A stretch of 64,000 nt of DNA from Acinetobacter sp. SAAs474 (GTDB lineage Bacteria > Pseudomonadota > Gammaproteobacteria > Pseudomonadales > Moraxellaceae): positions 2,356,001 through 2,420,000 of the forward strand of contig NZ_CP127915.1 in the NCBI RefSeq assembly GCF_032823475.1. The letters are read 5' to 3'. The notes below the pieces were generated by a model. That model did no database searches, was not told the DNA's origin, and saw nothing but the letters and a program-made list of their open reading frames with translations. The position numbers were made by a program, and so were the translations under genes. Below are positions 1 to 64,000 of this stretch, in pieces. Within the stretch, counting starts at the first letter, position 1. Every line of letters begins with the position of its first letter.

Positions 1-1
1 G

Positions 2-754
2 CAAACTATCATATTAGAAGCTGGATATCAAAGCTTTTATGACATTGTATTTAAAGGAAGTGTTTTTCAATTTCGCCGTGGTCGAGATAATCCGACTGAT
101 AAATTCTTGTGCATTATTGCTCAGTCTGGCGAAGCAGCAAAATATGCTATAACTAATGCGTCTGTAATTGCCGGCATTAATGCAATGGAAGAACGCAATA
201 TTATTTTAAAAGACTTACAGGAAAAAGGTGTTGATCCACGCTATTTAAACGATATAGATAGCAAAGCCTATGTGCGTGGGCGTGTGTTGTTTGGCCAAAG
301 TACAGAACTTCTAAATAAACTTGCTGCAAATACAGGGTCAGTTTGTCGAATTGAAGATGATCAAATTACCATGATCGAGGAAAATGGTAAGACAAATGAG
401 CAAGCAATTGTTCTAACTCCTTCAACTGGATTAGTTGGAATGCCGCAGCTCACACTTGATGGACTACGATTTACAGCATTACTCAACCCAAGTATTAAAT
501 TTGGCTCCCAAATTCAGATTGATATGTCTCTCGTCCAGACTCAGAACTTCGACATAGGTTATGGCCAACAAGGTTTAGATCAACCAGGTAAAAGTATTCA
601 AAGTGCTGCAGGGAAAAATGGTCATTATAATGTTGTGTCTGCCGAATACTACGGTGATACACGTGGTGATGATTGGTATGTTGATGGTGTTGCTGTTGGG
701 GTTAATGCAACTCCTCCAATATCTGGTGTAAGTATCGTGGGGGTAGCTGGCTAA
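2..754 (+). CDS. Prophage baseplate hub-like protein, 5' end outside window
   Basis: The frame is open from base 2 with no start in the window, so this is the C-terminal about 250 residues of a longer protein. An internal TTG at 107 is not a convincing start because the coding sense continues upstream. The C-terminal segment with the motif SAEYYGDTRGDDWYVDG resembles hub or tail proteins placed just before the spike gene in myoviruses with DUF2612 and baseplate-J genes. It would form the ring that carries the central spike. The stop overlaps the start of the next gene (TAATG), which implies translational coupling in a morphogenesis operon. The hub assignment rests on gene order and recalled similarity, so it is moderately sure. 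Confidence 0.6.
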   Translation, partial: QTIILEAGYQSFYDIVFKGSVFQFRRGRDNPTDKFLCIIAQSGEAAKYAITNASVIAGINAMEERNIILKDLQEKGVDPRYLNDIDSKAYVRGRVLFGQSTELLNKLAANTGSVCRIEDDQITMIEENGKTNEQAIVLTPSTGLVGMPQLTLDGLRFTALLNPSIKFGSQIQIDMSLVQTQNFDIGYGQQGLDQPGKSIQSAAGKNGHYNVVSAEYYGDTRGDDWYVDGVAVGVNATPPISGVSIVGVAG

Positions 755-1428
755 TGGCAACATATCAAACAGAGCATAAGCCTGATCATCTAAGTGTTGC
801 AAATGATGCAATAAAGGCTGCGATCGCTAATTTATGGACATGCTTGCCTTGCGCCGTGGAAAACTATAATCCTGATGCTGTTACTGTAGATGTTCAGCCA
901 TTGATTCAGATCCCAATTCTTACAGAAGATGGAGGATTAGATCTGATTTCCCTGCCGGTTATTCCTGATGTTCCCGTGGTTTTTCAAAGAGCAGGTGGCT
1001 TTGCTATTACATTTCCAATCAAAAAAGGTGATGAATGCTTAGTAAAATTTTCAGATCGAAATATTGATCTTTGGTGGAAAAATGGAGGTATTCAGCCTCC
1101 ATTCGATAACCGGAAGCACGATCTGTCAGATGGTTTTGCGTACTTTGGACCACAATCACAAGTTAAAAAGATTCCTGATATTTCTACAGAAGATTTAGAA
1201 ATTCGTAATGATGCTGGTACTTGTAAGATTCAAGTCACACCAGACGGGGTGATTAACTTTATTGGCACTAAATCAGTGTTTCATCATCCTGTTGAGATGA
1301 AGAGTACACTTGATGTGGATGATGTAATTAAGTCACTCGTTGATGTTTTAGCTGCATCAATTAGCTTGAAAGACCATCCACACGGTGGTGTTCAACCTGG
1401 TAATGGTAATACAGGGAAACCAAAGTAA
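754..1428 (+). CDS. Gp138-family membrane-puncturing spike protein
   Basis: A 224-residue protein whose N-terminal region (about residues 10-130, containing LWTCLPCAVENYNPD, VDVQPLIQI and PIKKGDECLVKFSDR) matches the Gp138 N-terminal OB-fold of contractile-tail central spikes. The C-terminus ends in a His/Gly-rich tip segment (LKDHPHGGVQPGNGNTG), typical of metal-binding spike apices. It would sit at the tip of the tail and pierce the outer membrane. It overlaps the upstream gene by one base and is followed by a terminator-like hairpin. Length and neighbours fit the family well. Confidence 0.8.
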   Translation: MATYQTEHKPDHLSVANDAIKAAIANLWTCLPCAVENYNPDAVTVDVQPLIQIPILTEDGGLDLISLPVIPDVPVVFQRAGGFAITFPIKKGDECLVKFSDRNIDLWWKNGGIQPPFDNRKHDLSDGFAYFGPQSQVKKIPDISTEDLEIRNDAGTCKIQVTPDGVINFIGTKSVFHHPVEMKSTLDVDDVIKSLVDVLAASISLKDHPHGGVQPGNGNTGKPK

Positions 1429-1446
1429 TTTAAATTGAATTGAGGG

Positions 1447-1467
1447 CCGTCGGAAGACGGTTTTTTT
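1447..1467 (+). terminator. Hairpin plus T7 tract directly abutting the next start codon
   Basis: CCGTC-GGAA-GACGG forms a 5-bp stem with a tetraloop, followed by seven T residues. The next gene's ATG begins on the very next base (1468). It has the form of an intrinsic terminator but lies inside the baseplate operon, so it is probably a partial terminator or is bypassed by antitermination. Confidence 0.65.
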
Positions 1468-1821
1468 ATGCGCTATAGAAAATTAGATGACGATGGTGAT
1501 TATCGGTTTGGCCATAATCAAAATGACTTTCATGTGAATTCTGCTGAAGGCGTAGCTCAGGCTGTAATGACAAGGCTAAAGCTGTGGACTGGTGAGTGGT
1601 TTGCTGATACTTCAGATGGCACAGGATGGGGCACAGATGTACTTGGAAAATACACAAATGAAATGTATGAAATGCTTTTACGTCAACGAATATTAGAAAC
1701 CTCTGGTGTTGAAAGAATTGATTCATTTGAAAGTTCATTTAATGGAAGCACAAGAAAACTCTCAATTGAAGCAACAATTACAACGGTTTACGGCACATCA
1801 AATTTAAGTGGTGAAGTTTAA
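1468..1821 (+). CDS. gp25-like baseplate wedge protein
   Basis: A 117-residue protein with the compact form of the T4 gp25/GpW-like baseplate wedge family. It has an N-terminal strand region, then AEGVAQAVMTRLKLWTGEWF, a Gly/Thr turn, and a helical segment (NEMYEMLLRQRILETSGV) followed by strands. This protein would nucleate sheath assembly on the baseplate. It lies between the spike and the baseplate-J gene, the usual order. No clear Shine-Dalgarno is visible because the terminator hairpin occupies the upstream 20 bases, so the start is less certain than the gene. Its stop overlaps the next ATG by one base. Confidence 0.7.
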   Translation: MRYRKLDDDGDYRFGHNQNDFHVNSAEGVAQAVMTRLKLWTGEWFADTSDGTGWGTDVLGKYTNEMYEMLLRQRILETSGVERIDSFESSFNGSTRKLSIEATITTVYGTSNLSGEV

Positions 1822-3008
1822 TGGAAATTACAAGTGTAGCTGTAACGATTGATGAAAATGGCATTAGTGCACCGACTTATAACGAGATTGTTGAATACCT
1901 AAAGGATGAATATAGAACCATTTATGGCGAAGATGCTTATCTAGAAAATGATTCACAAGATGGGCAATGGATCGGCGTGCAAGCAAGAGCAATTCATGAT
2001 TGTAATACCGCAGTAGTTGATGTGTATTCAACCTTTTCACCCAAAACAGCCATTGGTGATGCACTATCAAGAAATGTGGCCATTAATGGAATTACTCGAA
2101 GTGAACATACCTACTCTTATGTTGATTTAGACATAACCGGGGTATCTGGTACTGAAATCACAAATGGTTATGTATTCGATACCAATAACAATAAGTGGAT
2201 ATTGCCAGTAAAAGTGAAGATCCCAAGCAATGGATTAGTTATTGTTTCTGCTCGTTCTGAGAAAGTCGGATCAGTTTTAGCTCAAATCGGTACCGTGACT
2301 AAAATCGGAAAGCTTACTCGAGGCTGGACTGGTGTAAACAATAGATCAACATCGCAACTTGGTATGCCAGTTGAAAGTGATTTGAAATTACGTCAACGAC
2401 AAGCTTTGTCTGTTGCTATCCCATCTCAATCCAAGCTCGATGGTATCAAAGGCGCCGTGCTCTGTTTACCTGGTGTATCTCGTTGCAAAACTTATGAGAA
2501 TGAAACAGACAAGATCGATCAAATAGGCTTGCCACCTCATAGTGTTTGTGTTGTTGTTGCTGGCGGTGATGCTAAAGATATTGCGCAAACCATGCGTGCT
2601 AAAAAAAGTATGGGGTGTTTGTACTATGGTAATACCAATGTTGTTGTTACTGATAATTTTGGTGATCCAGTCACGATCTCTATTTATCGACCAGATGTTG
2701 TCAATATTGGTTTTTATATCAGCATGCTTGCATCTACGGAATATACAACAGAGATTGGTGAAAAAATTAAGCAAGCAATTGCTGATCATGTAAATCAGCT
2801 CAACATTGGTGACAAGATTCTATTAAATAAAGTGTTGGTGCCTGCCGGTCTTTTTGGTGATCTGGACTCAATGACTTATGAAATTATTTCTATTTCAATT
2901 ATTGTAAATGGCTTAGAAATTAATGATGACCATCGTCTTAGATTTAATGAAGTTGCTTATTGTGATACTGACAATATTGAGATCAATATCTCGGGCGGTA
3001 ATCTATGA
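1821..3008 (+). CDS. Baseplate J-like protein
   Basis: A 395-residue baseplate J/gp47-type wedge protein. The N-terminus (GISAPTYNEIVEYLKDEYRTIYG) and the following motif SQDGQWIGVQARAIHDCNTA are characteristic of this family. The middle (about residues 165-200) has the usual GWTGVNNRSTSQLGMPVESD, with R and Q conserved in LRQRQALSV. It would form part of the baseplate ring that triggers sheath contraction. It starts on the last base of the preceding stop, and its own stop overlaps the next ATG (ATGA at 3005). It is full length and intact. Confidence 0.88.
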   Translation: MEITSVAVTIDENGISAPTYNEIVEYLKDEYRTIYGEDAYLENDSQDGQWIGVQARAIHDCNTAVVDVYSTFSPKTAIGDALSRNVAINGITRSEHTYSYVDLDITGVSGTEITNGYVFDTNNNKWILPVKVKIPSNGLVIVSARSEKVGSVLAQIGTVTKIGKLTRGWTGVNNRSTSQLGMPVESDLKLRQRQALSVAIPSQSKLDGIKGAVLCLPGVSRCKTYENETDKIDQIGLPPHSVCVVVAGGDAKDIAQTMRAKKSMGCLYYGNTNVVVTDNFGDPVTISIYRPDVVNIGFYISMLASTEYTTEIGEKIKQAIADHVNQLNIGDKILLNKVLVPAGLFGDLDSMTYEIISISIIVNGLEINDDHRLRFNEVAYCDTDNIEINISGGNL

Positions 3009-3592
3009 ATGAAAATAAATACTTGGACTTAATTACAAGTCAGCATAGACAGCCAAAATTTCAAAGTGTTGTATCAGCTACGACTAATCCTGTTATTGAC
3101 TGCATTAATTTATTGCAAAGCATCAATGAAAAATTTGATATTGATAGTGCTGTAGGTTCACAGCTTCAAATTATTGCCGAGTGGATCGGTGCACCAAACT
3201 CTATTGCCAATTCTGTACCAGTACCATTTTTTGGATTTAAAGACCAGTTAGATTCTTTGCCGTTTGGCGAGCAAGATGGCACGTCATGGGGTGGCTATTG
3301 GCGTGAATCTGGGATGAATAGTTATAAAGCACTCACAATGTCGAGCACTTTATTTAAAAGGGCGATTAAAGCTCAAATCAAATTAAATCAAAGTGACTGC
3401 TCTATTGAATCTGTGAAAGAAGTTATTGAACTAATTACAGATAAGGCTTTCAAGATTAAAGATAACAATGACATGAGTGTCACGTTTAGCTTTTTAGAAA
3501 ACTATGAAGATTGGGAACGTGAATTTGTGCGAATCATGTTTCCCTTGCCTGCAGGTGTACGCCTAATTTTTGGTGGTGAAGATGAATATTGA
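3005..3592 (+). CDS. DUF2612 phage baseplate/tail protein
   Basis: A 195-residue DUF2612-type protein, which occupies the position of tail protein gpI in other myoviruses. It has an N-terminal segment with YLDLITSQHRQPKF, a central GSQLQIIAEWIGAPN, and FGFKDQLDSLPFGEQDGT-SWGGYW with the aromatic/Gly-rich core seen in the family. It is thought to link baseplate to tail fibre. It overlaps baseplate J by four bases and the tail-fibre gene by eleven, so these genes are tightly coupled. Confidence 0.8.
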   Translation: MNENKYLDLITSQHRQPKFQSVVSATTNPVIDCINLLQSINEKFDIDSAVGSQLQIIAEWIGAPNSIANSVPVPFFGFKDQLDSLPFGEQDGTSWGGYWRESGMNSYKALTMSSTLFKRAIKAQIKLNQSDCSIESVKEVIELITDKAFKIKDNNDMSVTFSFLENYEDWEREFVRIMFPLPAGVRLIFGGEDEY

Positions 3593-4283
3593 AAAATTAA
3601 CAGAATTTGCCAAAACAGGCGATAAAAATACGGATGAGTTGGATTTAGAACGTGGCTTTCCAAGTCGAATTTATCCTGCTCGTCAGTGGTTCAACTGGTT
3701 ATTCAATGAGTTAACTAAAAAGATTAATGAACTTATTGATAATAAAGTGGATAAATCAGCCATTTCAGAGTTATCTGAAATCGAAGCAGGGGAAGGTATA
3801 AAAACGGATAGTAAATTAATATCTGCAAGTGTTCTCAAAGATGCAATTACTACTCATGCGCCAAAGCCAGCCAACGCATCAACAGAGATTAAAGGCATAG
3901 TTCAGCTTAATAACACACTGACTAGTAATGCCACTGATCAAGCATTAACTGCTGCACAGGGTAAGTTTATCTATGATCGTATGTTTGGGGTTGGTCAGGA
4001 TTATCAGGACGTAAAACTATCTAGAATTTTGGGTACAACCTATACAAATCCTACATTAAAACCAAGAATGATCAACGTATCAATTCGCAATACAACTACT
4101 GGAATCAGTGCTGAAACTATAAAAGTAACACTTAATGAAAAGCCTCATCTTTTTAGTAGCGGTGGTCTTGATAATGGCGGTGCTTATAAAGAAGTAAATT
4201 TATCTTTACTGATCCCACCCATGGGAACTTATAAAATAGAAAGTACTAGCGGTGGAATTATAGTAAATTGGCTGGAGTTTTAA
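3582..4283 (+). CDS. Phage tail fibre protein
   Basis: A 233-residue short tail-fibre-like protein. The ATG at 3582 is chosen because GGTGGTGAAG lies just upstream. Residues 1-60 hold a conserved fibre N-terminus (FPSRIYPARQWFNWLFNELTKKINELID), which probably attaches to the baseplate. It is followed by a short coiled segment and the tail-fibre repeat IKGIVQLNNTLTSNATDQAL-TAAQGK. The C-terminal 80 residues are beta-rich, without a recognised receptor domain. It overlaps the DUF2612 gene and sits just before a small conserved phage gene. Confidence 0.75.
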   Translation: MNIEKLTEFAKTGDKNTDELDLERGFPSRIYPARQWFNWLFNELTKKINELIDNKVDKSAISELSEIEAGEGIKTDSKLISASVLKDAITTHAPKPANASTEIKGIVQLNNTLTSNATDQALTAAQGKFIYDRMFGVGQDYQDVKLSRILGTTYTNPTLKPRMINVSIRNTTTGISAETIKVTLNEKPHLFSSGGLDNGGAYKEVNLSLLIPPMGTYKIESTSGGIIVNWLEF

Positions 4284-4285
4284 AA

Positions 4286-4690
4286 ATGCAAAAATACATC
4301 TCAAAAACAGATAAAACCGATATTCGCTATTTTGAACTTGATGTAAATGTTTCTGATTGGATTGATTTGGATAAATATCAATTGATGACAGAAGATGAGA
4401 TTGATCGTCACGAAAATCCTGAAAAGTATTTAACTGAGGAAGAGAGAATACAGTTGCAGCGTGAGCGTATGCCAATACTCAAGCCGATGGATTTTGATTT
4501 AAAACTCAATAAGTTCGGTTTGTATCAACAAGTTCAAGATTTCATTAAAACTGACATTGAATTAAGCATTGCATATAACCGCGCTTTATATTTCAGTCGT
4601 ACAGATCTATTTATTGAAAAAGCTCGGATTGCTTTGAATTTGACTAATGAAGAAGTTGATCAAATGTGGCAAGAACCGCTGAAATTTTAG
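4286..4690 (+). CDS. Hypothetical phage protein next to tail fibre
   Basis: A 134-residue soluble, charged protein that I do not recognise. The ATG at 4286 is preceded by GGAG at 4274, inside the end of the fibre gene. It starts MQKYISKTDKTDIRYFELD, contains a Glu/Arg-rich helix (EEERIQLQRERM), and ends with a helical segment (LNLTNEEVDQMWQEPLKF). Its place between fibre and tailspike suggests a fibre-associated or assembly role. That is inferred from position only. Confidence 0.55.
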   Translation: MQKYISKTDKTDIRYFELDVNVSDWIDLDKYQLMTEDEIDRHENPEKYLTEEERIQLQRERMPILKPMDFDLKLNKFGLYQQVQDFIKTDIELSIAYNRALYFSRTDLFIEKARIALNLTNEEVDQMWQEPLKF

Positions 4691-4711
4691 TAGTTCAATA
4701 CATCTAAATTT

Positions 4712-4734
4712 ACCGCCGTGCTGGCGGTTTTTTA
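4712..4734 (+). terminator. Intrinsic terminator before tailspike gene
   Basis: ACCGCC-GTGCT-GGCGGT forms a 6-bp GC-rich stem with a 5-base loop, followed by a run of T. It ends 20 bases before the tailspike ATG, so either the tailspike has its own promoter or transcription reads through. Confidence 0.75.
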
Positions 4735-4753
4735 TTGCCTACAGGAAAATAAA

Positions 4754-7585
4754 ATGGCGAACAATTGGAATTCGATTTTAAGCAATACAAATAACTTAAG
4801 AGATGTGCTTGTTGTCTTACAGAAAGTGCTTGCACTATTAGATAACAAGGTTGATTCAACAACTATCAATGATGCGCTAGATAATATTGATAGAATGAGT
4901 GCTGATCTTGAGCATGCTATTACTGAAAGCACAGAAGTTGTTGAGGGGTATAAGGATGCGTTAACAAGTAAAGCAGATCAAACTTACGTTGATGATGCTT
5001 TAACCAATTTTACAAACGGTGCATCCAAGTTTTATGCAACTTTAGCTCTTGCGAACGCAGATATTGCAAATATTACAATGAAGGACAAAGTTGATGTTGG
5101 TGAAGCTGAAATTGGTGGCACGTATTACAAGGCAACTGCAAATGCGACAAGTTTAACTAAGAGCGCTTATGATCCGTTGACGCAAGCGAAAGCAGACGCA
5201 ACCACCAAAGCCAATGCTGCGGAAGCGAATGCTAAAACCCTTATTAACTCGCTTGTGAATATATCCCAAGACCTTCCATATAATTTAATTGATGCCAACA
5301 TTTCAGCACCAACAAGCGGTGCAACAAACAGAATCTTTGCTTCTGAAACATCAAAAACAGCGATTATTAAAGTCAATCCAAGTACTAAGTACACGATTGA
5401 AAAAACGGAATCATCACGCTTTCGCTTCATTGAATTTACTGTCAACCCAGTTGTCGGAACAACCTTTGGCTTTGTAACGAAGTCCGATGATGTTTCTCAT
5501 GTTTTGCATGTTGATAGTCTTGATAATGTAGTTGAAGCATTCACTTTCACAACACGAGCAGATACGCAATACTTAGCGGTAAATATCAGTGCGAGTAGTG
5601 AAAATATACCTGCTTTGCAAGTAAAAGTGGGTAGTGTTTTTGATTTTACAGCGAATAACTTGTTGTTTAGTAAAGACGCTGTTTTTGGTGGTGCAAAGTT
5701 GAGTAATGCAGCGCAAATCAAAATCGGTAAAAACAAGTTCGATGGTTCGTATTTGCAAGATGTTGCACTTACAGGCGATGCAGATGCTGCGAACTATAAT
5801 AGACCTCTTTCGACAACAGTTAGCGCTCTAACTTCTGTCATTAAAATTAAGCCGAATACGACATACACGGTTAGCAAAACTGCATCTACACGGTTCAGAA
5901 TTGGTTTAGCTAACTTTGCGCCTACCGTTGGGAAATCAAATATTAAAATGATTGCTGGAGAAACAAACGACGCAGCATTAAACTACACATTTACAAGCGG
6001 ATCACTTGACCGTTATCTTGTTCTGTATCTTTCAAACACAAATACCATGCCTGACTTTTTGCAACTTGAAGAAGGCACAGTGCAGACAGAATGGGAAACA
6101 CACGGATATGATTTTAAAGATAAAGCAAAATTTTTAAATGGTGGAGGTGGCGGTGGTGAAATCAACCCCGATGGGTATCTGCTTTATAAAGATATGGGCG
6201 TAGGTAATGCCTATTATGCTGAAAAAGGAGGTGCCGATGTTTGGACTAACTCATCAAAAACTGTTGTAGCAACTGACGATACCGCAGCACTTCAAGCGGA
6301 AATAAATAAAGGTGGAGTGATTAGTCTAAATGGCTCTAAATCTTATAAAGTATCCGCATCTCTTCTGATTGACCTGACCAAAGTTAAGAAAATTAAAGGC
6401 AATGGTGCGACTATTGTAGTCACTGCCGATGTTCCGATTTTAGATATTTTTGGCTCAATGACTACAAATGCTAATCCGAATAATCAAGAATCACACTTAA
6501 TGATTGACGCTTGCCGAAAAATCCGCGGTATTAAACTAACATCGTCCAGTGGGTTGATCGGATCTGCTGCACGTGTTCGTAACACGTTCAAATTAGAACT
6601 TGCGGTCGATGCACATTTTCTAAAAGACGGTTATGTTTTTGAAGATGTGAATCGCAACCCTAATTTTAAGTCAACAGCTTACGCAATGCTTCAAGATTGT
6701 TTGCGATTTGCTGAAGGTTCTAATCTACATCAAGGGTCTTTCGATGTGCATGGTTTGTCGTATGCAAATAAGTGCATTCATTTTGATAATCCGTCAGAGA
6801 TTTACAATTTGCAATTTAATGCGATTGATGCGGAGCTTGGGAATTTTCAAGGTGCAACGACAGCGCTTGTCGAACAACATAGCATTGTGCACATGAGATC
6901 AGCGGCAGGGAGTGTAATTGATGATGTAACGTTCACAGGCGGTACATTTGAAGCACACTATCAACCACAGCGATTGATAAAACTTGAGGGCGCGGGATTA
7001 GATAGCATCAAAAATATTCAATTCAACTGCCATTTTGGAAATGCGGATAAAAATATTTTTGAGATTCAGGGTGTTAATGGCTTATTAATTAACGGTATTT
7101 TGCGCGACTTTAAAGAGTATGCGATTGATGTGTTAGGTGCGTGTTCTCAAGTAACGTTGCACGGGCATATCAACTCATCTGCATCCGCTACGTACGGGGG
7201 TGGGATTATTCGCGCAATCGGAGCGTTTAATCTCACTGACGTTGTAATTGATGTGAGCGCTCGTGGAGCGAATCGAAACCCGATTTTGCTTGACTGCAAC
7301 TTAGATGGATTCCACTGCAACAACAATATTATTGGATTGACTAATCTAACCAATTATGACGATACACTTGGTTTAATTCACATAAATGCTACTGGGCGAG
7401 CTGTACGCAATACACACATAAAAGGAAATATTATTAAGAACTCCGTTGCTGTTACTAACATCGTGAAAGTTGTCGGTAGCCCGAGTCGAATCCGCATCAC
7501 AGGAAACGATGCGTTTAGAGCGGGGGCTTACCCGGCTGCAACGAGTGCAATTATTTCTAATGATAACTATGCGCCAGTTGCTTAA
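4754..7585 (+). CDS. Tailspike with pectate-lyase-like beta-helix (candidate capsule depolymerase)
   Basis: A 943-residue receptor-binding protein. The ATG at 4754 has AGGAAA upstream; an in-frame GTG at 4718 lies inside the terminator stem and is rejected. Residues 1-170 look like a baseplate-binding and coiled N-terminus. Residues about 178-300 and 328-460 are two tandem copies of a similar beta-rich module (both with NPSTKYTI/KPNTTYTV and SSRFRF/STRFRI). A six-glycine linker lies near 462. From about 490 a pectate-lyase superfamily beta-helix begins (DDTAALQAEINKGGVISL) and runs to the C-terminus. In Acinetobacter phages such proteins cut capsule polysaccharide. The substrate cannot be read from the sequence. 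Confidence 0.82.
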   Translation: MANNWNSILSNTNNLRDVLVVLQKVLALLDNKVDSTTINDALDNIDRMSADLEHAITESTEVVEGYKDALTSKADQTYVDDALTNFTNGASKFYATLALANADIANITMKDKVDVGEAEIGGTYYKATANATSLTKSAYDPLTQAKADATTKANAAEANAKTLINSLVNISQDLPYNLIDANISAPTSGATNRIFASETSKTAIIKVNPSTKYTIEKTESSRFRFIEFTVNPVVGTTFGFVTKSDDVSHVLHVDSLDNVVEAFTFTTRADTQYLAVNISASSENIPALQVKVGSVFDFTANNLLFSKDAVFGGAKLSNAAQIKIGKNKFDGSYLQDVALTGDADAANYNRPLSTTVSALTSVIKIKPNTTYTVSKTASTRFRIGLANFAPTVGKSNIKMIAGETNDAALNYTFTSGSLDRYLVLYLSNTNTMPDFLQLEEGTVQTEWETHGYDFKDKAKFLNGGGGGGEINPDGYLLYKDMGVGNAYYAEKGGADVWTNSSKTVVATDDTAALQAEINKGGVISLNGSKSYKVSASLLIDLTKVKKIKGNGATIVVTADVPILDIFGSMTTNANPNNQESHLMIDACRKIRGIKLTSSSGLIGSAARVRNTFKLELAVDAHFLKDGYVFEDVNRNPNFKSTAYAMLQDCLRFAEGSNLHQGSFDVHGLSYANKCIHFDNPSEIYNLQFNAIDAELGNFQGATTALVEQHSIVHMRSAAGSVIDDVTFTGGTFEAHYQPQRLIKLEGAGLDSIKNIQFNCHFGNADKNIFEIQGVNGLLINGILRDFKEYAIDVLGACSQVTLHGHINSSASATYGGGIIRAIGAFNLTDVVIDVSARGANRNPILLDCNLDGFHCNNNIIGLTNLTNYDDTLGLIHINATGRAVRNTHIKGNIIKNSVAVTNIVKVVGSPSRIRITGNDAFRAGAYPAATSAIISNDNYAPVA

Positions 7586-7731
7586 TTAGCATGAATGAAA
7601 AAAAGGCTGTCGAATTTGACAGTGTTCAATATCGGCTATTCCACGTTGCGCCACATTTTAAGATGAGTGTTGCTAGTCTTGTGATTTAATCTTTTAAATT
7701 GAAGGTGTATTAACCCAACAAACCACCACCA
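7586..7731 (+). other. Intergenic segment with hairpin, possible tiny ORF
   Basis: A 5-bp hairpin (CTGTC-GAATTT-GACAG, 7607-7622) is preceded by a run of A. Read on the minus strand it would therefore be a hairpin followed by a T tract. A 32-codon ORF (7591-7689, starting MNEKKAVEFD) runs through it but has no ribosome binding site and no recognised similarity. Nothing else is seen. Confidence 0.3.
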
Positions 7732-7763
7732 ACCCCGGTCTTTAATGAGGTCGGGGTTTTTTA
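7732..7763 (+). terminator. Intrinsic terminator upstream of lysis genes
   Basis: ACCCCGGTCT-loop-AGGTCGGGGT forms a 10-bp stem with G-U pairs, followed by TTTTTTATT. It separates the tailspike from the lysis cassette. It is the third such hairpin placed shortly before a gene start in this prophage. Confidence 0.75.
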
Positions 7764-7785
7764 TTACCAAAATTTAGGAAAGCGT

Positions 7786-8166
7786 ATGACTCAAATACCC
7801 GATCAAACGTCTCGTGTTGAAAGAAAAATTGACTCGCTTCAACACGAAGTAAAAACACTAACTGAAATTGTCACACGCCTAACAGTAATTAACGAAGGTC
7901 ACAACAAAGCAAGTGAGCAAAACTCAAGAGATATTGATGTACTTGAAGATCAAGTATCTGATTTGAAAAACAAAGCATCCAAAGCTGAAGGTGGGGTGAG
8001 CACAATCAATAAAATACTCACATTTGCCATGGGCGGAATTTTGGCTCTATGTGGATGGGTAGGTTCATCAATTACTCGCTTATCAGAAGAAAATACGATT
8101 TTGAATGAGCGAGTTGCACAAGCTCAAGCCGATATTGAAATCATTGAACGAAAAATGGGGAAGTAG
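7786..8166 (+). CDS. Small coiled-coil protein with one membrane segment (lysis cassette)
   Basis: A 126-residue protein with heptad-like coiled coils at about residues 8-75 and 100-125. A single hydrophobic segment at about 76-98 (ILTFAMGGILALCGWVGSSI) lies between them. AGGAAAGCGT gives a good ribosome binding site before the ATG. This topology and its place just upstream of a holin-like protein and an endolysin resemble XhlA-type or other accessory lysis membrane proteins. I cannot assign it to a named family. It is followed directly (no gap) by the holin-like gene. Confidence 0.6.
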   Translation: MTQIPDQTSRVERKIDSLQHEVKTLTEIVTRLTVINEGHNKASEQNSRDIDVLEDQVSDLKNKASKAEGGVSTINKILTFAMGGILALCGWVGSSITRLSEENTILNERVAQAQADIEIIERKMGK

Positions 8167-8388
8167 ATGAAAGAAGATCCAGACATCAGCAAGACAAAGC
8201 CAATACTGGCATACAGTGCGTTAGGAGTAGGGGGATTATGTTTAATCCTCCTTTTTTTTGTGGATATTCCAAGCCAAAACAAAGACATGGTTAATTTTTT
8301 TCTTGGTGCAATTTGTGGAGTAATCACAACGGTTTTTGGTTTCTATTTTGGCGATTCTGAACAAAGGAAAAAGAAAGATGACTATTAA
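8167..8388 (+). CDS. Putative holin, two membrane segments
   Basis: A 73-residue protein with two hydrophobic segments, about residues 13-33 (ILAYSALGVGGLCLILLFFV) and 44-62 (FFLGAICGVITTVFGFYFG), and a basic C-terminus (EQRKKKDDY). Size, topology and overlap with the endolysin start at 8378 fit a class II-like holin that would open the inner membrane at lysis. The ATG directly follows the upstream stop. Confidence 0.65.
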   Translation: MKEDPDISKTKPILAYSALGVGGLCLILLFFVDIPSQNKDMVNFFLGAICGVITTVFGFYFGDSEQRKKKDDY

Positions 8389-8992
8389 TCAATCAGAGCA
8401 TATCGCCCAAGCATATTCGTGGCTACGTGCCATGTCCGGTGGCAAATTAACACAAGAGCAAGTTATTGCTGGTGACAAAGTTATTGCTGCAAATGGCATC
8501 GATATTTTTTCGCAAATGATCGGCTTTAAATATGGTCAAGTCACGGGTCAGTTTGATATCTCTGAAAAAGGGTATTCAATCATCCGTGAATCTGAAGGTT
8601 TGCGATTAAAAGCATACAAGGACACTGGTGGAGTCTGGACCATTGGCTTTGGCACAATTAAGTATCCGAACGGCACATCTGTAAAATCTGGTGATACTTG
8701 CACTGAAGCACAAGCAAATGAATGGCTTAAAAATGACTGCAAGTGGGTAGATTCTTGTCTTGATCAGAATATCAAAGTCAAAATCAATCAAAACCAATTT
8801 GATGCGTTGGCTTCATTTGTTTATAACGTCGGTGAAACTGCATTTATCAAAAGCACAATGCTGACACTAATTAATCAAAATAATTTAGCTGCGGCTGCTC
8901 ATCAGTTTGATCGTTGGATTTTCGACAATGGCAAGCGTATTCAGGGTTTAGTTAATCGTCGTGCCAAAGAGAAGGAGTTATTTTTGAAGTAA
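8378..8992 (+). CDS. Endolysin, GH24 phage lysozyme
   Basis: A 204-residue lysozyme. The ATG at 8378 has AAAGGAAAAAG upstream and overlaps the holin gene by 11 bases. Residues 1-60 are an extra N-terminal segment. The GH24 domain begins at about residue 65 with IRESEGLRLKAYKDTGG-VWTIGFGT, in which the catalytic Glu and the downstream Thr of the T4-lysozyme E-D-T arrangement are visible. The later conserved segment LASFVYNVGETAF and the tail GLVNRRAKEKELF are typical of the family. No signal peptide or N-terminal anchor is evident, so export would depend on the holin. No separate Rz/Rz1 spanin genes follow. Confidence 0.9.
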   Translation: MTINQSEHIAQAYSWLRAMSGGKLTQEQVIAGDKVIAANGIDIFSQMIGFKYGQVTGQFDISEKGYSIIRESEGLRLKAYKDTGGVWTIGFGTIKYPNGTSVKSGDTCTEAQANEWLKNDCKWVDSCLDQNIKVKINQNQFDALASFVYNVGETAFIKSTMLTLINQNNLAAAAHQFDRWIFDNGKRIQGLVNRRAKEKELFLK

Positions 8993-9012
8993 TGTTTAAC
9001 TAGAAATAGTAA

Positions 9013-9032
9013 AAGCCCTCAAGTGAGGGCTT
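9013..9032. terminator. Bidirectional terminator between endolysin and integrase
   Basis: AAGCCCTC-AAGT-GAGGGCTT forms a perfect 8-bp stem with a tetraloop. The minus-strand side runs into T residues and the plus side into TTAATT. It lies between the convergent endolysin and integrase genes. Confidence 0.8.
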
Positions 9033-9075
9033 AATTACAATTAAATTGAGATGTTATAACTATATTAAATTCAGG

Positions 9076-10299
9076 CTAGATAAACTTCCATCCATCAACA
9101 ATATCTGCCCATTGTTGCAGCATATCTCTACGCTGCTCCATGTATTTCGCATGATTATATGATGCTCTTGTTTTATTTTGATCTGCATGAGCTAATTGTT
9201 TTTCAATCCAATTTTCATCAAAATCTTTTTCATTTAAAATTGTTGATGCTGTAGCTCTAAAATCATGAGCTGTAACTGTGCTAAGACCTATATTTTTAAG
9301 TGCAACATTTAGTGTTGAATTGCCAATCACTCCATTACTATGGCCATAAACATTAGGAAACACATATTCTTTATTACCGGACTCTATAAATTGTATTTTT
9401 AATAATTTAAATAGCTGGTCTGACATTGGTACTAGATGCAATCGGTTTTTCTTGGTCGTTCTTTCTTGATTATTACTTTTTGTTGAAATCGGGAAACTGA
9501 TAATTTTTAGATCAAAATCAACATAGCTCCATTTCATACGGCGGATCTCAATTGAGCGCAGCATTGTATAAGCCATGGTTAATAGGGCATTTCTAACAGT
9601 ATTAGATCCTTTAAAGACATCCAAACCAGATCTAAAAAGTTTCTGCTCTTGTTTTGTTAAAGGCCTAGCATGTTCAATCTCTGGACGAACAACAGCACCT
9701 CTCACAGCATAGGTCGGGTCATTATCAGTGCGTAGCGTTGCAATTGAATAACGCATTACAGCACCAATAAATTTATGGTTATTTAGTGATGTAACTTCGC
9801 CACTTCCTCTTTTACCTGTTTCCCTAACACGCTTAACTGTAGATTTCATAATATGTAGAATATCAGCAGACGTAATATCTCTTACATTTTTATCACCAAT
9901 TACTGGGAAAACATCAAGTTCTAAAGCCTTCTTAAATTTACTAACATACCCGCTTGACCTGTTAGCCAGGATTTCCGTAATATATTCATTAGCTACTAAT
10001 TCAAATGTGTTTACGTTGAGATATTTCGCTTCGATTTTTTCTTGCTTTCTATTTTTGGATGGATTAATGCCATCATCAAGAAGAATTCTGGCTTTATCAC
10101 GTTCTTTTCGAGCATCAGCTAAACCAACAATCGGGTACTCACCGAGACTCAACATTGATGCTTTGTCATTAAACCGATAGCGATAACGCCACAGTTTAGT
10201 TCCGCTTGGCCGTATTTCAATGCATAGTCCATTGTGATCAGCTACTCTATAGGCCTTATCACGAGGTTTGAGGCTTTTAATTTTAGTATCGGTTAGCAT
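9076..10299 (-). CDS. int: P4-type tyrosine integrase of the prophage
   Basis: A 407-residue tyrosine recombinase. The N-terminal DUF4102/Arm-binding domain (residues 1-90, DNGLCIEIRPSG-like and LGEYPIVGLADARKERD) precedes the core-binding and catalytic domains. Catalytic residues are visible: Arg in MLRSIEIRR, His-x-x-Arg in TAHDFRATAST, His in QLAHADQNKTR and the nucleophile Tyr in ASYNHAKYMEQRR. It would integrate and excise the prophage. It sits at the prophage edge, transcribed toward the phage genes, with its start about 150 bases from a truncated ybaK. This is the usual position beside an attachment site. Confidence 0.92.
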   Translation of the reverse strand: MLTDTKIKSLKPRDKAYRVADHNGLCIEIRPSGTKLWRYRYRFNDKASMLSLGEYPIVGLADARKERDKARILLDDGINPSKNRKQEKIEAKYLNVNTFELVANEYITEILANRSSGYVSKFKKALELDVFPVIGDKNVRDITSADILHIMKSTVKRVRETGKRGSGEVTSLNNHKFIGAVMRYSIATLRTDNDPTYAVRGAVVRPEIEHARPLTKQEQKLFRSGLDVFKGSNTVRNALLTMAYTMLRSIEIRRMKWSYVDFDLKIISFPISTKSNNQERTTKKNRLHLVPMSDQLFKLLKIQFIESGNKEYVFPNVYGHSNGVIGNSTLNVALKNIGLSTVTAHDFRATASTILNEKDFDENWIEKQLAHADQNKTRASYNHAKYMEQRRDMLQQWADIVDGWKFI

Positions 10300-10460
10300 G
10301 TGTGAGTAACTTTAATAAAATAATGATTAATTGAAATGACACTCACAATTGTACTCACAAATAATGATTTTACACAATGTTCTTACATTTGTTTTGATTT
10401 GCTAAGGTATTGATTATAAAGATCATATAGGCTTTTAAAATTTTGCTAGATTTGTAAGGA
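10300..10460. other. Probable prophage attachment-site junction
   Basis: This stretch joins the integrase start to the point where ybaK homology begins (about 10,451-10,481). The other prophage end is outside the window, so the core repeat cannot be defined. It contains repeated ACTCACA elements near 10304 and 10342-10359 (GACACTCACAATTGTACTCA) that could be integrase arm sites. Confidence 0.45.
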
Positions 10461-10795
10461 TTTTTAAAGTAATATTTTGTGATGATAAAAATTATTTTAT
10501 TGCGATTTTACCTGTTAACCATCAGCTTAATTTAAAGAAGGTTGCCCAAGCATTTGGCTGTAAGAAACTGCATATGGCAGATCCTAAAGATGCTGAGCGA
10601 TTGACGGGATATTTAGTTGGTGGAATTAGTCCATTAGGGCAGAAAAAACGTTTAAAAACAGTTATTCATGCCTCTGCTGCTGACTATGAAAAAGTTTATG
10701 TGAGTGGTGGGAAACGTGGTTTAGATGTGGGGTTAGATCCACATGATCTGGCTCAGATTTTATCTGCTCAGTTTGTTGATATTATTGATGAATAA
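10451..10795 (+). pseudogene. ybaK: 3' part of Cys-tRNA(Pro) deacylase YbaK/EbsC, split by the prophage
   Basis: The reading frame from about 10,451 encodes the C-terminal two thirds of a YbaK/EbsC aminoacyl-tRNA deacylase, with [35 protein letters not shown] and [13 protein letters not shown] all conserved. Family members are about 155-160 residues, so roughly the first 45 are missing and should lie beyond the far end of the prophage. An internal ATG at 10574 gives a 73-residue product that would lack half the fold. The normal enzyme clears mischarged Cys-tRNA(Pro). The gene is most simply read as the integration target. Confidence 0.85.
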
Positions 10796-11010
10796 TCTGG
10801 GTTTTTATTCTTGTTCCTCATCATATTAGGCATAAAAGATGTTGGATTGAAATGATCAAGCCACTTATGAGATATCTTTTATATTTTTGAGTTTAAAGAA
10901 AATTTCTGCTCAGTCATTTGTTGATTAGGTACTGATTCTATTTTTTAATAAACTGAGCTTATCAATAATCGTTTTTTAATATAACTTATATATTTAAATG
11001 AAATATTAAC
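10796..11010. other. AT-rich intergenic DNA
   Basis: I see no open reading frame or convincing hairpin between the ybaK stop and the promoter of the next small gene. Confidence 0.5.
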
Positions 11011-11038
11011 TTGTTTAATTGAAGTAGTGCTTTATACT
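11011..11038 (+). promoter_or_regulatory. Sigma-70-like promoter
   Basis: TTGTTT and TATACT are separated by 16 bases and lie about 40 bases before the ATG at 11080. This is a good match to a housekeeping promoter for the small downstream gene. Confidence 0.5.
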
Positions 11039-11079
11039 AATGCAATGAATTATAAATTATTGATTATTAGAAATATATT

Positions 11080-11331
11080 ATGGAAAAATATAATATTAGT
11101 TTTACTGTGATAGGGCTAAATAATGAACAATATCAATTAAATAAATGTCGAATAGATTATAAAAAAAGAATTATTTATACTAAAGATCTAGCACAGTATA
11201 TTCAGTGTGGATATAAGTTAAGCAGAAAGTATACTCATTATGATGAAGAATTCTATTTGGTGACAAAAGTTAGCCAAAAACCATCACTGACCGGTACAAT
11301 AGCTATTTATATTATGCGCCTAGATCTCTAA
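11080..11331 (+). CDS. Small hypothetical protein
   Basis: An 83-residue protein I do not recognise. It starts MEKYNISFTVIGLNNEQYQL and is rich in Tyr and Lys, with alternating hydrophobic residues that suggest a small beta-rich fold. There is no signal peptide or membrane segment. It has its own promoter-like sequence about 40 bases upstream and a strong terminator 66 bases downstream, so it is probably a real single-gene unit. It lies in accessory DNA between the broken ybaK and an IS remnant. Confidence 0.55.
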   Translation: MEKYNISFTVIGLNNEQYQLNKCRIDYKKRIIYTKDLAQYIQCGYKLSRKYTHYDEEFYLVTKVSQKPSLTGTIAIYIMRLDL

Positions 11332-11396
11332 GTATAAAATTTTAGTAAAAATCACGGCATAAAATATTAAATATAGGGTAAGGGTAGCTTGATATT

Positions 11397-11437
11397 ACGT
11401 TGATTTAATTTATGAATAAATAAATCAACGTTTTATT
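11397..11437 (+). terminator. Strong intrinsic terminator
   Basis: ACGTTGATTTA and TAAATCAACGT form a perfect 11-bp stem around a 13-base loop, followed by TTTATTT. It terminates the small gene at 11080. Confidence 0.75.
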
Positions 11438-11588
11438 TGATAATTAAGTTTAATTTATATTTTACGCTAAAATCTGTTGATCATTCGTATATGAAGTGAT
11501 TAATGGGCACAAATGTTAGACACCCATACTTGTCAGATTGAATAAAAATGCAGCGATATGCCGTTAAACATATTTACTATCATTGCTA

Positions 11589-12013
11589 GGGTGTGTCCTC
11601 ATTTAGATTTACACCAAATGAACATGCAGGCGATATAAATCATAGACTGATAATTACGTGCGAGTTTATCAAATCGAGTTGCTATCACACGGAAGTGTTT
11701 TAATCTTGCAAAGGCATTCTCAACTAAATGCCTTAAGCGATATAAGTACTTATCAAAATCAGGATTGAATTTCTTACTATTTGATCTTAATGGAATAATA
11801 GATATCATTTTTTGATTTCTAGCTGACTGCCTGATATGTTTAGAATCATATGTTCTTTGAGCTATAGAAACCATGAAATTTCATTGTTACTTGAATCTGT
11901 TGCCAAATATCATCTGTGAGAAGAGTACGTGCCATTGAAAAATATTGAAATGAAGATAAAGTAGAGCCTAATTCTAGGCGTTTAAATATTATTCCTCAAA
12001 TGAGGACACGCCC
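11589..12013 (-). mobile_element. Internally deleted IS5-type element (copy 1, about 425 bp)
   Basis: Both ends match the full copy at 19372-20211: GGGTGTGTCCTCA on the left and TGAGGACACGCCC on the right, flanked by TA on each side. About 415 bases of the middle are missing. Left sequence runs to about 11,850 and jumps to the transposase 5' region at GTTCTTTGAGC. It keeps both terminal repeats and could still be moved by the transposase of the full copy. Confidence 0.88.
11599..11874 (-). pseudogene. IS5-type transposase fragment
   Basis: It encodes the C-terminal part of the DDE transposase (LVENAFARLKHFRVIATRFDK, carrying the final acidic Glu) fused to a short unrelated N-terminus by the internal deletion. 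The first two catalytic Asp residues are absent, so the product is inactive. Confidence 0.85.
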
Positions 12014-12698
12014 TAGTCATAAGAATGGCTATTTTCTCATCCAGATTTTAATTCGTATAGCCATGTAATATTTTTGCCAATATATGATTTTAATTTTCTC
12101 TGCATGATTTATTGGTACTGCAAATTTATTACTTTCAACAACTGTAAGATTGAACCAGGCTTTGGATGAGTTGATATCATCGTGATTGCCCAGTATATTA
12201 GCTAGACATTGTATTTGATTATCTAATTAACTACTTGATATTAATTATTATATATAACAATAGACAAGATGAGTTAATCGAAAACTATATATTTGGATCA
12301 TATTATCTAAAGTAAATATTCCCATATTATATAACCAAGAATAAAGCCAATCAGTGAATATAAGGTAATGATCAAGAAAACAAAACTCGCTTTATTTTTC
12401 TTTTTTAAATAATTCATAACCTGTATCTACCCATTCAATCAATGTGTAAACAATTATCAAGCTTTTCTCGTGAATAATCTAGATACAAAATGAATGATAA
12501 AAACTATAACAGATAAACTATTTTAGCATTCTTCTGTATCTATTTAAGTGGTTATTATTTTGATAGATCAAGGTGTATTAAAAGCCATCATAATATAAGA
12601 AAAACGGATCATCATGTAGTATATTGCGAACAACTCGATGAGGAAAATGTGTATAGCACTTTTTATTTAAATATAAAATACAGTATAGAAAACATTCG
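12014..12698. other. Intergenic DNA, no gene seen
   Basis: About 680 bases of AT-rich sequence with stops in all frames and no recognisable protein similarity. It probably holds remnants between the IS copy and the LysR gene. Confidence 0.5.
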
Positions 12699-13625
12699 CT
12701 AACATATTTCATGTATTGCAGTAGCTTTATCACTGGTGCTGGTTGAAGAATCAGACATCGCAATCGAGGTTAACCATTCGATAAAAGCTCTCTCATGTTG
12801 GTTGAATTGTGCTGATTTCGGGTAAATCAAAAAATAAGCATAATCGTGTAAGGTGACATCAAATAATTGAACAAGTTCTTGGCAATCTAAATACGGCTTC
12901 AGCAGAGAGGGGCAACCTAACATGATACCTTGATGATTTCTAACACTTTGTAGACGAACATTTGTGTCATCAATATAAATATTATGCTGACCTAAAATAG
13001 CAGTATTAAATTTTTTTTCAAACCACTCGTTCCAAGTTTGTCTGTCTTCCTCATGTAATAATGTAGCGTGACGTAAATCTTCGAGGTGATAAAAAGGGCC
13101 AAATTTATTGAGATATTCAGTTGAGCAAATAGGAGTGAGATCACCAGGAATTAACTTAATAGCTTCATAATCTTGCCAATTATACTTACCCCAGACAATT
13201 GCCATTTTAATATGATCTCTTTGAAAATTTGGCGGTAATAGGCTATGAATTAAATGAATTTCTGTTAGTGGATGCTTTTTTAGAAAATAGTCAATTTTAT
13301 TGTTTAACCACATACTAGAAATAAAAGGTCTTAAACTTAAGTGAATACGTGTTTTACCACGAGGGGTGCGTGATTCAACCAGTGCTTGATTAATGTCTTG
13401 AAATGGCTTTTCAAGTTTTGTAAATAATTGTTTTCCTTCTTGAGTTAAGCTGAGCGTTCTATTTTTTCTATAAAACAGTTTATAACCTAAATAATCTTCA
13501 AGAATTTTAATTTGATGGCTAATTGCTGAAGGTGAAACCAATAAATCCTCAGAGGCTTTCGTGAAATTTAAACGTTGTGCAGAAACAATAAAAGTTTTCA
13601 GTGCATTTAATAAAGGTACTTGCAT
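12699..13625 (-). CDS. LysR-family transcriptional regulator
   Basis: A 308-residue LTTR. The N-terminal winged helix-turn-helix (residues 1-65, LNALKTFIVSAQRLNFTKAS, then LLVSPSAISHQIKILEDYLG and LFYRKNRTLSLT) is intact and of the GcvA-like subtype. An effector-binding domain fills residues 90-295. It is divergent from the MFS transporter at 14191, across about 560 bases, and probably controls it in response to a small organic acid or amide. The final 15 residues (SDSSTSTSDKATAIHEIC) are Ser/Thr-rich and unusual. The inducer cannot be told. Confidence 0.88.
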   Translation of the reverse strand: MQVPLLNALKTFIVSAQRLNFTKASEDLLVSPSAISHQIKILEDYLGYKLFYRKNRTLSLTQEGKQLFTKLEKPFQDINQALVESRTPRGKTRIHLSLRPFISSMWLNNKIDYFLKKHPLTEIHLIHSLLPPNFQRDHIKMAIVWGKYNWQDYEAIKLIPGDLTPICSTEYLNKFGPFYHLEDLRHATLLHEEDRQTWNEWFEKKFNTAILGQHNIYIDDTNVRLQSVRNHQGIMLGCPSLLKPYLDCQELVQLFDVTLHDYAYFLIYPKSAQFNQHERAFIEWLTSIAMSDSSTSTSDKATAIHEIC

Positions 13626-14190
13626 TGCGATTCCGCTAACCCCAAAAGAATAAGTAACCGAAATTTTATCTAGTTTTGATTATTGAATAACCTATATCAT
13701 AATGATATTTATTAAATTATAATTATACTGATTTTTTTAATTTTATTTCAATATTTATTTAGATTAAAACAATAATGTAAAGTAATTTGGTTTTTAAATA
13801 TTAGATTTAATTAACCGAATATACCATTCCTTGATATTAAATAGCCTAAGTAGTATTAAATCTTAAATTCAGTTTAATCATAATCAATTATCATTCTTAA
13901 TTAATACTAGATTTTTTATATCAGTTAATATATAGATTCTATATTTCTTATCATTTTTTATTTTAAATATATGAGACTCTTACATCAGTAAAATGTGTAT
14001 TGATCTGAAAAGTGATGAGTGTTCTTCTAGGTATAGGCAAAGATATAATTCTAAATTTATTGTCGACTATAATTTTTTTTCAATTTACTTTTAGAGTAAC
14101 TCCATTTTTTGCATGAGCACTGAATAACATACTAATTTTGCAAATGAATTTGTATTTACCATCAATTTGTTTCGCTCAAGGAAAAAGTAT
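13626..14190. other. Divergent AT-rich control region
   Basis: This 565-base region lies between the divergent LysR and MFS genes. It is very AT-rich and should contain both promoters and LTTR sites. I could not fix a specific T-N11-A operator or a -10/-35 pair with confidence. Confidence 0.4.
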
Positions 14191-15594
14191 ATGGATAATA
14201 TCACTGTAAAAAATATTAAACCGGATATTAATGTTAGGGCAATAACGCCAGTAGCCACAGAAGAAATTAGAAAAGGCTCAATTATTGATGAAAGTCCAAT
14301 GTTAAAATTTCATTGGAAATTATTATTTCAGTCAGCTGGAGGTCCATTTTTAGATGGATGGTTATTGAGTATTATTGGTGTCGCATTGGTTGGCATGCAA
14401 ATAGAATTGGGCTTAAGTGGATTTGATTTGAGTTTGGCTGGTGCTTCAGCTTTAATTGGTATTTTTTTTGGTGGTTTACTCTTTGGTCGAGTGACTGATA
14501 TTGTGGGTCGGCAGTTGATGTATACCATTGATTTAATTTTACTTGTTGTTTGCTCTGTCTTGTGTGCATTTGTTGATTCTGCGTGGCAAATTATTTTATT
14601 AAGATTTATCATTGGGATAGCAATTGGTGCCGACTATCCGATTGCAACATCATTATTAGCTGAATGGTTGCCAATTAAAAAACGTGCTGCAATGCTAGGT
14701 TCACTGGTTGTTGCATGGTTTTTTGGGGCCACCATTGCAACAGCTATTGGATTTTTAATGGCAGAATATCTAGGTGATACGGCTTGGCGCTGGATGCTTG
14801 CGACCTCAGCGGTTCCTGGTATGATTATTTTATTCATGCGTATAGGTACTCCAGAATCCCCACGTTGGTTATTGTCTAAAGGTCGTATTGAAGAAGCTAG
14901 AGCAGTCGTTAAGCGTGTATATGGGAACGATGTGGGAATCGAATCAATTATGCAGGATGAGTCAAAAATAAAGCTAAAAGCAGGCTTTATGACTTTATTA
15001 GAAGGTATTTATTTAAAACGGATTATTTTTTGTGGTGTATTTTACTTGTGTGCTGTTACACCTCTTTTTGCGATTTATACTTTTGGTCCAGTAATTTTAA
15101 ATGCTTTTGGCATGCAAGAGGGTAATATTTCCAATATTGGTTATGCAGTGATTAGTTTACTTTTTTTAATGGGATGTCTTCCAGCTTTACGTCTAACTGA
15201 AACGGTTGGACGGCGTAAACTATTATTGATGTCTTACTTTTTTATGATTATTCCATTTGTCGCTTTAGGTTATGCACCTGATGCACATGTTGGCTTTATT
15301 ATTTTTTGGTTTGCATTATATGCATTGGTTTCTGGTGGACCTAATATTCTTGAATGGTCATATCCAAATGAATTGTTTCCTACAGATATCAGAGCGACAG
15401 CGATGGGCGTTGTAACGGCAATTAGTCGTATTGGTGCAGCAATCGGGACTTTTCTCATGCCGTTGTCCTTAGCACACTTTGGTATTGGTCAAACCATGTA
15501 TTTTATGGCAATTTTAACGGCGATTGGTTTTGTTGTTTCATTGATCTTGGCCCCAGAAACAAAAGGTAAAACCTTGGTAGAAGCCAGTTCATAA
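14191..15594 (+). CDS. MFS transporter, sugar-porter/AAHS-like
   Basis: A 467-residue twelve-helix permease. The ATG at 14191 follows CAAGGAAAAAGT; an in-frame TTG at 14167 is less likely. It has the family signatures GRVTDIVGRQ between helices 2 and 3, GADYPIATSLLAEWLP-IKKR after helix 4, and PESPRWLL before the central loop. The C-terminal half repeats the pattern (LRLTETVGRRK). A roughly 50-residue hydrophilic N-terminus precedes helix 1. It probably imports an organic acid by proton symport. The substrate is unknown, though the LysR neighbour and aromatic island suggest an aromatic or amide-derived acid. Confidence 0.82.
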   Translation: MDNITVKNIKPDINVRAITPVATEEIRKGSIIDESPMLKFHWKLLFQSAGGPFLDGWLLSIIGVALVGMQIELGLSGFDLSLAGASALIGIFFGGLLFGRVTDIVGRQLMYTIDLILLVVCSVLCAFVDSAWQIILLRFIIGIAIGADYPIATSLLAEWLPIKKRAAMLGSLVVAWFFGATIATAIGFLMAEYLGDTAWRWMLATSAVPGMIILFMRIGTPESPRWLLSKGRIEEARAVVKRVYGNDVGIESIMQDESKIKLKAGFMTLLEGIYLKRIIFCGVFYLCAVTPLFAIYTFGPVILNAFGMQEGNISNIGYAVISLLFLMGCLPALRLTETVGRRKLLLMSYFFMIIPFVALGYAPDAHVGFIIFWFALYALVSGGPNILEWSYPNELFPTDIRATAMGVVTAISRIGAAIGTFLMPLSLAHFGIGQTMYFMAILTAIGFVVSLILAPETKGKTLVEASS

Positions 15595-15613
15595 ACTGAT
15601 GGTTTAAAGCACT

Positions 15614-15642
15614 AAAAGCACTTATTTTAAGTGCTTTTTTAT
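15614..15642 (+). terminator. Intrinsic terminator of the MFS gene
   Basis: AAAAGCACTT and AAGTGCTTTT form a 10-bp stem around a 5-base loop, followed by TTATTTTT. Confidence 0.8.
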
Positions 15643-15761
15643 TTTTATATGGTGATGAACTTCAAGTTTTTCTCAATGAAGTATCAATTTTACTCAATAT
15701 TCAATTTTGTTTTTTTCACGCATGATGTTTTAAGTAAGGATCAATCATAATCGAGTGACAC

Positions 15762-16007
15762 ATGAACTGGGCTAAAGTATCACCAATTAATATACACGAA
15801 TTTGATCAAAGTTATTTCCAACATGAATCTAATTAATGAGAGAACATCTTGATGCTGCACTACCTCAATACCCCCATACCTTATCAACAAAATCCAAGAG
15901 CTTCTATTTTTAGTCATCAACAAGCGAAAGAAATATTGGGTTGGGTAGCCACATCTGATTTCAATCAGATACGTCAACATTATCACAATACAAATGTAAA
16001 AAAATGA
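15762..16007 (+). pseudogene. Decayed gene fragments of unknown family
   Basis: Two short open stretches are seen: 15762-15836 (MNWAKVSPINIHEFDQSYF, 24 residues) and 15852-16007 (MLHYLNTPIPYQQNPRASIF, 51 residues, ending AKEILGWVATSDFNQIRQHY). They look like consecutive pieces of one or two coding regions cut by stops. I do not recognise the family. They head a run of broken genes between the transporter and the amidase. Confidence 0.4.
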
Positions 16008-16017
16008 CAGTAGGGCT

Positions 16018-16644
16018 ATGATTATGGAAGGAATAAAAAAAGGACAACTCGATTGGACGGGTGATAATCCATTTATTTATCTTAAAACCAATGCACAACA
16101 AGATTGGAGCTCATTAAGCTTATATTTTCGTATTGCAAGTTCTGATTATGGGGCGGGTAATGCTGTATTAGTTTTAGAAAATCCCTATGAAAAAGATGCC
16201 GCTAATCTACATCGCTTCATCTTGACCGATAATTTGGTCTTGGCACGTTATCTTGTAGAAAATTTTGTTCGATATTTTACTTTATTTCGTAAAGCAGTTG
16301 CTTTAGATGCAATTCGTTATATTGATGATGCTTGTTTTATAACAGAGAATTACTTTCCTCAACAACATATTGAAAATATATATTCGCCATCACAACAATT
16401 AACGGTAGATTTAATTTGACATGATTTACAGGATGCCATTTGTGTTGATTTACCTGTACGGTTAACACCGACGCAAAAGCATGAAATGATGTGTGTCTTC
16501 CATCCCGTATTATCTGCTCAAGTGTTTATTAATGGTGTAGCTTTACCTGGCCATACGGTGCTACGAGATTTTAATGGTCTACCTGTGCAGTCAGCGAGTC
16601 TGGCACATAGTGAGACGTGGATTAGAGTCAAAGACATACAGTAA
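16018..16644 (+). pseudogene. Unknown 208-codon gene with one in-frame TGA
   Basis: One continuous frame from the ATG at 16018 to the TAA at 16642 is interrupted only by TGA at 16417-16419, most simply a former Trp codon. Coding sense continues on both sides (SPSQQLTVDLI, stop, HDLQDAICVDLPVRLTPTQK). The product would be soluble and about 208 residues. It has a central VLARYLVENFVRYFTLFRKA and C-terminal strands (VFHPVLSAQVFINGVALPGH). No known family is recognised. The upstream product alone is 133 residues. Confidence 0.55.
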
Positions 16645-16717
16645 TAATTACGATGCAACATGCCTTAGCGCATGATTAATATCAAAAAAATTATCAGGTG
16701 AATCTATTTGGATAGAT

Positions 16718-17277
16718 ATGAAACAATTTAAAGGTATTTATCCTAAACATCATCATTTACTGTTACATGCTAGACCAGTATTTGAAAATTTTACAGAAAC
16801 TCCATTTGTAGTTTAAAACTCCTTAATATTGGCTATTTTATTTAAAGGATGGGCAAATCTCCATTGAATGTTTTAACCTTATTGGAAACTCAGCAGATTA
16901 AATGAGCGCCTGCACAAGATTTTGATATGACGGGACTATTAGCAGGTATTATTTTATCTTCTATATATTTGATTGAGATTAAAAATGCTAAAAGTTTAAA
17001 TGAAATGACTTATGCTGCTTTAAATGAGGGAATGACATGGTATACACGCTCAGGTATTTTGGGTGAAAAAATCATTACACATTTATACAGGTTACATAGT
17101 GTTTTTGCACATTAGTTAAAACAGATTATTATACAAAAAACATTGCATTATCAGATACTTTACAATAATCCTTTATCCTTGAGGAAGATGAACATGGCCG
17201 TATACATGGAGGACAAAAATTAATAGCAGATGATATTTTGATGATTGCTAAAATATATCATCTTGACGTGCCATAAA
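16718..17277 (+). pseudogene. Series of short gene remnants
   Basis: Open fragments include 16718-16816 (MKQFKGIYPKHHHLLLHARP), 16927-17115 (62 residues, with a hydrophobic start and GMTWYTRSGILGEKIITHLY), and a stretch ending at about 17275 (FILEEDEHGRIHGGQKLIAD). Each is too short for a domain, and they lie in different frames separated by stops. They appear to be decayed remains of two or three genes. I cannot name the family. Confidence 0.4.
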
Positions 17278-17293
17278 AAAACAAACATTCCTA

Positions 17294-17608
17294 AAAAAGT
17301 TTTTGGCATTTGTTTTATTATTAATTTTAAAATCTTGTCAAATTGTTAAAGATAAAGCATTGATTGTAAAAATTAGTGGAAATGGATTAAAGTTTGATTA
17401 TACTTTACCTCAGTAAGCTAATGTCTGGATCACTGTTTCGGCACCAAAAATTAGAGGAAATAAAGAAGAGAAGTATATCAAACAGCAGATACTTGGAGCG
17501 CTGAGTGATAGTGCGATTATTGATATTTTCAGTTTGGAAGGGCAAATTCTCGATATTACGACAATTTCCACAAATAATTTAAAAGCGTATCTATTTGTAG
17601 ATATGTGA
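17294..17608 (+). pseudogene. Broken lipoprotein-like gene
   Basis: The frame encodes a lipoprotein-type signal (KKFLAFVLLLILKSC, with a plausible lipobox Cys) and then VKDKALIVKISGNGLKFDYT. An in-frame TAA at 17414-17416 interrupts it, and the frame continues ANVWITVSAPKIRGNKEEKY to the TGA at 17606. No start codon is visible upstream. One nonsense mutation and loss of the start make it inactive. The family is unknown. Confidence 0.45.
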
Positions 17609-17662
17609 CTGCGTGCATGAGTTTAATCTAATGCCTTTGGCTTTTCTAGAACAAAGAAAAAG

Positions 17663-17803
17663 ATGATTAGATTTAAAAAAAGTAAGAAAAACAAAAAAGC
17701 ACCTCTCATTTTATTAGGCATGATTGCAAAATGCGGCACATTAGGACAGATCGGTGCTGGTGTCGCCATGCTGAGTGATGAGATTTTTGCAATTGAGGAG
17801 TAA
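17663..17803 (+). pseudogene. Short lysine-rich ORF fragment upstream of the amidase
   Basis: A 46-residue frame (MIRFKKSKKNKKAPLILLGM, then IAKCGTLGQIGAGVAMLSDE). It looks like the C-terminal part of a longer decayed gene. Its last codons carry the GAGGAG that serves as ribosome binding site for the amidase at 17811. Confidence 0.35.
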
Positions 17804-17810
17804 TTTCAAT

Positions 17811-19109
17811 ATGGAAACACAGTGGTTTAATCAATCTCTTTCACAATTAATAGCAGCTTTAGATACAGAAAAAACAGATTTAGAAACCATAATCAATGCT
17901 TTTTATCGACGTATTGAGCATTGTGAAGAGGATGTGCAAGCTTGGCAATATTTAGTTCCTAAAACTGAGTATTTAAACCAATATTATGCACAGGAAGCAT
18001 TTTATAAAAACTCGATTTTAAAAGGTTTACCATTTGCAATTAAAGATGTGATTGATACTGCTGGTATTCCAACCCGTATGGGATCAAGGATTTATACAAA
18101 TCGTATTCCTGTTATAGATGCTGCGGTCGTTACAGCAATTAAACAGGCTGGTGGTATTATTTTAGGTAAAACAGTAACAACAGAATTCGCACTGTTTAAA
18201 GTAGATAAAACGCGTAACCCACATGATATTAATCGAACACCTGGTGGTTCTTCGAGTGGTTCGGCAGCAGCAGTTGCTGACTTTATGGTGCCTTTTGCTC
18301 TAGGGACTCAAACAGCGGCATCAGTTATACGACCTGCATCATATTGCGGTTGTTTGGCTTATGTGGGGAGTCATCAGCAGTTTTCACTCAGAAATATTCA
18401 GCCTTTAGCTCAATCTTTAGATAGTCTTGGTATGTTTGCGCAAAGCTTTGCTGATATTCGCTTGATGCGTCAAGTTTTACAATTAAGACCTACGACTTAT
18501 CAAGCTCATCCACTTGCTAAAGTAATTAATATTGCACTATGTTCTGGTGAGCAGTTTGCTGATATTGATGTAGAGATGCAGCGGGCTTTTTTAGACTTAC
18601 AACGTCAATTATCAAATACCAGAATCCAATATAAAGAGCTTCCAAATTCAATTGATTTAAGTCGGTTAGGTGATCATCATATACAAATTATGGCCTATGA
18701 GGTGGCAAGAAATTTACAGTCTGAATATGAGACTGGAATGTTGGATCACACTTTAATGGCATTAATAGAGCAAGGTTTACGATTACCTTATACAGAATAT
18801 TTAAAACATTTACAGCAAGTACAATATAGTAAAGAGCGTTATATCCAGTGGATATCAAGTAATGATATCCATGTTACAATGGCACCAGCAGCCACAGGAA
18901 TTGCCCCTTTAGGATTACAAGAAACAGGCAAACCTTCAATGAGTCGTCCATGGCAGGTAATGGGATTGCCAGTCACAACATTTCCTATGGCATATTGCAA
19001 TCAACTTCCTTTGGGTGTGCAATTAATTGGTTATCCGCAGCAAGATGATGAATTACTTGAGGTCAGTGAGTATTTATACCATTTATTATTAAGTCATACC
19101 GGAGTGTAA
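17811..19109 (+). CDS. Amidase signature family hydrolase
   Basis: A 432-residue amidase. The ATG at 17811 has GAGGAG ten bases upstream; longer in-frame starts are rejected. The Ser-cisSer-Lys triad is readable: Lys in LPFAIKDVIDTAGIPTRMGS (about residue 77), the Gly/Ser motif TPGGSSSGSAAAVA, and the nucleophile Ser in LGTQTAASVIRPASYCG. It hydrolyses a C-N amide bond to acid plus ammonia. It is the only intact gene in a decayed stretch, just upstream of a dead VOC gene and 1.8 kb before the 4-hydroxyphenylacetate operon. An aromatic-amide substrate is possible but unproven. Confidence 0.88.
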   Translation: METQWFNQSLSQLIAALDTEKTDLETIINAFYRRIEHCEEDVQAWQYLVPKTEYLNQYYAQEAFYKNSILKGLPFAIKDVIDTAGIPTRMGSRIYTNRIPVIDAAVVTAIKQAGGIILGKTVTTEFALFKVDKTRNPHDINRTPGGSSSGSAAAVADFMVPFALGTQTAASVIRPASYCGCLAYVGSHQQFSLRNIQPLAQSLDSLGMFAQSFADIRLMRQVLQLRPTTYQAHPLAKVINIALCSGEQFADIDVEMQRAFLDLQRQLSNTRIQYKELPNSIDLSRLGDHHIQIMAYEVARNLQSEYETGMLDHTLMALIEQGLRLPYTEYLKHLQQVQYSKERYIQWISSNDIHVTMAPAATGIAPLGLQETGKPSMSRPWQVMGLPVTTFPMAYCNQLPLGVQLIGYPQQDDELLEVSEYLYHLLLSHTGV

Positions 19110-19381
19110 TGTGAAATTTGAATTAGACCATTGCATGATCAGAGTAAAAAACTTATAAGAATCTGTAAAGTAGGGCATAGTGCTACCATTGAATTGACCT
19201 CTAATTGGGGTCAAGAACATGCTTATACTTTTAGACGATGCATTGGGACATTTTGCCTTTATGGTTAAAGATATTAAAGAGGCAGTACAATATCTGGAAC
19301 AACAATGCATTACGATTCAAACACCAGCCAAAATTATGTAAGATGGCGTATGTATGTTAGCTGTTGTATTAGGGTGTGTCC

Positions 19382-19888
19382 TCATTTAGATTTACACCAA
19401 ATGAACATGCAGGCGATATAAATCATAGACTGATAATTACGTGCGAGTTTATCAAATCGAGTTGCTATTGCACGGAAGTGTTTTAATCTTGCAAAGGCAT
19501 TCTCAACTAAATGTCTTAAGCAATATAAGTACTTATCAAAATCAAGATTGAATTTCTTACTATTTGATCTTAATGGAATAATAGGTATCATTTTTCGATT
19601 TCTAGCAGACTTCCTGATATATTCAGAATCATATCCCTTGTCCGCGATTAGATAATCTGCTGTTTCAATTAGATCTATTAGGTGTTCTGCAACTTGGCTG
19701 TCATGGACATCACCCCCAGTGATTTTAAAATCAATCGGTAATCCATTCGCGTCGGTTGCAAGATGAATCTTTGTTGTGAGTCCTCCACGAGATTGTCCAA
19801 TTGCACGCTCGAAGCCATGCCGAGCTCCACTTGCATGCTGATGCGCGCGTATGTAGCTTCCATCAATGAATACCCATTCTTGGTCCAA
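19382..19888 (-). CDS. IS5-type transposase, downstream frame (orfB, DDE domain)
   Basis: Carries the catalytic domain: first Asp in WVFIDGSYIRAHQHASG, second Asp in YLIADKGYDSEYI, and Glu in LVENAFARLKHFRAIATRFD. The frame has no ATG of its own; a TTG at 19888 is not needed if the enzyme is made by -1 slippage on the T7 run, since frame B is open from there (FFKLRGSLDQEW). The element looks complete and may be active. Confidence 0.87.
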   Translation of the reverse strand: MDQEWVFIDGSYIRAHQHASGARHGFERAIGQSRGGLTTKIHLATDANGLPIDFKITGGDVHDSQVAEHLIDLIETADYLIADKGYDSEYIRKSARNRKMIPIIPLRSNSKKFNLDFDKYLYCLRHLVENAFARLKHFRAIATRFDKLARNYQSMIYIACMFIWCKSK

Positions 19889-20133
19889 GCTGCCTCGTAG
19901 TTTGAAAAAAATTTATCCCATAAGCCTTTCATAGCCCAGCGATTAAAACGGTTATAAGCAGTTTTCCAAGGGCAAAACTCTTGAGGAATATCACGCCATG
20001 TCGCACCTGTGCGTAGTTTCCATAAAATAGCTTCCATAATATTTCTACTGTTCTTTGAGCTATAGCAACCATGAAATTTCATTGTTACTTGAATCTGTTG
20101 CCAAATATCATCTGTGAGAAGAGTACGTGCCAT
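19678..20133 (-). CDS. IS5-type transposase, upstream frame (orfA)
   Basis: A 151-codon frame whose first about 75 residues (MARTLLTDDIWQQIQVTMKF, then ILWKLRTGATWRDIPQEFCP and FNRWAMKGLWDKFF) form the N-terminal DNA-binding part of an IS427-group transposase. A T7 run on the coding strand (plus-strand A at 19905-19911) is the likely -1 frameshift site that joins it to the downstream frame. Beyond that point the frame only shadows orfB. Confidence 0.85.
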   Translation of the reverse strand: MARTLLTDDIWQQIQVTMKFHGCYSSKNSRNIMEAILWKLRTGATWRDIPQEFCPWKTAYNRFNRWAMKGLWDKFFSNYEAAWTKNGYSLMEATYARISMQVELGMASSVQLDNLVEDSQQRFILQPTRMDYRLILKSLGVMSMTAKLQNT

Positions 20134-20264
20134 TGAAAAATATTGAAATGGAGATAAAGTAGAGCCTAATTCTAGGCGTTTAAATATTATTCTTCAAATG
20201 AGGACACGCCCTAGATTCTGATGGTCATGTGATGGAATTAATTGAGAAGATGAGGTCATATTGA

Positions 20265-20787
20265 TTAAGTTGAAAATTTAATCAATATGATCTTTGCTTG
20301 ATATCAATTATTATAGCTAAATAGCCTAAGTATTTTAAATATTTTCTAAACGTCTGAAATAGGGCAGATCATTATGATATTGCTCTATTTTGTTCAATAA
20401 TAATTTCTAATCCTTAAAATATTTTTTAAAACAATAATTTATTATTGTAAAACATCATGTATTATCCTTTTTATATAAAAAATTAATTGAGAAAATATTC
20501 TAAAAATAAGTAAAATTAAAATATAAGATTGAAAATAATTGAAGCGATATTTTAACTATTTTATTCTAATTTTTAAATATCTAAAATAGCCTAAGAAAAA
20601 ATTATATTTAAAAATGAAATTGCAAATACATTTTATAAAAAGTAAATTAAATCTAACTAATAAAAAAAATTAAAACATCTTGTTGATAATTATAGATTTT
20701 TATATTTATTAATCTAAAATGATAAGTACCTTTTAATCCATGAAAAGTATAATTTTCTAATATTAATATAAATAATACTTGAAAAAA
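20265..20787. other. AT-rich intergenic DNA upstream of the hpa operon
   Basis: About 520 bases, extremely AT-rich, with no coding sense on either strand. It should hold the upstream part of the hpa promoter. A fragment TATTTATTAATCT (near 20,703) resembles part of the AT box found at 28252 and 33151. Confidence 0.45.
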
Positions 20788-20821
20788 GTTAATATATTAA
20801 CTATAAAGTTAACATGTTAAT
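20788..20821. promoter_or_regulatory. Tandem palindromic operator, probable HpaR site
   Basis: GTTAATATATTAAC (a perfect 14-bp palindrome) and GTTAACATGTTAAT (containing a perfect 12-bp palindrome) are spaced 20 bases apart, two turns of the helix, and end 55 bases before the hpaG1 start. This is the form expected for a MarR-family repressor such as HpaR, encoded at 33185. A third similar box lies at 34824. Confidence 0.6.
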
Positions 20822-20875
20822 TAAATTTCAAATGCTCAACTATTTAAGCATTTGATAATAGCAAGAGAATTGTTT

Positions 20876-21535
20876 ATGACTGAAATCAGCAAAATCAACA
20901 GCAATGGAAATATCTTTGGTGTCGCTTTAAATTACCAATGTCTGTATGAAAAATTACAAGCGCAATTTAACGAAAAGCCATATCTCAACGAACCTAAAAA
21001 ACCTGTTTTGTTTATTAAAACGCCGAATACACGTAATCATTCGAATGCGATTATCGTTAAGCAAAAAGATGAGATTTTACAAGCTGGGCCAACCATTGGC
21101 ATTGTGATTGCAAAAGATACTATTCGTGTCAAAGCCAATCAGGCTGATGAATATATTGCAGGCTATGTGGTCGTTAATGAATTAAGTCTTCCTGAAGAAA
21201 GTTATTATCGTCCTGCAATTAAAGCAAAATGCCAAGATGGTTTTTGTGTCATTGGTAGCGTTGTTGATAAATCTCAAGTTATTGATTTATGCAACTTAAA
21301 CTTAAAAGTTTATGTTAATGATGAACTAAAACAACAAGGTACAACAGCCAATTGGATACGTACGCCTACACAAATTATTGAAGAAATTTCTGAATATATG
21401 CCGCTTTATAAAGGGGATATTATTTTAACAGGTACACCATATGGTCGGGTAAACCTACAGAATGGTGATGAAGTTCGTATTGAAATTGATCAATTAGGTT
21501 CAGTGACCAACACCATTCATGAAGAAGGTAAATAA
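20876..21535 (+). CDS. hpaG1: HpaG1: OPET decarboxylase/HHDD isomerase, N-terminal-type subunit
   Basis: A 219-residue fumarylacetoacetate-hydrolase-fold protein corresponding to the N-terminal half of E. coli HpaG. It is recognised by GPTIGIVIAKDT, DEYIAGYVVVNELSLPEESYY and RPAIKAKCQDGFCVIGSVVD. With HpaG2 it decarboxylates 5-carboxymethyl-2-oxo-hex-3-ene-1,7-dioate and isomerises the product in homoprotocatechuate degradation. The ATG at 20876 follows AAGAGA; an in-frame TTG at 20852 is less likely. It is first in an eight-gene operon and only three bases separate it from hpaG2. The two halves are fused in enterobacteria but separate here. Confidence 0.9.
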   Translation: MTEISKINSNGNIFGVALNYQCLYEKLQAQFNEKPYLNEPKKPVLFIKTPNTRNHSNAIIVKQKDEILQAGPTIGIVIAKDTIRVKANQADEYIAGYVVVNELSLPEESYYRPAIKAKCQDGFCVIGSVVDKSQVIDLCNLNLKVYVNDELKQQGTTANWIRTPTQIIEEISEYMPLYKGDIILTGTPYGRVNLQNGDEVRIEIDQLGSVTNTIHEEGK

Positions 21536-21538
21536 TTT

Positions 21539-22300
21539 ATGAAAACTGCACGTATCCGTTATTGCAATGAAATTTTACAAGTGATGGTGAATGATCAATT
21601 TCAGGTAACTTTACCATCTGGTGAAATTTTAAATGAAAATCAAGTCGAGTGGTTACCACCAGCAACTGGAACGATGTTTGCACTTGGACTGAATTATGCT
21701 GATCATGCAAGAGAATTGGCATTTGAACCACCTAAAGAACCTTTGATTTTCATTAAAGCACCCAATAGTTATATTGGTCATAACCATCAAACATGGCGTC
21801 CAGATCATATTGAATATATGCATTATGAATGTGAATTAGTTGCTGTGATTGGAAAAACTGCAAAAAATGTCAAGCGTGAAGATGCTTTGGATTATGTCGC
21901 AGGTTATACCCTATGTAATGATTATGCTATTCGTGATTTTCTTGAAAATTATTACCGACCAAATTTACGTGTTAAAAACCGTTATGCAACAACACCTGTT
22001 GGTCCATATATTATTGATCAAAGTCTTGTACCTACACCAAACAATCTTACTTTACGTACTTGGGTTAACGGCGAATTACGTCAAGAAGGAACAACAGCAG
22101 ACATGATTTTTGATGTGCCTTTTTTAATTGAATATATTTCTTCTTTTATGACATTACAACCAGGTGACATGATTGCAACAGGTACACCTGAGGGTCTTTC
22201 GGATGTTGTGCCTGGTGATGAAGTCGTGGTTGAAATTGAAGGCATTGGTAAATTACGTAATTACATTATTTCAGAATCTGAATTTTTTAAAACAGTTTAA
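21539..22300 (+). CDS. hpaG2: HpaG2: HHDD isomerase/OPET decarboxylase, C-terminal-type subunit
   Basis: A 253-residue FAH-family protein matching the C-terminal half of enterobacterial HpaG. FALGLNYADHARELAFEPPK, the metal-binding Glu residues in MHYECELVAVIGK, CNDYAIRDFLENYYRPNLRV, and ATGTPEGLSDVVPGDEV are all present. It works with HpaG1 on the open-ring intermediate after HpaE. It lies directly downstream of hpaG1 and 19 bases before hpaE, and all catalytic motifs look intact. Confidence 0.92.
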   Translation: MKTARIRYCNEILQVMVNDQFQVTLPSGEILNENQVEWLPPATGTMFALGLNYADHARELAFEPPKEPLIFIKAPNSYIGHNHQTWRPDHIEYMHYECELVAVIGKTAKNVKREDALDYVAGYTLCNDYAIRDFLENYYRPNLRVKNRYATTPVGPYIIDQSLVPTPNNLTLRTWVNGELRQEGTTADMIFDVPFLIEYISSFMTLQPGDMIATGTPEGLSDVVPGDEVVVEIEGIGKLRNYIISESEFFKTV

Positions 22301-22319
22301 ATGTTAAGGGACCAACATC

Positions 22320-23780
22320 ATGATTAAACATTGGATTAACGGTAAAGAAGTTGAAAGCAAACAAACTTTTACCAATTACAACCCTGCAACCAATGAAGTG
22401 ATTGGTGAGGTTGCAAGTGGTGGTCAAGAGGAAATTAATCTTGCTGTTGCAGCAGCTAAAAAAGCCTTTCCTCAATGGGCGAAAACCCCTGCAAAAGAAC
22501 GTGCACGTTTAATGCGTAATTTAGGTGAATTAATTGATCAGAATGTTACAAAAATTGCTGAACTTGAAACGCTAGATACAGGTTTACCTATTCATCAAAC
22601 TAAAAATGTATTAATTCCACGTGCATCACATAATTTCAACTTTTTTGCTGAAGTATGTACACGGATGAATGGTCATACCTATCCTGTAGATGACCAAATG
22701 TTAAATTATACATTGCATCAACCTGTAGGTGTATGTGGCTTAGTCTCACCATGGAATGTACCATTTATGACGGCAACATGGAAAACAGCACCATGTTTAG
22801 CTTTAGGAAATACAGCGGTATTAAAAATGTCTGAGCTTTCCCCATTAACGGCGAATGAGCTTGGTCGTTTAGCAATGGAAGCAGGTATTCCTGAAGGCGT
22901 ATTCAATGTGGTACAAGGTTATGGTGCTACAGCTGGTGATGCGTTGGTCAAACACTCTGATGTACGTGCAATCTCATTTACTGGTGGTACCGCGACGGGT
23001 CGCCGTATTATGGCCAATGCCGGTTTGAAAAAATATTCTATGGAGTTAGGAGGTAAATCTCCTGTTGTTATTTTTGAAGATGCGGATTTGGAACGTGCAT
23101 TAGATGCTGCATTATTTACAATTTTCTCATTAAATGGTGAACGTTGTACTGCTGGTAGCCGTATTTTTATTCAAGAATCAGTTTACGATGAATTTGTACA
23201 GGAATTTGCACGTCGAGCAAAAAATATCTTGGTTGGTGATCCACAAGATCCAAATACCCAAGTGGGTTCAATGATTACGCAGGCACATTACGATAAAGTT
23301 ACTGGCTATATTAAAATTGGTATAGATGAAGGTGCTCAATTGGTTGCTGGTGGACTAGAACGTCCACGTGGACTTTCAGAACGATTGAAAAACGGACAAT
23401 TTATTCAGCCTACCGTATTTGCACACGTCGATAATCATATGCGTATCGCACAAGAGGAAATTTTTGGGCCAGTTGCATGTTTATTAAAATTTAAAGATGA
23501 GGCAGAAGCACTACGCTTAGCTAATGATGTTGAATATGGTTTAGCGTCTTATATTTGGACACAAGATATTGGTAAAGCACACCGTATCGCCGCAGGTATT
23601 GAGGCAGGTATGGTATTTATCAATAGTCAAAATGTGCGTGATTTACGTCAACCTTTCGGTGGCGTTAAAGCTTCTGGTACGGGACGTGAAGGTGGTGAAT
23701 ATAGCTTTGAGGTCTTTACAGAAATTAAAAACGTTTGCCTTTCAATGGGTAGTCATCATATTCCAAAATGGGGCATGTAA
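22320..23780 (+). CDS. hpaE: 5-carboxymethyl-2-hydroxymuconate semialdehyde dehydrogenase
   Basis: A 486-residue NAD-dependent aldehyde dehydrogenase. The cofactor region SPWNVPFMTATWKTAPCLAL, FTGGTATGRRIM, the general-base Glu in MELGGKSPVV, the catalytic Cys in FSLNGERCTAGSRIF, and EEIFGPVACLL are visible in the expected order. It oxidises the semialdehyde made by HpaD ring cleavage to 5-carboxymethyl-2-hydroxymuconate. AAGGGACC precedes the ATG. It lies second-step in pathway order, between hpaG2 and hpaD. Confidence 0.92.
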   Translation: MIKHWINGKEVESKQTFTNYNPATNEVIGEVASGGQEEINLAVAAAKKAFPQWAKTPAKERARLMRNLGELIDQNVTKIAELETLDTGLPIHQTKNVLIPRASHNFNFFAEVCTRMNGHTYPVDDQMLNYTLHQPVGVCGLVSPWNVPFMTATWKTAPCLALGNTAVLKMSELSPLTANELGRLAMEAGIPEGVFNVVQGYGATAGDALVKHSDVRAISFTGGTATGRRIMANAGLKKYSMELGGKSPVVIFEDADLERALDAALFTIFSLNGERCTAGSRIFIQESVYDEFVQEFARRAKNILVGDPQDPNTQVGSMITQAHYDKVTGYIKIGIDEGAQLVAGGLERPRGLSERLKNGQFIQPTVFAHVDNHMRIAQEEIFGPVACLLKFKDEAEALRLANDVEYGLASYIWTQDIGKAHRIAAGIEAGMVFINSQNVRDLRQPFGGVKASGTGREGGEYSFEVFTEIKNVCLSMGSHHIPKWGM

Positions 23781-23833
23781 ATGCTCCTCAGGATTTTTAT
23801 TTTTTAAACATTACAATATTCAGGAAGAAGAAA

Positions 23834-24682
23834 ATGGGGAAGCTCGCACTTGCTGCAAAAATTACACATGTACCTTCGATGTATTTGTCCGAACTACCTG
23901 GGCCTCAAAATGGTTGTCGTCAAGCTGCAATTGACGGTCATATTGAAATTGGCCGCCGTTGTCGTGAATTAGGGGTTGATACTATTGTTGTGTTAGATAG
24001 TCATTGGTTAGTGAATAGTGCATTTCATATTAACTGCGGTGAACATTTCAAAGGAATTTATACCAGTAATGAATTGCCACATTTTATTAAAGATATGACG
24101 TTTGAATACGACGGTAATCCAGAGTTTGGTCAATTAATGCAACAAGAAATTGCCAAAACAGGTATTCGTGTTCAAGCACATAATATAAAAAGCCTTGAAC
24201 TGGAATATGGCACCTTAGTACCAATGCGATATATGAATCAGGATCGTGTCTTTAAAGTTGTTTCAGTATCTGCATTTTTAACCTCTCATGATTTACAGGA
24301 TAGTCGTAAATTTGGTGAGGGTTTATTGGCTGCTATTGAAAAATATGAAGGTACTGTTGCTGTATTTGCCAGTGGTTCTTTATCTCACCGTTTTATTTGG
24401 GATCGTGAAGTTAGTCGTGGTATGGATGCGTATACACGTGAATGGGATTGTCAAGTTGATAAACATGTAGTTGGCATGTGGCAACGTGGTGAATGGGCAG
24501 AGTTTACCGCAATGCTGCCAGAATATGCTGAATATTGTTTTGGTGAAGGTGGTATGCATGATACTGCAATGTTACTGGGGTTACTGGGCTGGGATCAATA
24601 TGATAAAGCCGTTGAAATCATTACACCTGCATTCCCAAGCTCTGGAACAGGACAAATCAATGCTATTTTCCCAGTAAACTAA
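23834..24682 (+). CDS. hpaD: 3,4-dihydroxyphenylacetate 2,3-dioxygenase
   Basis: A 282-residue class III (LigB-type) extradiol dioxygenase. The ATG at 23834 follows AGGAAGAAG; a longer frame from 23768 overlapping hpaE is rejected. The N-terminus MGKLALAAKITHVPSMYLSE with its metal-binding His, then LDSHWLVNSAFHINC, ASGSLSHRF and GEGGMHDTAMLLGLLGW match HpaD closely. It cleaves the homoprotocatechuate ring next to the diol. It requires iron(II) or manganese and is cytoplasmic. It is followed by hpaF after 14 bases. Confidence 0.94.
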   Translation: MGKLALAAKITHVPSMYLSELPGPQNGCRQAAIDGHIEIGRRCRELGVDTIVVLDSHWLVNSAFHINCGEHFKGIYTSNELPHFIKDMTFEYDGNPEFGQLMQQEIAKTGIRVQAHNIKSLELEYGTLVPMRYMNQDRVFKVVSVSAFLTSHDLQDSRKFGEGLLAAIEKYEGTVAVFASGSLSHRFIWDREVSRGMDAYTREWDCQVDKHVVGMWQRGEWAEFTAMLPEYAEYCFGEGGMHDTAMLLGLLGWDQYDKAVEIITPAFPSSGTGQINAIFPVN

Positions 24683-24696
24683 TTGGAGTTAAGCGA

Positions 24697-25083
24697 ATGC
24701 CACATTTTATTGCTGAATATAGTGCAAATCTAAAAGAAGATATTGATTTTAAAATTTTTTTTGAAAAAGTGAATCATTTTTTAGGTGCTACTGGTGTATT
24801 TCCTTTAGGTGGTATACGTAGCCGTGCCGTGAGAATGGATGATTATCGGATTGCTGATGCAAAACATGACTATGCCTTTATTCATATGACCTTAAAAGTA
24901 GGTTCTGGACGCGACTTAGCGACACGTCAAAAAGTTGCTGAAGATTTATTTAAATTAATAGATGAATACTTTCAGCCACTTAGAGATAAGCGACTGTTGG
25001 CAATTTCATTTGAAATGATAGAACTTGATCCAGTATTGAACTTTAAGTCTAACAATATTCATCAATTTCTAAATACACAATAA
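24697..25083 (+). CDS. hpaF: 5-carboxymethyl-2-hydroxymuconate delta-isomerase
   Basis: A 128-residue tautomerase-superfamily protein. Its N-terminus MPHFIAEYSANL supplies the catalytic Pro1 after Met removal. GGIRSRAVRMDDYRIAD and AFIHMTLKVGSGRDLATRQ are conserved CHMI segments. It converts the product of HpaE to the oxo form used by HpaG. TTGGAGTTAAGCG provides the ribosome binding site. It is tightly placed between hpaD and hpaH. Confidence 0.93.
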   Translation: MPHFIAEYSANLKEDIDFKIFFEKVNHFLGATGVFPLGGIRSRAVRMDDYRIADAKHDYAFIHMTLKVGSGRDLATRQKVAEDLFKLIDEYFQPLRDKRLLAISFEMIELDPVLNFKSNNIHQFLNTQ

Positions 25084-25102
25084 TAATATTGGATTTCGTA
25101 TT

Positions 25103-25906
25103 ATGCTTGATCAAGAAAAAATTAAAGCACTGGCATTACAATTAGACCAGGCTGAAAAAACACGTACACAAATACGTCAATTTTCATTGCAATATCCACA
25201 AATTACCATTGAAGATGCTTACGCTATTCAAAAACAATGGGTGACGCATAAAATTAATGCAGGACGTAAGCTGATTGGTCATAAAATTGGATTAACATCA
25301 CGCGCAATGCAAGTATCTTCAAATATCACAGAACCTGACTATGGTGCTTTGTTAGATGATATGCAATTTGAAGAAGGATCAGATATTCCTTTTGATCGCT
25401 TTATTGTTCCACGCGTTGAAGTTGAATTAGCATTTATTTTAGCAAAAGATTTAACAGGTCCTCATTGTACGATTTTTGATGTACTTGATGCGACAGATTA
25501 TATTATTCCTGCTGTTGAAATTATTGATGCACGTTTACACAATGTTGATCCAGAAACACAAATCACACGTAAAGTATTCGATACTATTTCAGATAATGCT
25601 GCAAATGCTGGCATTGTATTAGGTGGACGCCCGATTAAACCGGATCAACTTGATTTACGCCGTATTTCAGCCATTTTATATCGTAATGGTGTTATTGAAG
25701 AATCTGGAGTTTCTGCTGCGGTATTAAATAATCCAGTTAAAGGAGTGGCATGGTTAGCCAATAAACTACATCCTCATGGTGTGACCTTAAAGGCAGGTCA
25801 AATTATTCTAGGGGGATCGTTTACTCGTCCTGTTGCCGCTCGACCAGGTGATACTTTTCATGTTGATTATGATCAACTGGGTTCAATCGCATTTCGTTTT
25901 GTGTAA
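25103..25906 (+). CDS. hpaH: 2-oxo-hept-4-ene-1,7-dioate hydratase
   Basis: A 267-residue hydratase of the MhpD/4-oxalocrotonate decarboxylase fold. It has the segments KLIGHKIGLTSRAMQ, EPDYGALLDDM, RVEVELAFIL with the Glu metal ligands, DNAANAGIVLGGRP and GVTLKAGQIILGGSFTRP. It adds water to the 2-oxo-heptenedioate to give 4-hydroxy-2-oxo-heptane-1,7-dioate for HpaI. It lies 19 bases after hpaF and 13 before hpaI. It is intact and full length. Confidence 0.92.
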   Translation: MLDQEKIKALALQLDQAEKTRTQIRQFSLQYPQITIEDAYAIQKQWVTHKINAGRKLIGHKIGLTSRAMQVSSNITEPDYGALLDDMQFEEGSDIPFDRFIVPRVEVELAFILAKDLTGPHCTIFDVLDATDYIIPAVEIIDARLHNVDPETQITRKVFDTISDNAANAGIVLGGRPIKPDQLDLRRISAILYRNGVIEESGVSAAVLNNPVKGVAWLANKLHPHGVTLKAGQIILGGSFTRPVAARPGDTFHVDYDQLGSIAFRFV

Positions 25907-25919
25907 TAGGTGAAATGTC

Positions 25920-26726
25920 ATGGATACCACAAATTATTTTAAACAAAAGTTAAAAACAACACAGCAACTGGGAATGTGGCTTGGCTTGGCCAATGGCTAT
26001 TGTGCTGAAATTGCAGCAAATGCTGGTTTTGATTGGTTATTAATTGATGGTGAACATGCACCAAACGATTTGAAATCGATTCTATATCAATTACAAACAA
26101 TAGCTGCTTATCCTAGTCAAGCTGTTGTTCGCCCTGTCACTGCTGATGTAGGGTTAATTAAACAGTTATTAGATATTGGTGCACAAAGCTTACTTATTCC
26201 AATGATTGAATCAGCAGAGCAAGCCGAACTTATGGTCAAAGCAACACGTTATCCGCCAGAAGGAATTCGCGGCGTGGGTGCAGCTCTGGCACGTGCATCC
26301 CGATGGAATAATTTAACAGATTATTTACAAGATGCGGATGAACAGATTTGTGTGATTATTCAAATTGAATCAAAAAAGGGCTTGGATAATCTGGATGATA
26401 TTTTAAAAGTTGAAGGTATTGATGGTGTATTTATTGGACCTGCTGATTTATCTGCAGCATTAGGATATCGTGGTAATCCTGGGCATCCAGAAGTTCAACA
26501 AATCATTGTATCAGCTATTCAAAAGATTCGTGCTGCGGGCAAGGCAGCAGGAATATTATCGGCTGATGAAAAGCTAGCTAAACAATATCTCGCATTAGGT
26601 ACAGAGTTTGTCGCTGTCGGTGTTGATACCAGTTTATTAATGAAATCGATGAATCAGCTTTTAGCAAAATTTAAAGATCAAGATGGGGCAGATTTACCAG
26701 CCTCAACCATACCTAGCGTCTATTAA
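25920..26726 (+). CDS. hpaI: 4-hydroxy-2-oxo-heptane-1,7-dioate aldolase
   Basis: A 268-residue class II HpcH/HpaI aldolase. [32 protein letters not shown] with the catalytic His, [15 protein letters not shown], the Arg of [27 protein letters not shown] and [15 protein letters not shown] give the metal and substrate residues. It splits the C7 intermediate into pyruvate and succinate semialdehyde. The succinate-semialdehyde-type dehydrogenase follows after 11 bases, which completes the route to the TCA cycle. Confidence 0.93.
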
Positions 26727-26737
26727 GGAGAATATAG

Positions 26738-28186
26738 ATGCAATTAAAAAATCCGACTTTACTCAAGCAACAAGCTTATATTGATGGTATGTGGATGGAT
26801 GCAACGGATAACAAAACGCTTATCGTTACTAATCCTGCAACAGCTGAAAATATTGCCAGTGTACCAAGCATGACTAGGTTACAAATTGAAGAGGCGATTC
26901 AAGCTGCTGATACGGCATTTGCAACATGGAAATTAACCACTGCAAAAGAACGTTCAATATTATTACGCAAATGGTTTGACCTAATTATTGAAAATCAGGA
27001 AGATTTAGCTGTTATTTTGAGTACAGAACAGGGAAAACCACTGGCTGAAAGTCGTGGTGAAATTTTATATGGTGCTAGTTTTATAGAGTGGTTTGCTGAA
27101 GAAGCAAAACGTACTTATGGTGATGTTATTCCTCATGATAAACATGGTCGCCGTCTCGTAGTCATTAAACAACCTGTAGGTGTCGTTGCGGCAATTACAC
27201 CATGGAATTTTCCGAATGCCATGATTACACGTAAAGTAGGACCAGCACTTGCAGCAGGTTGTACGGTAATTATTAAACCTGCATCAGAAACACCTTTATC
27301 TGCTTTAGCTTTAGTTACTTTAGCTGAACAAGCGGGTATTCCAAAGGGTGTCATTAATGTCGTGACAGGAAGTTCACGAGAAATTGGTGCAATACTCACC
27401 AGTCACCCTGCTGTTAAAAAGTTATCTTTTACTGGATCCACTGAAGTGGGTAAATTATTGATGGCACAATGTTCCTCTAGCATGAAAAAGATCAGTATGG
27501 AGCTAGGAGGAAATGCACCATTGATTGTCTTCAATGATGCTGATTTAGATCGGGCCGTTGAAGGTGCTATGGCCTCAAAATTTAGAAATAGTGGCCAAAC
27601 TTGTGTATGTACAAATCGAATTTTAGTTCATGCTGATATTTATGACATTTTTATTGAAAAACTTGCGCTAGCCATTAAACAGTTAAAAGTTGCATCTGCA
27701 TTTGAGTCAGGTGCACAGCAAGGGCCATTGATTAATGAAAAATCAGTAGAAAAAATTCAAGAGCATATTGCAGATGCTGTGGATAAAGGTGCAAAAATTG
27801 TCACTGGTGGCCAACGTCATGCTTTAGGTTATACTTTCTTTGAACCAACGCTTTTAATTGATGTCACGTCCGAAATGTTAGTCGCAACAGATGAAACATT
27901 TGCGCCATTAGCTGCAGTATTTAAATTTACTGATGATCAAGAAGCAATCAGTATGGCAAATGCCACTGAATTTGGTTTAGCATCTTATATTTATACAGAA
28001 AGTTTAAGTCGGGCTTGGAAAGTCGGTGAAGCTCTTGAATATGGTATGGTCGGTATTAATGAGGGCTTAATTTCAACAGAAGTGGCACCATTTGGTGGGA
28101 TTAAAGAATCTGGTACTGGTCGTGAAGGTTCAAAATATGGTATTGATGATTATCTAGAAATCAAATATATGTGTATGGGTATTTAA
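26738..28186 (+). CDS. gabD: NAD(P)-dependent succinate-semialdehyde dehydrogenase
   Basis: A 482-residue aldehyde dehydrogenase of the GabD type. TPWNFPNAMITRKVGPALAA, FTGSTEVGKLLM, the Glu in MELGGNAPLIVF, the catalytic Cys in NSGQTCVCTNRI, ETFAPLAAVF and PFGGIKESGTGREGS are all present. AAGGAGAA lies at the right distance before the ATG. As last gene of the hpa operon it most likely oxidises the succinate semialdehyde released by HpaI. The CVC after the catalytic Cys matches the redox-sensitive pair of E. coli GabD-type enzymes. Confidence 0.9.
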   Translation: MQLKNPTLLKQQAYIDGMWMDATDNKTLIVTNPATAENIASVPSMTRLQIEEAIQAADTAFATWKLTTAKERSILLRKWFDLIIENQEDLAVILSTEQGKPLAESRGEILYGASFIEWFAEEAKRTYGDVIPHDKHGRRLVVIKQPVGVVAAITPWNFPNAMITRKVGPALAAGCTVIIKPASETPLSALALVTLAEQAGIPKGVINVVTGSSREIGAILTSHPAVKKLSFTGSTEVGKLLMAQCSSSMKKISMELGGNAPLIVFNDADLDRAVEGAMASKFRNSGQTCVCTNRILVHADIYDIFIEKLALAIKQLKVASAFESGAQQGPLINEKSVEKIQEHIADAVDKGAKIVTGGQRHALGYTFFEPTLLIDVTSEMLVATDETFAPLAAVFKFTDDQEAISMANATEFGLASYIYTESLSRAWKVGEALEYGMVGINEGLISTEVAPFGGIKESGTGREGSKYGIDDYLEIKYMCMGI

Positions 28187-28198
28187 TTTAAATAAAGT

Positions 28199-28229
28199 AA
28201 AAAAGGATTTTAGAATCCTTTTTTATTAT
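28199..28229 (+). terminator. Intrinsic terminator of the hpa ring-cleavage operon
   Basis: AAAAAAGGATT and AATCCTTTTTT form an 11-bp stem around the tetraloop TTAG, continuing into T residues. It starts 13 bases after the gabD stop. Confidence 0.85.
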
Positions 28230-28249
28230 TTATTAAACAAATAATAAAA

Positions 28250-28275
28250 TAATTAATATATTTATTAATCTTATA
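28250..28275. promoter_or_regulatory. AT-rich repeated box shared with the hpaR promoter
   Basis: AATTAATATATTTATTAAT followed by CTTATAG recurs almost exactly at 33149-33175 just before hpaR. It has a palindromic outline (ATTAATA-N4-TATTAAT like) and may be an HpaR operator or promoter. The next gene (MFS, 28721) starts about 450 bases downstream. The rest of 28230-28720 shows no gene. Confidence 0.4.
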
Positions 28276-28720
28276 GAATCATTATAATTAAAATTTATAC
28301 CAGACGAATTTTTATTTAAAAATATATTAAAATCAATATGTTACTTAAATAAATCAGTGATTAATAGTTGTTGTGTAAAGTACCATTAAAAGCATGGAAA
28401 CTACATTTATTTATATATTTATCATATCTAAAATGCAATGAGTTTTAAATAAAAACAATTATTTAAATCAAATCATATTTTAGATACGGAAGTATTTTCA
28501 ATATAGGACAGCGCCTATAATTTTTAGCAATAATTCATGAAGAGTTATTGCCACTAAAGAAATTAATCAGTGGATGCTTGCAAAAAAGTGCTTTGGCAAT
28601 TGAACGAATAAACCAATCTATACTTATTTATCTACAGTCATGCATATGGTTTAAATGTCAATATATTCATAACACACTTTGCTTGCTTGATTTATACATA
28701 CTCACAGGGAAAGATGGATT

Positions 28721-30097
28721 ATGTCTTCTACTACGATGTCGAATGAGATTGTTACAGAAAAAATGTCTACCAACGATCGTAAAGTTGCTTTTGCAACTAT
28801 TATTGGTACAACGATCGAATGGTACGACTTCTTTATTTATGCTGCTGCTGCGGGTCTGGTATTTAATACATTATTTTTCTCTCCTGCTGGCTCTCAATTA
28901 GGAACATTACTTGCATTTGCTACAGTCGGTTTAAGCTTTTTATTTCGTCCTTTAGGTGCATTTTTAGCAGGATATTTTGGTGACAAAATTGGTCGCCGTG
29001 CAATTTTAGTGGTCACTTTAATTGCAATGGGACTATCGACTGCATTAATTGGTCTATTACCAACCTATGAAAGTATTGGTATCTGGGCTCCTGTTTTTTT
29101 ACTGCTATTACGTATGCTTCAAGGTTTATCTGCAGGAGGGGAATGGGGCGGAGCCGTATTGATGGCTGTTGAACATGCACCTGTCCATAAGCGTGGTCGT
29201 TTTGGTTCATTTCCTCAAATTGGTGTACCACTCGGTTTATTACTGGCTTCAGCAATTTTTGCACTCATGAGTGGTGTCATTGCGCCGGGTGATGCATTCC
29301 TTGAATGGGGTTGGCGGATTCCTTTTTTATTTAGTATTATTTTATTATTTCTTGGACATTGGTTGCGTAAATCCGTAGAAGAAAGCCCTGTATTTGAAGA
29401 AATTAAACAACGTAAATCAGCTTCAAAAACACCAATTAAAGATTTATTTAAACATCATACTGGACTGGTGATTGTTGCAGCACTGGTCTTTGCAGGTAAT
29501 AGTGCAATTGGTTATATGACCACCGGTGGTTTTATTCAAAATTATACCACTAATCCAGAAGGTCCATTAGCTTTACCACGAACACCTATTTTAATCAGTG
29601 TGACGATTTCAGCAGTAATTTGGCTAGCATTTACTTGGTTTTCAGGGGGATTATCTGACAAAATTGGTCGACGAAAAACATATATCTATGGTTTTATCAT
29701 TCAGTTTTTTGGTGTTATTGCATTATTTCCATTGGTTAATATTGGAGAAATTTGGTCGGTTTCACTTGGATTATGTGTATTGGCTGTCGGTATTGGGATG
29801 ACATATGGTGCACAGTCTGCCTTTTATTCTGAATTATTTCCAGCATCTATTCGTTTCTCTGGTGTTTCTATTTCTTATGCATTAGGTGCAATTTTAGGCG
29901 GTGCATTTTCACCATTAATTGCTTCTTGGTTGGTAACAACAACGGGTTCTACCAATGCTGTTGCAGTTTATCTCGCCATAATGACGATTATTGGCTTAAT
30001 TGCCACACTTTTACTTAAAGATCGCTCAGGTATTCCATTAGGTCCAGATTATGAAGCAGAACAAAATCAATCTGCTTTTATTTTTTCAAAAAAATAA
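28721..30097 (+). CDS. MHS-family MFS transporter, probable 4-hydroxyphenylacetate importer
   Basis: A 458-residue permease of the metabolite:H+ symporter family. It opens with IGTTIEWYDFFIYAAAAGLV, characteristic of MHS proteins. Then come LFRPLGAFLAGYFGDKIGRR, LRMLQGLSAGGEWGGAVLMA, KRGRFGSFPQIGVPLGLLL and a second-half GGLSDKIGRRKT. Twelve membrane helices are expected. It lies between the ring-cleavage operon and the hydroxylase genes, so 4-hydroxyphenylacetate or a related phenylacetate is the likely cargo. That is inferred from context. GGGAAAGATGG precedes the ATG. Confidence 0.85.
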   Translation: MSSTTMSNEIVTEKMSTNDRKVAFATIIGTTIEWYDFFIYAAAAGLVFNTLFFSPAGSQLGTLLAFATVGLSFLFRPLGAFLAGYFGDKIGRRAILVVTLIAMGLSTALIGLLPTYESIGIWAPVFLLLLRMLQGLSAGGEWGGAVLMAVEHAPVHKRGRFGSFPQIGVPLGLLLASAIFALMSGVIAPGDAFLEWGWRIPFLFSIILLFLGHWLRKSVEESPVFEEIKQRKSASKTPIKDLFKHHTGLVIVAALVFAGNSAIGYMTTGGFIQNYTTNPEGPLALPRTPILISVTISAVIWLAFTWFSGGLSDKIGRRKTYIYGFIIQFFGVIALFPLVNIGEIWSVSLGLCVLAVGIGMTYGAQSAFYSELFPASIRFSGVSISYALGAILGGAFSPLIASWLVTTTGSTNAVAVYLAIMTIIGLIATLLLKDRSGIPLGPDYEAEQNQSAFIFSKK

Positions 30098-30110
30098 TAT
30101 CTCTGATTTT

Positions 30111-30142
30111 AATCACCGCTCTTTAAAGCGGTGATTTATTTT
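30111..30142. terminator. Intrinsic terminator after the MHS transporter
   Basis: AATCACCGCT and AGCGGTGATT form a perfect 10-bp stem around a 6-base loop, followed by TATTTT. Confidence 0.8.
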
Positions 30143-30405
30143 GAATCACCCAAAAAACGGCATAAAAAATAAATTGAATCTTAGCACCATTCGAGTGGAC
30201 TGGCGCTTAGGATTTAGTGATGTTCTTTTCACTACATTTAAAGCTCATAAACGATGAAAAGTACCATTTTAAGATGGGAAAATACATTAATGTTTGCTGT
30301 TTTTTTATGAATAATGCTAGTCAGGATAAGTTGTTAAAGGGTTTGAGATGAGATCATCATCCCAAACTTCTTCACTAGCAATGAAAAAACAAAGGAATAG
30401 ATTAT

Positions 30406-32648
<2,243 letters not shown>

Positions 32649-32654
32649 AATCAG

Positions 32655-32690
32655 ATGATAAAAAACTGCTTTAGCAGTTTTTTATCATTT
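32655..32690 (+). terminator. Intrinsic terminator after the hydroxylase genes
   Basis: ATGATAAAAAACTGCT and AGCAGTTTTTTATCAT form a perfect 16-bp stem around a two-base turn. Confidence 0.85.
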
Positions 32691-33148
32691 AAGTATCAAA
32701 TGAGTATCCAAAAAAAATGATATATAGATGATATCTTTAATTAAATAATCCAAAATTAAAATAAGAATTTTTCTTTTAAAATCATAAGATAAATATAATT
32801 TTATGATTAATTTTTGGTATTGTTAGAGCAAACTAAAGTTCCTTTTATCCCTAAAATTAAAAATCAGTATTCTCCTTTACGTAAGCTGGGTTTTAGCTAA
32901 ATAGCATTTATTTATATATTTTTTATTATTTTCTCACGATGTGATTTTTTAATTCTATTATCCATGCTATTAATATTGGTTTTAATGTAATAAATTAATT
33001 AATAATTAGATATATTATTAATTTTTTAATATTTATGAGAGTGAAAAAATTACATACATATAATTTTACATTATTTTATTTTAGTTGATTATCAACCTAG
33101 TGATAATATTTAAAATATACTTTTACTTTTTAAGTTTTAAATCAGTTA
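32691..33148. other. AT-rich intergenic DNA upstream of hpaR
   Basis: About 460 bases with no convincing gene. It is dominated by A/T runs and TTAATTAAT-like words. It leads into the repeated box before hpaR. Confidence 0.45.
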
Positions 33149-33175
33149 TAATTAATATATTTATTAATTTTATAG
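33149..33175. promoter_or_regulatory. AT-rich repeated box at the hpaR start
   Basis: TAATTAATATATTTATTAAT then TTTATAG matches the box at 28250 with one change and ends about ten bases before the hpaR ATG. This placement suits autorepression. Confidence 0.45.
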
Positions 33176-33184
33176 TGGTACTTG

Positions 33185-33610
33185 ATGAAAAAAATAAGAC
33201 CTTCCGTTACTCTCGCACTTTTACAAGCACGGGAGTCCTTAATGACTCATTTCCGTCCTGCATTGAATGATGTTGGTATTACAGAACAACAATGGCGAAT
33301 TATTAGAATTCTTGCACAATACGGTGAATTAGAAAGTACCTTGTTGGCAGAAAAAGCATGTATCCTCAAACCGAGTTTAACAGGAATTATTCGTCGTTTA
33401 GGCGAAATGGACTTGGTCACTCGACGCCGTGGTGATACAGACCAACGTTTTGTTTTTATTGATTTAACACGGGCTGGTGAAGAAGTTTTTAAGCAAATGT
33501 CTGTCGAAATGGAAAAACGTTATCAAAATATTCATCAGCAAATTGGTGATGAAAAAATAGAAAAATTACTTGATCTGCTAAAAGAGGTACAAAAGCTAAA
33601 AATAGATTAG
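33185..33610 (+). CDS. hpaR: HpaR, MarR-family repressor of homoprotocatechuate degradation
   Basis: A 141-residue MarR protein. The N-terminal SVTLALLQARESLMTHFRPA, NDVGITEQQWRIIRILAQYG, ACILKPSLTGIIRRLGEMDL and the wing RRRGDTDQRFVFIDLTRAG match enterobacterial HpaR. It would bind palindromic operators as a dimer and release DNA when 4-hydroxyphenylacetate or homoprotocatechuate is present. The ATG at 33185 is preferred to the TTG at 33182. The gene ends convergently with the exporter gene, overlapping its stop by four bases. Confidence 0.92.
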   Translation: MKKIRPSVTLALLQARESLMTHFRPALNDVGITEQQWRIIRILAQYGELESTLLAEKACILKPSLTGIIRRLGEMDLVTRRRGDTDQRFVFIDLTRAGEEVFKQMSVEMEKRYQNIHQQIGDEKIEKLLDLLKEVQKLKID

Positions 33611-34800
33611 TGTTGAGGTATTTTAATCCATATAAATAGCATGAGATAACTTGCTAAAACTAAACTATAGACCCACATTAAGTGTGGTGGAAAAAATATT
33701 GAGGCCAGTAATCCAATGATTAATCCACCCACAGCATCAAAACCAAAACGTGTAGAAGTATAAATGGAAATAGCTCGCCCACGTAACGATTCCTCAGTTG
33801 AATTTTGAATCATAATATTGGTTAAAATATTAGTGGTAGAAATACCAAAACCCAATAAGAACATGGCCAGTGAGAGAATAATCATGGATTTTGATAAAGC
33901 TAAAATCATTAATCCAATACTACAAAGTGCCATATTATGTATAAATATTTTGTTATGATGACTAAAATCTTTTTTGCTTGCCAGTAATAAAGAAGAGAGT
34001 AAAGAACCAATACCTGCACAGCCCCAAAGTATACCTAAAGTTTTTTCATTTCCTGCAATAATATCACGCGCAAAAACTGGCAATAAAGTTACATAACTGG
34101 ATGCAGTTAAGTTAATCACGATGACCGTACACATCATTCGTCTAAAGAGTATATTTTGATACATGTATTTTAAGCCTTCAATAAATACATGTCCGACCTG
34201 ACCTTGTACTTTAATAGAGTGTACAGACCTCATACGTAATACGGCGACCGCTAAACAAAGGTATGAACAGGCATTAATATAAAAGCACATTTCAGCACCA
34301 ATTAAACTTAATAGTAATCCTGCTATTGGTGGTCCAATAAAGCGTGAACTATTAAATATCATGGCATTTAATGCTAAAGCATTAGGAAGTAGCACTTTAT
34401 CTTCAATCATTAAGCTAATTAAAGATTGACGTAATGGTGTATCGATTGCAGTCAAAATACCCAATAACAATGACATACTAATCAAAATACTTGAGGTAAA
34501 AAAATCAAAATGATAAAACACTCCTAATGTCATGGTTTGTATAAATAACAAAATTTGAATAATAATCAGGAATTTTTGTTTATTTAACTTATCAATCCAT
34601 GCTCCTGCAATTGGGCTAACAATAAGTTGAGGAATTAATGCACAAAAACCAATAATACCTAATAATGCAGCTGAATGTGTTAAATCATAAATAATCCAAG
34701 CCAAAGTTACTTGTTGGATCCAAGTTCCTAATGTAGATAAAGAATGGCCAATAAAGTAATTTCTAAAGTTTTGGGACTTAAGTGAAATGAAGGTTTGCAC
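33607..34800 (-). CDS. MFS exporter, EntS/MFS_3-like
   Basis: About 397 residues, twelve predicted membrane segments. It starts QTFISLKSQNFRNYFIGHSL-STLGTWIQQVTLAW, the N-terminus typical of MFS_3/EntS-like exporters. It then shows PIAGAWIDKLNKQKFLI and later SLLLASKKDFSHHNKIF. No ATG start is visible; GTG at 34800 (or TTG at 34806) is likely, with a poor ribosome binding site. An HpaR-like palindrome (34824-34837) lies just upstream and the gene converges on hpaR, so efflux of toxic catechol or related intermediates is a reasonable inference. Confidence 0.78.
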   Translation of the reverse strand: MQTFISLKSQNFRNYFIGHSLSTLGTWIQQVTLAWIIYDLTHSAALLGIIGFCALIPQLIVSPIAGAWIDKLNKQKFLIIIQILLFIQTMTLGVFYHFDFFTSSILISMSLLLGILTAIDTPLRQSLISLMIEDKVLLPNALALNAMIFNSSRFIGPPIAGLLLSLIGAEMCFYINACSYLCLAVAVLRMRSVHSIKVQGQVGHVFIEGLKYMYQNILFRRMMCTVIVINLTASSYVTLLPVFARDIIAGNEKTLGILWGCAGIGSLLSSLLLASKKDFSHHNKIFIHNMALCSIGLMILALSKSMIILSLAMFLLGFGISTTNILTNIMIQNSTEESLRGRAISIYTSTRFGFDAVGGLIIGLLASIFFPPHLMWVYSLVLASYLMLFIWIKIPQH

Positions 34801-34823
34801 GAACAACCATAAAATAAAAAAAA

Positions 34824-34837
34824 GTTAATATATTAAT
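34824..34837. promoter_or_regulatory. Probable HpaR operator upstream of the exporter
   Basis: GTTAATATATTAAT differs in one base from the perfect palindrome at 20788-20801 upstream of hpaG1. It lies 24 bases before the exporter start, so binding would overlap the promoter. Confidence 0.5.
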
Positions 34838-35134
34838 TATTTTAATCTTTTAATAAAAAATTTAACATCAATATTTAACTTAAACTATGGTGAAATATAA
34901 TTTTTATACATTTAAATTTTATACCATACATTTCCTGTATAATTTTGCCAATGTGATCTGACAAAATCAGGAAAATGATCCACCTTCAACCAACCTGTTA
35001 TTGGCCGTCGATGATGATCATTTGGCAGAGCTTTAGCACAATGTGACTCTGCGTAATATATGCTTTACAGTTGCTGGAAGTATCATTCGCTCTTATTGAA
35101 GAATTAAAGCATAATAATATGCACCCAAATAGAG
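34838..35134. other. Intergenic region, no gene seen
   Basis: About 300 bases between the exporter promoter and the response regulator stop. There is some coding-like composition (CCAACCTGTTATTGGCC) but no usable open frame. It may contain remnants of a lost gene. Confidence 0.4.
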
Positions 35135-35818
35135 TTAAGCTAATAATCCTAAATTTCGCGCAGTATAAATTGCTTTTGATCTGTTGCTGACCGAAAGCTT
35201 TCGATAGATATGCTTGATATGACATTCGATTGTATATTTAGATAAAAAAAGTGCCTCTGCAATTTCTCGATTACTCATTCCTTGAGAGACTAAATTAAGA
35301 ATTTCTAATTCACGTTTAGAAAGTAAATCATTTGGTGCTGTCGTCAAATTTTTGTTGATTGATTTAAAGTTAATTTTTTCTAAAATTTGCTGCGCAATAA
35401 AAGGATCTATGGGTGCACCACCACGTAATGCACTACGAATCGATAAGATAATTTCAAAGTCATCCCGTTCCTTTAAAATATAACCCGTAGCACCGATTTG
35501 AATCGCGTGCAAAATCGTTTCTTGTATACTCCAAGCCGAAATAACTAAGACTGGTGTAATCTGATCCTTTTGACGCAAGGCCTGAATAAAGTCAAGACCA
35601 CTGCCATCAGGAAGCCCTAAATCTACCAAAGCAAAGGCAATATGATGTTGTGCTAATACCTGTAGAGCCTGTTTTACACTTTGTGCAAAAATTAACGTAT
35701 CTTGAATATAACCTAGCTTGAATAATAATTGTTTTAAGCGTTGTTGCATAATGACATCATCTTCTAATATCAATAAAGGCGCTGGTAATATAAGTTCCGT
35801 TGCTGTCATTTTCTTCAT
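35135..35818 (-). CDS. Orphan NarL/FixJ-type response regulator
   Basis: A 227-residue response regulator. The receiver domain (residues 10-125) has the acidic pair LILEDD, the phospho-acceptor Asp in FALVDLGLPDGSG, Ser in VISAWS (T/S position) and Lys in GYILKERDD. The C-terminal LuxR-type helix-turn-helix reads LLSKRELEILNLVSQGMSNR, EIAEALFLSKYTIECHIKHI. The ATG at 35818 is used since the longer frame begins only with TTG. No histidine kinase lies next to it, so its partner and targets are unknown. It may regulate the neighbouring sulfur or aromatic genes. Confidence 0.88.
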   Translation of the reverse strand: MKKMTATELILPAPLLILEDDVIMQQRLKQLLFKLGYIQDTLIFAQSVKQALQVLAQHHIAFALVDLGLPDGSGLDFIQALRQKDQITPVLVISAWSIQETILHAIQIGATGYILKERDDFEIILSIRSALRGGAPIDPFIAQQILEKINFKSINKNLTTAPNDLLSKRELEILNLVSQGMSNREIAEALFLSKYTIECHIKHIYRKLSVSNRSKAIYTARNLGLLA

Positions 35819-36080
35819 TCTTAGCGCTAAATTATTTCCATTCAAGCATAAGCTGAATTGTATTGTTTTACCATCACTATAATTTGTGATTTTATTTGTT
35901 AATTGTATACTTTTAATTGATTAAATCTTTTATAAAATTTCAAATTATTTTATTTATCATTAAATATGATAAATATATAATCTAATACTATATTTTAAAT
36001 AGTATATAACTAATAAAAAAAATATTGTTTTAAAATAAATAAACAAAAATATTATATTTAACTCAATCAAGGAGTTTTAT
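35819..36080. other. Divergent AT-rich promoter region
   Basis: About 260 bases, nearly all A and T, between the response regulator and the ABC-ATPase stump. No hairpin or operator is distinct. AAGGAG at 36069 is the ribosome binding site of the stump. Confidence 0.4.
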
Positions 36081-36194
36081 ATGAATAAAATTGCAGTTAA
36101 TATCTTAAATGTAGAAAAAGATTTTAAGCTTAAAGATGGCCACTTTAAAGCAGTTAATCATGTTTCAATGCAGGTTAATCAAGGTGATATTTAA
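36081..36194 (+). pseudogene. N-terminal stump of an ABC transporter ATPase
   Basis: A 37-codon frame (MNKIAVNILNVEKDFKLKDG, then HFKAVNHVSMQVNQGDI and TAA) matches the first beta strands of a MetN/SsuB-type ABC ATPase, ending just before where the Walker A motif (GxSGAGKST) should begin. The remainder is deleted. It keeps a strong ribosome binding site (AAGGAG) and precedes a flavin monooxygenase typical of sulfur-scavenging clusters, so an importer was probably lost by deletion. Confidence 0.65.
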
Positions 36195-36219
36195 GGCAAA
36201 CTCATTGGAGTTGAGTGTT

Positions 36220-37516
36220 ATGTCTAAAAAACAAATACATTTTAATGCATTTGAAATGAATACGATTAATCATATGGCACATGGTTTGTGGGCACATCCA
36301 GAAGACCAAAGAGTCAACTATAAAACAGCAGAATACTGGATTAATCTTGCTAAATTATTGGAAAAAGGTTTATTTGATGCCATATTTTTAGCGGATATTG
36401 GTGGTGTTTACGAGCCTTATGAGGGGGGGGTATAAAGCAGCAGTTAAACGTGGCATGCAATCACCAATTAATGATCCATTTATTAATGTGGGATTAATGC
36501 TTGGTGTAACAAAACACTTAGCTTTTGCAGTAAGTGCGTCAACTAGTTATGAAGATCCCTATAATTTAGCACGACGTTTTTCAACAATTGATCATTTATC
36601 GAATGGTCGAGTTGCATGGAATGTTGTGACATCTGCTCTAGAATCTGCAGCACTCAATCATGGTCATGATCAGATTATTGCACATGATAAACGCTATGCG
36701 ATCGCAGATGAGTTTTTAGAAGTCTGTTATAAACTTTGGCAACATAGCTGGGAAGATGATGCGATTAAAATTGATCGTAAAAATCATATTTATGCAGACC
36801 CAGAGCAGGTACATACCATTAACCATCATGGTCAATATTTTAAAGTTCGTGGTCCACATTCATGTGAACCATCTCGACAAAGAACCCCTGTTATTTTTCA
36901 AGCAGGATCGTCTACAACAGGTAAAAAATTTGCAGCCAAACATCAGGCTGTTATACAAGGACGTTTAGCCAATGATATTAAGCTATTTGGGTCATTAACA
37001 ATTATAGTAGGTAAGACAAATGCCGATGTTCAGCAAAAATTAGAGGATTTAAAGCAATATTTTTTAGCAGAAGCATCATTTATTCAATTTTCGGGCAGTA
37101 CCGGTATTGATTTAGCAGCATTATCTGATCATGAAGTATTTGGCCGTAGACATTCAGAAGGTAATCAATCTACAGCTCAACTTTATGATCATAAACAAGC
37201 ATATACCGTTAAAGATGTAAAAAATGAACTGGCAAAATTTGCAGCACGAACAGTTTTAGTCACGGGTACGCCTGAAGAGGTTGCTGATCAAATTGAAGAA
37301 TTGATGGATTATACCGATTTAGATGGCTTCAATATCTATCAAGCAATCACGCCAGCAACATTACAAGATGTTATTGAACTGGTCATTCCTGAATTACAAA
37401 AACGTGGACGTTATAGAACGGAATATCATGATAGCTCTTTAAGAGATCGCTTATTTAACACTGGTAATCGTATTTCACCTAGACATCTGGCGAATCAACA
37501 AAATATTGGAGTTTAA
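36220..37516 (+). pseudogene. LLM flavin-dependent monooxygenase (NtaA/SnaA/DszA type), frameshifted in a G8 run
   Basis: Residues 1-70 (MSKKQIHFNAFEMNTINHMA, HGLWAHPEDQRVNYKTAEYW, ILADIGGVYEPYEG-like) are in one frame and stop soon after a run of eight G (36423-36430). The rest (YKAAVKRGMQSPINDPFINV, LARRFSTIDHLSNGRVAWN, VIFQAGSSTTGKKFAAKHQA) continues in the next frame to 37516. Removing one G restores about 431 residues, the normal length. The family uses reduced FMN to oxidise sulfur or nitrogen compounds. It could be a sequencing error, a phase-variable tract or a true pseudogene. The SfnB-like gene follows after three bases. Confidence 0.8.
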
Positions 37517-37519
37517 GCA

Positions 37520-38746
37520 ATGACGAGTTTAATCGCGCAAAATCATTTAACGATATTAAAAAAATACGACTTTGTTGAGAGTGAAATCTTTCAAGATTAT
37601 TTAAATTTTTTAGAAAAAGATGCTCTCGATCGTTTGAAAAACGGTGGCCAAGGACCTTATCAAGCGATTGCTGTATTTAAAAAACTAAAACTAGGTGCTT
37701 TAAGATTACCGGTTACATACGGTGGTCAAGGTATTAGTATTGAGGAATTATTTAAAGTACTGATTGAATTAGCACAATATGATAGTGATGTACCTCAAAT
37801 TCTTAGGGCGCACTTTCAGTTTACTGAAGAAGTTTTGCGTTCAAATGATCCTGTCTTTAAAGAATATTGGATGAATGAAATTTTGGCTGGTCATATTATT
37901 GGCAATGCCTATACAGAACCAGCAACAAAAGAAGCAGTTGGAAATGGCCAATATCATACCAAGCTCACAAAAATTGACGAACAAGTTTTTGAAATAAGTG
38001 GAACAAAAATATTTTCTACCGGAACACTTTATGCCGATTATGTGGCTGTTCGAGTCAATGATGAGGCTGGCGAAAATTTGTCTGTGATTATTCCAGTCAC
38101 TCGTGAGGGGGTAAAGTGTTTAGATGATTGGGATGGTATTGGTCAACGATATACTGCTAGTGGAACCACTATTTTTAATCAGGTGAAAGTATATCCTCAT
38201 GAAATTAATCATATTGCGATTGAACAAGTAAAATATAAGCCTTTTACTCAGTTATTTTTACATGCCATTATTGCTGGAAATGTCAAAGCAGTTGCTCGAG
38301 AAGCTGCAGAATTGGTACGTCAGCGTAAACGGACATTTGTTTATGCATACCATTCAGATCCAAAACAAGACCCACTTTTACTTGAAAAAGTAGGTGAGAT
38401 ATCAGCAACAGCTTATATCATTGAAAGTGCTGTTCTTAGTGCTGCACATGCACAGGACCAAGCATTAAAAATTATCGATCATGGTATTATTGATTATCAG
38501 CTCAGTCATCAAGCTTCGTTACAAGCTGCTTTGGTTAAAATTGCGATAGAGCCTTTGGCTTTAAAAGCAGCTGGAGATTTATTTGAAGTGACAGGTGCAT
38601 CATCAACACGAATTATATGTGCATTAGATCGTTATTGGCGTAATATTAGAACATTAAGCTCGCATAATCCAGCGAGTTTTAAAGCTACACATATTGGAAA
38701 TTACTATGTTAATCATGTAGATATACCACAAAACCCTTATTTCTAA
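37520..38746 (+). CDS. Acyl-CoA-dehydrogenase-fold flavin monooxygenase (DszC/SfnB-like)
   Basis: A 408-residue flavoprotein of the DszC/SfnB branch. It has an alpha-helical N-terminus (FQDYLNFLEKDALDRLKNGG), LGALRLPVTYGGQGISIEEL, QILRAHFQFTEEVL, GNAYTEPATKEAVGNGQYHT, ISGTKIFSTGTLYADYVAVR and the C-terminal ATGASSTRI-like DLFEVTGASSTRIICALDRYWRN. Such enzymes take part in dimethyl sulfone or dibenzothiophene-type sulfur acquisition, using reduced flavin. It is coupled to the LLM monooxygenase upstream and followed by a strong terminator. The exact substrate is unknown. Confidence 0.83.
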   Translation: MTSLIAQNHLTILKKYDFVESEIFQDYLNFLEKDALDRLKNGGQGPYQAIAVFKKLKLGALRLPVTYGGQGISIEELFKVLIELAQYDSDVPQILRAHFQFTEEVLRSNDPVFKEYWMNEILAGHIIGNAYTEPATKEAVGNGQYHTKLTKIDEQVFEISGTKIFSTGTLYADYVAVRVNDEAGENLSVIIPVTREGVKCLDDWDGIGQRYTASGTTIFNQVKVYPHEINHIAIEQVKYKPFTQLFLHAIIAGNVKAVAREAAELVRQRKRTFVYAYHSDPKQDPLLLEKVGEISATAYIIESAVLSAAHAQDQALKIIDHGIIDYQLSHQASLQAALVKIAIEPLALKAAGDLFEVTGASSTRIICALDRYWRNIRTLSSHNPASFKATHIGNYYVNHVDIPQNPYF

Positions 38747-38755
38747 TTTCTGCTG

Positions 38756-38781
38756 CTGATTAAGGTAATCAGGATTTTTTT
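38756..38781 (+). terminator. Intrinsic terminator of the monooxygenase unit
   Basis: CTGATTA-AGG-TAATCAG forms a 7-bp stem with a triloop followed by GATTTTTTTAA. A second stem-loop (TTTCGACCA / TGGTCGAAA, 38797-38836) follows before the integrase stop. Confidence 0.75.
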
Positions 38782-38860
38782 AATTATTGATTTATATTTC
38801 GACCAGACACATAGCATCGGTAAGTGATGGTCGAAAATATAATAATGATCTTGATGATCA

Positions 38861-40051
38861 TCATATAGTTGAATGATTTAAAAAATCTGCCCACCACTGC
38901 ATCATTTTACTACGATGATCTAAATAGTCAGCATGGTTATATGTACCTCGAACTGTATTTTTATCCGCATGAGACAACTGGGCTTCAATCCATTCACTTT
39001 TAAAAAGATTAGATTCATTTAATACTGTGCTCATACTTGATCTTAATCCATGTGAAGTTAATTGATCTGTGGAATAACCCATTCTACGAATTGCATTATT
39101 CAATGAATTAAAATGTAATCTCTGATTTTTATGAATTGGACTTGAGAAAATATATTCACTCCCATAAGACCACTCAATTGCAGAGCTTATCACTTCAATG
39201 GCCTCGTTAGATAACGGGATAAGATAATCTGGAATTTTTTGTCCTTCAATGACCTTTCTTCTTAATTGCTTGACTTGAATTGCGGGGATACGCCATAATT
39301 TTTGATTAAGATCAATATCATTCATTTTAGCATTTAATAACTCTGTACCACGAACTCCTGTCAGTGTTTTAATTTGCAATGCTTTTCGTATAATTGGATG
39401 ACAGTTAGCTGTTTTTAATTGTTGATAAAATTGCTTAATTTCTGTGTGATTAAGAAAAGCATAATTTTTTTTCATCTTTGTTTTAACTAAAATTTTATTT
39501 AATCCTGTCGCAATATTTAAATCAATATAACCTACCGAAAGGCCGTAATCGAAAATTTGACTTAAATAGCTACACGCTTTTTTACAGGGTTCTTTTACCT
39601 GACGATTTTCGATATTGCGAATCACTTTAACTAAATCTGTTCTTTTTAACTCAGCAAATGCGATGTTACCAATTAAAGGCTCAAAATCATTTTTAATACA
39701 TTTTTCAGCCAATACCAAAACACCACTTAAAGGATAATCGCCAAATGAATTTTTTTTCTTAAATGCAAGCCATTCTGCTGCTACATCAGAAAATGTCATA
39801 ATCTTTTGATATTGAGCAGCATGTTGCAGTGTATCTAAAAAATTTACTCTTTCCACAAGAATATTTCGAGTATTTATTTCTGGATATACACCCAAGCGTT
39901 TTACTTTACGTTTACCATTAATATCGTAATATCTGAGTTTCCAGTATTTTAATCCTGTTGGATCAACAACAAAACTAAGGCCATCTCCAAATGAGAGTTG
40001 ATATGTTTTATCTCTTGGTTTGGCTTTTTTCAAATATGATTCAGTCAACAT
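38861..40051 (-). CDS. P4-type tyrosine integrase, second copy
   Basis: A 396-residue tyrosine recombinase with an N-terminal DUF4102 domain (FGDGLSFVVDPTGLKYWKLR, LGVYPEINTRN). Catalytic residues are visible: Arg in TLTGVRGTELLNAKM, His-x-x-Arg in TSHGLRSSMSTVL, His in QLSHADKNTVR and Tyr in GTYNHADYLDHRSKMM. It is intact and not a duplicate of the prophage integrase (9076-10299), though of the same family. No phage genes adjoin it. It lies between catabolic accessory genes and the housekeeping gor gene, so it probably marks an edge of a genomic island. Confidence 0.9.
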   Translation of the reverse strand: MLTESYLKKAKPRDKTYQLSFGDGLSFVVDPTGLKYWKLRYYDINGKRKVKRLGVYPEINTRNILVERVNFLDTLQHAAQYQKIMTFSDVAAEWLAFKKKNSFGDYPLSGVLVLAEKCIKNDFEPLIGNIAFAELKRTDLVKVIRNIENRQVKEPCKKACSYLSQIFDYGLSVGYIDLNIATGLNKILVKTKMKKNYAFLNHTEIKQFYQQLKTANCHPIIRKALQIKTLTGVRGTELLNAKMNDIDLNQKLWRIPAIQVKQLRRKVIEGQKIPDYLIPLSNEAIEVISSAIEWSYGSEYIFSSPIHKNQRLHFNSLNNAIRRMGYSTDQLTSHGLRSSMSTVLNESNLFKSEWIEAQLSHADKNTVRGTYNHADYLDHRSKMMQWWADFLNHSTI

Positions 40052-40412
40052 GTTTTGTCATTTCCACTATCAGCTCAGTTTAAAAAAATTTTTTTGAATG
40101 AATAGGGTGATTGCCACCTTGAATTCATATTATTTAATATGGCATAGTTTGATGTTATGCGTAAGTAACGCATAACATGATAATCATAAGATATTGTTTT
40201 ATATAAATATATATATTTAATTTTTAAAAAAATGACCAAATGAGTGACCAATGATATTTAGCGTTATGGTCAGCTTTAGATATAAAATAATGATAAATCA
40301 AGATAAAATAGATCAGTATGTGCTGCTTAATTTAAAATAGCTCTAGGTATTACTCAAATCAATATAACAACAGAATAGAATGAAATATAAAATCATTACT
40401 ATTACTCAATAA
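40052..40412. other. Intergenic DNA between integrase and gor
   Basis: About 360 bases of AT-rich sequence with short inverted elements (CTTACGCATAACATC/GATGTTATGCGTAAG-like around 40,150-40,180: GTTATGCG and CGCATAAC). This could be part of an attachment site. There is no tRNA gene or open frame. Confidence 0.4.
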
Positions 40413-40441
40413 AAAAAGAGTAAATCAAAATTACTCTTTTT
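40413..40441. terminator. Intrinsic terminator of gor
   Basis: AAAAAGAGTAA and TTACTCTTTTT form an 11-bp stem around a 7-base loop with T tracts on both strands. It lies 15 bases past the gor stop (minus strand). Confidence 0.8.
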
Positions 40442-40456
40442 AATAAAAACAATATA

Positions 40457-41809
40457 TCAACGCATTGTGACAAATTCTTCAGCCGAAGTGGGGTGAATAG
40501 CAACAGTATTATCAAAATCTTTTTTGGTTGCGCCCATTTTTAATGCAACAGCAAAACCTTGCAGAATTTCATCCATACTATAACCAATTCCATGAATACC
40601 GACGATTTTTTCTTCTGCACCAGTACAGACTAACTTCATTTTGGTGATCTGCTTGTGATTGGTGATTGCAGTATACATAGAGGTAAACGAAGATTGATAA
40701 ATTTTAACCTGATCCTGACCAAAGCGTTCTAATGCTTGTTTTTCGGTGAGCCCGACAGTTGCGATTGGTGGATGGCTAAATACAACAGTAGGAATATTTT
40801 GATAATCTAAATGCTCATCATCTTGATGGTTAAACAAACGCTCAGAAAGTCGTCGTCCTGCTGCTACTGCAACAGGTGTTAATTCAACTTGACCTGTGAT
40901 ATCACCAACTGCATAAATACCCGGTTGAGTTGTATTTTGATAAGCATCTACTTGAATAAATCCTTCAGAATTTAACGCTACAGCTGTAGCTTTCAGGTTA
41001 ATTTCTTCGGTTGATGGTTTTCTTCCTACCGCCCAAATAAGACAGTCTACAATATGTTGATGACCATTTTTTAAATAGATCAAAAGAGAGCGATCATGTT
41101 GTTGAATGATTTTATCAATTTCACTTTCAGTATGAACATTAATTTTTTCATCACGCATATGGTTTAATAATGTTTCACCAAGAAAATCATCTAATGCACG
41201 CAGTGGTTGATGTTTACGAATAAAAAGCTCAACCCTAGATCCTAGTGCATTTAATACACCAGCCAGTTCTACAGCAATATAACCAGACCCAACAATCGCT
41301 GTACGTTTTGGCAGTTCATCTAACTCAAAGAAGCCATTGGAGTCTATACCATATTCAGCTCCTTCAATTTCAGGCTTAAAGGCATGTGTTCCTGTCGCAA
41401 TCAAAATATGATCAGCACTATATTTTTGATCATTGACTTCAATGGTTTTAGCATCTAAAAATTGGGCAATTCCATGAATAACATCAACATTATTTTGATT
41501 TAAACTATTTTGATAGGCACTTTGAATTCGATGAATGTATGCTTGTCTATTACAAATTAATTTTTGCCAGTCAAATGATTTTAATTCATTATTAAAGCCA
41601 TAATCTGTACCATATTTATAAATTGCATCTGCAATTTGAGCTGAATACCACATGACTTTTTTAGGCACACAGCCGACATTGACACATGTGCCACCAATAT
41701 CACCTTTTTCAATCAGCAAACATTTTTTACCATATATTGCGGCACGATTGACAGATGCAATACCACCACTTCCACCACCAATAACAATATAATCATAATA
41801 TTGAGACAT
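40457..41809 (-). CDS. gor: Glutathione-disulfide reductase
   Basis: A 450-residue class I pyridine-nucleotide disulfide reductase. FAD-binding [20 protein letters not shown] and the redox-active [10 protein letters not shown] (Cys pair) are at the N-terminus. NADP binding is at [20 protein letters not shown] with Arg in FIRKHQPLR. The dimer-interface His/Glu pair is in [15 protein letters not shown] at the C-terminus. It regenerates reduced glutathione using NADPH in the cytoplasm. It appears intact and is monocistronic with its own terminator. Confidence 0.93.
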
Positions 41810-41979
41810 AAAAAAATCCTATATTTAGTGCAAATAGTTAAGACTCGATCTCAATTATTATGATGCTAAAATGAATCGCAATAAATTTAAAATCATATAT
41901 AAATTGTATTCATATGGTGGATTATGATCTTACAATTTGGATACTGTAAATCGTACCGATAGGGGATTTTCTTTAAAGT

Positions 41980-42918
41980 TTAGTCAGTTGCTCTTAAATT
42001 TTTTCGTAAAATTTTTCCGACATTTGATTTAGGCAACTCAGTTAAAAATTCTATATATCTGGGTTGTTTATATGGTGTAAGTTTATCTGCAATAAAATTA
42101 AAAATATCAGTTTCAGTTAGATCTGGATCACTTTTAACAATAAATAATTTAGGTGCTTCACCGCTTTTGGAATCAACAACACCAATAACTGCCACTTCTA
42201 AAACTTGAGGGTGCTGGCTAACAACTTCTTCAATTTCATTTGGATAAACATTAAATCCAGAAACCAAAATCATATCTTTTTTACGATCAACAATTTTAAT
42301 AAATCCGTGGTGGTCAATCACACCAATATCTCCTGTTTTAAAAAAACCATGATCTGTCATTACCTTAGATGTTTCTTCTGGTGCCATCCAGTATCCTTTC
42401 ATGACTTGAGGTCCCTTAATTGCAATTTCTCCCTCTTGCCCTGACTCAAGCTCTCTTCCATAATCATCAATGATGATGACTTGAGTTGATGGCACTGGAA
42501 TACCAATCTTTCCGGTAAATTCATCAATATTAATTGGATTTAGAGTTACTGTTGGCGAAGTTTCAGATAATCCATAGCCCTCAATTAGTGGTTTTCCTGT
42601 TAAGTTATGCCAAGCTTTTGCAGTCGTGGCTAATGTTGGCATACCACCACTAATAGCAATTTTTAAATGATTAAAATTAACTTTTTTGATATCTTGATGA
42701 TGTATGAGTGCATTAACTAAGGTATTTACTGCTGGAAAAAGTGCAGGAGGATATTGAATCATTTTATTGACTAAATATGATGTGTCACGGGGATTGGCAA
42801 TTAATACACAAGTTAGGCCAAGATATTGAGATAATAATGATAATTGGAAAGCAAAAATATGATACAAAGGTAAAGCACAAATCATATTTTTATGTAGCAA
42901 TATGCTTGATGCTTTCAT
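41980..42918 (-). pseudogene. fadD: C-terminal half of long-chain acyl-CoA synthetase FadD
   Basis: The C-terminal about 300 residues of a FadD-type enzyme: ALPLYHIFAFQLSLL, KIAISGGMPTLATTAKAWHN, EGYGLSETSPTVTLNPINID, KTGDIGVIDHHGFIKIVDRK, SGFNVYPNEIEEVVSQHPQV and LPKSNVGKILRKNLR. FadD is normally about 560 residues. The N-terminal half, with the AMP-binding P-loop, is missing, and the first about ten codons here are sequence from the adjoining phosphotransferase gene. It cannot be active as an adenylating enzyme. Confidence 0.85.
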
Positions 42919-43561
42919 TCAACTTCATCAAGTTGATTATCAAAATACAAATTTAAACACTCTGAATAAAGGTGATGGTTATTGTCATCGACAAGTGGAA
43001 GGCTGGATTCGCCGTTATGATCATGCCAAAACACCAGATGTACCTGATTTTACAATCATAAAGAAATGGTTACTCCAGCATATTCCACAAGACAGTAAAA
43101 TTTGTTTGATTCATAATGACTGGCGATTCGATAATATGATTTTAGATCCCGATCGTCCAACACAATTAATTGCTGTACTTGATTGGGAAATGGCAACTTT
43201 AGGAGATCCATTAATGGATTTGGGGTGTGCGCTAGCGTACTGGATACAAGATGATGATAATGAATTATTAAATGCGATGAGACGTCAACCCACACATTTA
43301 GCAGGAATGCTTACACGTCAACAAGTGGTTGAGTATTATTTAGATAAAACCAATTTGATAACTCATAATTGGAATTTCTACGAAGTTTTTGGGCTGTTCC
43401 GATTAGCGGTTATTGTACAACAGATTTATTATCGTTATTACCATAAGGAAACTCAAAATCCAGCTTTTAAAGATTTTGCTATTTTTGTAGAACTGATGTA
43501 CACACGATGTTTATCATTGATAGATAGCAGAGGTTCATCATCATCGCTATTTCCTAAATAA
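42902..43561 (+). pseudogene. C-terminal part of APH-family phosphotransferase (acyl-CoA-dehydrogenase-associated type)
   Basis: A 219-residue frame with the catalytic loop LIHNDWRFDNMILDP (H-N-D, with N for metal) and DWEMATLGDPLMDLGCALAYW of aminoglycoside-phosphotransferase-fold proteins, of the FadE36/ACAD10-like type. The family is about 340-355 residues, so the N-lobe with the ATP-binding lysine is missing. Its start coincides with the broken end of fadD, which shows that both were cut by one rearrangement. It is followed by an SDR gene with which such proteins are commonly clustered. Confidence 0.8.
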
Positions 43562-43612
43562 AACTATAAATGCTGATATAAACGATAAAACATGAAAAAG
43601 GAATTGGAAAAT

Positions 43613-44377
43613 ATGACCACGAATCTTTTTGATCTAACTGGAAAAGTTGCTTTAATTACTGGTGCGAGTCGAGGTATTGGTAAAGAAATTGCCATGCTAC
43701 TTGCAGAGCAAGGTGCTTATGTTATTGTTTCAAGTAGAAAAATTGAAGATTGTAATATTGTAGTTGATGAAATTATCAATGCCGGTGGACAGGCAGAGGC
43801 CTTTGCATGCCATGTTGGTAAAATGGACGACATTATGGCTATTTTTGAGCATATTCAATATCAGCATCACCGCTTGGATATTCTCGTGAATAATGCTGCG
43901 GTAAATCCTTATTTTGGACATGTGCTTGATACTGATTTAGCAGCTTATAATAAAACGATTGAAGTAAATATCCGTGGTTATTTTTTTATGTCAATTGAGG
44001 CCGGAAAATTAATGAAATCTCAAGGCCATGGTGTGATTGTAAATACAGCTTCTATCAATGGCTTACAACCTGGAGATCAACAAGGAATTTACTCCATTAC
44101 CAAAGCTGCTGTTATTAGTATGACTAAAACTTTTGCTAAAGAATGTGGACCGCTCGGTATAAGAGTAAATGCATTATTACCTGGATTTACTCAGACTAAG
44201 TTTGCAAGTGCGTTATTTAATGATATAAGCTTGTATCAAAAGATAATAAATGATATTCCATTACGCCGTCATGCTGAAGCCAAAGAAATGGCAGGTACAG
44301 TTTTATATCTGGTATCAGATGCATCAAGTTATACCAATGGCGAGTGTATTGTTGTTGACGGTGGTTTAACAATTTAA
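43613..44377 (+). CDS. Short-chain dehydrogenase/reductase
   Basis: A 254-residue classical SDR. TGASRGIG cofactor motif at about residues 18-25, NNAAVNP, the catalytic Ser in NTASINGLQPG and Tyr-x-x-x-Lys in YSITKAAVISMTK, then the GFTQTKFA loop. The ATG at 43613 follows AAGGAATTGG and is preferred to 43592. The gene lies 51 bases after the truncated phosphotransferase, the usual pairing in fatty-acid or branched acyl-CoA catabolism. It probably oxidises a 3-hydroxyacyl or alcohol substrate with NAD(P). The substrate is unknown. Confidence 0.88.
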   Translation: MTTNLFDLTGKVALITGASRGIGKEIAMLLAEQGAYVIVSSRKIEDCNIVVDEIINAGGQAEAFACHVGKMDDIMAIFEHIQYQHHRLDILVNNAAVNPYFGHVLDTDLAAYNKTIEVNIRGYFFMSIEAGKLMKSQGHGVIVNTASINGLQPGDQQGIYSITKAAVISMTKTFAKECGPLGIRVNALLPGFTQTKFASALFNDISLYQKIINDIPLRRHAEAKEMAGTVLYLVSDASSYTNGECIVVDGGLTI

Positions 44378-44605
44378 CAAAGCATATAGATTGATACGCA
44401 GTATTTATTTAAATTATCTATATTTATCTTAAAAGTCTTAAACACTTGATATGACATAAATTAATATTTGTACATATTGTAATACATTGATAAGATCGGA
44501 TGTTTTAAGCCATGATAATGTTAAATTTTACAGAGTATCAATTGGACTTTGATTGTTCATAAATCAAGTCCATCCATACTCAGCATCAATTAATATGATC
44601 AATAT

Positions 44606-45304
44606 CTAACAAATTAATAACAACCGATAGTCATCTTCTTGGTCAATAGGAGCTCGATGAATACAGGGGGCAACTGGTTGAGTTGGATGATCTACTGCTA
44701 GGCGCCAAAGATGCCCAGTACCTAAGTTAACAGGTTTACTATCTGGTTTAGGCTGATAATGAAGATCAAAAAAATTATCCTTTAAAAATGTTTCAAATTC
44801 TGGTTCAGATCCATGATGAGGTGCTTGGAGTTTTTCTCGAATATCTGGAATTACAACTTTTTGCTGGGCCTGATCGGACGATAAAATATCACTTGCAGGG
44901 CCATAGTAAGTACATAAGAACGTATCCACCTCAATCGGAGAGCGGTCAACATGATACGAATAAACATCAGTACTAATAAAATCTAGTGCTTCATCGCGGA
45001 CATAATTTTTAATTAAATTAAGTGAGGGAGATGCTCCTAAATCAGTTAACAACTGTAGATCCTGTAAAATAATCTCTCTTGCTTGATGACCTTGCTCTGA
45101 AAGCTGTAATGCCAAAAGATCTTCAGCAAAAATTTCTGTAATATTTTCTTGTAACTGTAGTTTTGTCACAATTTCTTTAAAATCACCAACCAGATTACGA
45201 TGCCAGCAAACTGCATTCATCTGGCCATGAAAAGGTGTATTAACAAGTTTGCAAAAGCTATCAACTATATTGAATTGTTGATGATATAAGCATGTATCGG
45301 TCAT
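44606..45304 (-). CDS. DUF1826 domain protein
   Basis: A 232-residue DUF1826 protein, recognised by LTDLGASPSLNLIKNYVRDE, FISTDVYSYHVDRSPIEVDT, LCTYYGPASDIL and the C-terminal HRAPIDQEDDYRLLLIC. The ATG at 45304 is chosen; a longer frame to 45400 adds a segment without family resemblance. DUF1826 genes are often found with COG0523 metallochaperones and under Zur control in Gammaproteobacteria, but no COG0523 gene or clear Zur box is visible here. Function is unknown. It is soluble, with several conserved His/Cys/Asp residues that suggest metal binding. Confidence 0.75.
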   Translation of the reverse strand: MTDTCLYHQQFNIVDSFCKLVNTPFHGQMNAVCWHRNLVGDFKEIVTKLQLQENITEIFAEDLLALQLSEQGHQAREIILQDLQLLTDLGASPSLNLIKNYVRDEALDFISTDVYSYHVDRSPIEVDTFLCTYYGPASDILSSDQAQQKVVIPDIREKLQAPHHGSEPEFETFLKDNFFDLHYQPKPDSKPVNLGTGHLWRLAVDHPTQPVAPCIHRAPIDQEDDYRLLLIC

Positions 45305-45467
45305 GTTAACTGTAAATCCCAGTATACAATGTACTGTATATATAAATGATAATTTCATGGTCATAATATTGAGATTTAACAGTTTTGTAAAATAAATCAA
45401 TTGCTAAAAAATGCAAAAGAAGGTAATTCAAAATTATAATATTGATAGTTTTTTATTTTAAAGTATT

Positions 45468-45492
45468 AAAAGCCCTGATTATCAGGGCTTTT
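45468..45492. terminator. Bidirectional terminator downstream of the porin gene
   Basis: AAAAGCCCTGA-TTA-TCAGGGCTTTT is a near-perfect 11-bp stem with T runs on both strands. It ends 11 bases from the porin stop. Confidence 0.85.
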
Positions 45493-45503
45493 AATCATTA
45501 CAA

Positions 45504-46226
45504 TTAGAAGTTATAGCGAATACCTAAAGCATAGTCTTGTGATCTTAAATCAACTTTAGTATCTAAACGTCCATTTTCAACATTGTTATTAAATTTAAAT
45601 TTACCAGCATCCACATATTTATAGCTTAAGTCGAGTGCAACATTATCTGTAACACTATATGCTACCCCAACGCCTGCAGACCAAGTAAAGTGGTTTTTGG
45701 TAGATGAAATAGAACTATTTGATTCTACTTCTGTTTGTTGATTTTTAACTCTGGTTATACCCACACCGACACCCACGTAAGGTGTAAATTTTGATGTATT
45801 TTTAAAATCATAGTAACCATTTAACATCAATGATTGGCTTCTTAATTCATTAGCTAATACCTTCTCCCCAAATGGTGTTTTCCCAGTACTTTCTGCCTTT
45901 CTAACAATAGTCTTATAATCTGCTGTTGGCGAAAAGGTTTCTTTATCTTTATAGGTATATTCTAATTCTGCACGTGCATTAATAGGGCTGATTGCGCTAA
46001 AGTCAAAGCCCACTGCGGCTGAAATTGCAGGATAAATAGCTTTAGTTTGATTATCATTCGTCCAAGTTGTCGTTGTATTTAATACATTATTTGTCTTTAC
46101 ATCTTCGCTATTTCTATATTTTGTATCACTAATTCCAGCTTTTAATGATGCATAAACGCCGTTATCAGCATTAGCTAAACCGGAAAATGACAATAAAACC
46201 ACTGATGCCAATAAAATTTTTTTCAT
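45504..46226 (-). CDS. Outer-membrane beta-barrel protein
   Basis: A 240-residue protein with a signal peptide (MKKILLASVVLLSFSGLANA, cleavage after ANA). It has eight-strand-barrel features: alternating aromatic strands (VYASLKAGISDTKYR, ARAELEYTYKDKE, SLMLNGYYDFK, TPYVGVGVGITRVK, TWSAGVGVAYSVTDNVALDL) and a C-terminal Phe (YALGIRYNF) for BamA recognition. It resembles the OmpA-like/opacity-protein (OMP_b-brl) family. It has its own terminator and an AT-rich upstream region. Ligand or role is unknown. Confidence 0.82.
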   Translation of the reverse strand: MKKILLASVVLLSFSGLANADNGVYASLKAGISDTKYRNSEDVKTNNVLNTTTTWTNDNQTKAIYPAISAAVGFDFSAISPINARAELEYTYKDKETFSPTADYKTIVRKAESTGKTPFGEKVLANELRSQSLMLNGYYDFKNTSKFTPYVGVGVGITRVKNQQTEVESNSSISSTKNHFTWSAGVGVAYSVTDNVALDLSYKYVDAGKFKFNNNVENGRLDTKVDLRSQDYALGIRYNF

Positions 46227-46532
46227 AATATTCTCTACCTTCTCAAGCTGAGGGATTGTTTATAAATTTGAGATTAATTGATCAAAAAATAAAATAATTT
46301 TTCATTAGTTATAGTAACGCAAATTTTATAATTATCAATTGAAAATTTAAAAAAATATTATTATATTTATATTTTATAATAATTTTATAATTTCAACAAG
46401 ATAAATGTATTTTTTTATATTAAATAGTACATATTATTTCCTTTACTAAAAAATTATATGTCAATTTATAATTAAATCACTCATTACATATATAAATATT
46501 ATAGTGATTAGGCAAGTTAAGCGTGTAATTCA
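46227..46532. other. AT-rich intergenic DNA upstream of the porin
   Basis: About 300 bases, mainly A/T, without a gene. It should carry the porin promoter. GAGAATATT near 46,230 on the minus strand gives the ribosome binding site. Confidence 0.4.
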
Positions 46533-46568
46533 TTTAAACAGACTGCTCAATTGACCAGTCTGTTTAAA
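46533..46568 (-). terminator. Hairpin just past the iclR stop
   Basis: TTTAAACAGACTG and CAGTCTGTTTAAA form a perfect 13-bp stem around a 10-base loop, three bases beyond the IclR stop. The T tract is weak on the minus strand, so it may also act as an RNA-stabilising end. Confidence 0.65.
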
Positions 46569-46570
46569 TT

Positions 46571-47341
46571 TTAGAGTTGAGCAAGGTGGATAATTTGACT
46601 AATTTTATCAGCTGTTTCCAATAAAGCTGGTGCAAGTGCTTCAACTCGTTGTTCATTGAGCCGAACTGAAGGGCCTGCAATACTTACTGTGCCAAAAGGC
46701 ATACCCGTAAAAGGATTAACAATAATTTTTGCCATTGCAGTCATACCAAGCTCATAAGTATCATGAATTAAGCCATAGCCACGATCTTTGGATGCTTGAA
46801 CTAATGCTTTGAGTTCATCCATGTTTTTAGGTGTATTGGGACCGAACTGCTGTGCTTTTTCAAAACCCTCACGTGCCACAATACGTTCAAAATCAGATGG
46901 TTTTAGTGCTGATAAATAAGTTAAACCACATGAAGATGCCGGTAGGTACGCTACACTCCCTGAATCAGGATCATATTTTAAACCTGATTTTGAGCCTTGC
47001 GCTTTAGCAATCCAGATAATATTCTCATTTTCAATCATACCCAAACGTACTAATTCAGCAGATTCTTCTGCCAATTGATTTAGATATGGCTGAAAAGTTT
47101 CAGTAATAGAACGAGAAGATAGATAGGTTAATCCCATCGAAGCAACTTTTAATGTCAATTTATAGTGTTGGCTTAACGCATCTTGATATATATAGCCCAT
47201 ATCTTTCATTGATGTTAGTAAACGATGCATTGCTGACTTTGGGATATCTAAATCCGTTGAAAGTTGGCTTAAAGCACATCCATTTACATTTTTTAATAAG
47301 GCTTCTAGCACAGTCAAAGTGCGATCATTATTACTTAGCAT
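46571..47341 (-). CDS. IclR-family regulator of the adjacent catabolic cluster
   Basis: A 256-residue IclR protein. The N-terminal winged helix reads LTVLEALLKNVNGCALSQLS, TDLDIPKSAMHRLLTSMKDM, GYIYQDALSQHYKLT. The effector domain contains LVRLGMIENENIIWIAKAQG, LPASSCGLTYLSAL and FGTVSIAGPSVRLNEQRVEA. It is divergent from the AAHS transporter gene. A 15-bp palindrome (TGGAACA-C-TGTTCCA) lies 31 bases before its start. The same palindrome occurs at 57482, so it probably controls both ends of the cluster. The inducer is likely a cyclic acid. Confidence 0.9.
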   Translation of the reverse strand: MLSNNDRTLTVLEALLKNVNGCALSQLSTDLDIPKSAMHRLLTSMKDMGYIYQDALSQHYKLTLKVASMGLTYLSSRSITETFQPYLNQLAEESAELVRLGMIENENIIWIAKAQGSKSGLKYDPDSGSVAYLPASSCGLTYLSALKPSDFERIVAREGFEKAQQFGPNTPKNMDELKALVQASKDRGYGLIHDTYELGMTAMAKIIVNPFTGMPFGTVSIAGPSVRLNEQRVEALAPALLETADKISQIIHLAQL

Positions 47342-47372
47342 AAAAAATCCACATTAATATCCAAATATTTTT

Positions 47373-47387
47373 TGGAACACTGTTCCA
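47373..47387. promoter_or_regulatory. IclR operator candidate, left
   Basis: TGGAACACTGTTCCA is a perfect 7+1+7 palindrome, extended by A/T on both sides (TTTTT...AAAAA). It lies in the iclR-transporter divergent region and is repeated at 57482-57496 with only the central base complementary. Confidence 0.7.
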
Positions 47388-47570
47388 AAAAATTAAAAAA
47401 CAGATTATATTACAGCATAGATTCTACTCTAAATGATTTTGCTACGAATCTACATGGTTCTAAATGAAAAAAATGAAACAGTACAGTTCATTTCATTTTG
47501 AACCTAATTTTAACCTTATTTATGTATGGAAACGCATAAAAGAATTGTTGAGCGCTAAGGGAGCAAGTGT

Positions 47571-48926
47571 ATGCCACAACAGATCGATTTAAGGGAATTT
47601 ATTAATGAAAATAAGGTATCACCTTTACAAAAACTAGTCATCTTTTTGTGTTTGATGATTGTCGTGGTCGACGGTATTGATATTTCGATTATGGGGTTTG
47701 TTGCACCAGTAATCAAACAAGAATGGGGTATTAGTACGACAGATTTAGCACCTGTGATGAGTGCTGCATTAATTGGTCTTGCGTTAGGTGCTGTAATCTC
47801 AGGACCATTAGCAGATAAATTTGGCCGTAAGAAACTATTAACGATTAATTTAATTGGATTTGGTATTTTTACATTACTTGCTGCACTTTCCAGTAATGTA
47901 ACAGAATTGATGATCTATCGATTGATTGCTGGATTGTTTATGGGTGGCGTTATGCCACAAGCTGTAACTCTAGTTACAGATTATTCACCGATGCGAATTA
48001 ATGGTCGAATGGTCACCATTATTTTAAGTGGTTTTACAATTGGAGCCGCAATTGGTGGTTTCTTAGCCGCTTGGATTATTCCACATTTTAATTGGCATGC
48101 CATGATGATTATTGGTGGATTATTACCGTTAATTCTAGCTGTTATCGTGATGTTTACACTCCCTGAGTCCATTGGTTACAAAGTTTTAAAACAACATCCA
48201 AAAGAAGAAATCAATGCGTTGATTAAACGTATTGCACCTGATTTTGATATGAGTAATAAAGAAATTGTCTTACCTAAACCAAAGACCAATACGATTAATA
48301 ATCCAGTAAAAACGGTATTAAGTCCATTTTACTTCTTAGGCAGCTTCTTATTATGGTGGAGCTATGCTTCCGGTTTGTTTGTGGTGTATTTATTGGGAAG
48401 CTGGTTGCCAATGATGAGTAATGAGCTCGGTTTTAGTATTAGCGAAGCTTCATTAATTACGGCAATTTACCAACTAGGTGGTCCAATTGGGTGCATCGCA
48501 TGTGGTTATTTAATGGATAAAATTAACCCACATATTGGTCTGATGATTGCTTATGTATTTGCAATTTTCTTTATGATCATTATTGGTGAAATTGGGCATA
48601 ACTTTATGCTCTACAGTATGATGTGCTTCTTTATTGGTATGTGGATGAATGGTGCAAATGCAGGTATGAACGGAATTTCCAGTGCCTTCTATCCGGTATT
48701 TGCACGTGCGACAGGAAATAGTTGGATGCATGGGATTGGCCGACTTGGTGCTGTAGCGAGTGCATTTGCAGGTGCATACTTTCTGAGTTTAGGTTGGGCA
48801 GCAAATAAGATTTTTCTGGTTTTATGTTTACCAGCTATGGGGATTATTATTGCATTACTGATGATGAAAGCATTGTATTCTGCCAAAAAAATGCAACAAC
48901 GTGAACTAGATAATGCTCAGGCATAA
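47571..48926 (+). CDS. AAHS-family MFS transporter (aromatic/cyclic acid:H+ symporter)
   Basis: A 451-residue permease of the PcaK/BenK type. LCLMIVVVDGIDISIMGFVA carries the family's helix-1 Asp. GPLADKFGRKKLL follows, then RLIAGLFMGGVMPQAVTLVT, DYSPMRINGRMVTII, a long central loop, and GYLMDKINPHIG. Twelve helices are expected. GGGAGCAAGTGT provides the ribosome binding site. It heads the cluster and is followed after 48 bases by the AroE-like gene, so shikimate/quinate-like or related cyclic acids are plausible cargo. Confidence 0.87.
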   Translation: MPQQIDLREFINENKVSPLQKLVIFLCLMIVVVDGIDISIMGFVAPVIKQEWGISTTDLAPVMSAALIGLALGAVISGPLADKFGRKKLLTINLIGFGIFTLLAALSSNVTELMIYRLIAGLFMGGVMPQAVTLVTDYSPMRINGRMVTIILSGFTIGAAIGGFLAAWIIPHFNWHAMMIIGGLLPLILAVIVMFTLPESIGYKVLKQHPKEEINALIKRIAPDFDMSNKEIVLPKPKTNTINNPVKTVLSPFYFLGSFLLWWSYASGLFVVYLLGSWLPMMSNELGFSISEASLITAIYQLGGPIGCIACGYLMDKINPHIGLMIAYVFAIFFMIIIGEIGHNFMLYSMMCFFIGMWMNGANAGMNGISSAFYPVFARATGNSWMHGIGRLGAVASAFAGAYFLSLGWAANKIFLVLCLPAMGIIIALLMMKALYSAKKMQQRELDNAQA

Positions 48927-48974
48927 GCTAAAAAAAATTTAAATCATTTACTGAAATTAAGAGGATATTGAATT

Positions 48975-49799
48975 ATGAATATTCAATTGAATGGATCAAC
49001 TCGTCTCTATTTTGTGGTTGGACATCCTATTAAGCAAGTTAAATCACCAGAGGGTGTGACACAGGAACTATTGAATAAGGGTCTAAATGCATTAGTTTTA
49101 CCGATGGATGTTAAACCTAATAATTTTCCAGCATTAATTAAAAATACCAAAGAGATACTGAATAGCGATGGCTTAATTATCACTGTTCCACACAAAATTA
49201 CGGCTTTGCAATGCTGTGATAAAGTTACTGATCGCGCTAAATTTATTGGTGCAGTAAATACCATTCGCCGTTGTGCTGAAGGATGGGAAGGTGACATGCT
49301 AGATGGTACCGGCATGATACAGGCTATTTTAGAAAAAAATATTCAACTCAAAGATAAGCGTGTGATTTTGGCTGGGGCTGGTGGTGCAGGTAAAGCAATT
49401 GCTTTTGAACTATTACTTGCAGGTGTTGGTGAGTTAGCTATTTTTGACTTAGATGCTACACGTCAACAACAATTGGTCGAACAATTAAATCAATTACATA
49501 CAGCTAAAGTCATTGCACACCATAATAATCCAAATGGATTTGATGTTGTTATCAATGCAACACCAATGGGTATGAATGGTGATCAATCTGCTGCATTTTT
49601 ATTAGATCAATTAACGCCTGAAATGTCTGTCGCAGATGTTGTCACCAGTCCAGTAGATACACCATTTATCAAACATGCCATGCAATTGGGTTGTATCGCA
49701 GTCAAAGGAACGGATATGTTCATGAAAGTCCGTGATTTGATGGTGAATTTTTTACTGGAAAATCAGTTAAAAGATGGAGAAAAACATGATGCAGCATGA
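48975..49799 (+). CDS. AroE-like shikimate/quinate-type dehydrogenase
   Basis: A 274-residue shikimate-dehydrogenase-fold protein. The substrate loop reads VGHPIKQVKSPEGVTQELL where AroE has S-x-SP, so the first Ser is replaced by Lys and Val. The catalytic Lys in IITVPHKITAL and the Asp in LDGTGMIQAI are kept, as are GAVNTIRR and the Gly-rich NAD(P) loop AGAGGAGKAIAFEL. The dinucleotide region ends FDLDATR, with Asp favouring NAD. In this catabolic context it likely oxidises a cyclic polyol acid and not shikimate for biosynthesis. AAGAGGATATTG is the ribosome binding site. It overlaps the next gene. Confidence 0.85.
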   Translation: MNIQLNGSTRLYFVVGHPIKQVKSPEGVTQELLNKGLNALVLPMDVKPNNFPALIKNTKEILNSDGLIITVPHKITALQCCDKVTDRAKFIGAVNTIRRCAEGWEGDMLDGTGMIQAILEKNIQLKDKRVILAGAGGAGKAIAFELLLAGVGELAIFDLDATRQQQLVEQLNQLHTAKVIAHHNNPNGFDVVINATPMGMNGDQSAAFLLDQLTPEMSVADVVTSPVDTPFIKHAMQLGCIAVKGTDMFMKVRDLMVNFLLENQLKDGEKHDAA

Positions 49800-50631
49800 T
49801 GATCAGCAGCACCAATATTCTTTATCTTTTTTAACTGTTGCAGATGTCAGTCCTGTCGAAGCAATTAAAATTGCAGCAGAATGTGGTTATGCGCAGGTTG
49901 GGCTACGCTTTTTACCGGCTGCCCAGCATGAAATTGAATATCCTATTTTAACGGATAAAAAACTGCTTAAAGAAACCCAAGCTGCATTAAAAGACAGTTG
50001 TGTAAAAGTTGCAGATGTTGAAATTGTACGTTTAACACATGATTTTAATAGTCATCAATATCTACAATTTTTAGATGTCGCACAGCAACTTGGTGCGAAA
50101 CACATATTAATTGCGGGTAATGATAATGAACAAAGTCGCTTGATTGAAAATTTTGCACGCTTTTGTGAATTAAGCAAACAATATAATTTAACCTGCGACC
50201 TTGAGTTTATGCCTTGGACTGCAGTTAAAAATTTAACTCAAGCGCAGACGATTGTTGAACATTCTGGTCAATCAAATGCTGCAGTTTTAATTGATTCATT
50301 ACATTTTGATCGCTCAAATTCAACGCTTAAACAAGTTAAAGCATTACCGGCTTCACAAATGAATTATGTGCAGTTATGTGATGGCTTTGCCAAATATGAT
50401 CCAAGTGATGATGGATTGATTGAGATTGCTCGCAATAATCGTTTAGTGCCAGGGCAGGGTGATATTGATTTACTTGGATTAATTGCAGCTTTGCCAAAAA
50501 ACATCACTTTAGCAGCAGAAGTTCCTAATTTGCAACTTGCCAAATTACCGGCGTTACAACGTGCACAAATTAATTTGCAAGCAATTAAAGCCTTGGTGGC
50601 TTTAGCACATGCGGAAATTGTAGTGAGGTAA
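49786..50631 (+). CDS. TIM-barrel sugar-phosphate isomerase/dehydratase-like protein
   Basis: A 281-residue AP-endonuclease-2/xylose-isomerase-like TIM barrel. The ATG at 49786 has GGAGA upstream within the AroE-like gene. Conserved metal-site segments are DVEIVRLTHDF, LTCDLEFMPWTAVKN (Glu), AAVLIDSLHFDRS (Asp, His), NYVQLCDGFA (Gln/Asp) and AAEVPNLQLAK (Glu). The fold includes 3-dehydroshikimate dehydratases and hydroxypyruvate isomerases. Next to an AroE-like dehydrogenase, a dehydratase role on a dehydroshikimate-like product is the favoured guess. The reaction is not established. Confidence 0.78.
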   Translation: MMQHDDQQHQYSLSFLTVADVSPVEAIKIAAECGYAQVGLRFLPAAQHEIEYPILTDKKLLKETQAALKDSCVKVADVEIVRLTHDFNSHQYLQFLDVAQQLGAKHILIAGNDNEQSRLIENFARFCELSKQYNLTCDLEFMPWTAVKNLTQAQTIVEHSGQSNAAVLIDSLHFDRSNSTLKQVKALPASQMNYVQLCDGFAKYDPSDDGLIEIARNNRLVPGQGDIDLLGLIAALPKNITLAAEVPNLQLAKLPALQRAQINLQAIKALVALAHAEIVVR

Positions 50632-50635
50632 CAAT

Positions 50636-52408
50636 ATGAATGCGTCAACTCAACACGATTTTACGGTGGCAGAGACCTCCATTCACCATGAACAGCAATG
50701 TGATGTTTTGGTCATTGGTTCTGGTGCGGGTGGATTATCTACCGCTGTGACTGCGGCAGATCAAGGTTTGGATGTGATTGTTGCCGAAAAAGCAACCGTC
50801 TTTGGTGGAACAACAGCAGTTTCTGGTGGATGGCTATGGATTCCTAATACGCCACATGCCCAACATGCGGGACAGGCTGAACCGATTGAAACGCCAAAAC
50901 AATATCTAAAAAATGTTTTAGGTGATCAGTATGATGAGCAAAAAATTCATACCTATTTAACCAAAGCACCTGAAATGGTAGATTTTTTTGAAAAATCTAC
51001 AGATGTTAAATTTAACATTGGTGCCGCTGTACCTGATTTTTTTCATATTGAAGGATCACGTGTGGGTTGGCGTTCAATTGTAGCAGCACCTTTTGATGGC
51101 CGAGAACTAGGTTCTAATTTGCATTTACTCAAGCCAGCAATTCCTGAAACGATGGTTTGGGGGATGGGAATTGCTTCTGGTGCAGATATGAAGCATTTCA
51201 TTAATACCTTTAATACATTTTCTTCATTTATCTATGCGACTAAACGTGTTTTACGCCATGTTACTGATTTACTATTGAGGAACCGTTCTACACAAATTGT
51301 CAATGGCAATGCGCTTGTCGCACGCTTATTAAAATCAGCTTTAAATCTAAATGTTAAACTATATTCGAATCATGCCGCTATACAGTTGTTATATGAACAA
51401 GATCGCGTTGTAGGTGCAATTTTTAAAACCCCTGAAGGGCTGGTTAAAATTCGTGCCAAACAAGGTGTTGTTCTTGCAACAGGTGGTTTTCCACATGATG
51501 AAAAACGTAAACAACAACTTTTTGAACACGTTTCTTTAGGCACTCCACACTACTCAGCAGCACCTGAAACGAATACAGGTGATGGTTTAAAACTTGCTGA
51601 ATCTGTAGGTGCTAGTGTATCAGAGAATCTTCCATGGGCTGGAGCTTGGGCCCCTGTGTCGTTAATTCCTCGTTTGGATGGCACACTTGGGCGGTTTCCA
51701 CATTTAGTTGAACGTGGTAAACCAGGTTTAATTGCGGTACTTAAAAATGGGCAACGTTTTACCAATGAAGGTGATTCGTATCCAGCCTTTATTAAAGATA
51801 TGTTAAAAAATACAGTTAAAGGTGAATTATCACGCTGCTGGCTCATTTGTGACCATAAATTTATTCGTCGCTATGGCTTAGGTGCTGTAAAACCATTTCC
51901 GATTTCAATGCAACCTTGGTTGGAAAATGGCTATCTAAAATCTGCAAACAATCTTGAAGCATTGGCAGCACAATGTGGCATTCAAGCAGAAGCACTGAAA
52001 AATACAGTCACGACTTATAATATTCATGCGAAAAATGGAATAGATCCTGAATTTCATCGGGGTACAACTCCGTATCAAAAAGCACAAGGTGATGCTGATC
52101 ATCAGCCTAATCCATGTATAGCACCAATTGTACATGCGCCATTTTATGCGGTTGAAATTGTTCCTGGTAGTTTAGGTACTTTTGCTGGTCTTCACACCGA
52201 TACAGCGTCACGTGTACTTGATAAAAACACTCAATTACCAATTCCAGGTTTATATGCTGTTGGTAATGATATGAACAGCATTATGGGGGGGCAATATCCA
52301 AGTGGTGGCATTACTTTAGGACCAGCCATGACGTTTGGCTATCTTGCCGGACAGCACTTGGCAGATACAGCTTTAAATGCCTGTACAAAAAATATGGATG
52401 GAACATAA
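50636..52408 (+). CDS. FAD-dependent dehydrogenase, KstD/fumarate-reductase flavoprotein family (1)
   Basis: A 590-residue flavoprotein. The FAD-binding N-terminus CDVLVIGSGAGGLSTAVTAA, EKATVFGGTTAVSGGWLWIP, GVVLATGGFPHDEKRK, and the C-terminal LYAVGNDMNSIMGGQYPSGG, ITLGPAMTFGYLAGQHLADT follow the 3-ketosteroid-delta1-dehydrogenase/FrdA pattern. Such enzymes introduce or reduce a C=C bond next to a carbonyl. GAGGTAACAAT precedes the ATG, four bases after the upstream stop. A paralogue follows two bases downstream. Electron acceptor and substrate are unknown; a ring desaturation step is likely. Confidence 0.83.
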   Translation: MNASTQHDFTVAETSIHHEQQCDVLVIGSGAGGLSTAVTAADQGLDVIVAEKATVFGGTTAVSGGWLWIPNTPHAQHAGQAEPIETPKQYLKNVLGDQYDEQKIHTYLTKAPEMVDFFEKSTDVKFNIGAAVPDFFHIEGSRVGWRSIVAAPFDGRELGSNLHLLKPAIPETMVWGMGIASGADMKHFINTFNTFSSFIYATKRVLRHVTDLLLRNRSTQIVNGNALVARLLKSALNLNVKLYSNHAAIQLLYEQDRVVGAIFKTPEGLVKIRAKQGVVLATGGFPHDEKRKQQLFEHVSLGTPHYSAAPETNTGDGLKLAESVGASVSENLPWAGAWAPVSLIPRLDGTLGRFPHLVERGKPGLIAVLKNGQRFTNEGDSYPAFIKDMLKNTVKGELSRCWLICDHKFIRRYGLGAVKPFPISMQPWLENGYLKSANNLEALAAQCGIQAEALKNTVTTYNIHAKNGIDPEFHRGTTPYQKAQGDADHQPNPCIAPIVHAPFYAVEIVPGSLGTFAGLHTDTASRVLDKNTQLPIPGLYAVGNDMNSIMGGQYPSGGITLGPAMTFGYLAGQHLADTALNACTKNMDGT

Positions 52409-52410
52409 TC

Positions 52411-54168
52411 ATGGAAAAAACCGTAGATTTACTGGTGATTGGTGCGGGTGCTGCAGGTATGTCAGCAGCGCTATTTGCAAAATTAAATGGGCTAGATGTT
52501 TTGCTTTGTGAAAAAGATCATCAAGTTGGCGGAACAACGGCAACATCAGGTGGCACGATTTGGGCCCCAGGTTCACATCTTAGTGAACAAGCGGGGGTTG
52601 CCGATGATATTGAACAAGCTCGAAATTTTCTAAAGTCAGTTGTGGCTGATCGAGGTGGTGAATATCTTCGAGATGCTTTTTTAGATTCAAGTCCGAAAAT
52701 GATTAGAGATTTAGCTCAACATACCACAGTAAAACTTAACGCTTGTTTAGCACATCCAGATTATATTAAAAATCAGCCTGGTGAGGCTTTTGGTGGTCGT
52801 GCACTTGCACCAGCAGAATTTGATGGTCGTTTACTTGGATCTGATTTTAAATATTTAAAACCACCACGTCCAGAATTTATGGGTTTAGGTGGCATGATGG
52901 TTAATCGTAATGAATTAAATGCGTTGCTTAACCCATTTTCATCAGGAAAAAATTTAATAACGACGTTTAAAGTTGTAGTACCTTACTTATTATCACGCCT
53001 AAATTATCCACGTGGTACACGTTTAGTAATGGGCAATGCTTTAGCAGGCAGCTTGTTTTATAACTTGAAACAACAGCAAGTTGCTGTTTGGTTAGATTCT
53101 CCATTACAAGAACTCATCTATGAAAATAATCAAGTTGTTGGCGCAAAAATTTTACATAAGCAAAAAGTTATTACAGTTAAAACTCGTAAAGGTGTGGTAT
53201 TAGCAACTGGTGGTGTAGGCTGGAATAGTGAATTACGTAACCGTTTATTTCCAAAAGGGATTATTGATGATTCACTTTCACCTCGCTCAAATACAGGTGA
53301 TGGTTTAATTCTTGCCAATAAAATTGGTGCACAAATCGATCCATCTGTAGATAGCAGCGTATTATATTTTCCATGCTCTATTCATACACATAAAAATGGC
53401 TATAAAGCGATTTGGCCACATATTATTTTAGATCGTGCGAAACCTGGTGTTATCGCGGTGAATGCTGATGGACATCGTTTTGTCAATGAATCAGATTCAT
53501 ATCATGATTTTTGTATGGCACAAATTAAGTCGAATAAAACCCAACAAAAAATTGTGTCTTATCTGATTTGCGACGCAACTGCAATACAAAAATATGGATT
53601 GGGTTTCGTTTTGCCAGGTGCTAAAAAACTTAATTATTATTTACGTGAAAAATATTTACATAGTGCCGATAGCCTAGAGGATTTAGCTCAAGAGGTTGGA
53701 ATAGATGCAAAACAATTAACCCAAACTGTTCAACGTTATAACTCATTTGCAGAAAAAGGCATTGATATTGATTTTGGTAAAGGTTCAGGGGTAATGAACC
53801 GTTTTAATGGTGATCCAGAGATAAAGCCGAATCCATGTTTAGGTCAATTAACTCAAGGCCCTTATTACGCACTCGCAATTACGCCAATGGACTGTGCGAG
53901 TAGTGGCGGTCTAGCTGGCGATGAGTTCGGACGTGTATTAAATGAACAGCATCAGCCAATCATAGGATTATTTGCTTGTGGTAATGACTTAACTTCGATT
54001 TTTAAAGGCACATATCCAGGACCTGGAACAACCTTAGGACCAGCAATGGTTTTTGCATGGCGAATTGCACAATTTGCTTCAGGTAAGCTTCACCCCAAAA
54101 CCAATTCACAACCAAACTTACAATCACATTCAGCACTAAACTTTACACAGGAGCATGTTTGCGCATGA
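52411..54168 (+). CDS. FAD-dependent dehydrogenase, KstD/fumarate-reductase flavoprotein family (2)
   Basis: A 585-residue paralogue of the upstream flavoprotein. LLVIGAGAAGMSAALFAKLN, EKDHQVGGTTATSGGTIWAP, GVVLATGGVGWNSELRN, RSNTGDGLILANKIGA, FACGNDLTSIFKGTYPGPGT and TLGPAMVFAWRIAQFASG are conserved. The two are clearly related but divergent, which suggests successive desaturations or a two-subunit enzyme. The final about 30 residues are Ser/Gln/His-rich. Its stop overlaps the NIPSNAP start (ATGA). Confidence 0.83.
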   Translation: MEKTVDLLVIGAGAAGMSAALFAKLNGLDVLLCEKDHQVGGTTATSGGTIWAPGSHLSEQAGVADDIEQARNFLKSVVADRGGEYLRDAFLDSSPKMIRDLAQHTTVKLNACLAHPDYIKNQPGEAFGGRALAPAEFDGRLLGSDFKYLKPPRPEFMGLGGMMVNRNELNALLNPFSSGKNLITTFKVVVPYLLSRLNYPRGTRLVMGNALAGSLFYNLKQQQVAVWLDSPLQELIYENNQVVGAKILHKQKVITVKTRKGVVLATGGVGWNSELRNRLFPKGIIDDSLSPRSNTGDGLILANKIGAQIDPSVDSSVLYFPCSIHTHKNGYKAIWPHIILDRAKPGVIAVNADGHRFVNESDSYHDFCMAQIKSNKTQQKIVSYLICDATAIQKYGLGFVLPGAKKLNYYLREKYLHSADSLEDLAQEVGIDAKQLTQTVQRYNSFAEKGIDIDFGKGSGVMNRFNGDPEIKPNPCLGQLTQGPYYALAITPMDCASSGGLAGDEFGRVLNEQHQPIIGLFACGNDLTSIFKGTYPGPGTTLGPAMVFAWRIAQFASGKLHPKTNSQPNLQSHSALNFTQEHVCA

Positions 54169-54782
54169 AATTTTATCAATTAATGAATATCACGATTAAA
54201 ATGGGTACTGCTGCTACAGTCGCTAATGGCATTCAAGAATATTATGCAAATACAGATGTTACAGCTAAATTGCTCGGTGTCTGGTTCTCTGATATTGGTC
54301 AATTGAATCAAGTCATCGTTTTAAGTAGTTTTGATTCACAACAAAATATTGATATTGAAAGAGCGCGTTTAGCAGCACAAGAAAATATTTTTGCTAATGC
54401 TGAAAACATTATTAAATATTCTGTAGAAAATTTTGCAGGCTTTGATTTCTTACCAGAAGTTGAATTGGGTGAGTTTGGTCCTGTTTATGAAATTCGTACC
54501 TATGAATTAAAACATGGTGGTTTACCACATGTACTAAATGCATGGAATAATGCAGTTCCAGAACGGACCAAATACTCAAAATTAACCGTTGCAATGTATG
54601 CTTTAGATGGTACACCACGTATTGTCAGTATTTGGCCATATGAATCATTAAATGCACGTTCAGAAATTCGTGCTCAATCAGTTGCAGATGGTATTTGGCC
54701 ACCTAAAGGTGGACCGCAATGGCTTACCTATGAAATGCAATCAATAATTGCATTACCGACTGCAATTTCCCCACTGAAATAA
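54165..54782 (+). CDS. NIPSNAP-family protein
   Basis: A 205-residue protein. The C-terminal half has the NIPSNAP ferredoxin-like domain (VYEIRTYELKHGGLPHVLNA, WNNAVPERTKYSKLTVAMYA, IVSIWPYESLNARSEIRAQS, then GIWPPKGGPQWLTYEM). The N-terminal half (residues 1-95) looks like a second degenerate copy of the same fold. NIPSNAP proteins in bacterial catabolic clusters are of unknown role, possibly lyase or monooxygenase-like. It overlaps the preceding gene by four bases and ends the tightly packed operon. Confidence 0.78.
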   Translation: MKFYQLMNITIKMGTAATVANGIQEYYANTDVTAKLLGVWFSDIGQLNQVIVLSSFDSQQNIDIERARLAAQENIFANAENIIKYSVENFAGFDFLPEVELGEFGPVYEIRTYELKHGGLPHVLNAWNNAVPERTKYSKLTVAMYALDGTPRIVSIWPYESLNARSEIRAQSVADGIWPPKGGPQWLTYEMQSIIALPTAISPLK

Positions 54783-54796
54783 GTTTTATATTAAAA

Positions 54797-54866
54797 TCCG
54801 GCGCTTTAAGCACATTATAATCAGTTAAGTGATATTGATTTTAATTAATCTTTTAGGCCGGTTTTT
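54797..54866 (+). terminator. Weak candidate terminator
   Basis: CCGGC near 54799 and GCCGG near 54857, followed by TTTTTTATT, could pair around a loop of more than 50 bases. The T tract is good but the stem is poor, so read-through into the aldo/keto reductase gene is likely. Confidence 0.35.
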
Positions 54867-54917
54867 TATTCAAAATCAATTTTATAAGCTATAACGAAAC
54901 AGATTGAGAAGTATAGA

Positions 54918-55862
54918 ATGAATAGCAAAGTCGATTTTTCAAAAGTTATTTTTGGTGCTAATGTTTTTGGTTGGACAGTTGATTTGGAAAAATCGATGTC
55001 TTTATTAGATTATGCTTTGGCACATGGTATTTCTAGTATTGATACGGCAGATATGTATTCAAATTGGGTCACAGGACATCGTGGCGGTGAATCTGAAACA
55101 GTGATTGGCGAGTGGTTAAAACGCAGGCCATCAAATCGTGAGAAAATAACGATCATTAGTAAAGTTGGCGCACCTTTAAGTGAAACAGAAAAAGGACTGT
55201 CAAAAAAATATATCAAACAAGCGATTGAAGCATCACTTAAGCGTTTAAATATAGACTATCTTGATGTTTATCTCAGTCACTATCCAGATCCAGCAACCCC
55301 AATAGAAGAAACATTGATGGCCTATGCGGATTTAATTCAAGAAGGCAAAATATTAAAAATAGGGGCTTCTAACTATTCGCCTCAACAACTTGAACATGCT
55401 TTAGCTGTAAGTCAAACACAAAATTTACCAAAATATGAAATATTTCAACCCAATTATAGTTTAATTAAACGTCAGGAATATGAAATAGAATATCGGCCAA
55501 TTTGTGAAAAAAATCAGCTTAAAGTCATTACTTATTTTAGTTTAGCGGCTGGATTTCTTAGTGGGAAATATCGTGATATTTCACAACTTGAAGGCTCAGC
55601 GAGAAAGCGTCAGTTAGAACATTATTTTAGTGAACAAGGTTTGAATATTCTAAGAAGTATGGATGAATTAAAGGATAAATATCAAGCTGAACTTTCCGAA
55701 ATTGCATTAGCATGGACCATAGCACAACCAAGCATTACTGCACCTATTGCATCTGCAACCTCAATTCAGCAACTTTCATCTTTGGTTAAAGCCATGACGT
55801 TACAACTCGACATAGCAGACATTGAACGGCTTTCACAAGTGAGCCACTATTTACAGCAATAA
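54918..55862 (+). CDS. Aldo/keto reductase
   Basis: A 314-residue AKR of the YajO/Tas-like group. The catalytic tetrad is visible: Asp in GISSIDTADMYSNW with Tyr four residues later, Lys in ITIISKVGAPLS and His in VYLSHYPDPATP. IGASNYSPQQLEHAL, the cofactor loop TYFSLAAGFLSGKYR and the C-terminal APIASATSIQQL are as expected. It reduces a carbonyl with NADPH. It lies 135 bases after the NIPSNAP gene and is probably part of the same catabolic cluster. Confidence 0.86.
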   Translation: MNSKVDFSKVIFGANVFGWTVDLEKSMSLLDYALAHGISSIDTADMYSNWVTGHRGGESETVIGEWLKRRPSNREKITIISKVGAPLSETEKGLSKKYIKQAIEASLKRLNIDYLDVYLSHYPDPATPIEETLMAYADLIQEGKILKIGASNYSPQQLEHALAVSQTQNLPKYEIFQPNYSLIKRQEYEIEYRPICEKNQLKVITYFSLAAGFLSGKYRDISQLEGSARKRQLEHYFSEQGLNILRSMDELKDKYQAELSEIALAWTIAQPSITAPIASATSIQQLSSLVKAMTLQLDIADIERLSQVSHYLQQ

Positions 55863-56041
55863 TTTAAGGATAGCCAAAGTCATTATGATTTTTAATTTAA
55901 TATATCAAATCATATGAAAAATATGTAATAGAATAAATGGTCGCGCCGTTGATTTCGATAACTGATCTAAGCCGAAATCAATTTAAGTCGAAGTAAAAAG
56001 ACTATGATAGAAAATCTTTTAATTGCGTAAAATTAATTTAA

Positions 56042-56062
56042 ATCCTGTTTAGAAAACAGGAT
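56042..56062. terminator. Hairpin between convergent genes
   Basis: ATCCTGTTT-AGA-AAACAGGAT is a perfect 9-bp stem. A second stem-loop (TTGATTTCG / CGAAATCAA, 55949-55981) lies upstream. Together they separate the aldo/keto reductase from the convergent Gfo/Idh pseudogene. T tracts are weak. Confidence 0.5.
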
Positions 56063-56098
56063 CTCTAAAATTTTTACTTCACCGCAAAGAAGAACAGT

Positions 56099-57152
56099 CT
56101 AAGCAGATTGATCCAGGCACTGAAGCTCTTCAATATAGACGGTTCGCCGTTCTTTTGCTGCAAGTTGAATGCATTCTAAAAGTTGAATATTACGAATAGC
56201 ATCCTGAGGTGAGGAGAGTGGCTCTGCTATACCATTTATTACATCGATAAAATGCGTGAGCTGACAAATATAAACATCTTGATCTTTGTTTGGTTCAATT
56301 TTATTTTTAATTAAAGGTGTTGACCAACTTTTGATTTGATCCTTTGGATAGTTCCAATATTCTAAATTAGGTATACTCAATGCGCCTTCAGAACCGCTAA
56401 TAAAGTAGCAATCCTCATTAGGAGAGGCTGCAAAGCTCATTTTATTTTCTTCAGTATTTTGATCCCAGCCCCAAGGTGAAACTGCAGCATCTGAAGCCAA
56501 TAACGTACCTAATGCACCATTTTGAAAACGGACTAAAATTGAAATACTGTCTTCAACCTCAAGATGCCTATTTTTATGGGATGTCATTGCTTGAACAGAT
56601 TCAATTTCTCCATTTAAATAACGCATTAAATCGAAATCATGCACCAAATTAATCGCCAGAACACCAGCCCCAGCACTGCGATGCCATTCAATATCAAAGT
56701 AGCTATCAGGTTTATATACACTCCATAATACATTGAATGTGTTAATTTCTCCCAATGTTTCCTTATCGATAATCGCTTTTGCTTGCTGAATAATTTTATT
56801 GTGGCGACGATGATGTCCAACAAGAATTGGTACATTGAAGTAACATTAATGCTTCGGTCGTATTTAATGCTAGTGGCTTTTCGAGTAAGCATATCACACC
56901 ATGTTGCATACATTGAATTGCTGTACTGACATGGAAATGGTTTGGATTTGCAATGACTACACCATCTAAAGTCATTTGATTGAGCAGATCTTGTAAATTT
57001 TTATAGTTTGGAACATGGTATTCTTGCGCCATGACATCTGAAAATGGATCACAAATTGCCACAAGTTCAGTATCTGGATGTTTGAGAATTGTTTGAGCAT
57101 GCTTTTTACCCATGGCACCTGCACCAATAATAGCGATTTTTTTGTTCTTCAT
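56099..57152 (-). pseudogene. Gfo/Idh/MocA-family oxidoreductase, frameshifted
   Basis: The N-terminal NAD-binding part (IAIIGAGAMGKKHAQTILKH, VVIANPNHFHVSTAIQCM, CLLEKPLALNTTEALMLLQ) is in one frame and stops at 56796. The C-terminal part resumes in another frame at about 56834 with VPILVGHHRRHNKIIQQAKA and continues through EWHRSAGAGVLAINLVHDFD to 56099. A small deletion (several codons after MLLQ) shifted the frame. The catalytic EKP Lys and the His in LVHDFDLM survive, but no single intact product is made. It was probably a cyclitol or sugar-acid dehydrogenase of the same IclR regulon. Confidence 0.83.
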
Positions 57153-57171
57153 TTAAGCGATTCCTTGCGTA

Positions 57172-57351
57172 TTATAAATAATGATCCATTTGAATTATTT
57201 TAAATAATCCAAGCTCTTGAAATGTATCTTCTTCAGAAGGAGAGTATGGATGAGTGGCCAATTGTTCATATAAATCATCTCTGGTAATTTCAGCAATGAC
57301 AGTGCTATAGAAAAGTTTTTCTATAGCAATCTTTGTTTGAATTGACAGCAT
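57172..57351 (-). CDS. Small ORF, unknown, upstream of the Gfo/Idh pseudogene
   Basis: A 59-residue frame (MLSIQTKIAIEKLFYSTVIA, then EITRDDLYEQLATHPYSPSE) with no recognised family. It may be a truncated gene, as it ends abruptly 20 bases before the Gfo/Idh start. It is first downstream of the right-hand IclR palindrome and would be its direct target. A 12-bp perfect inverted repeat lies within it (57303-57328). Confidence 0.4.
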   Translation of the reverse strand: MLSIQTKIAIEKLFYSTVIAEITRDDLYEQLATHPYSPSEEDTFQELGLFKIIQMDHYL

Positions 57352-57481
57352 AATTGACCACAATGCAAAGCGATTTAAGTCGTTTTGAAATACTTAAATC
57401 CCTTTTTTAATCGATGTTCAATTTATTTTAAATAAATTAAACATGTGTATTTTAAAAATAATAACATGATATTAAATAATA

Positions 57482-57496
57482 TGGAACAGTGTTCCA
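57482..57496. promoter_or_regulatory. IclR operator candidate, right
   Basis: TGGAACAGTGTTCCA is the reverse complement of the site at 47373-47387, again a perfect 7+1+7 palindrome. It is 130 bases upstream of the minus-strand small ORF and Gfo/Idh gene, and 117 bases before the plus-strand pseudogene at 57613. Confidence 0.7.
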
Positions 57497-57612
57497 TATT
57501 TAATTGGTGAATGTTTTTAGGATGAGAGATCTAAATTTTTTAGATCATGTCTATCTAAAGAAAACTCATTATTTATTATCAATTACTTGAATATATATAA
57601 GGATAATCATTA

Positions 57613-57825
57613 ATGTCTCAAGTCGATTTATCAAGAATCAAAGAAATTATTGAAGAAGACAATATTACCTCAGTTAATTATCGCTTAGATAATGGTTAGC
57701 AGCTTTTAGCTATTTCTTCTGGATCTTACGATGATGGAGATTCACAAAAAGCTTATTTTTTATATACATTAGGGCACACTGAAAAGCAGCCTTTACCAAA
57801 TGTAAAATTTAATTTTAGATCATAA
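57613..57825 (+). pseudogene. Small hypothetical gene with an in-frame TAG
   Basis: A 70-codon frame from an ATG (MSQVDLSRIKEIIEEDNITS, then VNYRLDNG) is interrupted by TAG at 57697-57699 and continues QLLAISSGSYDDGDSQKAYF, LYTLGHTEKQPL to a TAA at 57823. A single Trp-to-stop change (TGG to TAG) explains it. AAGGATAATCATTA is its ribosome binding site. Function unknown. The repeat at 57828 begins right after it. Confidence 0.55.
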
Positions 57826-57827
57826 TC

Positions 57828-57911
57828 ATAGCCACGCAGACTTGCGTAGGCTTGACTGATACGCAAGTCGAGTAGCGATCTGATTTCTGCATAACTTATA
57901 TTATGTTCATT
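57828..57911. repeat. pdif-like repeat, copy 1, with XerC/XerD-type site
   Basis: It begins CATAGCCACGCAGACTTGCG and ends with TTTCTGCATAA-CTTATA-TTATGTTCATT, an 11-6-11 arrangement (57884-57911) like the XerC/XerD sites (pdif) of Acinetobacter plasmids. The same sequence occurs at 60068-60143. Copy 1 has an extra segment that makes a perfect 10-bp inverted repeat (GACTTGCGTA / TACGCAAGTC, 57839-57869). Confidence 0.6.
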
Positions 57912-57917
57912 AGGATA

Positions 57918-57959
57918 CTCAGTAACGTGATGTATAATCTAAATCATCACGTTACTGAG
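57918..57959. repeat. 15-bp perfect inverted repeat
   Basis: CTCAGTAACGTGATG (57918-57932) and CATCACGTTACTGAG (57945-57959) form a perfect stem with a 12-base loop. A second short stem (CTGTAGC / GCTACAG, 57960-57992) follows. Neither has a T tract. Confidence 0.6.
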
Positions 57960-58025
57960 CTGTAGCTTCAAACAGTGTTGTGTAGGCTACAGTCTTGGAT
58001 ATTCTATTTAACATAAAATGAAGTT

Positions 58026-58367
58026 ATGCAACTTCAGAATGACTTAATCAGTGAATTTTTTGATATGAAAATTAATGGGATTGGGGTTGCTTCACCTGAT
58101 CAAGAAATGAAAATGAAGGATCAACAGTTGGTACGTGTTGGTGGTGATGTATTAGGGGCTTTTGATGATGAAGTCATTACTGCACTTACGAATACTCAGG
58201 ATTTAATTGGTGCAGTTTTAAGGGTTCACTTTTGTTTAGAAGAATTTTTAAATATTTGGTGTAATAAAATCACAAATAATAAAGATTTTTTTGATTTCGG
58301 TTTTATTGGATTTGATAAAAAAATAAAGATTGCAGTAAAACTAGGATTACCTGAAAACCTTGAATAG
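58026..58367 (+). CDS. Truncated HEPN-like protein, 3' end cut by IS3
   Basis: 113 residues (MQLQNDLISEFFDMKINGIG, with AVLRVHFCLEEFLNIWCNKI and GFDKKIKIAVKLGLPENLE). The helical pattern after about residue 60 resembles MtlR/DUF4145-type HEPN proteins, in which an RNxxxH-like motif would follow where the IS begins. The stop TAG is supplied by the IS terminal repeat (TGAATAG), so the original C-terminus has been lost. It was probably a toxin- or defence-type or regulatory gene on the pdif-bounded segment. The HEPN assignment is tentative. Confidence 0.5.
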   Translation: MQLQNDLISEFFDMKINGIGVASPDQEMKMKDQQLVRVGGDVLGAFDDEVITALTNTQDLIGAVLRVHFCLEEFLNIWCNKITNNKDFFDFGFIGFDKKIKIAVKLGLPENLE

Positions 58368-58378
58368 CCACCAAAATT

Positions 58379-59251
58379 CTAGACACACATAACCATCTTT
58401 TGATGGGCCTTTTCATAATCTAATGGAGAACGTTGACCATTGGAACCATGTCTGCGTTTTGAATTATAGAACATCTCTATATATTCAAAGATATCGGATC
58501 TTGCTTCAGTTCTAGTTACATAGATTTTCTTTTTAATTCGTTCCCGCTTTAATAGCTGGAAGAAGCTTTCTGCAACAGCATTGTCATGGCAATTACCTCT
58601 ACGACTCATACTACTTTCAAGATTATGATGCTTGAGAAATGTCTGCCATTCATGGCTGGTATATTGGCTACCTTGATCAGAATGAATTAGGACTTTGTTC
58701 TTTGGATTTCTTCGCCACAAAGCCATCAATAACGCATCTAAAACCAAATCTGTCGTGATTCTGGATTTCATAGACCAACCAACAACAAGACGTGAAAATA
58801 GATCAATCACAACTGCAAGATACAACCACCCTTCATGTGTACGGATATAGGTAATGTCCGTCACCCATAATTGGTTCGGCTGAGTTGGATTAAACTGTCG
58901 ATTTAAGCTGTTTGCGGCAATGACCGCTGGAGTACCAGCGTGAGCTCTAGGTTTACGATAACCACGCTGTGATTTAAGACCATCTGCTTTCATCAGTCGA
59001 TGTACTCGATTGATCCCGCAACTTTCGCCAACATCTTTCAAATCATAGTGAATCTTGCGATAGCCATAGACTCCGCCAGATTCCAGCCAGAATTGTTTAA
59101 TCAGTTCTGAAAGCTGTTGCCGTTTCCTTGCAGTTTCACTAGTGGGTTGCTTTAACCATGCGTAATAACCACTGTGGTGAACATCTAATGTTGAACATAA
59201 ACGACGAACAGGCCATATGTGCTGATTGTCCTGAATAAAGGCGTACCTCAT
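58379..59251 (-). CDS. IS3-family transposase OrfB (DDE integrase domain)
   Basis: A 290-residue protein with an N-terminal HTH_21 part (MRYAFIQDNQHIWPVRRLCS, YGYRKIHYDLKD) and an rve integrase core: Asp in LWVTDITYIRTHEGWLYLAV, Asp in LIHSDQGSQYTSHEW and Glu in NAVAESFFQLLKRERI, ending RRHGSNGQRSPLDYE. It overlaps OrfA by four bases (ATGA). It may be made as an OrfAB fusion by -1 frameshifting. Confidence 0.92.
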   Translation of the reverse strand: MRYAFIQDNQHIWPVRRLCSTLDVHHSGYYAWLKQPTSETARKRQQLSELIKQFWLESGGVYGYRKIHYDLKDVGESCGINRVHRLMKADGLKSQRGYRKPRAHAGTPAVIAANSLNRQFNPTQPNQLWVTDITYIRTHEGWLYLAVVIDLFSRLVVGWSMKSRITTDLVLDALLMALWRRNPKNKVLIHSDQGSQYTSHEWQTFLKHHNLESSMSRRGNCHDNAVAESFFQLLKRERIKKKIYVTRTEARSDIFEYIEMFYNSKRRHGSNGQRSPLDYEKAHQKMVMCV

Positions 59252-59532
59252 TTGGACTGGCTTGCGAAGTACACCGCGGCCTTTTTTAATATGTCCCTTT
59301 CTTCAGTAACCCGTTGCAGCTCTTTTTTTAACTTTGCTAATTCTGCACTTGGATCATTAGACTCTATCGTCTTGGGCTGCTGTGGATCATAACGTTTAAT
59401 CCAAGCATACAAACTATGGGTGGTGGTTCCTAAACGCGTAGCAACCTCGGCCACACTATGACCTTTCTCAGTGACCTGTTTTACTGCTTCAATTTTGAAT
59501 TCTTCAGGATATCGTTTACTGCTCATAAGCAC
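59248..59532 (-). CDS. IS3-family transposase OrfA
   Basis: A 94-residue DNA-binding subunit: helix-turn-helix SSKRYPEEFKIEAVKQVTEK, GHSVAEVATRLGTTTHSLYA-WIKRY. It is followed by a leucine-zipper-like segment (LAKLKKELQRVTEERDILKK) and the usual AAVYFASQSK end. It binds the IS ends. Confidence 0.92.
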   Translation of the reverse strand: MLMSSKRYPEEFKIEAVKQVTEKGHSVAEVATRLGTTTHSLYAWIKRYDPQQPKTIESNDPSAELAKLKKELQRVTEERDILKKAAVYFASQSK

Positions 59533-59583
59533 CTCGTTAATTAGCCATTTTATCTAACTAAAAGGTGTCTACAAAATCGGTGG

Positions 59584-59772
59584 CTATTCATCGAGGACTT
59601 CTTCTCGATACTTCATAACCTCATCAGCCTTTAAATTCTTAAGGTGATATTTAATCAGAGCATGAATTACATCTGATTCTTTCATCAAAACTTTTTTCTC
59701 AATGACGAATTTCATCAAGGATTCTTTGATGCTGTCAACTTCGTCATCTCGAATTTTATAAACCTTTGCCAT
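59584..59772 (-). CDS. Small ribbon-helix-helix-like DNA-binding protein, 3' end altered by IS3
   Basis: 62 residues (MAKVYKIRDDEVDSIKESLM, KFVIEKKVLMKESDVIHALI, KYHLKNLKADEVMKYREEVL). The short strand-helix-helix pattern with ESDVIHALIKYHL resembles CopG/ParD-type regulators common on plasmids. The stop TAG lies within the IS terminal repeat, so the natural C-terminus is lost. It is divergent from the gene at 59894, with inverted and direct boxes (AAAAGTAACT-like) between them that may be its operator. Confidence 0.55.
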   Translation of the reverse strand: MAKVYKIRDDEVDSIKESLMKFVIEKKVLMKESDVIHALIKYHLKNLKADEVMKYREEVLDE

Positions 59773-59784
59773 AACTTTGAATCC

Positions 59785-59892
59785 ATTTTAAAAAGTAACT
59801 TAGTTATATATTAAACTTAATTAATGGTTATAAAGTTACTTTTAAAATGATTTAATCCAAAGCGTGAATTGGTAACTTTTAAATAAGGTAAC
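59785..59892. promoter_or_regulatory. Divergent operator with inverted AGTAACTTTTAAAAT-like boxes
   Basis: ATTTTAAAAAGTAACT (59785-59800) is matched in inverse by AGTTACTTTTAAAAT (59834-59848). A third similar box, GGTAACTTTTAAAT (59871-59884), and a GGTAAC (59887) follow just before the ATG at 59894. The set suits autoregulation by the RHH-like protein. Confidence 0.5.
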
Positions 59893-59893
59893 T

Positions 59894-60103
59894 ATGGCTG
59901 CTATACAGAAGCAACCTAAAGAAAATTCAGTCATTCCAACCTTTGAACATAAAATAGCTAATGTACTGAAAAATACGGTACATCCAACTCAGCAAGCTTC
60001 TCAAACCCAAATTTATAATATGCGGGAAACGATTGACCAAATATGCATCATGTATCCAGATATTGAGGTCATAGCCACGCAGACTTGCGTAGGCTCGACT
60101 TAA
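59894..60103 (+). CDS. Small plasmid-type protein, 3' end replaced by the pdif-like repeat
   Basis: 69 residues (MAAIQKQPKENSVIPTFEHK, IANVLKNTVHPTQQASQTQI, YNMRETIDQICIMYPDIEV). The last about ten residues (IATQTCVGST) come from the repeat that begins at 60068, so the gene has been cut by recombination at the repeat boundary. Family not recognised. The context with an RHH-like regulator suggests a plasmid maintenance or mobilisation gene. Confidence 0.45.
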   Translation: MAAIQKQPKENSVIPTFEHKIANVLKNTVHPTQQASQTQIYNMRETIDQICIMYPDIEVIATQTCVGST

Positions 60104-60143
60104 ACAGCGATCTGATTTCTGCATAACTTATATTATGTTACTT
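60068..60143. repeat. pdif-like repeat, copy 2, with XerC/XerD-type site
   Basis: Direct repeat of 57828-57911, lacking about 14 internal bases. The site reads TTTCTGCATAA-CTTATA-TTATGTTACTT (60116-60143), with an identical XerC-like arm and spacer. Weaker similarity continues downstream (GATATTCTAATTAAC, compare GATATTCTATTTAAC near 57,999). The two copies bracket the IS3-bearing 2.2-kb segment. Confidence 0.6.
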
Positions 60144-60876
60144 GGAATACTCATCAACGTGAATTTTGATATTCTAATTAACTTATGTTTACTGGAAGTC
60201 TAGTTCATGAAAAAAACTCAAAATATTTATATAAAATTTAATAAGTTATTAGGGTGTGTAGGATAATTTGTAAAACTTACTTCATGAACCTATGAGGATT
60301 GGCAGTTTTAGACCAACTTATCTCTAAAGGTAATTACTTTGATAGGGAGTGGTTGTTTAACCCCAGAAAAAGTTCAGTCTCTGAGATCATAAATTTACTT
60401 AAATAACTGATGTTATCCAGCAAGAGAACTACTCTCAGAATATTAGACACAAGATAGCTTCAAAATGAAGCTATCTCAATGCTTTTTCCTACATCCTGTG
60501 ATCATACGCAGAGAGAATCATAATAAAGACTTCATCATAAGACTATATGAAAGGGAGGTATCGAATAAGTTTGATCTCATTCTCACTGATTTGATATCTA
60601 TTTTTAACTTCGGTTATTTATGGAATAGGTAAAAATTAGGTGTAACCAGAGGGATTTAAGTCTATTACTTACTTCGAATGAGTATGGCTTAGAAAATTTA
60701 TCATAAAGGTATAATTTTTCAAAAAAATTCCCAAATACATAAAGTAATTCTGTATTATTATCACAGAAGTTTTTCTTTAGAAAATTGTCCTGATAACCAA
60801 TACGTTATATATTGAAAGAATTTTCTATTTATTTTATGTCAAGCCTAGGTTAGTTAAAAGATTCTATTAAAAGCAT
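60144..60876. other. Intergenic DNA upstream of the ATPase/HNH operon
   Basis: About 730 bases. It contains short coding-like remnants (for example VLDQLISKGNYFDREWLFNP ending near 60,405). It also has a perfect 10-bp stem-loop (AGATAGCTTC / GAAGCTATCT, 60452-60476) that could terminate upstream transcription. No intact gene is seen. TTGTCC near 60,786 and an AT-rich stretch lead to the operon start. Confidence 0.4.
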
Positions 60877-62394
60877 ATGAAAATATTTTTTTATGATAAG
60901 CCAAATAGCTATGCAGAAGACTCTTGTATAGTTAAAGTAATGAATACAACTTGGAATGATTTTGGAATCCAATCAAAAGTAAAGCTTGAACTATTAGTTT
61001 CAAATAAAAAAATTATATTGCAAGCATATCATACTGTATATTTTAATAATAATTTTGTTACATTAAAATCAATGACCCAAAAGGAGTTAGAGAGTGAAAA
61101 CATCAAACAATATATTTTATTAGAATCAGTTGAGGAATATGAAAAATTAAAAAATTATTTTCCTAATAAATTTGATAGTATTCTAAAAAAATTAAATGAT
61201 ATCTCTTTTCTTAGAATGAAGAAAAATAGAGATAAAAATTTCAATTTTTTATTGCAAAGTGATATTTTTAATAAGAGCTTCATCAGATCTAATGAGTCAT
61301 TTTTAGCTTATTTGTATGGTTATACTGGATTAGGATCTACGCTTACTCTAGATGTAGGGGAGATTTCATCTCTAAACCCTTTAATAAATAAAGAAGTCTT
61401 TTTTTATGTAAATTATGAAAAAAATAATGATTTGAATTTTCTACCTTTTAAACATTTTATTATGATTGGAAGGAATGGATCTGGAAAAAGTCAAACTTTA
61501 AGAAAATTTGCATTAAAGTATAAAGATAAAAAAGTATTTAATTGTGTTGCTTGTTTTTCTCAATCTGATAAATCAAATTCTTTCTCAAAAAATATAAAAA
61601 ATGTAAATCATGTGAATTTAACTAAATCTAAAAAAAATATAGAAATCCTTCATTCAATTATTAGATTTAGATTTGATCAAAATAGATTTGAAGACTATGA
61701 TTTTGATATTTTAATTGATCTTACAAATAACATTAATTTCATGAAAAAAATTGTTCTTTATAAAGACAAAAGTTCCTATTTATCGTTAAAAGATTTAGTT
61801 GAATTTAATAGTGGTGAGCAAAATACTCTTGAAAAAATTCAAGAAATTGCAAGTTATAATAGATTTAAAATAAAAAATGGTTCAAACTTTTATGATCTTA
61901 GTTCTGGAGAAAATTTTTTCATAAATCTTATTTTTAATTTACTTCATATCACTAGTCAGTATAAAAATAATATATTATTTTTATTTGATGAGCCAGAAAG
62001 CTTTCTACACCCAAATTTTATTTCCATTTTTTCAGAAATAGTTTGCTATTTTACCAATCGATTATACTGCATAGCTATTACAGCTACTCATTCTATATAC
62101 TTGGTGAAAAATTCTCTTCAAGAGAATATTGTTGTTTTTAGAAAAAATGACGAAAAAATTGAATTAGAGAAACCCTCTTTTAATACTTTTGGTGCAAATC
62201 TTAATTCATTATCATATTTTATATTCGGCTTTGAATCACCATTAGAACACGAAGAGTCTGTTATTGAAAAAATTGTGGAAATTGAAAGGTATAAACAAAA
62301 ATCTTTCATAGAACTTATTGATAAATATGGTAAATTTTTATCATCAGAAACCATTGATCGTATATATATGAAGCTGCAAAATGAAAAAAGTTAA
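60877..62394 (+). CDS. ABC-type ATPase of a Septu-like (PtuA) two-gene defence candidate
   Basis: 505 residues. An unusual N-terminal region of about 190 residues precedes the ATPase. Walker A GRNGSGKS is at residues 198-205, an ABC-like signature LSSGE at 341-345, Walker B ILFLFDEPE ending near 372-374, and the switch His in TATHS at 405. This is the RecF/SMC/ABC-type ATPase arrangement of PtuA and related defence ATPases, but in typical PtuA the Walker A lies close to the N-terminus. The C-terminal about 80 residues are helical. The gene is very rich in A/T. It overlaps the HNH nuclease gene by 14 bases. It would sense or clamp and activate the nuclease. Confidence 0.8.
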   Translation: MKIFFYDKPNSYAEDSCIVKVMNTTWNDFGIQSKVKLELLVSNKKIILQAYHTVYFNNNFVTLKSMTQKELESENIKQYILLESVEEYEKLKNYFPNKFDSILKKLNDISFLRMKKNRDKNFNFLLQSDIFNKSFIRSNESFLAYLYGYTGLGSTLTLDVGEISSLNPLINKEVFFYVNYEKNNDLNFLPFKHFIMIGRNGSGKSQTLRKFALKYKDKKVFNCVACFSQSDKSNSFSKNIKNVNHVNLTKSKKNIEILHSIIRFRFDQNRFEDYDFDILIDLTNNINFMKKIVLYKDKSSYLSLKDLVEFNSGEQNTLEKIQEIASYNRFKIKNGSNFYDLSSGENFFINLIFNLLHITSQYKNNILFLFDEPESFLHPNFISIFSEIVCYFTNRLYCIAITATHSIYLVKNSLQENIVVFRKNDEKIELEKPSFNTFGANLNSLSYFIFGFESPLEHEESVIEKIVEIERYKQKSFIELIDKYGKFLSSETIDRIYMKLQNEKS

Positions 62395-63226
62395 TTTAGG
62401 AATTGATGATATTTCTATTCTCAATGATCTTTATTTATCCAAATCAAAATTAGTAGTTAATTTAAAGGATAGAGAAGACTTCTTTTTGAAACATAGATAT
62501 AGAATGTATACTTCTTTTGCAGAAAAACAAAAATTAAGCAACTTACGTAAAATACCATATCTTCATAAACAAAGAGCTCAAATTTTTGAAAGTCTCTATT
62601 CTTCAAAATTATCCTCTTTAAAGTATATCAAGCAATATAGAGAAACAACTAGCTTCAAAGTTTGTAGTTTGTGTGGCAGTCCTGCAGCAGGGACTTTAGA
62701 CCATTTTTTACCTAAAGAGATTTATCCAGAATTTAGTATATTTTCTAAAAATCTCATTCCTGCATGTAAATGTAATTTTTCAAAAAATAAAAATATTAGT
62801 ATGATTTATCATCCGCAATTTTTCGATTTTCTTGAAAATCGCTTGTATTTTATTGATTTTTTAATAATAAATGAAAGTGTAAATTATAGGGGTATTAAAA
62901 TAAATATAAAACCTTATCACCCATACTATAATTTAATAGAATCTCACCTTGTAAATCACATTCTTAAATGTGTTGATGGTTTTGAAAATGAAATGAGAAC
63001 ACGTCTTCAATCTTTATATGATACACCTCAAACTTGTATCTTTGCCTTAGACTCCGTAGTAACTAGCTTGTCGAAACAACAATTAAGAAAAATTATTCAT
63101 AATCAATTAAAACGTGAAAATGAAAAATTTCAAACCCCTAACTCCTGGGACTCATTAATTCTATCCAGTTTTTTAAAAAAAGAAGTTTTTAATCAATTTT
63201 TTTTGCGAGTTAATACCATTTTATAA
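62381..63226 (+). CDS. HNH endonuclease of the Septu-like pair (PtuB-like)
   Basis: 281 residues. A zinc-ribbon/HNH core runs from about residue 95: C95-x-x-C98 (VCSLCGS), D107-H108 in LDHFLPKEIYPEFSIF, N124 in SKNLIPACKCN with C129 and C131 (spacing CxC, one residue shorter than the usual CxxC), and H144 in IYHPQFFDF. This pattern is that of PtuB/retron-associated HNH nucleases. The N-terminal 90 residues are basic and helical. It overlaps the ATPase gene, so the two are co-translated. It probably cuts DNA or tRNA once the ATPase partner is triggered. The target is unknown. Confidence 0.82.
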   Translation: MKKVNLGIDDISILNDLYLSKSKLVVNLKDREDFFLKHRYRMYTSFAEKQKLSNLRKIPYLHKQRAQIFESLYSSKLSSLKYIKQYRETTSFKVCSLCGSPAAGTLDHFLPKEIYPEFSIFSKNLIPACKCNFSKNKNISMIYHPQFFDFLENRLYFIDFLIINESVNYRGIKINIKPYHPYYNLIESHLVNHILKCVDGFENEMRTRLQSLYDTPQTCIFALDSVVTSLSKQQLRKIIHNQLKRENEKFQTPNSWDSLILSSFLKKEVFNQFFLRVNTIL

Positions 63227-63331
63227 ATAACCCGAATTCTGCTTAAGAAGTGTATATTGATACTACCCCCTAAAGTAAAATTTAAAATCCCTAGTATAGT
63301 TTATTTTTAAAAGCCAATAAATTAAATATAC

Positions 63332-63369
63332 AAAAAGAGCCTACAGTTATTTGATAATGGCTCTTTTTT
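63332..63369. terminator. Bidirectional terminator after the ATPase/HNH operon
   Basis: AAAAAGAGCC and GGCTCTTTTT form a 10-bp stem around a 17-base loop with T runs on both strands. It serves the HNH gene and the convergent gene at 63410. Confidence 0.8.
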
Positions 63370-63409
63370 GTATTCAAAAATCATTTCAAATATTTATATT
63401 GTCTGATAA

Positions 63410-64000
63410 CTATGTAAGTAATCCTGTTTCTATTTTATCTGTCATAATTCGTATGAATGAATGATTACTAGCCAAAAGCTCATCCCACATATCGAGACAG
63501 TAACTTAGTATTTCTTCATTTTCATCATTTTCTGCTTGATCATACAGTTGCTGAATGACTCTCGTTATAGCATCTGTATCTAAATTATTCATTAATTCTT
63601 GAGTTTTTAACTTAAGAATATTTTGGATCATAATCATAATGAGATCACTAAATTGAGCCATTGTCGGGCTTTCTTCTATAGAGTGTAAGACAATATAAAC
63701 ATTATGATTTAATGCTTTTGAATGGACATAAATTTCAAAAAATTCCCTGGCATATTTTTTTGACCAAAATTTTTGACCGAAAAATCTTCTCATTTTTTTC
63801 AGAATATCTTCATTTTCTAAATTGACTAATATTTCAAAGATAGCTTTTAACTTTGAATGGTCAAAACCTTTAGTATCATCTCCCAATAGTTGATTTATGA
63901 CAGAAGCATATCCCAAAAGGCTTTCTACATTTTTGGATTCAAGTCCTAGTTGAAGTTCTGTCTCAAATAAATCATTGAATAGCCATCGAGCAATGACTTG
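63410..64000 (-). CDS. C-terminal part of a large unknown protein, start outside window
   Basis: The frame is open to the window edge (..QVIARWLFNDLFETELQLGL..), so at least 196 C-terminal residues are seen. They are mainly helical, rich in Asn, Glu and Leu, with helix pairs such as LKAIFEILVNLENEDILKKM and MIMIQNILKLKTQELMNNLD that resemble helical-repeat C-termini of large ATP-binding proteins. There is no catalytic motif in this part and the family is not recognised. It is convergent with the Septu-like operon and may be a neighbouring defence-island gene. Confidence 0.55.
   Translation of the reverse strand, partial: QVIARWLFNDLFETELQLGLESKNVESLLGYASVINQLLGDDTKGFDHSKLKAIFEILVNLENEDILKKMRRFFGQKFWSKKYAREFFEIYVHSKALNHNVYIVLHSIEESPTMAQFSDLIMIMIQNILKLKTQELMNNLDTDAITRVIQQLYDQAENDENEEILSYCLDMWDELLASNHSFIRIMTDKIETGLLT

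Follow-up and report, generated by a model that had tools for sequence, protein, structure and literature searches.

The window analysed here, a 64,000-nucleotide stretch of the genome of Acinetobacter sp. SAAs474, contains near its end two open reading frames that overlap by 14 nt and code for an ABC-type ATPase followed by an HNH nuclease (Table 1). The initial annotation had described two overlapping ATPase and HNH genes with these motifs and cysteines, and the reading frames, coordinates and motifs all agree with it. In the 41-row alignments, window included, K204, E372 and H405 of the ATPase and C95, C98, H108, N124, C129 and C131 of the nuclease are invariant, while D371 is nearly so. 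The operon is also more AT-rich than its surroundings, as annotated: its GC content is 24.2% against 34.9% in the part of the window upstream of it. Only 7 of 1233 sliding windows (2350 bases, step 50) are as GC-poor as the operon, and the minimum among those lying entirely upstream is 28.4%.

Table 1. Features of the ATPase-HNH gene pair, in window positions.
Feature	Position	Strand	Basis
ABC-type ATPase, 505 aa, PDC-M01A / PtuA-like	60877..62394	+	ORF, profiles, predicted folds
N-terminal domain, residues 1-152	60877..61332	+	prediction, alignments; no Pfam match, no PDB sequence relative
Walker A GRNGSGKS, residues 198-205, K204	61468..61491	+	
ABC signature LSSGE, residues 341-345	61897..61911	+	
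Walker B LFLFDEPE, residues 367-374; D371, E372	61975..61998	+	
TATHS, switch histidine H405	62080..62094	+	
HNH nuclease, 281 aa, PDC-M01B / PtuB-like	62381..63226	+	ORF, profiles, predicted folds
Zinc-knuckle pair 1, C95-x-x-C98	62663..62674	+	
HNH D107-H108	62699..62704	+	
N124, 16 residues after H108	62750-62752	+	
Cysteine pair 2, C129-K-C131, CxC variant of its clade	62765..62773	+	

The chromosomal dif site lies 4.2 kb past the operon (L007:7469-7494, L007 being one of the window's own loci) and is the sole copy of this 26-mer in the genome at one mismatch or fewer; the same search found it exactly once in 23 of 25 genomes of the genus, the present one included. Between operon and dif, a minus-strand gene (L007:3410-7486) encodes a 1358-aa P-loop protein that had no match in Pfam or NCBIfam and of which only residues 64-235 match PDC-M54A (5.9e-13). 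On reading it appears STAND-like, and it is a second candidate defence gene beside the operon. The earliest possible start codon of this gene falls inside dif.

Upstream of the operon, two dif-like sites with three mismatches each (57886 and 60118) were found against 0.20 expected, and 1 of 100 shuffles yielded as many. Two direct copies of a repeat of about 100 bp (57826-57930 and 60069-60162) bracket 2.2 kb, each containing an imperfect dif-like site with the spacer CTTATA as well as a short inverted repeat (agccacgca..tgcgtaggct) that is also imperfect; from their sequence they look like attachment sites of an XerCD-using element. Filamentous phages are among the elements that use XerCD at dif. 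Between the two dif-like sites, 173 bases (59594-59766) share 71.7% identity with the stretch immediately preceding rep in the filamentous, Zot-encoding Acinetobacter phage M02, and are perhaps the remnant of a filamentous phage near dif. The annotated IS3 is real (58379-59532), shares 99.9% identity with an Acinetobacter plasmid copy and was probably inserted recently. Where a Xer-type recombination module was said to lie alongside, the dif-like sites are present but no recombinase gene adjoins the operon in the ORF list or by Pfam; a tyrosine recombinase does occur in the window, at 38861-40051, but 21 kb away. Traces of XerCD-using elements may explain the earlier impression.

Two minus-strand ORFs at 56099-57152 read like the halves of one broken oxidoreductase, and ARAGORN found no tRNA in the window. 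Across 18 dif neighbourhoods, own included, most of the operon-side genes are matched in few of the others or in none. Seven relatives compared around the neighbouring hydrolase gene shared no further synteny with the window and thus defined no empty site. Genome G000 contains 25 exact sites of the dif-like pattern and 48 with up to three mismatches (reversed control, 11). Of the exact sites, 22 lie off the chromosome contig C9, sites being carried by contigs C1-C7 and C13, and C9 itself has two adjacent sites in inverted orientation, 74 bases from each other (C9:2757332-2757431). The dif-like sites of G000 are probably plasmid dif modules.

A search against PADLOC profiles placed both genes in the same family. 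The top profile for the ATPase is PDC-M01A (PDLC04238, 5.7e-33), the next family being PtuA1 at 1.1e-15, and that for the nuclease is PDC-M01B (PDLC04266, 2.7e-27) against 1.1e-7 for PtuB1; the PDC-M01A and PDC-M01B genes are adjacent, and the PtuA and PtuB profiles expected at the top for Septu are exceeded by PDC-M01 models for both. Two further PDC-M01A models (PDLC04235 and PDLC04244) align from window residue 12 or 13, so the N-terminus belongs to the family as well. Pfam recognised AAA_21 in the ATPase (2.6e-8) and had no match for the nuclease. The NCBIfam PtuA model NF041760 gave no listing for the window ATPase; the NCBIfam PtuA model matches 39 of the 41 rows of the ATPase alignment A3. 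The pair shares with PDC-M01 the best profiles of both genes, the long N-terminus and the gene order, ATPase first and then an HNH protein of about 280 aa, and no defining difference was found. It is very divergent, with about 30% identity at best over most of its length in plasmid and viral-contig searches, and a single-sequence scan of genome contigs returned no relative. As judged from these profiles, the pair belongs, as a divergent member, to the catalogued candidate family PDC-M01 and is not a new system; the earlier proposal of a new subtype or distinct system fails, the architecture being already modelled in PADLOC. In the accessible text of PMC11811056 and PMC11758030, PDC-M01 appears as a prediction only, the former terming PDC-x systems unpublished candidates, and the accessible text of PMC12409345 reports no activity for two other PADLOC candidates. 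Our literature search found no functional report under the name PDC-M01.

The predicted folds point in the same direction as the Septu-like composition. For the ATPase model the best solved match is PtuA, over residues 141-505, and for the nuclease model it is PtuB, over nearly the whole chain, with PtuAB effectors of type I-A retrons giving the best fold matches of the pair and, as Ec78/Eco7 and Ec83, the best defence-protein profile matches in the PDB (22bu, 9vh1, 9kjx). Single-sequence PDB searches returned nothing convincing, and no row listed from a viral fold library bore the name PtuA, the entries being ATPases, ABC proteins, helicases and other enzymes, together with proteins that had no name. 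The modelled ABC core and C-terminal helices resemble those of Septu PtuA (8eea; Septu EcB88), the modelled HNH protein has the PtuB fold with the same spacing of 16 from H to N, and both systems are two-gene operons. Septu PtuA lacks the N-terminal domain of about 150 residues, residue 1 of 8eea aligning with residue 163 of the window model; K204 and D371 are 167 residues apart in the window, against 273 for K43 and D316 of EcB88, and Walker A stands at K204 and not near the N-terminus (K43) as in a compact PtuA. The nuclease, at 281 aa, is longer than the ten matched PtuB-type chains (205-258 residues). Profiles and folds thus agree with the annotated Septu-like operon carrying an N-terminal domain missing from canonical PtuA, and the structure search suggested as a check placed the ATPase with PtuA first, not with non-defence families. 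The pair is probably a defence module, Septu-like in fold and composition.

The AAA_21/OLD-type ABC core also gives the ATPase weak matches to PARIS AriA, Gabija GajA and OLD, from which the window differs in that its partner is a predicted PtuB-fold HNH protein, with no TOPRIM listed by Pfam and no UvrD helicase partner. Pfam recognised no reverse transcriptase among the ORFs scanned between 58026 and L007:8343. Retron, PARIS and Gabija identities were rejected, as their partner genes were not found. In lambda-type phage records (H70-H79), the C-terminal core of the ATPase matches lambda Ea59 weakly, at about 30% over 22% of the query.

The ATPase has 197 residues before Walker A, and no best Pfam stretch listed begins before residue 178. 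AlphaFold2 predicts strands within residues 18-61 and 77-82 and helices from 85 to 152, with a mean pLDDT of 74-92 per ten-residue block across 21-150; residues 153-189 are of very low confidence. The conserved positions of this domain are W26-N-D28-F-G, Y88 and D108: in A3 (41 rows) D28, Y88 and D108 never vary and W26 almost never does, and across 44 N-terminal stretches the same holds for Y88 and D108, with D28 present in at least 90%. A profile of the domain reached a best E of 0.98 against PDB sequences. The VIA comparison with the whole ATPase barely probed the domain, because at least one fifth of its rows cover residues 145-505 only. The fold of the domain may already be known. One ATPase relative (L002:1003-2916) has an additional AbiJ_NTD3 domain (PF18860, 9.2e-25) ahead of it, and the position of Walker A at residues 341-359 in seven loci suggests extra domains in further relatives.

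At E<=1e-3, relatives of the ATPase were found in 5 of 58 genomes of relatives, in 18 of 175 from the same genus and in 21 of 398 from the same phylum, the three sets overlapping and the window's genome being counted in each. Further relatives came from 49 plasmid records, 31 GTDB-genome loci and 31 viral-contig loci. The nuclease matched 29 plasmid records, and 14 plasmid regions around ATPase or nuclease matches were examined. Sorted by the position of Walker A, 118 loci (own loci L001, L006 and L007 as well as L122 and L123 left out; L101 and L102 identical; L059 reached via the nuclease) comprise 73 with the motif at residues 166-359, 31 with it at 20-70 and 14 in which no Walker A or no ATPase could be recognised. 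An HNH gene lies immediately downstream in 72 of the 73 long-N-terminus relatives, L079 being the exception, although 15 of the 73 were rows of the partner-finding profile, their partners having been identified initially through similarity to the window nuclease; 69 of these HNH genes code for 271-311 aa. The co-occurrence on which the initial annotation made its case depend is therefore seen in other genomes. The short group has any nuclease match in 13 of 31 loci and a strong one in 2 of 31; the tree places L003 and L009, the short ORFs with a strong partner, within the long clade. The long-type pair occurs in Pseudomonadota, Bacillota, Bacteroidota, Actinomycetota, Planctomycetota and Acidobacteriota, as well as on plasmids and viral contigs; our literature search found no experiment on it. 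On the sequences compared, the long N-terminus is a hallmark throughout PDC-M01, so that of the annotated "atypical" domain the roughly 190 residues without a Pfam match stand and the adjective does not.

These comparisons also bear on whether the pair is plain Septu (PtuAB) with an extended PtuA, PDC-M01 being no separate family, which we regard as possible but doubtful. Both chains have predicted folds that match PtuA and PtuB, the PADLOC PtuA1 model PDLC00282 itself takes in the long N-terminal type in L002, with residues 168-618 aligned to 15-498, and 41 PDC-M01 calls in the B. cereus group duplicated Septu calls, as stated in the accessible part of PMC11811056. However, the PDC-M01 models outscore PtuA and PtuB by many orders of magnitude, and in an ATPase-core tree of 86 rows the 11 short rows and L036, which is long by the position of its Walker A, form a group of 12 opposite the 74 others across one branch (99/90). 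The distance from Walker A to Walker B is 147-250 in 72 of the 75 non-short rows, window included (motif not found in the other 3), whereas in the 11 short rows it is 266-421. An added N-terminus is thus not all that separates the two groups; their architecture differs as well.

The possibility that the ATPase and the HNH protein form the cutting module of a modification-guarded, restriction-type system seems improbable to us. It draws on TIGR04435, "restriction system-associated AAA family ATPase", a model of the same wider ATPase family that matches all 41 rows of A3 and the window ATPase at 3.4e-19, but the 69 bits of the latter fall far short of the curated cut-off of 300 bits; a literature search on TIGR04435 found nothing. 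Relatives in Priestia and Tenacibaculum stand behind methylase and/or specificity-subunit genes, and HsdR lies directly upstream of L073, whereas no methylase or S subunit was recognised on reading the ORF lists of window positions 40000-64000 and L007, part of which was also scanned with Pfam. Upstream genes were scanned at 10 of the 31 loci with an upstream gene listed. At L123:789-6565 and L058:517-5021, relatives come immediately after methylase and/or specificity-subunit genes of a type I-like kind, with no HsdR in between.

The second cysteine pair of the nuclease is CxC in the window and in nine relatives (L024, L048-L051, L053, L054, L061 and L091). The CxC noted earlier in place of CxxC is thus present but not peculiar to this gene, being found in a clade of ten with the window. 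Exactly these nine relatives and the window are grouped in the ATPase-core tree, at a support (93/77) below the starred level, and the group is nested in a starred set of 14 rows (96/83). That a trait of the nuclease is mirrored in the phylogeny of its partner argues, on sequence grounds, for a single ancestral change and joint inheritance of both genes, although the window's own placement is not certain because its branch is the longest in the tree (2.98). Decay as an explanation of CxC was ruled out, since nine relatives carry it. That the operon as a whole is a decayed, non-functional passenger in a junk-rich spot by dif, as its long branch, its GC content (23-26%) and the IS3, phage remnant and apparently broken gene upstream might suggest, is hardly likely, as both frames are open at full length, the catalytic and zinc residues are kept across the 41 rows and CxC is common to nine relatives.

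From the gene pair, its motifs, its family and its conserved linkage, all observed here, together with the predicted PtuA/PtuB-like folds, we favour the reading, with a probability of about 0.8, that the locus is a PDC-M01 member within the wider PtuA/PtuB group (Septu, retron I-A), coding for an ATP-gated ATPase-HNH complex that acts in phage defence. The ATPase would form ABC dimers or higher oligomers that keep the HNH protein in an inactive state. A cue of infection, sensed through the N-terminal domain, the nucleotide state or both, would change the complex and so release or activate the nuclease, which would then cut nucleic acid, either tRNA or DNA. Such cutting could stop phage growth at the expense of the cell, in an abortive form of defence. 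In the accessible text of PMC13096335, Septu EcB88 no longer confers immunity once PtuA is mutated at K43 or D316, or PtuB at H75 or N91, and tRNA-Tyr is cut in infected cells; the accessible text of PMC11555353 describes depletion of tRNA-Tyr by retron-Eco7 PtuAB and nicked DNA as the reported target of another E. coli Septu. The window pair retains counterparts of EcB88 K43, D316, H75 and N91, with the same H-N spacing.

The N-terminal domain sets PDC-M01 apart and for this reason is the candidate for the trigger-specific part. More tentatively, the W(N/D)D(F/Y)G domain might be a dedicated infection sensor and PDC-M01 a mechanistically separate branch with its own trigger, although we think this rather unlikely. 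If so, a sensor domain would stand where PtuA has a long Walker A-to-B insertion instead, PDC-M01 would be further modular, with L002 placing AbiJ_NTD3 in front of the sensor domain, and the CxC clade could carry an altered metal site and target. The single locus is by itself not surprising; the N-terminal domain of PDC-M01 is worth an experiment. A conserved domain with near-invariant D28, Y88 and D108, a short Walker A-to-B core and a CxC clade make up a testable architecture, which helps decide whether PDC-M01 is Septu or something else.
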